Shown here: one piece after another, positions 1-32,660 of the stretch
Numbering within the stretch: position 1 is the first letter of the stretch
How the letters are laid out: the number at the start of each line of letters is the position of its first letter
Virus record (IMG/VR): IMGVR_UViG_3300010389_000068
Location: 1 to 32,660 of that record
Length of the DNA stretch: 32,660 nt
Direction: 5' to 3' (one strand)
Origin: a virus
Notes under the pieces: generated by a model
What the model saw: only the letters and a program-made list of their open reading frames with translations
What the model was told of the DNA's origin: nothing
Databases searched by the model: none
Made by a program: the position numbers and the translations under genes

Positions 1-814
1 TGACGCTATGGGTCATTCTCTTCTTCTACTTTGGGGTCCTGAGTCTCAAGGAGATCTCGTCCGCTGGTTCCAACTTGGGGGACTCTGGAATTTTGTGGCG
101 CTCCACGGAGCCTTTGCTCTCATAGGTTTCATGCTTCGGCAGTTTGAGATCAGTCGTCTAGTAGGTATCCGTCCGTACAATGCGATTGCTTTTTCAGGTC
201 CTATTGCCGTATTTGTTAGTGTATTTCTCATCTACCCTCTTGGACAGTCCAGTTGGTTCTTTGCGCCGTCATTTGGTGTTGCAGCGATCTTCCGCTTCCT
301 TCTATTCCTCCAGGGATTCCACAATTGGACGCTTAATCCATTCCACATGATGGGTGTAGCAGGTATCCTGGGTGGTGCATTGCTCTCTGCAATTCACGGT
401 GTAACTGTTGAGAATACCCTCTATGAAGATGGTGAACAAGCAAATACATTTAAAGCCTTTGATACTACTCAAGAGGAAGAGACTTATTCGATGGTTACTG
501 CCAATCGATTCTGGTCACAAATCTTTGGTATTGCGTTCTCTAATAAACGCTGGTTGCATTTCTTTATGCTTTTTGTACCAGTTATGGGTCTTTGGGTATC
601 TTCTATTGGCATTATTGGTCTGGCACTTAATCTGCGTGCGTATGATTTTGTATCGCAAGAGATACGAGCAGCAGAGGATCCAGAGTTTGAGACCTTCTAC
701 ACCAAGAACATTCTACTAAACGAAGGTTTGCGTGCTTGGATGGCACCAGTTGACCAACCACATGAGAACTTTGTATTCCCAGAAGAAGTGCTCCCGAGGG
801 GTAATGCACTGTGA
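1..814 (+). CDS. psbD: Photosystem II D2 protein, 5' end cut by window edge
   Basis: D2 is one of the two reaction-centre core proteins of photosystem II in the thylakoid membrane; cyanophages carry psbD to keep host photosynthesis running during infection. The reading frame is open from the first bases (the first whole codon is at base 2, and the ATG at 8 is internal). The visible 270 or so residues match D2 almost without gaps: [10 protein letters not shown], the [15 protein letters not shown] segment, the [16 protein letters not shown] stretch with its chlorophyll/iron-ligand histidines, [14 protein letters not shown], and the family C-terminus [13 protein letters not shown] full D2 is about 352 aa, so roughly 85 N-terminal residues lie left of the window. 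Its stop overlaps the GTG of the next gene, so the two are probably co-translated. No intron or inserted nuclease interrupts the visible part. Confidence 0.97.
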
Positions 815-1026
815 GCAACTTTGAAGTCTTCTTTTACTTCATTTGCTTTGCTATTATTGCAGGTGCTGCATTTGCGATGATGTGGTCTAACATTCAATCC
901 ATTAATGTGGAAATGAATAAACCAAAACCACGTCATCCAGAGGCACCTGCCCCTGGTGATGAAGTTATGTATGTTGATCTCTCTAGGGAAAGGCTAGAGA
1001 GTCTTTACAATCAAGATAAATCATGA
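811..1026 (+). CDS. Small single-pass membrane protein coupled to psbD
   Basis: A 71-aa protein of unknown function. Residues about 5-25 form one hydrophobic segment ([20 protein letters not shown]), followed by a polar tail rich in Pro, Glu and Lys, so it should sit in a membrane with a soluble C-terminal tail. The start is GTG and overlaps the psbD stop (GTGA), which implies translation coupled to psbD. A strong terminator follows directly. The pairing with psbD suggests a role linked to the photosynthetic membrane, but this is inference from position only. I recognise it as the kind of small ORF found after psbD in T4-like cyanophages but know no function for it. Confidence 0.75.
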
Positions 1027-1032
1027 TACATT

Positions 1033-1058
1033 AAGAGGGTTAATCACCCTCTTTTTTT
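1033..1058 (+). terminator. Rho-independent terminator of the psbD operon
   Basis: The 8-bp stem AAGAGGGT (1033-1040) pairs with ACCCTCTT (1046-1053) around a 5-nt loop and runs into a stretch of seven T (1052-1058). It lies 7 bases past the stop of the psbD-coupled gene. Confidence 0.9.
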
Positions 1059-1091
1059 ATGCTTGGAAATTTGGAACCCGAGGAACATGTT

Positions 1092-1382
1092 ATGGATGAA
1101 AGTGTAAGATACCCTGGTCCTATGCTTGGACAACTTGCGATTGCTCTAGAGGCATTGGGGTGGGATTATGGTGATGAGATTGCTGTTGAAATTGGCGGCA
1201 CTCAAGTATCTGGTATCGATGTTGGTGAAGATTATAACAAAAAGTGGCAATCTCCCATTGGTACGGTAAAATATAACAAGGATGCATTCATTGTGATTAA
1301 GAATCGTACTCGGACACCCTTTGAACCATCCAAACCAAATCCTGAGTTAAAGGCACATCATGCTGAAGAAGTTAAAGAATAA
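1092..1382 (+). CDS. Conserved hypothetical protein, 96 aa
   Basis: A soluble 96-aa protein of unknown function. An upstream ATG at 1059 is in frame but lies at the terminator T-run without a ribosome site; the ATG at 1092 has GAGGA 7 bases before it, so I choose 1092. The protein begins MDESVRYPGPMLGQL, has a short beta-like core (YGDEIAVEIGGTQVSGIDVG) and a charged, proline-containing tail. No catalytic motif is visible. The next small membrane-protein gene begins inside its last 23 bases. Confidence 0.7.
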   Translation: MDESVRYPGPMLGQLAIALEALGWDYGDEIAVEIGGTQVSGIDVGEDYNKKWQSPIGTVKYNKDAFIVIKNRTRTPFEPSKPNPELKAHHAEEVKE

Positions 1383-1539
1383 ACACGTAAGATTTTGGGC
1401 AACGTCACTACTCAGTTGTGGCGTTGTATCATTACTCGGATACATGGGAATCTATGCATCTCCTGGTGTGTTTGTTTTTCTCTTTTCATTACAACTTTTC
1501 ATATCTGCTGTCACTATTCTCAGGGTCTACCCCGATTAA
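1360..1539 (+). CDS. Small two-span membrane protein, 59 aa
   Basis: A short ORF that starts at ATG 1360 inside the 3' end of the preceding gene, in another frame, and ends TAA at 1537-1539. It begins with a basic stretch (MLKKLKNKHVRF) followed by two hydrophobic segments of about 18-20 residues each (around residues 14-32 and 35-53) and ends VYPD. The basic N-terminus predicts that both ends face the cytoplasm. AAAGG lies about 7 bases before the start. Function unknown; its size and layout are compatible with a holin-like or membrane-modifying peptide, but nothing specific supports that. The overlap with the upstream gene implies coupling. Confidence 0.6.
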   Translation: MLKKLKNKHVRFWATSLLSCGVVSLLGYMGIYASPGVFVFLFSLQLFISAVTILRVYPD

Positions 1540-1572
1540 AACCTAGATAGTATATGTGCGCTATCTAAGTGT

Positions 1573-1947
1573 ATGCAGCTCTACTCCTCCCCCGATGAGA
1601 TGTTGTATAATTTACACACTTGTCGATCGTCAGACGCGAAGAGAGAGTGGAGAAAAATGGTTAAAGATAAATGGGGAAACCAATGTGCATACTGTGGCAA
1701 CAAAGAAGATCTTACAATTGATCATGTAGTACCAAGGACAAAGGGTGGGTCTCATTTGGTACACAACGTGGTTTGTTGCTGTAAAGATTGCAATTTATCA
1801 AAGGGTAAATCAGAGGTCTGGGATTGGTATCAAAAACAAGATTTTTTTAATGAAGAAAGAAAGAGATCTATTGAAAACTGGACTGCCCCAGTAAATAAAA
1901 ATACAACAACCTATCGTTATAAACCAAGAAAAAATGTCGTCTATTGA
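1573..1947 (+). CDS. Freestanding HNH endonuclease
   Basis: A 124-aa HNH-family DNA endonuclease of the type scattered through T4-like cyanophage genomes near photosynthesis genes. A zinc-ribbon pair CAYC (C38, C41) and CKDC (C70, C73) brackets the catalytic segment LTIDHVVPRTKGG (D50-H51) and the Asn at N65. It follows a Lys/Arg-rich helix (residues 20-35) that probably contacts DNA. The ATG at 1573 has no clear ribosome site; ATG 1600, just ahead of LHTCRSSDAKR, is an alternative. Its last 14 bases overlap the glutaredoxin gene. It is probably a homing-type nuclease, but no interrupted gene or intron is visible here, so whether it still moves is open. Confidence 0.85.
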   Translation: MQLYSSPDEMLYNLHTCRSSDAKREWRKMVKDKWGNQCAYCGNKEDLTIDHVVPRTKGGSHLVHNVVCCCKDCNLSKGKSEVWDWYQKQDFFNEERKRSIENWTAPVNKNTTTYRYKPRKNVVY

Positions 1948-2188
1948 TCAAAATCTTTTTGTCGTCTACTCTAAAGACGGATGTCCATATTGCACAAAAG
2001 TGCAAAGAGTGCTAGAGTTGTCTGAGTTGAAACATGTTGTTTACAAACTTGGCAGAGACTTTAACCGAGTCGAGTTTTACAATAAGTTTGGGCAAGGTTC
2101 TACATTCCCTCAAGTATTACTTGGAGAAACCTCTCTCGGTGGATGTACAGAGACTGTTAAATACCTTAGAGAAAACAGTTATGTATGA
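1934..2188 (+). CDS. grx: Glutaredoxin
   Basis: An 84-aa dithiol glutaredoxin, which reduces disulfides using glutathione; in T4-like phages it is thought to feed ribonucleotide reductase. The CPYC active site is at residues 17-20, the cis-proline motif TFPQV at 57-61, and the GGC glutathione-binding segment near residues 69-71. Length is normal for the family. The ATG overlaps the end of the HNH gene, and its stop overlaps the next ATG (ATGA), so it is in a tightly coupled run. The HNH nuclease may have inserted directly upstream and supplied the translated leader. Confidence 0.93.
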   Translation: MSSIDQNLFVVYSKDGCPYCTKVQRVLELSELKHVVYKLGRDFNRVEFYNKFGQGSTFPQVLLGETSLGGCTETVKYLRENSYV

Positions 2189-2391
2189 TGCGAAATGATG
2201 AACTAAATACTACTAACGACGGACTACAAATCAATCGAGGCGTAGAACTGTTACTCAGAAATCGCAAAAAAGGGAGGAATACTCAGGAACCACCTAAAAG
2301 CTTTAGAGTGACTTTGGGTAAATCTCTCACCTTCTTTAAGAGAGAAATTCAATTCCACTTTGATGCTTTTATAGACATCAAAAAGAAGTAA
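2185..2391 (+). CDS. Hypothetical protein, 68 aa
   Basis: A small basic protein of unknown function (MMRNDELNTTNDGLQ...), with a Lys/Arg-rich middle (LLLRNRKKGR) and C-terminus (IDIKKK). No membrane segment or known motif. Its start codon overlaps the glutaredoxin stop as ATGA, which supports translation. A nucleic-acid contact is possible from charge alone, but I do not recognise the family. Confidence 0.6.
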   Translation: MMRNDELNTTNDGLQINRGVELLLRNRKKGRNTQEPPKSFRVTLGKSLTFFKREIQFHFDAFIDIKKK

Positions 2392-2408
2392 ATTTGCGAG
2401 AGGTAGCC

Positions 2409-2639
2409 ATGTTAGCACTAGACATTACAATTATTTGTCTTGTTTCTATCTTATTTGTTCTGGTTGGAGGGGTAATCGGATGGTTGTACAAACAACACTC
2501 TTACGAAACAACTTATGCCAATGTTCATCCAGAAATGTTTGATGCAGATGGCAATATTATTCCTGATGAAATTTTAGCAGTACGATTTGAAAATGACTAT
2601 GACCACACAGACTACGACGAAGAAGAAGGCAACAACTAA
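2409..2639 (+). CDS. Small membrane-anchored acidic protein, 76 aa
   Basis: A single hydrophobic segment near the N-terminus (about residues 5-27, LDITIICLVSILFVLVGGVI) is followed by a strongly acidic cytoplasmic-type tail ending DYDEEEGNN. I use ATG 2409, which has GAGAGG 5 bases upstream, instead of the in-frame TTG at 2394. Its 3' end overlaps the next gene by about 47 bases in another frame. Function unknown; it is one of three small membrane proteins within the first 2.6 kb. Confidence 0.65.
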   Translation: MLALDITIICLVSILFVLVGGVIGWLYKQHSYETTYANVHPEMFDADGNIIPDEILAVRFENDYDHTDYDEEEGNN

Positions 2640-3189
2640 ACCAATTCCAGAACTGCCTGCCAATCCTTTTACGTTTGAAGTACTTGAACTTGCTTCAAAG
2701 CAAAGGACTAAAGCAAAGAAGATTGAGGTTCTACAAAAGTATGGACACGATTCTATCAAGGCAGTTTTGATTTGGAACTTTGATGAAAGTGTAATCTCTC
2801 TGTTGCCTCAAGGTGATGTTCCATATAACAGCTACGAAGATACTGCTACTCAATCTGGATCTCTCTCAGACAAGATTAAAGATGCAGTAGATGCCATCGA
2901 TAGAACTGGTGCTAACTCAATGGGAGCAACTGATGATGGTAGAGGTAGAATCCGTTCCTCTATTATGAAGGAGTGGACTAAGTTTTACAACTTCATCAAA
3001 GGAGGTAACGATGGAATGAGTTCTCTCAAGCGAGAGAGCATGTTTATCAACATCCTTGAAATGCTTCATCCTAAGGACGCTGAGATCCTCGTCTTAGTAA
3101 AAGACAAGCAGTTACAGTCTAAGTATCGTCTTACTCAAGAGATTGTTGCTGGAGCGTATCCTGATATCCAATGGGGAGGTCGTTCTTGA
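2593..3189 (+). CDS. Conserved T4-like cyanophage protein (DUF6433-like)
   Basis: A soluble protein of about 198 aa. It has a Lys/Thr-rich N-terminus (TTKKKATTKPIPELP), then a helical body with the conserved-looking stretches LIWNFDESVISLLPQG and FIKGGNDGMSSLKRESMF, and ends YPDIQWGGRS. I recall this as a widespread family of unknown function in T4-like marine phages (DUF6433), from memory only. ATG 2593 or 2599 is preferred to the TTG at 2587; none has a good ribosome site because the start lies inside the upstream gene. No enzyme motif is visible. The downstream gene begins on its stop codon. Confidence 0.75.
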   Translation: MTMTTQTTTKKKATTKPIPELPANPFTFEVLELASKQRTKAKKIEVLQKYGHDSIKAVLIWNFDESVISLLPQGDVPYNSYEDTATQSGSLSDKIKDAVDAIDRTGANSMGATDDGRGRIRSSIMKEWTKFYNFIKGGNDGMSSLKRESMFINILEMLHPKDAEILVLVKDKQLQSKYRLTQEIVAGAYPDIQWGGRS

Positions 3190-3458
3190 TGGGAAAGGGT
3201 TGTAAGATTATTCATGAAGACTGTGATCCCTCCCTCGCTCAAGATAGATCATTACCAAATAACGCATACCTTGTCGAATACCTGCAAGATGGCATGACTC
3301 ATTTTGATATTGCCATGGCAGCAAAAAGAGTTGATATATTTGACCACTACTGGGATAATTATCGGCACGACTTGATTAATATGACGCAGGCTGAGGGTAG
3401 AACTAATCCTAAACTGTGGGGATATCAGTCTAAGGAAAAAAAGAAGGGGAAGAAGTAA
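3189..3458 (+). CDS. Conserved hypothetical protein, 89 aa
   Basis: A small soluble protein with a Lys-rich C-terminal tail (KEKKKGKK) and an aromatic/histidine-rich centre (RVDIFDHYWDNYRHDL). The ATG at 3189 overlaps the preceding stop (TGATG) and has GGGAGG about 9 bases upstream, so it is preferred to the in-frame ATG at 3171. Function unknown. It shares its last base with the start of the next gene, so three genes (2593, 3189, 3458) are linked by overlapping stops and starts. Confidence 0.7.
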   Translation: MGKGCKIIHEDCDPSLAQDRSLPNNAYLVEYLQDGMTHFDIAMAAKRVDIFDHYWDNYRHDLINMTQAEGRTNPKLWGYQSKEKKKGKK

Positions 3459-3655
3459 TGTCGGGTTTTGGCGAGGAGAGTAAATCTCCAAAAATTACTG
3501 TCAATCTCAGTGAGGTTGCCAAATTGACTAAGAAATATAAAAAACTTAAAAAGTATATGAAGTCTCCGATGTATGAGATTAAAACTTTATCGGGAACAGA
3601 GACAGTCATTACAAATCTACTCAAAGAGTTAGAATCTGACGAATCAGTTGACTAA
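3458..3655 (+). CDS. Conserved hypothetical protein, 65 aa
   Basis: A 65-aa protein with a Lys/Tyr-rich amphipathic middle (LTKKYKKLKKYMKSP) and an acidic end (ELESDESVD). No known motif. It begins on the preceding stop (TAATG), last of a coupled run. Its final codons contain the -35 element of the promoter for the riboswitch cassette, so promoter and coding sequence share DNA. Confidence 0.65.
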   Translation: MSGFGEESKSPKITVNLSEVAKLTKKYKKLKKYMKSPMYEIKTLSGTETVITNLLKELESDESVD

Positions 3656-3676
3656 ATAGCTTCGATGGTCTATACT
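3648..3676 (+). promoter_or_regulatory. Host sigma70-type promoter of the riboswitch cassette
   Basis: TTGACT (3648-3653) and TATACT (3671-3676) are separated by exactly 17 bases. The expected transcription start is near 3682-3684, which is the first base of the riboswitch P1 stem, so promoter and RNA element fit each other precisely. Confidence 0.8.
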
Positions 3677-3683
3677 AGACCTA

Positions 3684-3754
3684 CGTTCATCCCATTCGTT
3701 GTTTGCGAATAGCGAATAGGACGCAAGTAAGTCGCGGAACGGAGCGTTCATCCC
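3684..3754 (+). promoter_or_regulatory. Glutamine riboswitch, Downstream-peptide class
   Basis: The segment reads CGTTCATCC, a hairpin, then GGACGCAAGTAAGTCGC and GGAACG. This matches, from memory, the conserved core of the Downstream-peptide/glnA glutamine-binding RNAs known from marine Synechococcus, Prochlorococcus and a cyanophage. P1 is CGTTC (3684-3688) with GAACG (3737-3741). P2 is CCCATTCG (3691-3698) with CGAATAGG (3713-3720), with one C-A mismatch. The conserved GNAAGTA core is at 3723-3729. A GGAG ribosome site (3741-3744) overlaps the 3' side of P1, and a second copy of CGTTCATCCCAT ends in the start codon of the short peptide, as expected for a translational switch. Binding of glutamine by this copy is inferred. 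Confidence 0.75.
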
Positions 3755-3916
3755 ATGTTAGAGTTACTTCTCTATACAACACTTAGTTGTCAGCAATCTG
3801 AGGCATTAATGCTGAGGATTACTAAGAATCAAGACCTACCACCTCAAGTGAAGGTTGAATTAGTAGAAACCGTAAGGGAATCTACACCCGAGTGTTACTG
3901 GGACGCACACGACTGA
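3755..3916 (+). CDS. Riboswitch-controlled short peptide, 53 aa
   Basis: A 53-aa ORF that starts at ATG 3755 immediately after the riboswitch, with GGAG 10 bases upstream. It begins MLELLLYTTLSCQQSEALM, then a mixed helical body with two Val/Glu-rich turns and the end ECYWDAHD. It is the short 'downstream peptide' after which this riboswitch class is named; such peptides in marine cyanobacteria and phages have no settled function (nitrogen-status control of a host protein is one guess). It has two Cys and no clear membrane segment. First gene of a three-gene transcript ending at the 4290 terminator. Confidence 0.75.
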   Translation: MLELLLYTTLSCQQSEALMLRITKNQDLPPQVKVELVETVRESTPECYWDAHD

Positions 3917-3959
3917 AGGAACGGGTTTTAATTAACCTCAGTATTTCAGGAGACAAACA

Positions 3960-4127
3960 ATGAACACACTTACTCTCATCAAGAAGCAGATCGAAAAAGC
4001 TAACGCACTTCATGATGCACAAATCTCTCACACTGCATATCGTGGTGTAAAGTTTGAGTGCAAGCATGGCGTTGCTGACGAAGTACATGGTACATTCTGC
4101 TATCGCGGACACACTTATAACAAGTGA
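3960..4127 (+). CDS. DUF4278-like mini-protein, 55 aa
   Basis: A short ORF starting at ATG 3960 with CAGGAGA upstream at good spacing. The first 20 residues form a Lys-rich helix (MNTLTLIKKQIEKANALHDA); the rest carries two YRG units, TAYRGVKFE and FCYRGHTYNK, the signature I associate with DUF4278, a small cyanobacterial family. Function unknown. It is second in the riboswitch transcript, 43 bases after the short peptide, and the following gene starts 1 base after its stop. An overlapping longer frame starting at 4054 is a shadow of this gene. Confidence 0.7.
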   Translation: MNTLTLIKKQIEKANALHDAQISHTAYRGVKFECKHGVADEVHGTFCYRGHTYNK

Positions 4128-4128
4128 T

Positions 4129-4299
4129 ATGGAAAACTATGTCTATCATCATGATGACATGGATAAAGATAGCAGACCACCCAGTTGTTATCAACTCAAA
4201 TATAGAGGAGTAACATACTGGTCCTGCTATCGAATACACTTGCGTGAATACTTTGATCAACTCTTAGATGTTGAACCAATGTATAACAGGAGGGGTTGA
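4129..4299 (+). CDS. Second DUF4278-like mini-protein, 56 aa
   Basis: A 56-aa ORF beginning at ATG 4129, one base after the stop of the preceding DUF4278-like gene (TGATATG), so translation is probably coupled. It is acidic at the N-terminus (MENYVYHHDDMDKD), carries one YRG unit (LKYRGVTYWSCY) and ends MYNRRG. The YRG-V-x-Y pattern makes it a likely diverged relative of its neighbour. I reject the longer frame from 4054 because it would overlap most of the upstream gene. The stop codon lies inside the terminator loop. Function unknown. Confidence 0.6.
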   Translation: MENYVYHHDDMDKDSRPPSCYQLKYRGVTYWSCYRIHLREYFDQLLDVEPMYNRRG

Positions 4300-4314
4300 T
4301 ACCCCTCTTTTTTT
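4290..4314 (+). terminator. Terminator of the riboswitch cassette
   Basis: GAGGGGT (4290-4296) pairs with ACCCCTC (4301-4307) around the loop TGAT, followed by seven T (4308-4314). The stop codon of the last cassette gene lies in the loop, leaving no untranslated tail. Confidence 0.9.
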
Positions 4315-4324
4315 ATGCTATACT
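4296..4324 (+). promoter_or_regulatory. Sigma70-type promoter embedded in the terminator
   Basis: TTGATA (4296-4301) and TATACT (4319-4324) are 17 bases apart. The -35 box lies in the loop and 3' stem of the upstream terminator. The expected start is near 4330-4332, between that terminator and a second strong one. Confidence 0.6.
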
Positions 4325-4329
4325 ATAAC

Positions 4330-4377
4330 TTCCGTGTGAAGGAAGTGGAGAGGAGAGATTACTCTCCTCTTTTTTTT
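4330..4377 (+). ncRNA. Candidate 48-nt small RNA between promoter and terminator
   Basis: A transcript from the 4296-4324 promoter would begin near 4330 and stop at the 4349-4377 terminator, giving about 48 nt with no start codon. Its 5' part lies next to or within a hairpin ACTTCC (4328-4333) / GGAAGT (4341-4346); the 3' part is the terminator hairpin. Alternatively the promoter simply serves downstream genes by readthrough. Confidence 0.3.
4349..4377 (+). terminator. Second strong terminator
   Basis: A perfect 9-bp stem AGAGGAGAG (4349-4357) / CTCTCCTCT (4362-4370) with loop ATTA and a run of eight or nine T ending at 4377. Confidence 0.9.
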
Positions 4378-4406
4378 GTATAACTAGTCCAACCGTTTGT
4401 AATCAT

Positions 4407-4589
4407 ATGGACAGGCAAACCTTAAAAGATATCGTTCAACAGTTGAAAGAAATTGTTGACGTGTTAGAATCTGAGGTATACTCGGATCCCCACGCTTACG
4501 AAACCTGGAGATTGAATGACTCAGACAATTATCCAAGGAGACGTATGGGTTACGAATTTAACAATGACGATGATGGAATTCCAGACTAA
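4407..4589 (+). CDS. Conserved hypothetical protein, 60 aa
   Basis: A 60-aa protein with a helical N-terminal half (MDRQTLKDIVQQLKEIVDVL) able to form a short coiled coil and a charged, disordered-looking C-terminal half ending FNNDDDGIPD. It is the first gene after the double terminator, and its last base is the A of the next start codon. Function unknown; a short coiled-coil adaptor is possible. Confidence 0.65.
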   Translation: MDRQTLKDIVQQLKEIVDVLESEVYSDPHAYETWRLNDSDNYPRRRMGYEFNNDDDGIPD

Positions 4590-4879
4590 TGACTATTAAC
4601 AAAAAATCTCTTATGAGCACAACTGCAACTGAAGATGATTGGAGATACTCTGATGAAAGAATGGTGCTCAGAGCAGATGTATTTTATTCTTTAAAGCATT
4701 ATCTGAATGATTACTGCCGACAAGTCTATGAGTTTTGTAACCTTTGGGTAAGTCAGGGCAATAAAGATGTGACAAATATCGATAAATATTTTAAAAATTA
4801 CCTGATTGAAGACAATGCGCTTCAAGGATACCATAAAAATCGCCAAGAGAGCGGAAAAACAAGCGAAGAAAAATCCTAA
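4589..4879 (+). CDS. Hypothetical protein, 96 aa
   Basis: A 96-aa protein starting on the preceding stop (TAATG). Residues about 25-75 look helical with aromatic positions (VFYSLKHYLNDYCRQVYEFCNLW); the tail is hydrophilic (QESGKTSEEKS). No known motif. Its last 65 bases overlap the next gene in another frame, so one of the two ends may be shorter in practice; the tail beyond residue 75 may owe its composition to that overlap. Confidence 0.55.
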   Translation: MTINKKSLMSTTATEDDWRYSDERMVLRADVFYSLKHYLNDYCRQVYEFCNLWVSQGNKDVTNIDKYFKNYLIEDNALQGYHKNRQESGKTSEEKS

Positions 4880-4997
4880 ACTTTACACAGAGGAAGAACT
4901 CTTGTATATTAGGATGATGAAGAGGGCTGCTAAAGAGTCCTTGGAACACAAACAACTCTTAAAGAATTTAAAAAAGGAGGAGCAGAGCAAAGAATGA
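4815..4997 (+). CDS. Conserved small basic protein, 60 aa
   Basis: A 60-aa Lys/Glu-rich helical protein (MRFKDTIKIAKRAEKQAKKN...), probably a single long helix or coiled coil, resembling a small ORF I recall from many T4-like cyanophages upstream of thyX. I use ATG 4815 rather than the in-frame TTG 4806. It overlaps the previous gene by 65 bases, and its stop overlaps the thyX start (ATGA). Its end also holds the GGAGGA ribosome site of thyX, so translation of the two genes is linked. Function unknown. Confidence 0.65.
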   Translation: MRFKDTIKIAKRAEKQAKKNPKLYTEEELLYIRMMKRAAKESLEHKQLLKNLKKEEQSKE

Positions 4998-5635
4998 CGG
5001 TCAATTTTATACAATGCACTCCTAATCCTGAGGAGAACATGGCATACATTGCCAGAGTGAGTAACCCAGCAAACCAAGACAACCCTAGTTTTGAGGGACT
5101 ACTTAAGTACTGCGTTAAGCATCAGCACTGGTCGGTGTTTGAGCAGGCATATATGACTCTGGAAATTTCTACTACCAGAGCAATCGCAGCTCAAATTTTG
5201 CGTCACCGTAGTTTCACATATCAAGAATTTTCACAACGCTATGCGGACTCATCTCTGCTTGGTTTTGGTGAGTCTATTCCTCTTCCTGAACTGAGACGCC
5301 AGGATACCAAGAATCGTCAGAATAGCATTGATGATCTTGACGATGAAGAGATTGAGATCCTTAATAAACAGATGGTGACATTGTTTGACTCCTCTATGGC
5401 ACTTTACAAGCAAATGCTTAATCGAGGGGTGGCAAAAGAATGTGCAAGAAATGTTCTCCCACTCTGCGTGCCTACCAAAATTTACATGACAGGTTCATGT
5501 CGCTCATGGATTCATTATATCAATCTGAGATCTGCTAATGGTACTCAAAAAGAGCACATGGACATCGCAGAGGAATGTAAAGAGATTTTTAAGGAACAGT
5601 TCCCAACAGTTGCCAAGGCACTTGACTGGGTGTAA
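4994..5635 (+). CDS. thyX: Flavin-dependent thymidylate synthase
   Basis: ThyX converts dUMP to dTMP using methylene-tetrahydrofolate and reduced FAD, supplying thymidine for phage DNA synthesis. The 213-aa length is normal. The family signature RHR-x7-S is present as RHRSFTYQEFS (R70 to S80), with the preceding VFEQAYMTLEIS and the C-terminal CRSWIHYINLRSANGTQKEH region that contributes to the active site. The start ATG overlaps the previous stop and has GGAGGA upstream. It stands at the head of the nucleotide and DNA-metabolism run that leads to phoH, the PD-(D/E)XK nuclease and gp32. Confidence 0.96.
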   Translation: MTVNFIQCTPNPEENMAYIARVSNPANQDNPSFEGLLKYCVKHQHWSVFEQAYMTLEISTTRAIAAQILRHRSFTYQEFSQRYADSSLLGFGESIPLPELRRQDTKNRQNSIDDLDDEEIEILNKQMVTLFDSSMALYKQMLNRGVAKECARNVLPLCVPTKIYMTGSCRSWIHYINLRSANGTQKEHMDIAEECKEIFKEQFPTVAKALDWV

Positions 5636-5641
5636 TAAATA
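5634..5641 (+). promoter_or_regulatory. Late-promoter-like AATAAATA box
   Basis: AATAAATA, one base off the T4 late consensus TATAAATA, starts within the thyX stop and lies 21 bases ahead of the next ATG at 5663. The variant first base makes this weaker than the perfect copies elsewhere. Confidence 0.35.
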
Positions 5642-5662
5642 AAAAAGTTATATTATAAGCAA

Positions 5663-5911
5663 ATGGCAACATATCCTGTAAGAAACAAGGAAACTGGTGA
5701 ACTGAAGGACGTTAGAATGAGCGTTCATGATTGGGATCAGTGGAAGATTGACAATCCCGACTGGGAAAGATACTACACTCCAGACAACGCACCAGGAGTT
5801 GGTGAAGTTGGAGAGTGGAAAGACAAACTAGTCGCAAGAAATCCAGGATGGAATGATGTCCTCCGTAAAGCATCCAAAGCACCAGGATCTACCGTAAAAC
5901 CAATTCGCTAA
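5663..5911 (+). CDS. Conserved T4-like cyanophage protein, 82 aa
   Basis: An 82-aa protein beginning MATYPVRNKETGELKDVRMS, with WDQWK and NPDWERYY motifs and the conserved-looking GVGEVGEWKDKLVARNPGW. The start resembles the FmdB-type zinc-ribbon proteins (a short beta hairpin, then a loop), but there are no cysteines, so no zinc can be bound that way. I recall similar proteins in cyanophages beside DNA-metabolism genes but know no function. It is set off from thyX by 27 AT-rich bases and is followed closely by phoH. Confidence 0.75.
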   Translation: MATYPVRNKETGELKDVRMSVHDWDQWKIDNPDWERYYTPDNAPGVGEVGEWKDKLVARNPGWNDVLRKASKAPGSTVKPIR

Positions 5912-5915
5912 TAGT

Positions 5916-6674
5916 ATGCCTAGAAGAAAGCGTAGTAACTCCAACGACAACATTGGGGTCGGACTAACTGCAAGACAGTTAAAGAAAAAGAAACCAATCA
6001 ATAGTAATTTGTTGATTGATATTGAACCACTCACTGAGAATCAACAAACTTTGTTTGAAAAATATGGTGAGGGTCAAAACATTGTTGCGTATGGTGCAGC
6101 TGGTACAGGAAAGACCTTTATCATGCTCTATAACGCCCTCAAGGACGTTTTAAATGAGAATCTACCATACGAGCACGTTTACATCGTAAGGTCCCTTGTA
6201 TCGACCAGAGAGATTGGTTTTCTTCCAGGCGATCATGAAGACAAATCATCTCTATATCAGATCCCATACAAGCATATGGTCAAATATATGTTTGAGATGT
6301 CATCTGATGCAGAGTTTGAAATGCTTTATGGCAATCTCAAGACTCAGGAGACTATTAAGTTTTGGAGTACCTCTTTTGTCAGGGGAACTACTATTGACAA
6401 CTCTATCTTGATCGTTGACGAGTTCCAAAACCTTAACTTCCACGAACTTGATTCCATCATCACTCGTGTTGGTGAGAATAGTAAAATTATGTTCTGTGGA
6501 GATGGAACTCAGACTGACCTTGTAAGGACAAATGAGAAGAATGGCATCGTAGACTTTATTAAAATTTTGCGTAATATGCCATCCTTTGATATAATAGAAT
6601 TTGATATCAACGATATCGTAAGATCTGGACTTGTTAAAGAGTACATCATTGCTAAATCTGAACTTCAATTATGA
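5916..6674 (+). CDS. phoH: PhoH-like P-loop ATPase
   Basis: A 252-aa PhoH-family ATPase. Walker A is GAAGTGKT (residues 60-67), Walker B is ILIVDEFQN (D167-E168), and the downstream sensor-like segment is FCGDGTQTDL (191-200). A basic N-terminus (MPRRKRS, QLKKKK) precedes the ATPase core. PhoH is among the most common genes in marine phages; bacterial relatives are linked to phosphate starvation or RNA metabolism, and the phage role is unknown. No PHO box is evident upstream, where only 4 bases separate it from the previous gene, so it is not independently controlled here. Its stop overlaps the next start. Confidence 0.94.
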   Translation: MPRRKRSNSNDNIGVGLTARQLKKKKPINSNLLIDIEPLTENQQTLFEKYGEGQNIVAYGAAGTGKTFIMLYNALKDVLNENLPYEHVYIVRSLVSTREIGFLPGDHEDKSSLYQIPYKHMVKYMFEMSSDAEFEMLYGNLKTQETIKFWSTSFVRGTTIDNSILIVDEFQNLNFHELDSIITRVGENSKIMFCGDGTQTDLVRTNEKNGIVDFIKILRNMPSFDIIEFDINDIVRSGLVKEYIIAKSELQL

Positions 6675-7369
6675 ATTTTAACCATGTAGAATGTGAGGTC
6701 CCCTCTCTTGATAGGGAGACCATTGATGGTGTACGTTACTATAAAGTCCCAGACTCTGAAAGCTCCGAGGTATTTAAATTAGTATCCATCACTTCTGTAA
6801 TCAGTCACCACAACAAAGAGTTCTTTGCTAAGTGGCGTAAAAAAGTCGGTGAAGAAAAAGCGGACAGGATTACTAGAAAAGCAACGAGTCGTGGAACTGA
6901 TTTTCATACACTTACGGAGAATCATCTGCTCAATAAAGACTTTGAGAGTGGGTTGGTTCAACCCCTCTCTGAGTTTTTGTTTTTAATCGCCAAAGATGAA
7001 CTGAATAAGATTGACAACATCCACTGTCTTGAGCAATCTCTATACAGTCAACAATTAGGTGTTGCAGGTACGGTTGACTGTATCGCTGAGTATAACGGCG
7101 AACTTGCAATCATTGATTTTAAAACAAGTGCCAAACCAAAACCACGAGAGTGGATTGACCATTACTTTGTGCAGTGTGCGGCATATGCTTGTATGTTATA
7201 TGAACTGACTGGTATTGCAGTCAAGAAGTTCGTTATCCTTATGTCTTGTGAAAATGGAGAATGCGTTGTCTATGAAGAGTATAATAAAAGCAAATACATC
7301 AAGTTACTCTCAAAGTACATTAGAGAATTTGTGGAACACAAATTGGAGTCCTATGGAAAAAGATCTTGA
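6671..7369 (+). CDS. PD-(D/E)XK nuclease, RecB/lambda-exonuclease type
   Basis: A 232-aa nuclease of the PD-(D/E)XK superfamily. The metal site is readable as E121, then GTVD (D136), then the IIDFKT motif (D149, K151), and the QxxxY motif of RecB-like enzymes is present as QCAAY (Q168-Y172). A histidine in the upstream helix (FHTLTE, H79) fits the same subgroup. It probably degrades or resects DNA during phage recombination or repair. ATG 6671 overlaps the phoH stop. Its 3' end overlaps gp33 by 17 bases. It lies in a block of replication and transcription genes. Confidence 0.85.
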   Translation: MNFNHVECEVPSLDRETIDGVRYYKVPDSESSEVFKLVSITSVISHHNKEFFAKWRKKVGEEKADRITRKATSRGTDFHTLTENHLLNKDFESGLVQPLSEFLFLIAKDELNKIDNIHCLEQSLYSQQLGVAGTVDCIAEYNGELAIIDFKTSAKPKPREWIDHYFVQCAAYACMLYELTGIAVKKFVILMSCENGECVVYEEYNKSKYIKLLSKYIREFVEHKLESYGKRS

Positions 7370-7610
7370 AAAAGCACTAGAGAAAAAGTTTTTCTGTCCT
7401 GCTCGATTTGCTCAAGAGATTGAGAAGATTGTACAGGAAGAAAAAGATATGTCTTACATCGATGCTATCATCTTTTTCTGCGACAAAAACAGTTTGGATG
7501 TTGAGTCTATCCCTAAACTAATATCAAAACCACTCAAAGAAAAACTTCGTGCTGAAGCAACGAAGTTAAACTATCTGAAGCGAACATCCAGAGCGAAATT
7601 GCCTCTTTGA
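7353..7610 (+). CDS. gp33: Late transcription coactivator gp33
   Basis: T4 gp33 binds host RNA polymerase and connects it to the sliding clamp so that the phage sigma gp55 can fire late promoters. This 85-aa protein matches the T4 C-terminal region as I remember it: MSY-x2-A-x3-F (MSYIDAIIFF), then N-S, then I-x4-x-EK-x3-EA with N-x-L (EKLRAEATKLNYL). I take ATG 7353, preceded by GGAG, instead of the frame's earlier ATG at 7215, because the extension would be wholly inside the nuclease gene and has no gp33 similarity. Gene order 33-59-32 is the T4 order. TATAAATA boxes elsewhere in the window fit its activity; gp55 is not in this window. Confidence 0.8.
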   Translation: MEKDLEKALEKKFFCPARFAQEIEKIVQEEKDMSYIDAIIFFCDKNSLDVESIPKLISKPLKEKLRAEATKLNYLKRTSRAKLPL

Positions 7611-7655
7611 ATCCGAAAAAGTCGAGAAAAAAATCGCTGCGAAAAAACGGGTTAT

Positions 7656-7663
7656 TATAAATA
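7656..7663 (+). promoter_or_regulatory. Late promoter TATAAATA
   Basis: A perfect T4 late box 28 bases before the ATG of the LAGLIDADG-type nuclease. It lies between ACGGG (7647-7651) and CCCG (7679-7682), a weak inverted repeat flanked by A and T runs. Confidence 0.6.
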
Positions 7664-7675
7664 AATAGGTATAAG

Positions 7676-7688
7676 TATCCCGCTTTTT
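7676..7688 (+). repeat. 13-bp direct repeat, left copy, flanking the LAGLIDADG gene
   Basis: TATCCCGCTTTTT at 7676-7688 recurs exactly at 8056-8068, 380 bases later. The left copy lies directly before the nuclease start codon; the right copy encodes its last residues (IPLF). Confidence 0.8.
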
Positions 7689-7690
7689 TT

Positions 7691-8074
7691 ATGGACGATT
7701 TTAGTTGGTTTATTGGTATTATTGAAGGAGAGGCATATTTTGGTATAGACAAAAAAAGAAATAGCCCTGAGTTTACAATATCTATGTGTGACGATGATAT
7801 CGTTGAAAAACTTAGTAAGTTTTTAGACGCTCCTATTCGGTCATTTGTTCCCTCTGGTAAAAATGTCTCTGGTGGGTTGTATAAGACTCAGCACAGAATC
7901 GCAGTCCGTGGTCGTAAGGCGTGGATTATTATGCAAAAAGTAGAACCCTATCTTTCTAAACGCAGAAAGGATCAAATATCAAATGTAAGGGAAAACTACA
8001 AACCAAAGACATCTTTTAAAACAGAGGGATATGTTTCTAAAAAGAAACCTATCAATATCCCGCTTTTTGATTAA
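7691..8074 (+). CDS. LAGLIDADG-type homing endonuclease, single motif
   Basis: A 127-aa protein with one LAGLIDADG-like motif near the N-terminus (WFIGIIEGEAYFGI, the acidic residue at E12 or E14). It also has the C-terminal helix typical of the family (KAWIIMQKVEPYLSKRRKDQI). With one motif it would act as a homodimer. It sits between gp33 and gp59, genes adjacent in T4-type order, has its own TATAAATA box and no ribosome site, and is bracketed by a 13-bp direct repeat. This makes it a likely recent insertion. It is unrelated to the HNH nucleases in the window. Whether it still cuts a phage lacking it is inference. Confidence 0.75.
   Translation: MDDFSWFIGIIEGEAYFGIDKKRNSPEFTISMCDDDIVEKLSKFLDAPIRSFVPSGKNVSGGLYKTQHRIAVRGRKAWIIMQKVEPYLSKRRKDQISNVRENYKPKTSFKTEGYVSKKKPINIPLFD
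8056..8068 (+). repeat. 13-bp direct repeat, right copy
   Basis: Exact second copy of TATCCCGCTTTTT (first at 7676-7688), inside the 3' end of the nuclease gene and 19 bases before the gp59 start codon. Confidence 0.8.
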
Positions 8075-8087
8075 CACCTTTTTTATA

Positions 8088-8687
8088 ATGGCACCTTTTG
8101 ATTGTTATAAAACCTACCTTGCAATGAAACAGCACTTTTGCAAGGAAAATTACGATTACCACAAATACCATGGTAAGAGTCGTGCATCGCTACAATCCTT
8201 TTATAAGAGAAAGGATCGATATTGGTTTGAAAAACTATCGCGGCAAAAGTCAGATCGAGAGATTCTTGACTATTTTGTCGCAAATTTTGTTTCATGTGAT
8301 GATCCCGACAGAATGTGGATTGGGGAGATCATCAAAAATGGCGAATCAAACTACGTATCGTGGAGAAAGAGAACACAGTCACTTTCTTATACTTTTACAG
8401 GAGAGTGTGAGGGCATTTTAAATGCAAAAAACTTTGATGAGATGTTTTTGATCAAAAATCGCAGACATCCTCAAATAGTAAAGGAATATCTAAAATCATC
8501 AATCTCATTAGAGACCTTAATGGTCCTTGATGAGATACTTCACTTCTCTAAAGAGTATGATAAGATTCTAGATGATCCTGTATGGTTATCGATTTCAAGA
8601 AAAATGAAGAAATATAAATCGTTTATAAATATCGACGTATCACGTTACACCAAGGTTCTAAAAGAGTCCGTGTTAGGAGGAAAATGA
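8088..8687 (+). CDS. gp59: Helicase loader gp59
   Basis: T4 gp59 loads the replicative helicase gp41 onto gp32-coated fork DNA. This 199-aa protein follows T4 gp59 as I remember it: YKTYLAMKQHF near the start, the KYHG..S..S...RKDRYWFEKLS block, then the WIGEII motif. A helical C-terminal half contains SLETLMVLDEIL and a final Lys-rich region. I use ATG 8088; the earlier frame start at 8031 lies in the nuclease gene. There is no visible ribosome site (the leader is T-rich), perhaps because the inserted nuclease displaced it. Its stop overlaps the next gene, which carries GGAGG at its own start. It stands upstream of gp32 as in T4. Confidence 0.85.
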   Translation: MAPFDCYKTYLAMKQHFCKENYDYHKYHGKSRASLQSFYKRKDRYWFEKLSRQKSDREILDYFVANFVSCDDPDRMWIGEIIKNGESNYVSWRKRTQSLSYTFTGECEGILNAKNFDEMFLIKNRRHPQIVKEYLKSSISLETLMVLDEILHFSKEYDKILDDPVWLSISRKMKKYKSFINIDVSRYTKVLKESVLGGK

Positions 8688-9013
8688 GTTTTTTTGATTC
8701 AGAAGTAGTTCGCGCAGAACTTACCGAAATTCAAGAACTTCAGGAAAAAGTCTATACTGACGTGTTTTCCTATCCTTCAATGACAGATGCTGAAAAAAGC
8801 GATCACATCGATGTTCTTGAAACTCTTTTAGAAAAACAGAGAGTCATGTATACTCGTTTGAGTCTATCTGACGATCCTGAGGCATTGCAGATGAAGGAAC
8901 AAATCCTTGAGTCTGCTAAATTGATGGGTCTCCCATCCACCGTCAGCATGGATGTCGTTTTCGCTAACATGCAGAAGGTGATCGTCGCAATGAGAAACCA
9001 AATGTCCTCTTGA
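8684..9013 (+). CDS. DUF1825-like protein, 109 aa
   Basis: A helical 109-aa protein beginning MSFFDSEVVRAELTEIQELQ, which resembles the cyanobacterial DUF1825 family (short proteins starting with FFDSEIV and forming a helical bundle). Middle segments LETLLEKQRVMYTRLSLSDDPEA and a C-terminal MQKVIVAMRNQM helix support that. Function unknown; its fixed place between gp59 and gp32 in cyanophages, as I recall it, suggests a replication or recombination partner. The start overlaps the gp59 stop with GGAGG upstream. Its stop codon contains part of the gp32 promoter -35 box. Confidence 0.75.
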   Translation: MSFFDSEVVRAELTEIQELQEKVYTDVFSYPSMTDAEKSDHIDVLETLLEKQRVMYTRLSLSDDPEALQMKEQILESAKLMGLPSTVSMDVVFANMQKVIVAMRNQMSS

Positions 9014-9039
9014 CGACGGTCTGCCCCCCTTGCTATACT
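9010..9039 (+). promoter_or_regulatory. Sigma70-type promoter of gp32
   Basis: TTGACG (9010-9015) and TATACT (9034-9039) with 18 bases between. The expected start near 9045 gives a leader of about 44 bases before the gp32 ATG. Confidence 0.7.
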
Positions 9040-9043
9040 AACG

Positions 9044-9086
9044 TGGTCCCCAAAAGACCAAATCCAAACAAATCCGAGGTAAATCC
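9044..9086 (+). promoter_or_regulatory. gp32 mRNA leader, probable autoregulatory operator
   Basis: The leader starts with a small hairpin TGGTC (9044-9048) / GACCA (9056-9060), then three copies of AAATCC at 9060, 9070 and 9081, the last two bracketing the GAGG ribosome site (9076-9079). T4 gp32 represses its own translation by binding a structured, then unstructured, A-rich leader; this layout fits that model by analogy. Confidence 0.5.
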
Positions 9087-9088
9087 GA

Positions 9089-10036
9089 ATGTCCTTTTCC
9101 GCACTTAAGAAGCAGTCTTCTCTTGGTAACCTGACCTCTAAACTGGTCAAAGAAGTTGAGAAGATGAATAAAACGTCTGGTGGCGCTGATGAGCGTCTGT
9201 GGAAACCAGAAATGGACAAAACTGGCAATGGATATGCTGTTATCCGTTTCCTCCCCGCCCCTGATGGCGAAGACCTCCCCTGGGTCAAGATGTATACTCA
9301 CGCATTCCAAGGTTCAGGTGGTTGGTACATTGAGAACTGTCTGACCACTGTTGGTGGTAAGTGTCCTGTGTGTGCTCACAACAACGGACTCTGGAACAGT
9401 GGTATCGAGAGCGACAAAGAGGTTGCTCGTAAGCAAAAGCGTAAACTGTCTTACTATGCCAACATCTATGTTGTGCAAGATAAGGCAAATCCCCAAAACG
9501 AGGGACAAGTCTTCCTGTATAAGTTTGGTAAGAAGATCTTTGATAAGATCATGGAAGCAATGCAACCCGAGTTTGAGGATGAGACTCCTATCAACCCGTT
9601 TGATTTCTGGCAGGGTGCCAACTTCAAACTGAAACTCAAGAAGGTTGCTGGTTATTGGAACTATGACTCCAGTGAGTTTGATCGTCCTGGCGCACTGCTG
9701 GATGACGATGATGCTCTGGAGGCAATCTGGAAGAAAGAATACTCTCTAGAAGAACTGGTATCTGCGGATCAGTTTAAGTCTGGTGATGACCTGCAAAAGC
9801 GTCTTGACTATGTGCTTGGCAATCGCCCTGCTGCCCGTCGTACTGATGAGTCTCTTGAGGATGAGTCTGAAGGTCGTGGATCATTCAAACCCGAGTTTAA
9901 TCGCTCTGAGGAAACTGAGTCTGAACTCCCCAGTGAGTTCCGTCAGAAATTGAGTGAACTGTCTAACTCTGCATCATCTGATGATGGAGAGGAAGATGAT
10001 ACTCTCTCCTACTTCCAACGTCTTGCCGATAGTTGA
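9089..10036 (+). CDS. gp32: Single-stranded DNA-binding protein gp32
   Basis: T4 gp32 coats single-stranded DNA at replication forks and recombination intermediates. This 315-aa protein has the basic N-terminus needed for cooperative binding (FSALKKQSSLGNLTSKLVKE) and an OB-fold core. Zinc ligands H71, C84, C92 and C95 are visible (H-x12-C-x7-C-x2-C, the last pair in GKCPVC). The conserved SYYANIYVVQD and GQVFLYKFGKKIFDKI stretches follow, and the tail is long, Ser/Glu/Asp-rich and acidic, ending DDTLSYFQRLADS, which recruits other replication proteins in T4. It has its own host-type promoter and a probable operator. Its stop codon directly abuts the convergent gp53 stop. Confidence 0.97.
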   Translation: MSFSALKKQSSLGNLTSKLVKEVEKMNKTSGGADERLWKPEMDKTGNGYAVIRFLPAPDGEDLPWVKMYTHAFQGSGGWYIENCLTTVGGKCPVCAHNNGLWNSGIESDKEVARKQKRKLSYYANIYVVQDKANPQNEGQVFLYKFGKKIFDKIMEAMQPEFEDETPINPFDFWQGANFKLKLKKVAGYWNYDSSEFDRPGALLDDDDALEAIWKKEYSLEELVSADQFKSGDDLQKRLDYVLGNRPAARRTDESLEDESEGRGSFKPEFNRSEETESELPSEFRQKLSELSNSASSDDGEEDDTLSYFQRLADS

Positions 10037-10702
10037 TTACTGATATAATCTAATATTATCGACACGCTTCAAGGTTCTGCTCACATACTGAGTGGAACCT
10101 TCTTTGTATTCAAGGACATTTTTAACATCTTGAGCAATTAGAGACAAATACTCTTTTTTCAATATGTAGATGTTTCTCTTTGCGTCTTCAATTCTCTCTT
10201 CATATACTTTATTTGTAATCTCTCTGGTAATATTTGATTTCGTAACTTCGGTGCCTAATCCAGTATCAAAAAATGTTACCGAGTAATTTGATGGGACAAT
10301 AAGTCCAGCATCTAAAATTTTGATTCCTCTAGAATTTAATACTTCAACGGATTCATAATGATGAACACTGTTAATCTTATCATATGATCCATATTTGTTG
10401 ATCAAAAATTTATCAAATGACATTTGAGTCATAGGCCATTCACTATAAACATCAACCATATTATTTGCAAGCAAGACTAACCAATCATACGATGCATCGC
10501 CATAATAACCATATGCAACGTTGTCTGGTCTCTCATCACCTACGATGCTATATTTGGTGAAGTTAGATAGGTCCTGAAAGATATCATCACGGATTTTTGC
10601 TCTCGTAAACAAATTTTTTGCACGAGTATATTCACCAATTTTTGCATTGGAAAAACGATTGACGTAATCAATCTCTGGAACGGAGCGGAAGTAGTTTGCC
10701 AT
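10037..10702 (-). CDS. gp53: Baseplate wedge protein gp53
   Basis: A 221-aa protein of the T4 gp53 family, part of the six baseplate wedges. The family hallmark is the segment around residues 60-95: RPDNVAYGYYGDASYDWLVLL, then N-N and W-P-x-x. It also keeps the N-terminal FSNAKIGEYTRAKNLF region. It is the first of four minus-strand genes counted from the left and the last to be transcribed. Its stop touches the gp32 stop with no gap. Its 3' end carries a 13-bp hairpin (10071-10101) that may end gp32 transcripts. Two bases separate its start from the gp48 stop. Confidence 0.85.
   Translation of the reverse strand: MANYFRSVPEIDYVNRFSNAKIGEYTRAKNLFTRAKIRDDIFQDLSNFTKYSIVGDERPDNVAYGYYGDASYDWLVLLANNMVDVYSEWPMTQMSFDKFLINKYGSYDKINSVHHYESVEVLNSRGIKILDAGLIVPSNYSVTFFDTGLGTEVTKSNITREITNKVYEERIEDAKRNIYILKKEYLSLIAQDVKNVLEYKEGSTQYVSRTLKRVDNIRLYQ
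10071..10101 (+). terminator. Hairpin, possible gp32 terminator inside gp53
   Basis: AAGGTTCTGCTCA (10071-10083) pairs with TGAGTGGAACCTT (10089-10101) over 13 positions, two of them G-U, with a 5-nt loop. The following CTTTGTATT is a weak T tract. It lies 35 bases past the gp32 stop. Confidence 0.45.
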
Positions 10703-10703
10703 T

Positions 10704-11966
10704 TTAGAAACCTATCTCGTTTTGATCTAAACCTTCATAATCAGATTCGTATACAGGATCAAGTTCAGTAAATTGCATACTAATTTGATATGCAGTCATT
10801 GTGTAGTCTTCAAACGTGCTATAAGTTCCTGCGGGAGTATAATTTACGTTAAATGATGTCAATGCGGCAAGTTTGATACGATTGATTGCAGGATGCAAAG
10901 TCCCCTGATCAGTCATATAAGATATCTGAAATACGTGGGGTGCTCTTAAGAACAAAGATCCAGCGCCATCACGGACTGCCATTTTTTCTTTAAACTGCCT
11001 TATAATTTGTCTAATCGTCTTTGCTTCCGCATCATCTCTTGCGGACATAAAAAATGCAAAGTTAAAATTTCTCAAACGAGGACCATTGAACAAGAGTTCA
11101 AGGTTTGGATTCATTACCTCACCAGAGAAGCGTGAGCGAAGATTGGAGTTAACTGCTGCCGATGCTGCTGCAAATTTAATCGCCTTTGCTAAATCACTAT
11201 CAGCACCTTCTTCACTTGCTTTTTTTGCAGCATTAATCAAATTATCTAGAGCATTTTCTTGTCCCTCTGCTCCAAGTAATCCCAATGCAGCAGTTCCAGC
11301 ACCTGCTGTTAATGCATTAAGAGTATCTTCCTTCCAATCAACAGTGTTGTTATCAAGAATTGATGCTTGGATTGGTAATGCAATTGATGTTACTTTTGAT
11401 CCTTTTCTTGCCGTCGATAATCCAAAATTTTCTCCAAGAGTTACATTGGATCCTGCATATTCATAAGCCTCAAATAAAACAAAGTCTCCAGAAATCGTTG
11501 ATGGATACCTGAGATTTGCTGCTTGAGCAGATACGTTTAAAAGGGTTGCCTGTGTTGGTTGATTAGCACCTTGTATTGAATTTGACGCTGCTGTCGCTGT
11601 TCCATCACCAGAGGGAGTCGTTGTACTACCTTGAACACCTGTAGAGTATACTCCTCCGTTGGCAAATCCATTTTTCTGAGATGGATTTAAGTCATTTATG
11701 GTGTTTGTAGTCGCTTTTTTTAGTTGTGTTTGGTTTTGAGCAATAAAGGAATCAACTTGCTGATTATTTCCTACAGTATCCTCTCCAAGTCCAACAAAGG
11801 CACCAGAATTATTGTCCCATTGACCAATAATGTTCCCAGTATCTTTATCAATAACTGATGGAGGTCTTTGGGGATCATTTGGGTCAATCTGAATTTGGAC
11901 CTGGACTGGTAATTTATTGCTACCACTCCCAGATTGCAACAATATGTTTGTATTTTGAACTGCCAT
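10704..11966 (-). CDS. gp48: Baseplate tail-tube cap protein, gp48-like
   Basis: A 420-aa protein I assign to the gp48 tube-cap family (gp48 and gp54 join the T4 baseplate to the tail tube). The N-terminal 150 residues are Gln/Asn/Ser/Thr-rich and low in complexity. The C-terminal part is typical: NGPRLRNFNFAFFMSARDD, IRQIIRQFKEKMAVRDG, then a tube-protein-like beta domain with LTSFNVNYTPAGTYSTFEDY and AYQISMQFTELDPVYESDYE. That C-terminal beta domain is shared with tube proteins, so gp54 is the main alternative. A TATAAATA box lies about 19 bases upstream on the same strand. Confidence 0.7.
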   Translation of the reverse strand: MAVQNTNILLQSGSGSNKLPVQVQIQIDPNDPQRPPSVIDKDTGNIIGQWDNNSGAFVGLGEDTVGNNQQVDSFIAQNQTQLKKATTNTINDLNPSQKNGFANGGVYSTGVQGSTTTPSGDGTATAASNSIQGANQPTQATLLNVSAQAANLRYPSTISGDFVLFEAYEYAGSNVTLGENFGLSTARKGSKVTSIALPIQASILDNNTVDWKEDTLNALTAGAGTAALGLLGAEGQENALDNLINAAKKASEEGADSDLAKAIKFAAASAAVNSNLRSRFSGEVMNPNLELLFNGPRLRNFNFAFFMSARDDAEAKTIRQIIRQFKEKMAVRDGAGSLFLRAPHVFQISYMTDQGTLHPAINRIKLAALTSFNVNYTPAGTYSTFEDYTMTAYQISMQFTELDPVYESDYEGLDQNEIGF

Positions 11967-11984
11967 TATCTGGAGCTTTTTGTT

Positions 11985-11992
11985 TATTTATA
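11985..11992 (-). promoter_or_regulatory. Late promoter TATAAATA, minus strand
   Basis: Read on the minus strand this is a perfect TATAAATA, 18 bases before the gp48 start at 11966. It overlaps the stop codon of the upstream minus-strand gene. Confidence 0.65.
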
Positions 11993-12341
11993 GTGATACT
12001 TTAAAGTTCCTGTAAGGAACTGCGTTTAACTCACCAACATCCTCTTGTGGGATATAATGTAATTGACTCATAATCTCAACCCAAGTGTATTGTCTCCATG
12101 CACCCCAATGATAATTGAGACCTCTAAAACCCCACTTATCGATGTGAGTTACAGCGACTAATGGAAACTCGTCATAGATGATATTTGGAGTTTTTGCTTT
12201 GTATATGAATGTATATGTTTTACCAACGTCTGGGATTAAAGTAATATCATTGTAGATACTCATAATCTCAATCATAATGTCATCAGGTTCTAACTCTCTG
12301 TCAATAGTTTTTTCTAAGAGTTCAAATTTGGGTGATGCCAT
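11988..12341 (-). CDS. Conserved hypothetical protein between gp4 and gp48
   Basis: A 117-aa soluble protein. Its distinctive centre, IPDVGKTYTFIYKAKTP followed by YDEFPLVAVTHIDKWGFRGL and NYHW, resembles a motif (YD-x-FPLV...GxxGLNxHY) I recall in several large-phage proteins without assigned function. The position between the head-completion gene and the tube-cap gene suggests a structural or assembly role. Its start overlaps the gp4 stop by one base (TAATG on the minus strand). I cannot name it. Confidence 0.7.
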   Translation of the reverse strand: MASPKFELLEKTIDRELEPDDIMIEIMSIYNDITLIPDVGKTYTFIYKAKTPNIIYDEFPLVAVTHIDKWGFRGLNYHWGAWRQYTWVEIMSQLHYIPQEDVGELNAVPYRNFKVSL

Positions 12342-12793
12342 TACTTAACGCCTAATTGCTTTTCTGTTATAATTTTAAACTCTAATCTACGATCCTTGCA
12401 CCACTCCTCTGCTGCCTTCCATTTTGCTTGATTAACAGCATAGGTTTTTGATTCATAGATGAATGATTTGGTTACACGTTTTCTCTGTTTGGGTGGTTTG
12501 GTTTGTTTTTCGGGTTTTACCTCAACAACATACCTCTTTACAGATCCATCTCTATGCTGTACCTTGATAATAAAATCTGGGAAATAACGATGTACCCGAT
12601 TATCGAGTGGAGATATATATGGGATAAAGAATTCTTCGGATCCATATTGGAGAATGTTGGCGTTTTGGTCACACCACCTTAAGAATCTGAGTTCCCAAGA
12701 ACTGCGATAAATGATATTATTCACATCCCCGAGATACTTTTGGGGATTTTGTGGGCGAAATCTTCCTTGGTGAAATCTACCATCTCTAGACAT
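12341..12793 (-). CDS. gp4: Head completion protein gp4
   Basis: A 150-aa protein close to T4 gp4 (also called gp50/gp65), needed to complete filled heads before tail joining. Matching stretches include GRFRPQNPQKYLGD, NIIYRSSWELRFLRWCD, the SPLDNRVHRYFPDF motif and VVEVKPEKQTKPPK, then TYAVNQAKWKAAEEWCKDR. The PDF...VEVKP arrangement (D...E-x-K) looks like a PD-(D/E)XK nuclease core, which is also noted for this family. It is the first gene of the minus-strand block, facing the plus-strand tail operon across 35 bases that contain an AT-rich ATATAATAA stretch. Confidence 0.92.
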   Translation of the reverse strand: MSRDGRFHQGRFRPQNPQKYLGDVNNIIYRSSWELRFLRWCDQNANILQYGSEEFFIPYISPLDNRVHRYFPDFIIKVQHRDGSVKRYVVEVKPEKQTKPPKQRKRVTKSFIYESKTYAVNQAKWKAAEEWCKDRRLEFKIITEKQLGVK

Positions 12794-12828
12794 CGACTAC
12801 ATATAATAAAGGGTTACACTGTATTTAG

Positions 12829-13431
12829 ATGCCTACTCCTATCGCTAGAATGATGCGTGACGTGAAGACAGCGTTGCTTGCGCCGTCATTAACATCACAA
12901 TATTCTGTGGAAGTTTATGCTCCACCAGGAGGACAGCAACTGCCATTTTTTATTAATGACATTATAAATCTGTCTTGTTCAGAGGCATCACTTCCTGGGT
13001 CAAATCTTATGACTCACGAACTCAAAGATGACTTTGTTGGTACAACAGAGAAGATTGCCTATAGAAAAGCATATGATGACACAGCAAGTTTTACTTTCTA
13101 TGTAAACATTGACCACGATGTTATTTTGTTCTTTGAGAACTGGTTACGATATATTGCTGGAGAACCATTAGTTGGTGATAGTAATACGGACAATCGAGCA
13201 CCAAACTTTGTTCATCGAACTCAGTTTAAAAAGAACTACAAGTCTCAAGTAGTCATTAATAAATTTGAAAAGGATTATGAGAAGGGTGGTTCATATTTAC
13301 AGTATACATTTTTAGATGCATACCCTCTGTCAATTAATTCGATGCCAGTTGCATATAATGCATCTGATCTGCTAAAATGTACAGTAAACTACGCATTTAC
13401 TAGATATATCCTGGATACAGTACCTTACTGA
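12829..13431 (+). CDS. Tail tube-like protein (T4 gp19/gp54 superfamily)
   Basis: A 200-aa protein with the fold signature of contractile-tail tube proteins: an N-terminal beta domain (TSQYSVEVYAPPGGQQLPFF), then the tube-family stretch LSCSEASLPGSNLMTHEL, and TASFTFYVNIDHDVILFFENW with a C-terminal YTFLDAYPLSINSMPV. These are hallmarks of the gp19 family and of baseplate tube initiators that copy the fold. Its position next to baseplate genes, away from any sheath gene, favours a tube initiator (gp54-like) over the main tube subunit, but I cannot separate them by sequence alone. There is no clear ribosome site. It is the first plus-strand gene of the tail block. Confidence 0.7.
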   Translation: MPTPIARMMRDVKTALLAPSLTSQYSVEVYAPPGGQQLPFFINDIINLSCSEASLPGSNLMTHELKDDFVGTTEKIAYRKAYDDTASFTFYVNIDHDVILFFENWLRYIAGEPLVGDSNTDNRAPNFVHRTQFKKNYKSQVVINKFEKDYEKGGSYLQYTFLDAYPLSINSMPVAYNASDLLKCTVNYAFTRYILDTVPY

Positions 13432-13437
13432 TTCCAC

Positions 13438-13445
13438 TATAAATA
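13438..13445 (+). promoter_or_regulatory. Late promoter TATAAATA upstream of gp26
   Basis: A perfect late box 29 bases before the gp26 ATG, in the 43-base gap after the tube-like gene. Confidence 0.65.
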
Positions 13446-13474
13446 ACCATATGAGTTTTTAGTTATAGCAAATT

Positions 13475-14194
13475 ATGCCATTACCAAAGATTGCGACACC
13501 AACTTATGAGTTGACTTTACCATCCACAGAACAAACAATCGACTATAGACCATTTTTGGTCAAAGAGGAGAAACTGTTAGTTCTCGCAATGGAAACGGAA
13601 GACACAAAAGATATCACTAAAGCAGTTAAGACTGTTATTAAAAATTGTATTAAGACAAGCGGCATCAAAGTTGAGGACCTCCCAACTTTTGATATTGAAT
13701 ATCTGTTCCTCAATATCCGTGGTAAGTCCGTGGGTGAAGAGGTTGAAGTCAACGTTATCTGTCCAGATGATAACGAGACTCAAGTTCCAGTGTCAATCAA
13801 CCTTGAGGACATTAAGGTCACCAAGGACCCCAAACACACCACAAGAATTAAAGTTGACGACTCCATTATGGTGGAGATGAAGTATCCATCTTTGGATCAA
13901 TTTATCAAGAGCAACTTTGATTTTAAGGGTGGCAATGCAATGGAGCAGTCATTTGAATTGATCGCTGCATGTATTGATAAGATTTACACCGCAGAAGATG
14001 TTTGGGTTGCATCTGATTGTACCAAAAAAGAACTCTTTGACTTCTTGGAGTCAATGAACTCAACTCAATTTAAAGAGATTGAGATGTTCTTTGAGACTAT
14101 GCCTAAACTCAGTCATGAGATTAAGGTTAAGAATCCAAACACTGGAAAGAGTAGTGCTGTTGTACTTGAGGGACTATCTAGTTTTTTCGGGTAG
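13475..14194 (+). CDS. gp26: Baseplate hub assembly protein gp26
   Basis: A 239-aa protein of the T4 base plate protein family (gp26/gp51), which in T4 acts in assembly of the central hub. Matching features are the N-terminal PTYELTLPSTEQTIDYRPFL and the KEEKLLVLAMET stretch. FDIEYLFLNIRGKSVGEEVEV, a beta domain with CPDDNE, and the C-terminal helix ...FFETMPKLSHEI follow. No zinc-ribbon cysteines are seen. The last codons read AGT TTT TTC GGG TAG: a T TTT TTC slippery heptamer three bases ahead of the stop, in phase with the following ORF, so a minority product is probably a longer fusion. Confidence 0.85.
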   Translation: MPLPKIATPTYELTLPSTEQTIDYRPFLVKEEKLLVLAMETEDTKDITKAVKTVIKNCIKTSGIKVEDLPTFDIEYLFLNIRGKSVGEEVEVNVICPDDNETQVPVSINLEDIKVTKDPKHTTRIKVDDSIMVEMKYPSLDQFIKSNFDFKGGNAMEQSFELIAACIDKIYTAEDVWVASDCTKKELFDFLESMNSTQFKEIEMFFETMPKLSHEIKVKNPNTGKSSAVVLEGLSSFFG

Positions 14195-14212
14195 GAATGG
14201 TCCACATGGACC
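14182..14212 (+). promoter_or_regulatory. Probable programmed -1 frameshift site in gp26
   Basis: T TTT TTC (14182-14188) is in the correct phase for a -1 slip. It is followed after 10 bases by a hairpin GGTCC (14199-14203) / GGACC (14208-14212) with loop ACAT. The -1 frame is open through the next ORF. Confidence 0.6.
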
Positions 14213-14382
14213 TAATGAACTACTATGAGTTGAATTTCTCCTTAATGCAGTTCCATAAATATTCTTTGACTGAGATTGAAAACATGATCCCGTGGGAAAG
14301 AGACATCTATGTCACGATGCTCAAGAACCACATTGAAGAAGAAAAACTCAAAATGGAACAACAAAAAGCGTCAACATTCTAA
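14197..14382 (+). CDS. gp26 frameshift extension or small hub chaperone
   Basis: A 61-residue reading frame (MVHMDLMNYYELNFSLMQF...) whose core NYYELNFSLMQFHKYSLTEIE and PWERDIYVTMLKNH looks like the C-terminal component of tail-assembly chaperones that are made by frameshifting in other long-tailed phages. No ribosome site precedes ATG 14197 or the later ATGs (14206, 14215). The frame is exactly -1 to gp26 and joins it at the slippery site, so I think it is mostly expressed as a gp26 fusion of about 300 aa. Its stop overlaps the start of the tape-measure gene (TAATG), the position such chaperones normally occupy. Confidence 0.65.
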   Translation: MVHMDLMNYYELNFSLMQFHKYSLTEIENMIPWERDIYVTMLKNHIEEEKLKMEQQKASTF

Positions 14383-17300
14383 TGGCAAGAGCATATAGGG
14401 GTCGTCCACCAAAAAGAAGAGTAACTGTCAGGAAAGAAAATGTAAATCCTGGCAGTTTTTTTGGTGCCGACAACTATGAGCGTTTACGTCAAGAGGTTGC
14501 AACTCAGGGAACCATTGAGGGAGAGACACTTACTCCTGAGCAAAGAAAAGAAGCATTTAAAGCAAGTAGAGATAAGACATCATTTAATAAGTTTGTTAAT
14601 ACATTTTTAGGTAAAGACCAACCAAAAACTCAAACTGGTGGAGGAGTTTCATCTCCACCTCCAGTATCTCCAACACAGAGGATGTTGCCTGGTTCTGGCA
14701 CATCAGCAATTACTGTTAGAAAACCTGGTTCACAGAAACAGACTTCAAGAGACGTTGCAGACACAACTCAGAGTGTTGCTGATGAAGTAAAGCAAAGAAA
14801 AAAGAGAGGGGTTGGAGCAACCCTGGAGCAAAATGTTTCTGCGATTAGAAAAACTGTAGATAGTATTTTTGAAACACTCGTAAAGCAAAACGAGTTTATC
14901 AAGAAGCAATTTGACCTTGCAAGAAAATTAGAGGAAGATAAAAAGAGAAAGCAAAAAGAAGAAAGATTTGAGGGGGATAAAGGGGATAAAAAAGCAAAGA
15001 AGGCAGTTGACAAGATTGCAAAACCATTCTCAAATATTCTTGATAAGATAATCAACTTCTTTGCCTCAATATTCTTAGGTAAAGCATTAATTAAGTTGAT
15101 TGGTTGGTTTGCTGACCCAGCAAATCAGAGTAAAGTCGAGAGTATCGGTAGATTCCTTAAGGATTGGTGGCCAACACTATTGGGTGCATATCTAATCTTT
15201 GGTAATGGACTAGTTAAATTTGTTGCTGGAATAACTGCAAAGTTATTATTCTTTGCAGGTAGAATGCTGATAACAGTAATACCTGCATTAGGAAGAGCGA
15301 TTGCAAGAAATCCAAAAGCAGCAGCTGCAGCAGCACTCTTTGGTGCGGGTGCCCTTGTTCCTTCAATGTTCCCAGACACAATTAAAGATGCTGCAGATAA
15401 ACAGGCATCTGCTGCAGAAAGAGAAGTTGGAAAAGAACAAGCAGCTACTCAAATTGAAGCACAAAATGAAGATAGAAATATATTCCAGAAAATCAGTGAT
15501 TTTATAACAGGTGCTGATGCTGAGAGAGCAGAGCAAGCACAGAGACTTAGAACTGGTGAAGAGAAAAGATATGGTTTATTTGGGGAGATTCCAGCAAAGA
15601 GAAAGGGTGGTCAAGTAACAACCACCAGTGGCACAGATATCAAGGGTGCTGGTGTTGACACTCAACTGATTGCTGCACGTCCTGGTGAAGTTGTTATTAA
15701 CAAAGCAACAGTTGACGCACTTGGTGCAAAATACTTCTTAGAACTTAACAGAAAGTTTGGTGGACCACAAGCCAACAAACCTAAGATGGCAAAGGGTATC
15801 CAAACTGCTGCATTTGGTGGTATGGTTGTGCCTGCCTTTGCAAATGGTGGTGAGGTTCCAGTTGGCGGTTCCTATATGGGCAACCGTGGAGAAGGACTGA
15901 GAGATGATTTAATTAAGTGGGCAATGGCAAATCCTGCCCTTGCATCTACGCTCAAAGTAGGAGATACTGGATTTAAAGAGGCACAAGCAGCTGCGACAAA
16001 TTATGCTAATGCAGTTTATAAGAGTGGACTTACTGGTCTAGAGCAGGGACTGAATCTTGCTGGAACAACGGCACAAAGTTTTGGATCAAGAGCACAAGAA
16101 ACTGCACAAAACTTAGGTCCACAACTACAGCAAAATGCACTGAATATTGCAAATCAAGGTCAACAGTTCTTAGCAAATACTGTAAATTCTGGTGAGAGTA
16201 TTGCTAGAGATGTTCAGCAAAGATATGAGAGTGGTGATCTAGAACGTCAAATACTTGGTGGACTAAGTGGATTAAAGAATAAGACAACTGGTGTGGTTGG
16301 TAGTGCTTTCGATCCTCTAATCTCTGCTACAGGTAGTAATGCATATCAAGGAATTGCAGAAAAAAATGCCCTTGTTGATGAAAAAGAGATATCTATCGCA
16401 GATAGTATTGTTAATAGCCTTCCAGAAGGATCACCTTTACAAGACATTGCTGATAAGGGATTGATTCCTATCCCATCTGGTGATGCATCAACAATGAGAA
16501 ATTTGACATATGTCAAAGCATTGTTGGGTCCTCTTGGAAAACCATTTAAGATTTTGAGTAATGATGAAGTTGATAGAATGCGTCAACTCACTATTGATAA
16601 GACTTTAGAAAAGAGTGGATTGATTGTTGGTAAAGATGGTGAAGTTCGTATGAACTGGAACCAAGAAGATATTAATAAAGGTGCTAAAGGTGGTGGTGCA
16701 TACACTGATGACCTTGGACCTGGCGGTAAAGCATTTAACTCTATCTTGGGTAGATTTACTGCATCAACTAGAGACGGTGGTAATACTTTATATACTGATG
16801 ACAGATATAACTTTAACCTTTCAACCCAAGAGTATCTACAAAAAGCAAAAGACCAATTACTCAGTGGTGCTTTTGGCGAGGCAGCATATTTTGGTGCAGC
16901 ATCTTTGGGCAAATTTGCAGAAGATATGGGTTGGTTGAATCAGAGAGCACTTGGCAGTAGAATTGCAATTGGACAAGTTGACAGAACTCAGATTGAGGGT
17001 GCTACACCAAAGGTTGCTCAACCTGCTCCAATTAATGTTCCTGCTGCTGTAAAAGAATTTGAAAAGGGTAATTATAATGCTGCAACTAGAGCATTGGGTG
17101 GAGACCCATCTAAATCAGAACCAATACCTCAGATAACAGCACCAACAAAACCAAAGAGGGCGTGGTATGATCCTCGTGGATGGGTTGGTATGCAAGGTGG
17201 TGGTATGGTTGGACCATCTTGGTTGCCTTGGAACTGGGGCAAAGTCGCTGAAAAGGGAAGAGATGAAGCAGCTATAGGCGGAAATGCATTTGGTTATAAT

Positions 17301-17927
17301 GCAAGATATAGAAACGTAACTGATCCTGCCCAAAGAAGAATGCTCGGATTACCTCCACTAGAGTCTCGTCAAGGTGGTGGTATGGTTGGACCATCTTGGT
17401 TGCCTTGGAACTGGGGTAAATTAGCAGACAAACAACGAAAAACTAATAAAGGAATTGGTTATGAAGCAAGATATGGACACGTAACTGATCCCGCTCAGCG
17501 AAGAATGCTCGGATTACCTCCTCTTGAGGGACGTGCTGGCGGAGGTATTACAGAGGGCACTGGTATGGACTTACCAGGAGCAGGTGCAGATAGACAATTG
17601 ATTCGTGTTCAACCTGGAGAGTACATTCTCCCTGTTGATACGGTGATGAGACTTGGTGGACCAAGAGCAATTGACAATGTTGTTGCTAGAACTGACAGCA
17701 ACTCAACTGCTGCAAAACTTGGACTCAACAAACCAAGTTCAATGGCAGTCGGACAACCTGTAATGTCTGACGATTCATCAATGGTATCTACCTTACCTCC
17801 AATTGTTCAGGCATCTGGTGGCGGTGGATACGGCAATGTTGGAAAGGGACCAGAGGTTCCATCTGTATCAGTCTCGTCTAACGCCTCTAGGAGACGCGCT
17901 AAGACAATGTTTGGTCTCGTAGGATAA
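14382..17927 (+). CDS. Tail tape-measure-like protein, 1181 aa
   Basis: A very large structural protein, probably the functional counterpart of T4 gp29, the tape measure of the tail. The N-terminal 200 residues are basic and low in complexity, ending in a coiled coil (about 140-200). Hydrophobic segments follow around 217-245 and 262-320 (WWPTLLGAYLIFGNG and an alanine run). Two tape-measure-type motifs occur near residues 420 (GVDTQLIAARPGEVVINK) and 1065 (GADRQLIRVQPGEYILPV), of the LSPGE-FVI kind common in tape-measure C-termini. A tandem repeat of 59 and 55 residues starts at 938. It directly follows the gp26/frameshift ORF and is paralogous at its N-terminal coiled coil and hydrophobic region to the next gene. 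Confidence 0.75.
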   Translation: MARAYRGRPPKRRVTVRKENVNPGSFFGADNYERLRQEVATQGTIEGETLTPEQRKEAFKASRDKTSFNKFVNTFLGKDQPKTQTGGGVSSPPPVSPTQRMLPGSGTSAITVRKPGSQKQTSRDVADTTQSVADEVKQRKKRGVGATLEQNVSAIRKTVDSIFETLVKQNEFIKKQFDLARKLEEDKKRKQKEERFEGDKGDKKAKKAVDKIAKPFSNILDKIINFFASIFLGKALIKLIGWFADPANQSKVESIGRFLKDWWPTLLGAYLIFGNGLVKFVAGITAKLLFFAGRMLITVIPALGRAIARNPKAAAAAALFGAGALVPSMFPDTIKDAADKQASAAEREVGKEQAATQIEAQNEDRNIFQKISDFITGADAERAEQAQRLRTGEEKRYGLFGEIPAKRKGGQVTTTSGTDIKGAGVDTQLIAARPGEVVINKATVDALGAKYFLELNRKFGGPQANKPKMAKGIQTAAFGGMVVPAFANGGEVPVGGSYMGNRGEGLRDDLIKWAMANPALASTLKVGDTGFKEAQAAATNYANAVYKSGLTGLEQGLNLAGTTAQSFGSRAQETAQNLGPQLQQNALNIANQGQQFLANTVNSGESIARDVQQRYESGDLERQILGGLSGLKNKTTGVVGSAFDPLISATGSNAYQGIAEKNALVDEKEISIADSIVNSLPEGSPLQDIADKGLIPIPSGDASTMRNLTYVKALLGPLGKPFKILSNDEVDRMRQLTIDKTLEKSGLIVGKDGEVRMNWNQEDINKGAKGGGAYTDDLGPGGKAFNSILGRFTASTRDGGNTLYTDDRYNFNLSTQEYLQKAKDQLLSGAFGEAAYFGAASLGKFAEDMGWLNQRALGSRIAIGQVDRTQIEGATPKVAQPAPINVPAAVKEFEKGNYNAATRALGGDPSKSEPIPQITAPTKPKRAWYDPRGWVGMQGGGMVGPSWLPWNWGKVAEKGRDEAAIGGNAFGYNARYRNVTDPAQRRMLGLPPLESRQGGGMVGPSWLPWNWGKLADKQRKTNKGIGYEARYGHVTDPAQRRMLGLPPLEGRAGGGITEGTGMDLPGAGADRQLIRVQPGEYILPVDTVMRLGGPRAIDNVVARTDSNSTAAKLGLNKPSSMAVGQPVMSDDSSMVSTLPPIVQASGGGGYGNVGKGPEVPSVSVSSNASRRRAKTMFGLVG
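17193..17534 (+). repeat. Tandem 177/165-nt repeat in the tape-measure gene
   Basis: Copies at 17193-17369 and 17370-17534 encode QGGGMVGPSWLPWNWGK... to LGLPPLE-x-R. The first 47 bases of the two copies are identical, which suggests a recent duplication; the middle differs by a four-codon indel. Confidence 0.9.
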
Positions 17928-17940
17928 GGAGGTATAGACG

Positions 17941-20900
17941 ATGGCATTACCAGCATTACTCGGCGGTGCAGGCAGAGCACTCGCAACTACCTCTAGAGTA
18001 GCAAAAGCAGCAAATATTGGCACCAAGTTTCTGGGTAAAGATACCAAGAAGCAGAAACCAGGAATGGGGACTGAGAGGGAGTCATCATCACTAACGATTA
18101 GACCATCAACATCGATGGTTCCTGCTAAATTCTCTACTACATTTGGATCATTTTCATCAACGCCAAAGACATCTACGAGTGGCGGAGACTCTCTAGAGGA
18201 GAATGTTGCATACATTCGTAAGAAGACTGTAGAGATTGATAAACTCTTAAAAGAATCCTTTAAACTTAGAAAGAAAGAGGCAAAGGATGCACAAAAGATG
18301 CGTTCTGCCTTAGCAAGAAAAGAGAAGGAGGGTAGATTTGAGTCTGGCGCAAAAGGTGTTGCTGCCAAAGTTGCTAAGAAGGCAGGCAAACCTTTTAGTA
18401 GCATTTTTGATGCGATTAAAAATTATATTACTTCAATTCTTGTTGGATTTATTGCAATCAAACTCTTGCCACTCTTGCCTAAGATGCTTGAGTTACTCAA
18501 GGTGGTTGGTCCTGCAATGGACTTCATCTTGGGCATTGCAGGTAAATTATTAGATGGTCTTGCAACCTTTATTGATTGGGGTTACAAAGCATATGATGCA
18601 ACTAGAGGATTTATAAAGGGCGTTGGTGGAGAGGGAGCCGCAAAAGCATTTGATAAGTTCTCCTCTGCGATGAACACTATGATAAACCTCGCCTTGATAT
18701 TGGCGATGGCAAATGCTGTAGGTGGTGGATTTGGTGGCGGAAGAGGTGGAAGAGGTGGAAGAAGAGGAGGATCTACCCGTCCGACTACAAGACCTGGAGT
18801 TGGTGGTAGACCAAAGGTCACAACAACTGGTGGTAGGGGTGTTAATAGACCCGATTTTAGAAATCCATTCAGACAAAGACCAAACGTTACTGGTTCTGGC
18901 AGTGGTCCATTTAGTGGGTTTAGAAATCCATTCGGACAAAGACCAAACGTTACTGGTTCTGGTAGTGGTCCATTTAGTGGATTCAGAAATCCATTCAGAC
19001 AAGGACCAAAGATTACTGGTTCGGGAACTGGTGGATTCAGATTTACAAATCCATTTAAAGGTGCTAAGTTTCCTCAACTTCCAAAAGGTTCGGGCACTGG
19101 AATCTTTTCAAAAATAAATCCAAAATCAATTGCATCTGGTGCAAAAGGTTTTGGTATTGGACTTGCTATAGAATCTATTGCACAATTTGGACTTGATTGG
19201 ACTTTCGATAGACTTTTTGGAACAAGACAAGAGCAAAATGAGAAATTTTTAGAAAGACAAGCACAAAGAAGTTCATCTGAAAAACAAGAAGTAATTGACA
19301 AATTACTAAAATTGTATAAAAAAGAAAAAGAATATCAAAATAGTCCTCTTGGAAAACTTGATAAAATTATTGCCTTAGGTGGAGATACCACTAGTGACGT
19401 GCAGCTGCGAATTATTACTGATAGATTAAATGCACTTGGTATTACACCACCTGCTATGCAGACTGGTGGAAAAGTTGGTGATGACGATAAAGATCAAAAG
19501 AGAACCTTAAATCAATCACAAATACTTCCAGTACTTCAAACTCCAGACCTTGGCATTTCGGATATTGGAAAAAATATTGGTGGACCCAAGGCAGTAGATA
19601 GACTCTACAAGCAGGAAGGTGTACAAAATCTGATTAGACTTTATAATGAAGTTAAAGATGTACCTGTTTATGGTGAATCAATGGCAACTGCTATTGGTAT
19701 GGCATTAGGAAATACGCCATCATCTAGAACATATCTCTCTATGGGTGCATCTCTGATTAACTTTAGTAATTTGCAAACAGCAGAGAATATTGCAAGTTCT
19801 TCAGCAAAAATTAGTCAAACAGCACAAAAGTTTGAGGATGGTGGTCAGGTTTTTGCATCTAAAGTATCACTAAACGATAGTATTCAAGATACAACAAATG
19901 TTGCAAATTACCTGAGAACTCAAATATCATCAATCAAAGTCAAACCTGAAGAAAAAACACCTGAGGGAATTGCAAGAATACTGGAGATGCTTGGCATTAA
20001 GACAGGGGATTATGAAATGCAGCAAGGTGGAGAATCTCCAAGTTCATCATCCTCAAGTTCACCATCCTCAAGTTCACCAACCATAAGTTCTCCATCTACA
20101 GGTAATAATTCTGGTTTAACTCCACAGCAAAGAGCATTTTTAGAAACTATTTCATATGCAGAAGGGACTAAACAAAGAGGTTATAATACCTGGTTTGGCA
20201 ACCAACTCTTTCCAAAAGATCAACCAGATTTGAGTAAATACACCATTAATCAGATTGTAGAATTACAGAAAAGATTCAATAGAGAAGGTCGTGGTAGATT
20301 TGCTGGTGGTACATCTGCTGCTGTTGGTAAATATCAGATGACTTATCCAGAAACTTTTGCTGCAGCTGCTGGTCTTGATCCTGCGGTAGATAAATTCACC
20401 CCAGCAAATCAGGATAAGATGGCATTATATGGTTATGTGATGAAACAAGGGGGAGTAACACAAGCAGAAATCAATGCTCCTGAGATGTCAGATCAGACTA
20501 TTGACAAGTTAGCACCCGTATTTGCATCGTTCCCAAACTTATTTGGTCCTGGTCAAGGTGGTAAAGCTCCAGGTGATGGAGTAAGTTATTATCCAAGTCA
20601 AGGAGCAAAATTTAAGGCAGACATAAAAGCACAATTCAAAAAAGAAAGAGGTATTGCGATCGAGGCTGCTAAATCTACTCCCGTTGCAAAACCTCAACCA
20701 AAATCTCAGGGTGGTGGATTACTTGATCCAGTATTGAATATGCTTGGTATGGGTTCACAGCAGCAAGGTCAAGGTGAACCAAAGGGTCTTATTGGATCTG
20801 TTGTCCAATGGTTGCACGGCAATCCAAATAGAAAGGGATATGATGCTGGTCACGCTGGAATGTCTAATGCACATGACCACTTTAGTTTTACTAGTAGAAC

Positions 20901-21351
20901 TGCTGCTGTTCGTGCATTTAAGGCATTAAAGAAGGCGGGATATGCACCATATGAGTTTGAAGGATTTACCAGTGTTGGTAAGCACTCACCAAGAGGTGGT
21001 CACTTTGGTCCTGTAGGTCAACCACCAACTTATGATGATAAAACTGATGGTGTTGCATTTGATATTCCTTGGTCATCTTATGGTTCTGGACCTATTGGTC
21101 AAAGAGACTATGATAAGTCATATAGGGCAGCACAAATTGTAGGTGCTGCTCAAGGTGGTGGTCCTGTTCCTGGAGCATTTAGAGAACTTCAGGAAACTAT
21201 GGGTTATGATAAATCCAAAACAAGAGTTCTCATCCAACCAATGATTGTTGAGAAGGAAGTGCCTATGCCAATGCCAGCTGGCGGCGGTGGTGGAATAATG
21301 GTTATGGGTGGTGAGGTAAATAATACTACAGATAGTCTAGCTGCTGGATAG
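17941..21351 (+). CDS. Large tail protein with lambda-R-like muralytic domain, 1136 aa
   Basis: A second giant tail protein. Residues about 80-210 repeat the layout of the preceding tape-measure gene (coiled coil LEENVAYIRKKTVEIDKLL, then hydrophobic segments). A Gly/Arg-rich linker has three 21-residue repeats (306-365). Residues about 727-905 resemble the phage lambda R lytic transglycosylase: FLETISYAEGT with candidate catalytic E741, YNTWFGNQLF, and GKYQMTYPETF. Residues about 965-1045 hold a His/Asp cluster (H971, H978, D979, H980, D1041 in VAFDIP) that may be a metallopeptidase or D,D-peptidase-like domain, less certain. It has a perfect ribosome site (AAGGAGGT, 7 bases before ATG). It likely drills the host wall during DNA injection. 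Confidence 0.75.
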   Translation: MALPALLGGAGRALATTSRVAKAANIGTKFLGKDTKKQKPGMGTERESSSLTIRPSTSMVPAKFSTTFGSFSSTPKTSTSGGDSLEENVAYIRKKTVEIDKLLKESFKLRKKEAKDAQKMRSALARKEKEGRFESGAKGVAAKVAKKAGKPFSSIFDAIKNYITSILVGFIAIKLLPLLPKMLELLKVVGPAMDFILGIAGKLLDGLATFIDWGYKAYDATRGFIKGVGGEGAAKAFDKFSSAMNTMINLALILAMANAVGGGFGGGRGGRGGRRGGSTRPTTRPGVGGRPKVTTTGGRGVNRPDFRNPFRQRPNVTGSGSGPFSGFRNPFGQRPNVTGSGSGPFSGFRNPFRQGPKITGSGTGGFRFTNPFKGAKFPQLPKGSGTGIFSKINPKSIASGAKGFGIGLAIESIAQFGLDWTFDRLFGTRQEQNEKFLERQAQRSSSEKQEVIDKLLKLYKKEKEYQNSPLGKLDKIIALGGDTTSDVQLRIITDRLNALGITPPAMQTGGKVGDDDKDQKRTLNQSQILPVLQTPDLGISDIGKNIGGPKAVDRLYKQEGVQNLIRLYNEVKDVPVYGESMATAIGMALGNTPSSRTYLSMGASLINFSNLQTAENIASSSAKISQTAQKFEDGGQVFASKVSLNDSIQDTTNVANYLRTQISSIKVKPEEKTPEGIARILEMLGIKTGDYEMQQGGESPSSSSSSSPSSSSPTISSPSTGNNSGLTPQQRAFLETISYAEGTKQRGYNTWFGNQLFPKDQPDLSKYTINQIVELQKRFNREGRGRFAGGTSAAVGKYQMTYPETFAAAAGLDPAVDKFTPANQDKMALYGYVMKQGGVTQAEINAPEMSDQTIDKLAPVFASFPNLFGPGQGGKAPGDGVSYYPSQGAKFKADIKAQFKKERGIAIEAAKSTPVAKPQPKSQGGGLLDPVLNMLGMGSQQQGQGEPKGLIGSVVQWLHGNPNRKGYDAGHAGMSNAHDHFSFTSRTAAVRAFKALKKAGYAPYEFEGFTSVGKHSPRGGHFGPVGQPPTYDDKTDGVAFDIPWSSYGSGPIGQRDYDKSYRAAQIVGAAQGGGPVPGAFRELQETMGYDKSKTRVLIQPMIVEKEVPMPMPAGGGGGIMVMGGEVNNTTDSLAAG
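18856..19035 (+). repeat. Three tandem 63-nt (21-aa) repeats
   Basis: Units at 18856-18918, 18919-18981 and a shortened one at 18982-19035 encode FRNPF-x-Q-x-PN/K-V/I-TGSGSGPFSG. The first two are nearly identical in DNA. They form a basic Gly/Ser linker ahead of the enzymatic part. Confidence 0.9.
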
Positions 21352-21353
21352 AT

Positions 21354-22628
21354 ATGGGAGTCAATAGAGCCCTTGAAGGTTCGGATATTAAATTATTCAA
21401 AATCACGAGTAACTCTGGTGGTTTCAAAGATATTAGAAGACTCGTAACTGACTTTAGTTATGAGGAGAGTGTTTTTGATGCTTCCATTAGAGCAACTGCT
21501 GTGGTCACAGACGCTGGTGGTGATCCTGGCGGAGGATCAATTCTTACTGCTCTGGATGAACTCAAAATTGTTGGTGGAGAGAAGACTGAGATAGAATTTT
21601 TGGACAACTATGGTGTGGAGTATTCGATTGAGTTATATGTTAATGAGATTCTTCTTAACAACAGCACTAGAAAAACCCAAACATATATTTTGTCATTCTG
21701 CTCAAAAGAGTTGCTTATGAATGAAATTACAAGAGTCAGAAAAAGATTTGAAGGTAAAATATCTGATCACATCTCAACCATCTTATCGAGAGACCTTGGT
21801 ACAAGTAAGGGATTGAATATTGATACCACAGTCAATAAATACAATTTTCTTGGTAATAATTACAAACCCTTTTATTGGTGTACGTCCTTAGCAAAAAAGG
21901 CAGTTCCCTTTAAAAAGGGACAAGTTGCTGGATATCTTTTTTATGAGACTTATAATGGGTTCAATTTTAAAGCAATTGATGAACTCTTTAAGGAATCAAA
22001 GAAGGCAACGTTTATATACAATGAAACCGTAAAAGAGTTGCCTCCTGGTGTTGATGCCAAGATTTTAGATTACAACTTTGATAATAATATTGATTTGCAG
22101 AGAAACCTGCAAATGGGAGCATATAACACAGAGACATTTGATCAAAATCCATATGACCAAACTTATGAAGAGACAACCTTTACTGCTGATGACCAGGGCA
22201 ATATTACAAAAAAACTGGGTAAAACCAAGATAACTGACTATCTAAACAAAGATTTCTTGGAAAAACCTTCTAGATACTTTGTATACACTCAAGATATTGG
22301 TGCAAATCCAAAGGGAACATCTTTGAAGCAACAATTAAAAAAAGCTGATGAACCGAACTTGGAGATGAAAGATATCACTGCTCAATCGGCAATCCGATAT
22401 CAGCAGGCATTTACAATCAAACTTGAGATTACTGTTGCTGCATATCTTGGAGTCAATGTTGGCGACATTGTTGAGGTGCAATTGCCTGAAATCTCCGCTG
22501 GTAAAAAGGTTCCAGAATCAGAGGAGTTAAATAGTGGGCTATATATGATATCAGAGTTATGCCACAAGTTGACACCCAATCGTTCTGTAAGTAGACTAGT
22601 TTTAGTACGAGATTCCTACGATCAGTAA
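21354..22628 (+). CDS. gp27: Baseplate hub protein, gp27-like
   Basis: A 424-aa protein I assign to the gp27 class of hub proteins, which form the trimeric ring that holds the gp5 needle. Supporting segments are DIKLFKITSNSGGFKDIRRLV near the start, the paired beta-barrel-type sequence YSIELYVNEILLNNS...YILSFCSKELLMNE, and ISDHISTILSRDLG. The mid-region YNFDNNIDLQRNLQMGAYN is followed by the C-terminal VGDIVEVQLPEIS and SGLYMISELCHKLTPNRSVSRLVL, as seen in hub proteins of contractile systems. It follows the giant tail gene after 2 bases and precedes CP12 and the gp5-like gene. Exact equivalence to T4 gp27 needs structural comparison. Confidence 0.65.
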   Translation: MGVNRALEGSDIKLFKITSNSGGFKDIRRLVTDFSYEESVFDASIRATAVVTDAGGDPGGGSILTALDELKIVGGEKTEIEFLDNYGVEYSIELYVNEILLNNSTRKTQTYILSFCSKELLMNEITRVRKRFEGKISDHISTILSRDLGTSKGLNIDTTVNKYNFLGNNYKPFYWCTSLAKKAVPFKKGQVAGYLFYETYNGFNFKAIDELFKESKKATFIYNETVKELPPGVDAKILDYNFDNNIDLQRNLQMGAYNTETFDQNPYDQTYEETTFTADDQGNITKKLGKTKITDYLNKDFLEKPSRYFVYTQDIGANPKGTSLKQQLKKADEPNLEMKDITAQSAIRYQQAFTIKLEITVAAYLGVNVGDIVEVQLPEISAGKKVPESEELNSGLYMISELCHKLTPNRSVSRLVLVRDSYDQ

Positions 22629-22633
22629 AAACT

Positions 22634-22849
22634 ATGGAAAAAAGTATCGAAGATCATATTGAAAAGGATAAAGAAATCCTTAGTGATCCAAACATCTCGG
22701 CGCAACGTCGCCGTCACATCGAAAGTGAACTCCACGATCTAGAGGAGTATCACGAGCGTCACCCTGAAGATCATCACGATCCTACAGCATTTGAAATGTA
22801 TTGTGACGCAAATCCAGATGCAGATGAGTGTAGAATTTACGAGGATTAA
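22634..22849 (+). CDS. cp12: CP12-type Calvin-cycle regulator
   Basis: CP12 is a small disordered protein that ties up GAPDH and phosphoribulokinase and so shuts down the Calvin cycle; cyanophages carry it to divert carbon flux to the pentose phosphate path. This 71-aa protein has the family C-terminus: EMYCDANPDADECRIYED, with the redox pair C57 and C66 (C-x8-C) and the terminal acidic residues that enter the GAPDH site. The N-terminal cysteine pair of canonical CP12 is absent; the N-terminal half is helical and rich in His, Glu and Asp (EDHIEKDKEIL). It lies between the gp27-like and gp5-like hub genes, with which it would be expressed, and shares its last base with the next start. Confidence 0.85.
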   Translation: MEKSIEDHIEKDKEILSDPNISAQRRRHIESELHDLEEYHERHPEDHHDPTAFEMYCDANPDADECRIYED

Positions 22850-25482
22850 TGAGCGCACTGTTTGACCAGCAATCTATTGGCAAAGGTCCCTTCGTTACTT
22901 GGAGGGGTCAGGTTGTCGATGATTCTGTTTGGCGCGATAATTTAAATCCAAAACTTCACGAAGATCCAGAGAATTCAGGAAAAGATAATAGTTCTAAAGC
23001 GTGGGGTTATCGATATAAAGTCAGAATTCTTGGTCATCAGACTGAGGATAAAACCAATGAGGTTACTGATGAAGAACTGTTGATGGCAGAGGTAATGTAC
23101 CCCGTCACAGCAGGTAGTGGACACGCAGGATCCAGACAAACTCCCAATATTCGTATGGGTGATTTTGTTTGGGGATTTTTTGAAGATGGATTGGACGGTC
23201 AACGTCCAATCATTATGGGAGTCATTGGTAACAATGACAATACTGAAATGTATGGTCAAGATCCTGAGAAGGGATTTCAACCAAGAACTGCTGAGTCTGG
23301 ACTCTCTGGACCCATTGATAAAGTTGCTGATAAAGATCAATTACTCAAATCTCAAGGCAGTGGTAAACCAGTAAGAGAAGGTACTGGTGTAAATGTTGCA
23401 TCAGTCGCTGATGTAAAACAAGCTCTTAGTGGTAATGAACCTGCTGCACTTCCTGTTGCAAAGAAGGAAGAAGAGAGTGAGATGGACGCCATTCAGGTCG
23501 TAATTCAAAACCTGTTGGCAGTTGCAAATAAAATTAAATCATCTCAAACATCCTTTTTTGGCGCGGCAACATCTCCAACAAAGTTACTTCAAGCAGAAAT
23601 AAACAAAGTAGCCTCTATGGTTGCTGGTTTTATTAAAAAGATAATCTCAAAGATTCGTGGTGCAGCAATTACTGCTATTGACAACGTTGTAAAAGACACG
23701 GTATATCTTCTATTTCCAAATCAGAGACCTGAACTTAATGAGGTTCAAAATAAAGCAACGGACACACTATCTTGTGTATTCAACAAGATCATTGATGGTC
23801 TCCTTCAATTAATTCTTGGAATGTTACAGGAGATGATTAACAATTTTGTTAATGCTCCAATGTGTGCCATTGAGAATGCAGTTGGTAAAATCCTTGGCGC
23901 TGCTCAAAGTCAAATCTCTAGTGCCCTTGACTCTGTTTTTGGTGCTGTGGATGCTGCTATTAGTGGACTGCTGGGATCTGTTGGTGGAGTAATTGGACAA
24001 GTCTCAAGTTTAGCTGGACAAATTGCAGATATCCTATCATTCTTTTCTTGTGACGAGAATCCAGATGTCCCAGAAATTAGACAGTGGAGTCCTTTTGCTG
24101 GAATTAAGATACAAGATCCACTGTCTGGTCCTCTAAGTGGCATTTTAGCAAAGGCAGGTGAAGGTCTTGGATTGGGTGGAGCAGTACCACCTTGTAACAC
24201 TGGTCCACAATCAATAACAAATCCAGGATTAATTGTTTCTGGTGGCAATCCAACAGTTGGGGCAATATTAAATCCAATTATTTCCCCAATCACTGGTGGA
24301 ATTATTGGTGCAGATGTTGTAAATGGCGGTAGTGGATATGCGTCTGGACCAACAATTTTGGTTAGTGGCAATTCTGGTGGAAGTGGAGCATCTCTATCAC
24401 CGATTGTTGAAAATGGATCAATCACTGGTGTTCTTGTGAATGATCCTGGGTCAGGATATAATGAAGGTACTGGTTCAACAACAGGACCATATGGCACACC
24501 ATTTTCTGGACCAAATGATACTGTTGTATTTGTGCCAACTCCAGGACCAATTATTCCTAGTGGATATGTAACAGAAACTGATGGATATGTATTACCCGAA
24601 GGATCTAAGGTTCCAGATGGTACTCTAATCCCTGCAGGAACAGATCTTCCATTTGCAGTATTGGGACCATCTGGAGATCCAATAGTAGGTCCAGGTATCG
24701 TAGAAGAGGACATTGTTATCTCTGGATGTAAGATCACAATTCCAGAGGGTACACCTTTGCCTTCTCCAACACCAATTGATATTCAAGTTCCAAGTATATT
24801 AGATCTTCCTGGCGATCTTATGTTTAATTTACCAAATACTGGTTATAGCAACTCTCAAAGTTTGACATCAAATGATTCTATTCTCAGTGGCGGATGGACT
24901 TCTTATCCCCCTGGATTTACTGTTCAAGTAAGCGAATGTGATTGCGTATATGCCCCTGTTGGTGCAGTTATCGAAGTTGTTGATGATTTGGGAAATGTGA
25001 TCCAAGAGATTATTGGTCAGGGACAAACTGTTTGTATTGAGGTTGAAGGGGCAGGTGGATTTACAACTCCAGAACCTGGTGACACTTTAGATACTGCAGG
25101 AGATGACCCATCGGATGGAAGTGGTAAATATCCAGTTGTCCTAGAGATTAAAGATGTCCTTATCTCAAGTAATGGATATAACTATAGTGAAGGTGATGAA
25201 ATTGTTGTAATCCCAGACAATGGTGCTGTGCTTAAACCAGTGTTTGGTAACTTTGGAGTTCTCAAAGATGTTGAAGTTATTAATGGTGGAATCGGATTTA
25301 GCGATTTACCAACCGCATATATAAAATCTTTGACTGGAATCAATGCAGTCATTCAACCAGTCTTTAATGTAATAAGCATTGGACTAGATGCTGAGGATGC
25401 AAATCAGGCAATTGATATTCCCGATAACGCAACAGTTATTTCTGTTGTTGATTGTGTAGGTAAAATCGACCAGGAGATCTAA
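22849..25482 (+). CDS. gp5: Baseplate hub/needle protein, gp5-like, 877 aa
   Basis: The first 150 residues look like the OB-fold of T4 gp5 and VgrG-type proteins: WRGQVVDDSVWRDN, YRYKVRILGHQTED, LLMAEVMYPVTAGSGH, RMGDFVWGFFEDGLDGQ, PIIMGVIGNN. Instead of the T4 lysozyme domain there is a long amphipathic helical region (about 200-395) and then Gly/Pro-rich beta modules (for example VVNGGSGYASGPTILVSGN near 490 and VINGGIGFSDLPTAYIKS near the end). I see no E-x8-D-x5-T lysozyme triad. The C-terminus ends without a beta-helix; the following gene supplies one. It is more than 50 percent longer than T4 gp5 (575 aa) and probably fills the same place at the hub. Confidence 0.75.
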   Translation: MSALFDQQSIGKGPFVTWRGQVVDDSVWRDNLNPKLHEDPENSGKDNSSKAWGYRYKVRILGHQTEDKTNEVTDEELLMAEVMYPVTAGSGHAGSRQTPNIRMGDFVWGFFEDGLDGQRPIIMGVIGNNDNTEMYGQDPEKGFQPRTAESGLSGPIDKVADKDQLLKSQGSGKPVREGTGVNVASVADVKQALSGNEPAALPVAKKEEESEMDAIQVVIQNLLAVANKIKSSQTSFFGAATSPTKLLQAEINKVASMVAGFIKKIISKIRGAAITAIDNVVKDTVYLLFPNQRPELNEVQNKATDTLSCVFNKIIDGLLQLILGMLQEMINNFVNAPMCAIENAVGKILGAAQSQISSALDSVFGAVDAAISGLLGSVGGVIGQVSSLAGQIADILSFFSCDENPDVPEIRQWSPFAGIKIQDPLSGPLSGILAKAGEGLGLGGAVPPCNTGPQSITNPGLIVSGGNPTVGAILNPIISPITGGIIGADVVNGGSGYASGPTILVSGNSGGSGASLSPIVENGSITGVLVNDPGSGYNEGTGSTTGPYGTPFSGPNDTVVFVPTPGPIIPSGYVTETDGYVLPEGSKVPDGTLIPAGTDLPFAVLGPSGDPIVGPGIVEEDIVISGCKITIPEGTPLPSPTPIDIQVPSILDLPGDLMFNLPNTGYSNSQSLTSNDSILSGGWTSYPPGFTVQVSECDCVYAPVGAVIEVVDDLGNVIQEIIGQGQTVCIEVEGAGGFTTPEPGDTLDTAGDDPSDGSGKYPVVLEIKDVLISSNGYNYSEGDEIVVIPDNGAVLKPVFGNFGVLKDVEVINGGIGFSDLPTAYIKSLTGINAVIQPVFNVISIGLDAEDANQAIDIPDNATVISVVDCVGKIDQEI

Positions 25483-26097
25483 ATGGGAAAAGGAGAAAAG
25501 CAAAATTATTATACTATTGAATATGGAGGCTCTGATGGTGCCATAAGATTTGGTTCATTAGAGTCATCATTAAATGGGGTTAAAGGTGAGGTTACATCTG
25601 ATGTAAAATTACAAGCATCATATGAGGGACATTACATCACTCTTGATAAAGATGGTGTAAGAGAAGGATGGACTCTAGCACGTTGTCCAGGAACCTTTTC
25701 CATTACCTCTGGAGAGTATATTGAGGGTCCAGGCAAAGGTAATGCATTTATTGTAGATGCAAAGTCTGGAGACATTGTTTTAAATGCTGGAAATGGAGAC
25801 ATTCGTATCATTGGTAGAAACATTGAACTGATTGCAAACGGTCCCGATAACAAAAATGGAAATGTAACCGTTACTGCTAATGAAACCATTCAACTTAATG
25901 GAAAAAATGTAAATATAGATGCCGAGGCGGCATGGAAATTTATCTCTTCGGGTATTGGCAATATCACTTGTAAAACTGGACTACAGATGTACTCAACCTT
26001 TTCTAAGTGTGTGACTGGAAGTTCCTCATTAAACCCATCTAAATATGGTGGTAAGAGTACACTAGCAGTTGTTAAAGAAACCCCTGGATTTACCTAA
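25483..26097 (+). CDS. Beta-helix tail spike/needle protein
   Basis: A 204-aa protein with a run of short beta repeats at residues 85-150: SGDIVLNAGNGDIRIIGRN, then IELIANG, GNVTVTANETIQLNGKN and VNIDAEA. Such hydrophobic/Gly alternation is the pattern of the triple-stranded beta-helix that forms the gp5 C-terminal needle and VgrG spikes. It begins directly after the gp5-like stop (no gap), so it most likely provides the membrane-piercing needle that T4 fuses to gp5. The final 40 residues (ITCKTGLQMYSTFSKC...) are less regular. Signal peptide and enzyme motifs are absent. Confidence 0.7.
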   Translation: MGKGEKQNYYTIEYGGSDGAIRFGSLESSLNGVKGEVTSDVKLQASYEGHYITLDKDGVREGWTLARCPGTFSITSGEYIEGPGKGNAFIVDAKSGDIVLNAGNGDIRIIGRNIELIANGPDNKNGNVTVTANETIQLNGKNVNIDAEAAWKFISSGIGNITCKTGLQMYSTFSKCVTGSSSLNPSKYGGKSTLAVVKETPGFT

Positions 26098-26105
26098 GGA
26101 GATGT

Positions 26106-26774
26106 ATGGAATTTGATGATATTGCGGTAGGTAAAAGACTGTTTGTTGGTATTGGAAATCCAATTATTTTGGGTGTCGGACCCCTTGAAGTAAGAGGATC
26201 TTCTTATATTGAGGGACCTCAGATTGTTGGAAATCCAGGACCGTTTAGTGCTCCATCTCCAACAGAGTTGGGAACACTAATGGTTGCAGAGACAATCAAT
26301 GATGATATGAAACCCATCCCATTTTATTCTTTGGTTGTATCAACCTTTGCAAGGATAAAGGGTTATCTTAAGATTGATCAACTTTTGTCTGTTCCTCTAA
26401 TCAAGAATAAGATCATCTATACAGAGATCTGTATGGCAAAGGTTAAAAACTTTGTCATTGATCACCCAACAAAAGAGAACAAGAAACTAGTACACGCTTG
26501 CATAGAGGGTCCAGAGGTTGGTGTTTATTACAGAGGTAGACTCACTGGAAGAAATGTAATTGATCTTCCAGAGTATTGGACAGGACTTGTTCATGAGAAT
26601 AGTATCACAGTATCTTTGACGCCAATTGGTGCTCATCAAGATATTATTGTAAAGAGGATTGGACAAAATCAAATCCATTTACAGTCAAAGGGAAATATGC
26701 CAATTGATTGTTATTATCATGTATTTGGAGAAAGAAAAGATGTTGACAAACTACAAATAGAAATTGAGGAGTAA
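26106..26774 (+). CDS. Tail protein with C-terminal HPTKEN/GERKDV module (first paralog)
   Basis: A 222-aa structural protein. The N-terminal half (MEFDDIAVGKRLFVGIGNPII...) is beta-rich and not recognised. The C-terminal 110 residues form a module shared with the next gene: V-IDHPTKENKKLVHACIEGPE, VYYRGRL, an IDLPEYW motif, SLTPIG, and a final YHVFGERKDV. I recall this module in many marine phage tail and fibre proteins, where it may act as a C-terminal beta cap or trimerisation unit; no function is proven. AAGGAG precedes ATG 26106 at short spacing. It follows the spike gene, in the distal baseplate region. Confidence 0.7.
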   Translation: MEFDDIAVGKRLFVGIGNPIILGVGPLEVRGSSYIEGPQIVGNPGPFSAPSPTELGTLMVAETINDDMKPIPFYSLVVSTFARIKGYLKIDQLLSVPLIKNKIIYTEICMAKVKNFVIDHPTKENKKLVHACIEGPEVGVYYRGRLTGRNVIDLPEYWTGLVHENSITVSLTPIGAHQDIIVKRIGQNQIHLQSKGNMPIDCYYHVFGERKDVDKLQIEIEE

Positions 26775-26776
26775 TT

Positions 26777-27583
26777 ATGCCAGACTTATTTGACTTTAAA
26801 AATTATGGTACTTTTACAGGACCATCTGATGGCAACTTCACGTTTGATGATAGCGAACCAAGTTGGCACGCAGTTGAACCATCCGACCTGTCATTTAACA
26901 TCACCGACATTGGAGTTCTGTTCTATCAGAACCAAGGACGTTATGCATACTTTCACGCCAATGGAAATGATGTCAACAATATTATCCTAGAGACAAATGC
27001 TGGTCCTCTTACAACACTTACTTGTGATGTAACTCAAACAAATTTTACAGGTGATATCTTAATTGATGGCAACATTAATGCTGCAGGAAACGTATTTGTT
27101 GGTGGAAGAATTGTTGCTGCAGTCTCGATCAACCTTGCGGGGGTTGGAGATGTTGCGGGGGCGATCCAGGCAAACAAAGCTCTTGCAGGATCTAAAAAGT
27201 CTTTTGATATCCCACACCCAACTAAAGAGAATCACAGACTAAGATATGTTTGTCTTGAGGGTCCAGAGGCAGAGGTTTACTACAGAGGAAAACTAAAAGA
27301 TAGCACTGTAATTGAGTTGCCAGATTACTGGAGAAAACTTGTGGATGCTGAGACCATTGGCGTATCATTGACACCACTTGGCTGCTATCAAGAGTTGTTT
27401 GTTGAAAAAATTGAGTGGGGTTCTAGAATCATTGTAAAGAATAACTCAAGTGGTCCTATCAATTGCTCATACATTGTTTATGGTGAAAGAAAGGATGTGA
27501 GTAAGAACATTGCTGAGTATAAAGGCTTGACAGAGAATGATTACCCAGGCGATAATGACCAATATATCGTCAATGCCGATTAA
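26777..27583 (+). CDS. Tail protein with C-terminal HPTKEN/GERKDV module (second paralog)
   Basis: A 268-aa protein. The N-terminal part is different from its neighbour (FKNYGTFTGPSDGNFTFDD, then ILETNAGPLTTLTCDVTQ, IDGNINAAGNVFVGGRIV), with the short beta steps of phage fibre proteins. The C-terminal module repeats that of the upstream gene: IPHPTKENHRLRYVCLEGPE, VYYRGKL, IELPDYW, SLTPLG, YIVYGERKDVSK. The pair therefore arose by duplication of the module onto different fibre-like heads, or by gene duplication followed by N-terminal replacement. The start is 2 bases after the previous stop; its own stop overlaps the oxygenase start. Confidence 0.7.
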   Translation: MPDLFDFKNYGTFTGPSDGNFTFDDSEPSWHAVEPSDLSFNITDIGVLFYQNQGRYAYFHANGNDVNNIILETNAGPLTTLTCDVTQTNFTGDILIDGNINAAGNVFVGGRIVAAVSINLAGVGDVAGAIQANKALAGSKKSFDIPHPTKENHRLRYVCLEGPEAEVYYRGKLKDSTVIELPDYWRKLVDAETIGVSLTPLGCYQELFVEKIEWGSRIIVKNNSSGPINCSYIVYGERKDVSKNIAEYKGLTENDYPGDNDQYIVNAD

Positions 27584-28260
27584 TGAATAAGGTTCATGAA
27601 ATTTTTCCTCTGGTAATCTATCAAAATACTATAGACTGTCATCAAAAATTTAAGGACGAGTACATCAATCAAGTCCGAGATTATTGGTTTAATGGATATC
27701 ATAATGAGAGTCCCGAGTGCTCAGGAAAAATATTTTTACACAGGGAAGAAGAGTATCGATTCTTTTTTGATGACCTCAAAAAATCTATAGACTTATATCA
27801 TAAAAATCTTGGAGTTGACCACACAAAGTTAGATTATCATATTACCAAGTCTTGGGTTGGTTATCATAAGGATGATGAGACTCCATCTATACCTGCTCAC
27901 TTTCACAATGAGGCAAATTTAAGTTTTGTCTATTATCTTAAAACTGACAAGACATCTGATAAATTTTGTCTGCAACAAGCAGTAAATAGAAATGAATCTG
28001 TTGGTGGGATGTTTGAAGTCGCACACGAGAACAATATTCTTTTAAACTACAATAAATACAACTGTAATTTTTATACGATTACCCCGCACGAGGGGTCGGT
28101 GATTATCTTTCCAAGTAATGTTTTACACTTTACTCAAAAGAAAGAAAAGCGAATGGATGAAAGGATTGTAATTGCTGGTGATATACGAGTCACACTAAAA
28201 CCAGAGTATTGCAATCATCATCAAGGGTCTACTCATCCAAGTCAATGGACTCAATTGTAA
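27583..28260 (+). CDS. 2OG-Fe(II) oxygenase-like protein
   Basis: A 225-aa protein of the putative 2-oxoglutarate/Fe(II) oxygenase family that is abundant in cyanophages. The double-stranded beta-helix core shows PAHFHNEANLSFVYYLK (candidate metal ligands H106 and/or H108) and GSVIIFPSNVLHFTQKK (distal H182). R194 in the following ERIVIAGDI strand could bind 2-oxoglutarate. The acidic member of the usual H-x-D pair is not obvious (H-x-H-N instead), as in the related family with HxH. Substrate unknown; modification of a virion or host protein is possible. It begins on the stop of the tail protein (TAATG) amid structural genes. Confidence 0.8.
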   Translation: MNKVHEIFPLVIYQNTIDCHQKFKDEYINQVRDYWFNGYHNESPECSGKIFLHREEEYRFFFDDLKKSIDLYHKNLGVDHTKLDYHITKSWVGYHKDDETPSIPAHFHNEANLSFVYYLKTDKTSDKFCLQQAVNRNESVGGMFEVAHENNILLNYNKYNCNFYTITPHEGSVIIFPSNVLHFTQKKEKRMDERIVIAGDIRVTLKPEYCNHHQGSTHPSQWTQL

Positions 28261-28278
28261 ACATATAGAGCAAAAAAG

Positions 28279-29361
28279 ATGCCCCATTTACCATATGATG
28301 TTTATGCTCTTCACGAGCTCAATACAGAGGTAGGAGTTCTTACCACTAGAAATGAACAGATAGAAATCAGGATTGGTACGGCAGGAACGCCTATCGAACA
28401 ATTCTACTTATCTGCTAGGGACATTGATGAGATTATTCTTACGGAAATTGATAAAATCAATACAATCAAAAAAGAGATTATTAAAATCTCTGCAGATGCC
28501 TTTAATGCTGTCGCTGGTATTACTAGTGTGGGCATCTTAGACCCAGAGAGACCAAATGCTCCACCATTTAACACTCCAGGTTATGCAGGTAGAATTCCTG
28601 ATCCAGCTAAAAATGTAGGAACTAATTGGTATCTTGCTGAGGTTAGCAGTAGTTCTTCTTCATATGATAACTACAACTTTATCCTTAATGGAACTAGTGA
28701 GACTCAGAATGTTTATAGGGGTGCTGTTGGTATAGGATCAACATATACACAATGTAATGGACAAACTCCAAATCCATATCCACCAGTATCCCCCTGTTCT
28801 GGTACTGAAACGGTAGTAGAGAACTACGTAGATGTTTTAACTACAATAAGAAGAGCACCAGTGTATCCAGACAAGCTGAGAGCTTGGCAGTTTCCAGAGT
28901 TAGAAGACGGATATGGATCATCAGGAAATGCTGGAACTGCTAACTTAAACCCCGTATATCCAGGGGAATATCAAACTATCACTGACCAGTTAGACAATGC
29001 TGGAATTGGTAGAACAACAAATCTATTCTTTAATGGAGAATATAATGGTGTGTTCTCTGCTGTTCCTATGGGATATTTTTATGATATTGTTGGAGTAAAT
29101 CAAATTCCATTTTATCATAGAACGGATAACTCTAATACTATCGTTGAACAATTTTCAAACAAAATTTCAACACTGGAGGCACAGATTGCTGATATCAGAA
29201 CATATATCACAGAGGTTGCTAATGGTGCTACTGCGGTGAAGGAACAAAAACACAAAAAGCAGATAACCAAATGGAGTTTAGAGTGGTCATATGATGAAAA
29301 TGAAAGAAAAATCGCTCAGAATGAAGATGCAATTGAAGTGATTGAAGCGAAGGAAGAATAA
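28279..29361 (+). CDS. Virion structural protein, 360 aa
   Basis: A 360-aa protein not assigned to a named family. Residues about 1-75 include amphipathic helices (LNTEVGVLTTRNEQIEIR, EIILTEIDKINTIKKEI) and the C-terminal 80 residues are helical and charged (NKISTLEAQIADIRTYI to EDAIEVIEAKEE), so both ends may form coiled coils. The middle is Ser/Asn/Gly/Pro-rich with a cysteine pair (C159, C168 by rough count). The composition, location and lack of enzyme motifs point to a tail or fibre-attachment protein. A long-fibre or whisker-type role is possible but unsupported. Confidence 0.65.
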   Translation: MPHLPYDVYALHELNTEVGVLTTRNEQIEIRIGTAGTPIEQFYLSARDIDEIILTEIDKINTIKKEIIKISADAFNAVAGITSVGILDPERPNAPPFNTPGYAGRIPDPAKNVGTNWYLAEVSSSSSSYDNYNFILNGTSETQNVYRGAVGIGSTYTQCNGQTPNPYPPVSPCSGTETVVENYVDVLTTIRRAPVYPDKLRAWQFPELEDGYGSSGNAGTANLNPVYPGEYQTITDQLDNAGIGRTTNLFFNGEYNGVFSAVPMGYFYDIVGVNQIPFYHRTDNSNTIVEQFSNKISTLEAQIADIRTYITEVANGATAVKEQKHKKQITKWSLEWSYDENERKIAQNEDAIEVIEAKEE

Positions 29362-29364
29362 ATA
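29357..29364 (+). promoter_or_regulatory. Late-promoter-like AATAAATA box
   Basis: AATAAATA, one base off TATAAATA, overlapping the stop of the upstream gene and 20 bases before ATG 29385. Confidence 0.4.
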
Positions 29365-29384
29365 ACTAAAATAGTTGCAAATCA

Positions 29385-29861
29385 ATGCCAATACCTAGTA
29401 TTACAATACTTCCTAGTTTTGGTGAGGTATTATCTATAGATGAAAAACAAAGTGACCAAACACTTTTGGTCACTACAGATAATGTTGAGAATACTCAGGT
29501 AGTATCTGTCGCATTGACATCATCTCCTTCTCTGGCATATACTGGAGCAATGGCAAATAATAGTTCAACTATTACTTTTCCTACTGCGGATTTGCAAACA
29601 CTTACAAACGGAAAATCTTACACCATAACTGCATCTGTAGCAAACATATATGGTGACAGTCGTGATACCTCATATAACTTTACTGTTGCTACTCCTGGTG
29701 GTGCGGTTGGTGGTGCTGGTTCCGTCTTTATTCGAGATGAAAATATTCCAGTTGGATTTGTTACTACTCTTAATTTTGTTGGTCTTGGTGTCTCAGCAGA
29801 CGCAACTGACGATATTGCTCGCGTCAGCATCGCTGGTACAGTGGATGCAGGCGAATATTAA
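29385..29861 (+). CDS. Ig-like virion protein, 158 aa
   Basis: A 158-aa beta-rich protein. Residues 1-105 resemble an Ig or fibronectin-III-type domain (ITILPSFGEVLSIDEKQ, VSVALTSSPSLAYTG, TNGKSYTITASVANIYGD, TSYNFTVATPGG). After a Gly-rich hinge, the end (VFIRDENIPVGFVTTLNFVG and an ARVSIAGT strand) is of the type found at the C-terminus of many phage fibre proteins. Ig-like domains on phage surfaces often help adhere to cells or carbohydrates. The C-terminal strand suggests it forms trimers. It precedes the host-promoter region that starts the next group. Confidence 0.7.
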   Translation: MPIPSITILPSFGEVLSIDEKQSDQTLLVTTDNVENTQVVSVALTSSPSLAYTGAMANNSSTITFPTADLQTLTNGKSYTITASVANIYGDSRDTSYNFTVATPGGAVGGAGSVFIRDENIPVGFVTTLNFVGLGVSADATDDIARVSIAGTVDAGEY

Positions 29862-29877
29862 ACTGGCACATACCCCC

Positions 29878-29906
29878 TTGCTTTGGGGATTCTAAGGTGC
29901 TATTAT
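29878..29906 (+). promoter_or_regulatory. Sigma70-like promoter of the 76-aa gene
   Basis: TTGCTT (29878-29883) and TATTAT (29901-29906) are 17 bases apart. The start would be near 29913, which rules out an in-frame start at 29897 and favours ATG 29930. A weak CCCC/GGGG hairpin (29874-29887) overlaps the -35 box. Confidence 0.5.
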
Positions 29907-29929
29907 ACAAGAGTCAAATAAACAACCCC

Positions 29930-30160
29930 ATGCCTAGTCACGACCGCGAAGACTACAAGGTAGACCATCCAGATGACGAGTATATTACTCGTTGTGTTGT
30001 GGATGTACCCCGTAGGACAATCAATCTCTTCTCTAATGAAGGCGATGAGAAGTCTGTAACTTGCGACACAATTGAAGAGTTTATGCGTATCCTTGATGCT
30101 TGTCGTCAGGTTATGCCTAACGAATTGGTTTATGTTGACCCAACGATTACAGAAAAATGA
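29930..30160 (+). CDS. Conserved hypothetical protein, 76 aa
   Basis: A small acidic soluble protein (MPSHDREDYKVDHPDDEYITRC...), with an internal VPRRTINLFSNEGDEKSV beta stretch and a helix DTIEEFMRILDACRQVM. I recall it as a conserved small cyanophage ORF without known function. The ATG at 29930 is used rather than 29897, since the promoter lies between. Its stop overlaps the next gene's start by 4 bases (ATGA), so the exported protein that follows is translated with it. Confidence 0.7.
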   Translation: MPSHDREDYKVDHPDDEYITRCVVDVPRRTINLFSNEGDEKSVTCDTIEEFMRILDACRQVMPNELVYVDPTITEK

Positions 30161-30564
30161 AACTGTTTATTGCTGCTCTATTGACTTTATCTGCTGCTCC
30201 CGCATACGCAGAGAGGGCATATCAACCTGGTTACTCTTATCAGGAGAAATGCTATAAGAGAGTCTATCGAGAAGAGTACATCCCTGGGACGATGAACAAT
30301 CCTGGTAGAGTTGTACGACACTTTGATAAGGTACAGACCAAGTGTAAGCAAAAACGTCACGAGCCTATCTATGATGCCCCTGTAACACCCCCCGAACCTA
30401 AAGCGGAGGTGGATGATAACTCTTGCGTAGAGGGGAGCGTTATAGGCGGTATTGCAGGCGGAGCACTTGGCGGTGTTTTGGCAACCAAGGATAACTGGAT
30501 TTGGTCTATTCCAGCAGGTGTAATTGGTGGAGCAATGGCAGGATGTCAGGTTGATGGAGGTTGA
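30157..30564 (+). CDS. Exported glycine-zipper protein, 135 aa
   Basis: A 135-aa protein with a clear signal peptide: MKLFIAALLTLSAAPAYA, cleavage expected after residue 18 (AYA). The mature part has a Tyr/Arg/Lys-rich region (YQEKCYKRVYREEY) and then residues about 94-130 form two glycine-zipper hairpin segments (VIGGIAGGALGGVLA and IPAGVIGGAMAG), a pattern that inserts into outer membranes or lipid layers. Four cysteines are in the mature part. A phage protein that enters the periplasm or envelope may serve in lysis, envelope protection or superinfection exclusion; none is shown. It is coupled to the upstream 76-aa gene and followed by the tRNA promoter. Confidence 0.8.
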   Translation: MKLFIAALLTLSAAPAYAERAYQPGYSYQEKCYKRVYREEYIPGTMNNPGRVVRHFDKVQTKCKQKRHEPIYDAPVTPPEPKAEVDDNSCVEGSVIGGIAGGALGGVLATKDNWIWSIPAGVIGGAMAGCQVDGG

Positions 30565-30589
30565 CAATCTGACCTTTATTGGTTAAGAT
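30561..30589 (+). promoter_or_regulatory. Sigma70-type promoter of the tRNA-Leu pair
   Basis: TTGACA (30561-30566), 17 bases, TAAGAT (30584-30589). The -35 box overlaps the stop of the upstream gene. The expected start near 30595 lies just before the first tRNA at 30599. Confidence 0.7.
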
Positions 30590-30598
30590 GATTACATT

Positions 30599-30679
30599 GC
30601 TCCAGTGGCGGAACGGTATACGCAACAGTTTTAGGCACTGTCGTCGCAAGACTTGGAAGTTCAAATCTTCTCTGGAGCA
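30599..30679 (+). tRNA. trnL-UAG: tRNA-Leu (anticodon UAG)
   Basis: Class II tRNA. Acceptor GCTCCAG (30599-30605) pairs with CTGGAGC (30672-30678). The anticodon stem is ACAGT/ACTGT with loop TTTAGGC, giving UAG. The variable arm has a GTC/GAC stem and the T arm is GGAAG-TTCAAAT-CTTCT. CCA is not encoded. It reads CUA and probably other CUN leucine codons. Confidence 0.93.
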
Positions 30680-30683
30680 CCTT

Positions 30684-30765
30684 GCGAGTGTGATGAAATT
30701 GGTAAACATACAGAACTTAAAATTCTGCGGCAGCAGCCTTGCGGGTTCAAGTCCCGCCACTCGTA
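30684..30765 (+). tRNA. trnL-UAA: tRNA-Leu (anticodon UAA)
   Basis: Class II tRNA 4 bases after the first. Acceptor GCGAGTG (30684-30690) pairs with CACTCGT (30758-30764), with one G-U pair at the end. The anticodon arm is CAGAA-CTTAAAA-TTCTG, giving UAA. The T arm is GCGGG-TTCAAGT-CCCGC. CCA is not encoded. It reads UUA/UUG leucine codons, common in this AT-rich sequence. Confidence 0.95.
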
Positions 30766-30796
30766 TTCCACTAAATAAACCGTAGTGGGAACAACT

Positions 30797-31072
30797 ATGA
30801 AGTATCAAATTGATACCACATATGGGTGGTATGATGCTCCAGAAGGATTAAAGTTAGTCCTGCTATACCTTATACAAGGTACACCTTTTACATTTGATGA
30901 ACTCCCTGCTATTGCTAGAGAGCATCCAGAGATTAGGCAGATAGCAGACGAACACCCATTTTGGACACCAGAAGAACTTTATAGAGCATCTGGATACCTT
31001 ATCAATGAGGAATGCCATCCTCTAGTGTTTGAGTTAGAATTGGCAAATCCAGAATTACTTCCAGTAGATTAG
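30797..31072 (+). CDS. Conserved hypothetical protein, 91 aa
   Basis: An acidic soluble protein (MKYQIDTTYGWYDAPEGLKL...), mostly helical, with FTFDELPAIAREHPEIRQIAD and a C-terminal VFELELANPELLPVD. ATG 30797 is chosen over the in-frame GTG at 30785, which lies in the 3' arm of a small hairpin (CCACTA 30768-30773 / TAGTGG 30783-30788) next to the tRNA end. No motif is recognised. It may be transcribed with the tRNA-Leu pair. Confidence 0.65.
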   Translation: MKYQIDTTYGWYDAPEGLKLVLLYLIQGTPFTFDELPAIAREHPEIRQIADEHPFWTPEELYRASGYLINEECHPLVFELELANPELLPVD

Positions 31073-31080
31073 AGCTGTGT

Positions 31081-31088
31081 TATAAATA
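31081..31088 (+). promoter_or_regulatory. Late promoter TATAAATA upstream of HNH nuclease
   Basis: A perfect late box 23 bases before ATG 31112 and 8 bases after the previous stop. Confidence 0.6.
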
Positions 31089-31111
31089 ATAATAAGCACT
31101 TGATATATGCA

Positions 31112-31708
31112 ATGGGCACATCTAATAGTCATAAAGAGGCAATGGAGGAGTGGGGAAAAAATGAAAGACAAAAAAATATTAAAAAGTATTTAACTTCCCC
31201 AAAGCATTGTAAAGAGTGTGGTAGTCCGATTCCTTACGAAAAAAGAAATACAAATGTTTTTTGTAGTTCAAGTTGCTCTGCATCTTATAGCAATAAAAGA
31301 AGAGCAGCAGCAAAACCGAATTGTATAGTCTGCGGAGTAGAATGCAAATCAAAAAAATCTATATATTGCAGTACAAAGTGTCAGCACACACATAAAAATG
31401 AAGTTAATTTATCTTTATGGAAAGAGACTGGAATATATCCAGGAAAATCCGTAGTTAAAAGATATCTATCAGAAAAGAAGAGTGGATGTTGGAACTGCGG
31501 TATAGTTGATTGGATGAATAAACCAATAGTCCTGGAACTAGAACACATTGATGGTAATGCATATAATAATCAAGAAGACAATCTTTCTCTCCTATGTCCA
31601 AACTGCCATTCTCAAACCCCCACATATAAAGCAAAAAATAAGGGGAATGGTAGGGTAGCAAGAAGAGAGAGGGCAAAACAAGATTATTACAGGACTATTG
31701 ACAAATAA
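31112..31708 (+). CDS. HNH endonuclease with paired zinc fingers
   Basis: A 198-aa HNH-type DNA endonuclease of the freestanding kind common in cyanophages. The first half carries two zinc fingers: CKECGSPI with FCSSSC, and CIVCGVEC with YCSTKC. The second half holds CWNCG, the catalytic LELEHIDGNAYNN (E-H-I-D-G-N) and LLCPNCHSQTPTY. I start at ATG 31112 rather than the in-frame TTG at 31100. It stands between the tRNA-Leu group and tRNA-Thr, with its own late-type box. It is not closely related to the HNH at 1573, which is shorter and lacks the extra fingers. Probably a homing nuclease aimed at the tRNA region. Confidence 0.85.
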   Translation: MGTSNSHKEAMEEWGKNERQKNIKKYLTSPKHCKECGSPIPYEKRNTNVFCSSSCSASYSNKRRAAAKPNCIVCGVECKSKKSIYCSTKCQHTHKNEVNLSLWKETGIYPGKSVVKRYLSEKKSGCWNCGIVDWMNKPIVLELEHIDGNAYNNQEDNLSLLCPNCHSQTPTYKAKNKGNGRVARRERAKQDYYRTIDK

Positions 31709-31725
31709 TTTGTTTATGTTATAAT
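31698..31725 (+). promoter_or_regulatory. Consensus sigma70 promoter of tRNA-Thr
   Basis: A perfect TTGACA (31698-31703) and perfect TATAAT (31720-31725) are separated by 16 bases. The start near 31732 lies 7 bases before the tRNA. An AATAAATA box overlaps the -10 element (31723-31730). Confidence 0.8.
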
Positions 31726-31738
31726 AAATAAATCTACC

Positions 31739-31812
31739 GCCCCCATAGTTGTAGTAGTTAAAACAGCCGCCTTGTAAGCGGCAGTCGCGGGTGCAAATCC
31801 TCGCTGGGGGCT
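31739..31812 (+). tRNA. trnT-UGU: tRNA-Thr (anticodon UGU)
   Basis: Acceptor GCCCCCA (31739-31745) pairs fully with TGGGGGC (31805-31811). The anticodon arm is GCCGC-CTTGTAA-GCGGC, giving UGU. The T arm GCGGG-TGCAAATC-CTCGC is one base longer than normal (8-nt loop, or a bulged T), and the variable region has four bases. CCA is not encoded. Confidence 0.85.
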
Positions 31813-31830
31813 TTTATACAAAGAGGTTAT

Positions 31831-32010
31831 ATGAAAATAAACCTTTGGTATTCAAAGAGTATGGGACAGTGGCGATGGACACTTGTAGAAGAGTGGAAAA
31901 ACGGCATCACTAAGTCCGAACAACATTCTGGACAGCAACCTTTTTTAAGAGATGCTATGGAGGACGTTGCCAATACCGTAGAGTATATGTTAGAGAATCG
32001 AGATTCTTAG
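31831..32010 (+). CDS. Conserved small protein, 59 aa
   Basis: A short ORF beginning at ATG 31831 with AAGAGG 4 to 5 bases upstream and ending TAG at 32008-32010. It begins MKINLWYSKSMGQWRWTLVEEW, with a Trp-rich beta hairpin, and ends in a helix (MEDVANTVEYMLENRDS). I recall near-identical small ORFs (LWY-x-K-x-M-x-QWRWTL) in many T4-like cyanophages. Function unknown. It follows tRNA-Thr by 18 bases and may be on the same transcript. Confidence 0.75.
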   Translation: MKINLWYSKSMGQWRWTLVEEWKNGITKSEQHSGQQPFLRDAMEDVANTVEYMLENRDS

Positions 32011-32025
32011 CATCTATCCGTTGAG

Positions 32026-32033
32026 TATAAATA
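32026..32033 (+). promoter_or_regulatory. Late promoter TATAAATA in the loop of an inverted repeat
   Basis: A perfect late box 28 bases before ATG 32062. It is centred in the 13-nt loop of a perfect 7-bp inverted repeat, TCCGTTG (32017-32023) / CAACGGA (32037-32043). Confidence 0.65.
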
Positions 32034-32061
32034 ATCCAACGGAATTTAGTGCTCAATAATC

Positions 32062-32660
32062 ATGGGTCTCAGCAGACTGGATAACTTTATCAAAAACAAT
32101 CGTGGTGTCATCCTGTACGTCAGTCCAAATGACAGGGATGCTACGGATAGTATTGAGAATCAGGGCAACTCTCTAACGAGACCCTTTAAGACAATTCAAA
32201 GGGCGTTATTAGAGGCGTCAAGGTTCTCTTATCAAGCAGGAAAGGATAATGATAGGTTTGGAAAAACCACCATTATGCTTTATCCTGGAGAGCATTACGT
32301 TGATAACCGTCCAGGTCTAATTCCTACAGGAACTAATCAGTTCTACAATAGAGCAGGTCAAGTTATAACCGAGTCCCTACAACTTGACACTACGAGCAAC
32401 TTTGACCTAAATTCAAAAGATAACGTTCTTTATAAGTTTAACAGCGTCTTCGGTGGCGTCATTGTTCCAAGAGGAACTTCCATCGTTGGATATGACTTAA
32501 GAAAGACTTCTATCAGACCATTATACGTTCCTAGTTCCACCAATTCCAACATTGAAAGCACAGCACTTTTTAGATTGACTGGTGCCACTTACATTTGGCA
32601 GTTTACTATCTTTGATGGTAATCCAAACGGTCTTGTTTATGCAGACTATGCATCAAACCA
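32062..32660 (+). CDS. Large virion structural protein, 3' end beyond window
   Basis: The frame is open from ATG 32062 to the right edge (199 codons visible). It begins MGLSRLDNFIKNNRGVILYV, followed by NPN-type beta segments: SIENQGNSLTRPFKTIQRAL, FGKTTIMLYPGEHYVDNRPG, and VIVPRGTSIVGYDLRKTSIRP. The pattern (RPFKTIQ-A-L-A, PGEH, SIVG-DLR) is that of pectin-lyase-like parallel beta-helix proteins, which in cyanophages are long structural proteins of the tail fibre or baseplate. I recall an almost identical start in T4-like cyanophage genomes. A late promoter precedes it. Final size cannot be seen. Confidence 0.8.
   Translation, partial: MGLSRLDNFIKNNRGVILYVSPNDRDATDSIENQGNSLTRPFKTIQRALLEASRFSYQAGKDNDRFGKTTIMLYPGEHYVDNRPGLIPTGTNQFYNRAGQVITESLQLDTTSNFDLNSKDNVLYKFNSVFGGVIVPRGTSIVGYDLRKTSIRPLYVPSSTNSNIESTALFRLTGATYIWQFTIFDGNPNGLVYADYASN

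Follow-up and report, generated by a model that had tools for sequence, protein, structure and literature searches.

The stretch analysed here (the window) comprises positions 1 to 32,660 of the IMG/VR record IMGVR_UViG_3300010389_000068, 32,660 nucleotides in all, and the cassette of interest lies on its + strand (Table 1). The promoter TTGACT-17-TATACT predicted by the initial annotation is present, as is the terminator with the last stop codon (TGA, 4297-4299) in its loop. Since the 4 kb contains 16 promoter-like sites of that kind against 10.2 expected, the promoter match alone is weak evidence. Of 200 distinct upstream stretches from relatives, 102 contain an exact copy of the overlapping CTAAATA, which we take to be a late cyanophage promoter motif. 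The inverted repeat around the -10 box has arms of at least 5 bp in 153/200 relatives, compared with 48/200 shuffled sequences.

Genes in and behind a split RNA

The RNA had been placed at 3675-3760. An RNA is indeed there, but its boundaries and fold are those of 3684-3924: the leader (3684-3757) supplies one half, and the second (3900-3924) is found at the ORF1 stop codon. Comparative evidence suggests that the two halves together form a glnA-type aptamer and an interlocked second, circularly permuted copy. The 53-aa ORF described as lying directly at the aptamer's end is real, although covariation has the aptamer enclosing it. Its last codons (TGG GAC GCA CAC GAC TGA) double as core 2 of the RNA, which thus includes the stop codon at 3914-3916. 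ORF1 is an insert, missing from gene-free loci in which the gene with the YRG motif stays. Its AlphaFold model, two helices with a pLDDT of 80.7, pointed to no function. Its ribosome-binding site is not conserved across the relatives; a conserved GGAG in the P4 loop was considered and dropped, as this loop varies (GAG, GAGC, GAAC, GTTC, GATT).

Other loops of the RNA hold other genes. In 45 of 227 relatives P2 is an arm of about 200 nt, filled in 42 of them by ORF0, and four further loci carry a 192-aa ORF in the P4 loop. The one that was searched, from locus L217, is homing-endonuclease-like (PHROGs phrog_314, 9.4e-9) and matched no Pfam family at cut-off.

Both genes behind the RNA, annotated as DUF4278-like, are present and resemble that family, with scores (19.0 bits for ORF2, 16.3 for ORF3) below the Pfam cut-off of 25.3; the gene at the ORF2 position in P-TIM40 reaches it (PF14105, 25.8 bits). 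In Syn9 this part of the genome carries gp197 and gp198. A gene with the DUF4278-type YRG motif follows the aptamer in 63/63, 83/83 and 201/203 loci, compared with 117/3920 random positions. It is thus the ORF2-type gene that consistently comes after the aptamer.

The element occurs far beyond chance. Of 50,697 phage records, 427 match its 40-mer 3718-3757; the match covers 80% or more of the 40-mer in 421 and is at least 99% identical in 246, and one listed match is a 19-base chance match. Among cyanophage-named records, 420 carry a core match and 458 the PhoH marker, the two sets not being matched record by record; among Prochlorococcus-named records the counts are 10 and 24. Conservation is higher in the leader than in the ORF1 protein.

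Table 1. Features of the cassette (window coordinates)
Feature	Positions	Strand	Details
Sigma-70-like promoter TTGACT-17-TATACT	3648-3676	+	late-type CTAAATA (3652-3658) overlaps it
Inverted repeat GGTCTATACTAGACC around the -10 box	3667-3681	+	from the letters and comparison with relatives
Strand a (CGUUC), 5' strand of outer helix P1	3684-3688	+	partner 3919-3923
Helix P2, here a hairpin	3690-3721	+	3690-3699 pairs with 3712-3721
CGCAAGUA, pocket strand and AGUA of the E-loop	3722-3729	+	G3723 in pocket; C3724 could pair long-range with G3924
P3 5' strand AGUCG	3730-3734	+	partner 3910-3914
Helix P4: b (GAACG, 3737-3741), loop GAG, a' (CGUUC, 3745-3749)	3737-3749	+	P1 of the inner, permuted unit
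P5 5' strand UCCC	3751-3754	+	partner 3900-3903, across ORF1
ORF1, 53 aa, phrog_504 (5.6e-27)	3755-3916	+	inside the P5 loop
Core 2: P5 3' strand GGGA (3900-3903), CGC (3904-3906), P3 3' strand CGACU (3910-3914), joining GAA (3915-3917)	3900-3917	+	
Strand b' (GAACG, 3919-3923) of P1 and G3924 of the long-range pair	3919-3924	+	
Putative expression platform	3924-3952	+	predicted hairpin GGUU 3924-3927 / AACC 3934-3937
ORF2, 55 aa, DUF4278-like, phrog_545	3960-4127	+	gene type following these aptamers in relatives
ORF3, 56 aa, weak DUF4278 resemblance	4129-4299	+	16.3 bits
Intrinsic-terminator-like hairpin	4288-4309	+	loop contains the ORF3 stop

Pairing of the RNA across relatives

The 227 relatives are what is left of 259 distinct parsed loci after removal of 32: 6 had no strand a in reach, 4 had a P4 insert and 22 lacked core 2, being contig ends, copies that had diverged or matches by chance. 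Most letters of P1 and P4 were prescribed by the patterns and regexes used for searching, which leaves one informative pair per helix. When the strands are swapped, a pairing with b' (outer P1) and b with a' (P4), the freely varying pair of P1 (a5-b'1) is complementary in 227/227 (C-G 217, U-A 10), and so is that of P4 (b1-a'5; G-C 148, C-G 79, frequencies that are not natural, since one search targeted flipped loci). Another P4 pair is broken (C-C) in two of the 227 loci. A tree of 203 rows shows 26 changes of b1, and among the six supported independent pairs a' follows b1 in 6/6 (sign test, p 0.031), whereas a and b' do so in 0.7/6 on average.

P3 joins the two halves. Its letters in the 227 loci are AGUCG/CGACU in 206, AGUCA/UGACU in 3 and AGUUG/CAACU in 1, with a C-A mismatch in 12. 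In the gene-free relatives two of its positions are often mismatched (43/67 and 28/44 rows), and its extension pair is UA in 23, AU in 15, GC in 5 and never unpaired, the remaining 24 lacking the letters. Across the long arm, the third pair of P2 is C-G in 30 loci and U-A in 15, that is 45/45, and 0 of 2000 re-pairings reach as much pairing as observed; beyond it the helix is weak (fourth pair, 20/45).

The alignment of gene-free loci holds 67 of the 88 in which strand a was found, hand-picked for variety; 24 of 112 had no a within 60 nt. In it 95.4% of cells pair, compared with 32-56% when the alignment is slid. From these 67 natural sequences RNAalifold predicted P1, P2, P4 and P5 unaided; P3 was not predicted, two other pairs being placed there instead. 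The unconstrained MFE structure of 3680-3926 in the window already contains P1, P2 and P4, with P3 and P5 absent. The energies (free MFE -68.0, swapped fold -64.8, conventional fold -61.4) do not by themselves decide between the swapped and the conventional fold of the window.

The three-way junction of P1, P2 and P3 with CGUUC/GAACG, a feature of RF01739, is found in the phage RNA, P3 carrying mismatches in a subfamily. The window also has the E-loop letters AGUA and GAA (3726-3729 and 3915-3917); the joining GAA is GAA in 158 and AAA in 69 of the 227 relatives. The long-range pair that closes the pocket in RF01739 can be drawn as C3724-G3924. Among 331 phage loci it is C-G in 328, the core-1 C being fixed by most scan patterns and its partner free, and among 128 host-type sequences it is G-C in 125; the three remaining phage loci (L092, L235, L247) leave it unpaired. 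For the inner unit, once eight parsing errors had been set aside, the corresponding pair is unpaired in 3 of the 331 (L144, L606, L623) and doubly changed in L554 and L658 (G-C), L566 (G-U) and L607 (U-A), double changes that support the inner pocket.

Riboswitch class and competing readings

The window itself has no Rfam match at the gathering score. A permissive search of 3600-4350 gave 17.1 bits for RF01704 (cut-off 33; 3681-3748) and 17.3 for RF01739 (cut-off 35; 3682-3745), both below cut-off. The initial annotation had staked its proposal on a covariance hit to one of the two glutamine families, and by that measure the window comes close to overturning it; nevertheless, the 93-nt gene-free RNA of ACG-2014f reaches 41.1 bits with RF01739 over its whole span, above the cut-off of 35, and 10 of 20 further gene-free loci also pass. 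In our reading, the window scores low because the 3' half of its aptamer sits where ORF1 ends, about 160 nt downstream. With ORF1 removed, the window RNA scores 23.8 bits against a host profile, none of whose own members falls below 25.5 (median 43.4), and a compact relative reaches 50.5 bits with RF01739. Of the 10 further loci passing RF01739, five do so over the whole span and five on the second half alone (L550, L562, L563, L570, L617); the other 10 of the 20 fail RF01739. RF01704 is passed by one of the 20 (L557, second half, 34.0 bits). Among ORF1-bearing loci, the leader alone passes RF01704 in L148 (36.2 bits) and RF01739 in P-SSM2 (35.1 bits). These passes on a single half are as conventional pairing would allow, and that state may also form. 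The original assignment to the Downstream-peptide aptamer thus holds insofar as the RNA is of glutamine-riboswitch type, with L148 passing RF01704, but RF01739 fits better (ACG-2014f; 10 of the 20 compared with one for RF01704), and from these profile scores the class appears better described as glnA/glutamine-I.

We put at roughly 70% the probability that the RNA at 3684-3924 is a glutamine-I (glnA-type, RF01739) riboswitch in an interlocked double form, a judgement made from sequence comparison. The fold, the placement of genes in its loops and the DUF4278-like gene behind it rest on comparative evidence. A conventional tandem, two self-contained aptamers a-b and a'-b' acting pseudo-cooperatively, the second with ORF1 in a P2-like arm, seems unlikely. 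Such tandems are known (157 doublets and 4 triplets in the portion of PMC9481103 available to us; also the part seen of PMC2864571), the window's letters would let each unit keep its own P1, and the passes on the second half alone, or on the first half alone in L148 and P-SSM2, speak for it. However, a-b fits in 148/227 relatives and a'-b' in 147/227, leaving 79 and 80 in which they are disrupted, while at the varying pair a-b' and b-a' are intact in every locus; on the tree a' tracks b and not b', and the shared P3 covaries. We rejected this arrangement as the main fold, keeping it as an alternative state that may form in unflipped loci such as the window. The original reading, a Downstream-peptide (glutamine-II) aptamer at 3683-3748 alone that controls ORF1 as its downstream peptide, we hold to be very improbable. 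It has the 17.1 bits on 3681-3748, the L148 leader and the start of ORF1 directly behind it in its favour. The window's letters would permit the RF01704-type pseudoknot within one unit (a-b), in which CGUUC pairs with a 3' hairpin loop; in 79/227 relatives this pairing is broken. Against the reading, the covariation backs a-b' rather than a-b, the window score is below cut-off, RF01739 fits the full span of ACG-2014f and of five of the 20 gene-free loci, and loci without ORF1 keep the YRG gene; the leader-only aptamer was therefore rejected despite the passes of L148 and P-SSM2.

Two further readings do without glutamine sensing. The fold could be a scaffold in which sensing was lost or changed and which now helps to couple translation of the mini-genes or to stabilise their mRNA; the greater conservation of the leader than of the ORF1 protein and the different genes in its loops, one of them homing-endonuclease-like, would suit this, but the letters around the published pocket are kept, host-type and phage sequences differ at both positions of the pocket-closing pair, and the YRG gene stays behind the RNA in all three sets of loci counted above, so we regard it as improbable. 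Conservation at the DNA level only, for instance a homing-endonuclease target or a recombination hot spot, would account for the very high conservation of the core and for the P4-loop ORF of four loci, homing-endonuclease-like in L217; we give it very little credence, as a DNA site would not be expected to show compensatory changes that span 170-240 nt and cross ORFs.

The interlocked double form shares with glutamine-I (glnA RNA, RF01739) the succession CGUUCA, P2, CGNAAGUA, P3 and RAAGGAACG, the pocket letters and a DUF4278-like gene downstream, and several ORF1-free phage relatives pass the Rfam cut-off. It differs in being two copies interlocked by strand exchange around a shared P3, with genes in the P2, P4 or P5 loops, the ORF1 stop codon inside the junction and a C-G rather than G-C long-range pair. 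Like glutamine-II (RF01704) it has CGC with a C-G long-range pair and a small ORF close by, whereas the proposed fold lacks the 3' pseudoknot hairpin and its P1 partner is about 230 nt away. A parallel is offered by group I introns, conserved RNA folds whose peripheral loops house homing endonuclease genes; the phage RNA would instead be a ligand-sensor fold. As in the tandem glutamine riboswitches of PMC9481103, which the part seen treats as separate aptamers, two glutamine-type units lie side by side in one leader, but here the P1s pair across units. The portion of PMC6698751 consulted, from which the pocket roles assigned to CGCAAGUA were also taken, describes glutamine-II molecules that reassociate in pairs in the crystal and a form that works when made of two pieces, which sets a precedent for strands being split or swapped. 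What appears new is the strand-swapped aptamer pair and the genes in aptamer loops, cyanophage glutamine riboswitches and ordinary tandem ones being already known; neither new feature was among the matches listed in a literature search.

A possible two-way switch

The outer pocket of the window RNA would bind glutamine, and the inner, permuted pocket probably would too. In the model we propose, two aptamer copies stand in tandem, each P1 strand pairs with the other copy and P3 is shared; P2 and P5 would be two variable arms in which phages lodge mini-genes (ORF1 in P5 here, ORF0 in P2 elsewhere). Since the glutamine riboswitches of hosts act as ON switches and mostly precede DUF4278 genes according to the accessible part of PMC6316151 (the part seen of PMC6698751 gives the same direction), we infer that the closed, ligand-bound fold exposes the ORF2 ribosome-binding site. 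In the putative expression platform, CCU 3936-3938 could alternatively pair with the AGG of that site (AGGAG, 3948-3952), and CCU, UCC or CCC is present in 211 of 216 spacers of relatives, compared with 61% in shuffled spacers. At the same time the closed fold would sequester the ORF1 start and stop codons within P5 and P3, while ribosomes on ORF1 would conversely hold the aptamer open, so that low glutamine would favour ORF1 and high glutamine ORF2. Because the ribosome-binding site of ORF1 is not conserved, the toggle on ORF1 is the weakest step of the proposal. Our tentative suggestion is thus that one fold with two interlocked glutamine pockets acts as a steep two-way switch, which when bound would turn the DUF4278-like gene on and shut the loop genes, and when unbound would do the reverse; the direction of control, like ligand binding by the window RNA, is predicted.

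The link to the host's nitrogen state drawn by the initial annotation remains plausible; its glutamine-riboswitch-type RNA with its own promoter and terminator and its DUF4278-type mini-genes are likewise upheld. The sole known tie of ORF2 to glutamine synthetase inactivating factors would be that DUF4278 is the N-terminal part of the glutamine synthetase inhibitor IF17, as stated in the portion of PMC6316151 consulted. The label of cargo module, originally given to the whole unit, suits the loops of the RNA better.

If the proposal is correct, this is a strand-swapped, double-pocket riboswitch whose loops host whole genes and which is widespread among the T4-like cyanophages of the collection. 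It suggests why covariance models overlook such RNAs, half of the aptamer lying behind an ORF, and it supplies a context for gene families of unknown role (phrog_504, 545, 6471 and 13397). How marine phages read and steer the nitrogen metabolism of their hosts would then become testable.

Two ways of pairing the strands of the leader RNA

Most of what the initial annotation described is present in the window: a promoter-like site, a 53-aa ORF (ORF1), two DUF4278-like ORFs (ORF2 and ORF3) and a terminator with a stop codon inside its loop. Its glutamine RNA was the doubtful element: Rfam gave nothing at the gathering score and 17 bits for either glutamine family (RF01739, glnA; RF01704, Downstream-peptide) under permissive settings. 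The window, an IMG/VR fragment of 32,660 bases, encodes thyX and phoH, Kyanoviridae are among the phages with the same locus, and the source is read as a T4-like cyanophage. It also carries three tRNA genes.

Features of the window
Feature	Position
Inverted repeat around the -10 box	3667-3681
RNA under study	3684-3924
Strand a	3684-3688
Core 1	near 3722-3734
Strand b	3737-3741
Strand a'	3745-3749
ORF1	3755-3916
Core 2	3900-3917
Strand b'	3919-3923
Hairpin after b'	3924-3937
C-rich strand (putative)	3936-3938
ORF2 ribosome-binding site, AGGAG	3948-3952
ORF2	3960-4127
ORF3	4129-4299
Region of further promoter-like site, overlapping the ORF3 terminator	4296-4372
Second terminator-like hairpin	4347-4372
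tRNA genes (three)	30599-30765; 31739-31812

The four P1-type strands could form a conventional tandem (a with b, a' with b') or a swapped fold, in which a pairs with b' (outer P1), b with a' (P4), and P3 joins the halves. The two were compared in the 227 of 259 distinct collected loci usable after parsing. Because parsing fixes most other letters, P1 and P4 offer one informative pair each; at these two positions the letters are complementary under the swapped arrangement in 227/227 loci each, and under the ordinary one in 148/227 and 147/227. These flip proportions are not natural frequencies, since one collection round targeted loci with a flipped b. In the chosen register, two of the 227 loci lose pairing at the far end of P4. 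As a control for kinship, we used a tree of ORF1 minus its last five codons (203 rows), on which b1 changes 26 times. Supported branches yield 6 independent pairs: a' tracks b1 in all 6 (p 0.031), and a and b' do so in an average of 0.7. The letter a5 changes twice and b' tracks both, too few to test. Comparative sequence evidence thus supports the swapped fold over the ordinary tandem.

P3 pairs AGUCG with CGACU. It covaries to AGUCA/UGACU in 3 of the 227 loci and to AGUUG/CAACU in 1, with C-A mismatches in 12/227 and G-A in one. In one subfamily of gene-free relatives (those without ORF1) P3 is longer, with two mismatched positions, and its eighth pair is UA 23 times, AU 15 and GC 5, with zero unpaired. 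The third position of the P2 arm is paired in 226/227 loci, all four Watson-Crick types occurring. When this arm is long (span of ~190 nt), the third pair is formed in 45/45 loci (C-G 30, U-A 15) and the fourth in only 20/45; over 28 distinct long arms 118/140 cells are paired against a shuffled mean of 108.7, and 0/2000 re-pairings reach the observed value. In some long arms the start codon of the enclosed ORF (ORF0) is pairable with its own stop region (UCUCAUG with CAUGAGA).

Glutamine is reported to contact the first two P1 pairs, one joining-strand G and a long-range pair (PMC6698751). In the window this outer pocket would be C3684-G3923, G3685-C3922, G3723 and C3724-G3924. Both sides of the long-range pair differ between host-type RNAs (G-C in 125/128, G-U in 2, C-G in one, L381) and phage loci (C-G in 328/331, C-A in 3). 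The pocket letters recur in permuted order as an inner pocket (C3745-G3741, G3746-C3740, G3905, C3906-G3742). Its long-range pair appears unpaired in 11 rows, 8 of them parsing errors inside P5 (L560, L597, L610, L646, L659, L564, L603, L653); it is truly unpaired in three loci (L144, L606, L623) and shows double changes in four (L554, L658, L566, L607). After b', L092 and L235 have ACTGAAG in place of GG, and L247 has A; L092 has an additional CGTTCATCCC downstream, perhaps a third unit.

Relatives with and without ORF1

The 40-mer preceding ORF1 has matches in 427/50,697 phage records, with an identity of at least 99% in 246 of them, whereas the ORF1 protein is <60% identical in 227/320 records. 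Eighty viral loci collected via ORF1 peptides gave 56 distinct leaders, the window included, with the order CGTTCATCC (a), variable arm, GGACGCAAGTAAGTCGCGGAACGG (core 1 with b), CGTTCATCCC (a'), ATG. The variable (P2) arm is ~200 nt long in 45/227 loci, and 42/45 of these long arms contain ORF0 (65-75 aa), which starts 12 nt or less from a and stops 5 nt or less from core 1. ORF1 mostly ends in TGGGACGCAMACGAC-TGA/TAA-AGGAACGG, the second core with b', and GGAACG follows its stop in 156/157 distinct rows. Among 112 distinct 53-aa ORF1s, third positions are the most variable in codons 2-47 (entropy 0.90, 0.43, 1.28); every position except one of the last five codons is nearly fixed, and these codons therefore seem to serve the RNA besides the protein. 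In 202/236 the tail reads WDAND or WDAHD. A four-member cluster (L103, L159, L156, L193) encodes a different protein whose tail is DAND. An 11-member cluster has yet another protein, which profile comparison suggests is a distant ORF1 relative (hhalign probability 94.6). The ORF1 and ORF0 families share a hydrophobic N-terminal stretch and two cysteines, spaced mostly 35-36; the predicted ORF1 structure has two helices.

In ACG-2014f both arms of the same RNA are short hairpins. This RNA scores 41.1 bits with RF01739 (cut-off 35), and P3 encloses 41 nt of the match, as expected of the swapped fold; its second half gives 32.1 bits with RF01704 (cut-off 33). The leader half alone reaches RF01739 in P-SSM2, which has ORF1 (35.1 bits), and RF01704 in the ORF1-type L148 (36.2 bits), the sole locus with a glutamine match in a set of 20. 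With RF01739, P-TIM40 scores 31.2 bits and S-RSM4 25.2 (28.5 with RF01704); the Rfam search found no glutamine family match in Syn9. Of 20 gene-free loci, 10 pass the cut-off of RF01739: in five the match extends across the entire RNA, in the other five across its second half. One of the 20 also passes RF01704.

A small P5 loop is present in at least 112 distinct loci; in 24 of these the P2 arm is long or strand a does not occur within 60 nt. For 67 natural contiguous gene-free sequences, RNAalifold predicted P1, P2, P4 and P5; P3 was not predicted and two other pairs were added instead. With the full structure, 95.4% of cells in the gene-free alignment are paired vs 32-56% when slid, evidence that rests on P2, P5 and the P3 extension because the scan pattern largely fixed the P1 letters. 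A compact single-unit pattern occurs in 99 viral stretches; one, L381, scores 50.5 bits with RF01739, and an ORF on its contig is read as a putative phage DNA polymerase.

We scored 182 window-type constructs, ORF1 left out, against a profile of 128 host-type sequences. Medians were 22.4 bits for the swapped arrangement (170 scored), 15.9 for the leader only (173) and 8.65 for the second half (148); the window gave 23.8, 13.8 and 10.4 bits, respectively. Only 10/910 letter-shuffled constructs scored, with a maximum of 4.3 bits. Host-type sequences score higher on their own profile (lowest 25.5, median 43.4 bits), so the phage form is divergent. A manA RNA (RF01745, 142-189 bits) shares a short locus with the glutamine RNA in L539, L546, L563, L570, L607 and L613, within ~450 bases in L539, L563, L570 and L607.

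Genes in the loops and the gene behind

ORF1 lies in the loop of P5, and P2 can enclose ORF0. The cores are 775 nt apart in four loci (L217, L303, L290, L306) because a 192-aa ORF sits between b and a' in P4; in L217 (2256-2834) it is homing-endonuclease-like (phrog_314, 9.4e-9), with no Pfam family at cut-off. These loci have a = CGTTTA and b' = GAAACG, complementarity kept. Behind the RNA, an ORF with the YRG motif is found in 63/63 compact loci (from 74 distinct ones, after 11 too short to judge were set aside), 83/83 gene-free loci with enough sequence and 201/203 ORF1-type loci, vs 117/3920 random positions; host-type loci have it in 38/119. ORF2 shares 71% identity with the gene after the ACG-2014f RNA, and the P-TIM40 gene at this position scores 25.8 bits, above the Pfam cut-off for DUF4278. 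Comparison among relatives supports both the loop position of the genes and the identity of the gene behind.

The arms of the inverted repeat around the -10 box vary among phages with complementarity kept, reaching at least 5 bp in 153/200 upstream stretches of relatives vs 48/200 shuffled; it may be an operator, or the 5' hairpin of a transcript from an overlapping CTAAATA site. The spacer between b' and ORF2 optionally carries GGATC-hairpin-GAGAAGGTT (e.g. L002, L016, L029), which looks structured; such spacers measure 46-54 nt, the others 21-32 nt. The short stretch between the further promoter-like site and the second terminator-like hairpin could be a small RNA.

Known glutamine RNAs and a proposed mechanism

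Glutamine RNAs of cyanophages (PMC9964418 section 3.5; PMC9602691), tandem glutamine riboswitches (PMC9481103) and one in a methylophage tmRNA locus (PMC9004378 section 8) are already published. Among the matches listed from the main texts of open-access literature, we found neither a strand-swapped pair nor genes inside a riboswitch aptamer. Some genomes with titles naming SAR86, SAR116, Pelagibacteraceae or other proteobacteria contain host-type glnA patterns (L321, L322, L325, L328, L349, others), in contrast to a passage of PMC6316151 that calls glutamine riboswitches restricted to cyanobacteria; a passage of PMC12452182 names Pseudomonadota.

According to PMC6316151, host aptamers associate mainly with DUF4278 genes, DUF4278 spans the N-terminal region of IF17, an inhibitor of glutamine synthetase, and glutamine activates expression via both aptamer classes. 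On that host precedent, the only basis for its direction, control would be ON. Glutamine would close the outer pocket, and the closed fold would free the ORF2 ribosome-binding site via the C-rich strand; CCU, UCC or CCC is present in 211/216 spacers, and in 61% of shuffled ones. The hairpin after b' and the long-range pair both need G3924 and may therefore compete. The closed fold would also hold the start of ORF1 (in P5) and its stop (in P3 and the junction) in helices. Core 2 would be masked by ribosomes that terminate on ORF1, so that translation of ORF1 and the closed sensor should exclude each other.

Follow-up and report, generated by a model that had tools for sequence, protein, structure and literature searches.

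The gpG/gpGT chaperone pair of phage lambda is reportedly produced by a frameshift described in work by Levin in 1993 and by Xu in 2004 and 2013, and its slippery heptamer is G GGA AAG. In Escherichia coli dnaX the −1 signal consists of a Shine-Dalgarno-like (SD-like) element about 10 nt upstream, an A AAA AAG heptamer and a downstream stem-loop, and the frameshift yields a shorter, not a longer, product. The tail assembly chaperone frameshift is treated as classical in the passage of PMC5009743 that cites Xu 2004. According to the passages of PMC10885494 and PMC12846349 on these genes, the tail assembly chaperone genes of T4-like phages were identified by Vladimirov et al. 2022, some of these phages rely on two genes rather than on a frameshift (PMC10885494, citing Vladimirov et al. 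2022), and polyT slippery sequences are known in their TAC-N genes (PMC12846349, credited to Vladimirov et al. 2022). In T4 itself, gp26 and gp51 are hub assembly chaperones (PMC3004832). Sullivan et al. 2010 reported that cyanophage gp51 has about 20% of the length of the other (T4) gp51, and that phage Aeh1 is without gp51 (PMC3037559).

In this study we analyzed a 32,660-base stretch of viral DNA, here called the window, a fragment that carries cyanophage genes and begins with one for a photosynthetic reaction-centre protein. Its gp26 locus is very likely, judging from its sequence, a single gene 26-51 decoded in two ways by a −1 slip, giving a short and a long tail chaperone. The original prediction of this frameshift included the remark that no description of it in T4-like phages was known; that remark did not hold, and, as far as the cited passages on Vladimirov et al. 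2022 go, the idea is not new and has already been described in outline. What is added here is a three-part signal, its reach among relatives, and an explanation for both the "short" gp51 of cyanophages and the "missing" gp51 of Aeh1.

Organization of the locus

All the features described lie on the + strand. The gene of the short form (gp26, TAC-N; 239 aa) occupies positions 13475..14194 and matches Pfam T4_baseplate (PF12322, E=5e-77) and PHROG 150 (E=7.5e-83). Direct reading of 14180-14194 in the gp26 frame gives AGT TTT TTC GGG TAG. The heptamer T TTT TTC (14182..14188) is thus in phase, two codons before the TAG that ends the short form (14192..14194), from which three bases (GGG) separate it. 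The −1 frame continues as CGG GTA GGA ATG GTC CAC ATG GAC and remains open up to a TAA at 14380-14382, so that 64 aa would follow the slip (14188..14382). A candidate stimulator, the SD-like GAGGG, lies 9 nt 5′ of the heptamer (14168..14172), and a stem-loop, GGUCC-ACAU-GGACC, begins 10 nt past it (14199..14212, with arms at 14199-14203 and 14208-14212). The in-phase heptamer, the open frame and the hairpin had all been proposed beforehand and are borne out by this reading.

The tail read in the −1 frame is labelled gp51 elsewhere. The 61-aa ORF contained in it matches PHROG 634, "baseplate hub assembly catalyst" (gp51), with E=6.8e-28, and also positions 240-279 of PHROG 150, the last 40 of that profile. 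The predicted long form (TAC-NC) has 302 aa, and its expected junction peptide contains LSSFFRVGMVHMDL. There is a single copy of gp26 in the window record, itself a fragment, and the gp51 part is found solely in the −1 frame. The locus is flanked upstream by a tail-tube-family gene (12829..13431; PF23849 Phage_TTP_2, E=3.5e-11; PHROG 45 tail tube, E=1.3e-26) and downstream by an ORF of 1181 aa (14382..17927), the ATG of which overlaps the TAA of the tail (TAATG). By position and length, this ORF is probably the tape measure gene; comparisons of T4 gp29 with the nt-1 ORF, of nt-1 with Mosig and of Mosig with the window ORF gave no significant sequence match.

In the proposed mechanism, most ribosomes would stop at the TAG and release gp26. 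A minority would be held at T TTT TTC by pairing of the AGGG with 16S rRNA upstream and by the hairpin downstream, would slip back one base with re-pairing of the two Phe tRNAs, and would read on to give the fusion with the gp51-type tail. We infer from the sequence that slippage occurs and that its rate would set the ratio of many short to few long forms. The protein presumably acts as a chaperone in this phage: the N-terminal part shared by both forms would coat the tape-measure protein, and recruitment of tube or hub subunits may fall to the tail found only in the rare long form, like lambda gpG/gpGT.

The locus resembles lambda G/GT in having a short protein and a predicted −1 fusion (rare in lambda), a putative slip near the 3′ end, a small −1 tail, a long ORF, probably of the tape-measure type, directly downstream and an N-domain whose model resembles the HK97 chaperone. 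It differs from lambda in its T TTT TTC heptamer, in its larger N-terminal part (about 240 aa, T4_baseplate family) and in the additional AGGG and hairpin. With dnaX it shares the upstream SD-like element, a homopolymer heptamer and the downstream stem-loop, although the heptamer is again different and the frameshift product here would be the longer one. In phage Adele (Vandenendeviridae/Andersonviridae), as described in the relevant passages of PMC12846349, a −1 slip likewise takes place at a T-rich site between the chaperone gene and the tape measure, and the downstream ORF had likewise been misannotated as a separate gene; those passages concern other phage families and a GTTTTT motif, and in them neither an AGGG nor a hairpin is mentioned.

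Conservation of the slippery site

A heptamer alone is weak evidence because in-phase X XXY YYZ heptamers are common in the window, where 63 were found in 30 genes, only two of them 30 nt or less from the end of a gene. The site was compared among the 80 nearest IMG/VR relatives, those found with the gp26 of P-SSM4, Mosig, nt-1, phiM19 and Moby, and annotated isolates, which after pooling gave 303 distinct loci. TTTTTTC was kept in 80 of the 80 nearest relatives (67-78% identity), and wherever their contigs reach the tail end, the −1 extension runs for about 57-63 aa past the stop. The Phe-Phe codons at the site were TTT TTC in 81/81 near relatives. Over the whole set, T TTT TT(C/T) with an open −1 frame was present at the C-terminal Phe-Phe of gp26 in 298 of the 303 loci, and in 241 of these 298 the 0-frame stop ends 6 nt past the heptamer. 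Other Phe-Phe pairs of the same genes, used as control, formed T TTT TT(C/T) in only 9/302 cases; TTT is the commoner Phe codon, yet the control pairs rarely make the T6 string. This conservation, which is what the prediction called for, is decisive for the reality of the site and far stronger than one heptamer. An Rfam search at the frameshift site gave no match. In a sliding-window analysis, synonymous conservation was high at the gp26 end (1.37) and reached its maximum at the gene start (1.47), not at the gp26 end, and for this reason the per-codon evidence was used.

The five exceptions to T6 among the 303 loci are three phages without it and the loci L346 and L156. In phiMAM1 the site reads G GTT TTC, and in K448 and phiA8-29 it reads A CTT TTC; these two sequences are those of the Ackermannviridae-type relatives without T6. 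We take the G GTT TTC of these relatives to resemble the T7 gene 10 site. In the more distant relatives L098, L101 and L103, which have no T6, the −1 frame after G GTT TTC or A CTT TTC stays open and its tail looks homologous. L346 has T5 instead of T6 at the junction. In L156 (801-1694) the slippery site has suffered a small deletion that puts gp26 and the gp51 tail in one frame, and the 236-kb contig of L156 carries only that one copy of gp26. The L156 fusion may be natural or made by assembly; if real, that phage would make the long form only.

Given that homopolymer errors happen, and in view of the T5 of L346 and the in-frame fusion of L156, the two frames could be attributed to a sequencing or assembly error in one fused gene. 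The comparative data refute this explanation, to which we give a practically negligible probability: the same junction is found in 298 independent loci and in many isolate genomes, and synonymous sites at the junction are under constraint.

Candidate stimulators and the start of the tail

Among the 227 loci with Glu-Gly before the site, 203 encode it as GAG GGN or GAA GGG, the codon pairs that form AGGG, and these are used in 40/136 of the control Glu-Gly pairs outside the site. The two synonymous positions of AGGG compensate each other (Fisher p 5e-6, a nominal value because related sequences are not independent). In addition, anti-SD (16S) pairing at the AGGG was 1.5 kcal/mol stronger than a synonymous null, an excess not reached in any other tested window.

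With respect to the hairpin, in the clade of the window the 5-bp stem is paired in 86.9% of cells, with changes on both sides in all five pairs, and its covariation score was equalled in 0/500 shuffles and exceeded that of every slid register. The register differs between clades, and a single 5-bp register imposed on all of them was discarded as it fails outside the clade of the window. A clade-free folding test was used for this reason. Compared with sequences in which the −1 frame had been recoded synonymously, downstream folding was stronger (mean z −2.06, 294 loci; control windows, −0.2 to −0.7), and the excess was strongest at the junction. The 81-nt fold of the window's own sequence, with z −1.06, is not exceptional. 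The AGGG and the hairpin would thus be stimulators of slippage, as suggested by their conservation.

The homopolymer run at the frame junction, together with the T5 of L346, could also suggest that the polymerase slips on the T-run and produces mRNAs in both frames. We consider such transcriptional slippage very unlikely, since the length of the run is fixed at T6, followed by C or T, and the conservation of AGGG and hairpin fits ribosomes, not polymerase. Polymerase slippage usually needs runs longer than six T.

Another explanation is that gp51 is a separate small protein, made from the ATG at 14197 or 14206 by coupled translation or re-initiation, with the T-run being incidental. Records do annotate the tail as a CDS of its own, and about half of the relatives (158/294) have their first ATG at tail residue 7 or earlier, a few codons from the gp26 stop. 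In the remaining 136/294 there is no ATG before residue 8, and 110 of the 294 tails have no ATG, GTG or TTG in their first 12 codons, or 90 if the first 17 codons are considered. Nevertheless, conservation of the tail sets in at the first post-slip codon (R in 237/294; H at residue 6 in 277/294), that is, ahead of any start codon. It had been predicted that the small ORF lacks a ribosome site. In the window this is not strictly so, because the second ATG (14206) has an AGGA 9 nt upstream of it (14193-14196); the claim stands in the sense that this AGGA is not conserved, an SD-like 4-mer with suitable spacing being found in 1 of the 162 relatives with an early ATG. No good independent start is conserved across relatives. 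Since 110 of the 294 tails are without an early start codon, an independent start is not general, and a separate gp51 would therefore not be the general product. Besides, a separate gp51 would leave the conservation of heptamer and AGGG unexplained, and we regard it as improbable, if less so than slippage of the polymerase. The production of gp26 in two forms by a −1 frameshift, as originally predicted, is the reading favored by the conserved heptamer and −1 frame and by the lack of a conserved independent start.

Relation to T4 gp26 and gp51 and neighbouring genes

A profile of 31 reconstructed gp26-tail fusions was compared by hhalign with the T4 proteins. Against T4-type gp51 it aligned over 248 columns including the tail (E 4.6e-20), with T4 gp51 aligned in full length; the alignment with T4-type gp26 covered 207 columns and stopped close to the junction (E 1.1e-24). 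T4 gp51 matched PHROG 150 (2.6e-84) with nearly its full length covered, and gp51 and gp26 are paralogous (E 1.6e-12). According to these alignments, T4 gp26 is the counterpart of the short form and T4 gp51 that of the long form, in two genes. Homology of both forms to the T4 gp26/gp51 family was thus found in our locus, whereas the two separate genes of T4 were not: a single gene with a predicted frameshift takes their place.

An AlphaFold2 model was made on the apparently natural fusion L156. Residues 11-80 of the N-domain had a pLDDT of 94-97 (pTM of the whole model, 0.42), and the helical tail was moderately confident, with pLDDT 80-89 in part. When residues 1-86 were compared with the PDB, the best match was the HK97 tail assembly chaperone 2OB9 (Z 7.7, rmsd 4.1, 84 aligned), followed by 3FGX (Z 7.3), YqbN 3KLU (Z 6.4) and 5IR0 (Z 4.7), with unrelated proteins at 3.3 or less; it must be considered that a Z below 8 may reflect a common fold arrangement. 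Foldseek alone gave 2OB9 at E 0.65, below significance, and the fold match is consequently taken as moderate support for a tail assembly chaperone fold of the modelled N-domain. A sequence search of solved structures with gp26 and the tail found no relative. Together, the full-length T4 gp51 match of the fusion and the HK97-like N-domain model support the proposed assignment, and the pair is best read as a tail assembly chaperone of the lambda G/GT type.

Within the T4 superfamily, T4, Acj9 and 60AhydR15PP have two separate genes on opposite strands, while the Straboviridae nt-1, AS-zj, Aeh1, 65 and S13 have a single gene with the heptamer kept. In Aeromonas phage Aeh1 (L349:1789-1956), the gp26 end reads GAT TTT TTC GAC TGA, and the unannotated gap between gp26 and the next gene holds a −1 tail just short of 60 residues; this heptamer and unannotated tail would explain its "missing" gp51. 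It is probable that in most T4-superfamily phages genes 26 and 51 form a single chaperone gene decoded by frameshifting under an AGGG/T6/hairpin signal, with no separate gp51, and that in T4 and its close relatives the frameshift gave way to duplication of the gene into short and long copies. If true, this would explain the cyanophage gp51 of about 20% length as well as the case of Aeh1, and the frameshift would account for a small gene that annotations have long treated as separate, shortened or missing. Frameshift and gene duplication also offer a natural comparison of two routes to short and long chaperone forms.

As regards other genes of the window, the long consecutive ORFs 14382-17927 and 17941-21351 resemble each other over about 160 residues at their N-termini (33% identity, E=3e-10), which would fit the duplication of a tape-measure-like gene. 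The ORFs 7691-8074 and 31100-31708 resemble free-standing homing-endonuclease-type genes; the former had no Pfam match, and the latter had only a treble clef below threshold. Finally, three tRNA genes, Leu(tag), Leu(taa) and Thr(tgt), are located in 30599-31812.
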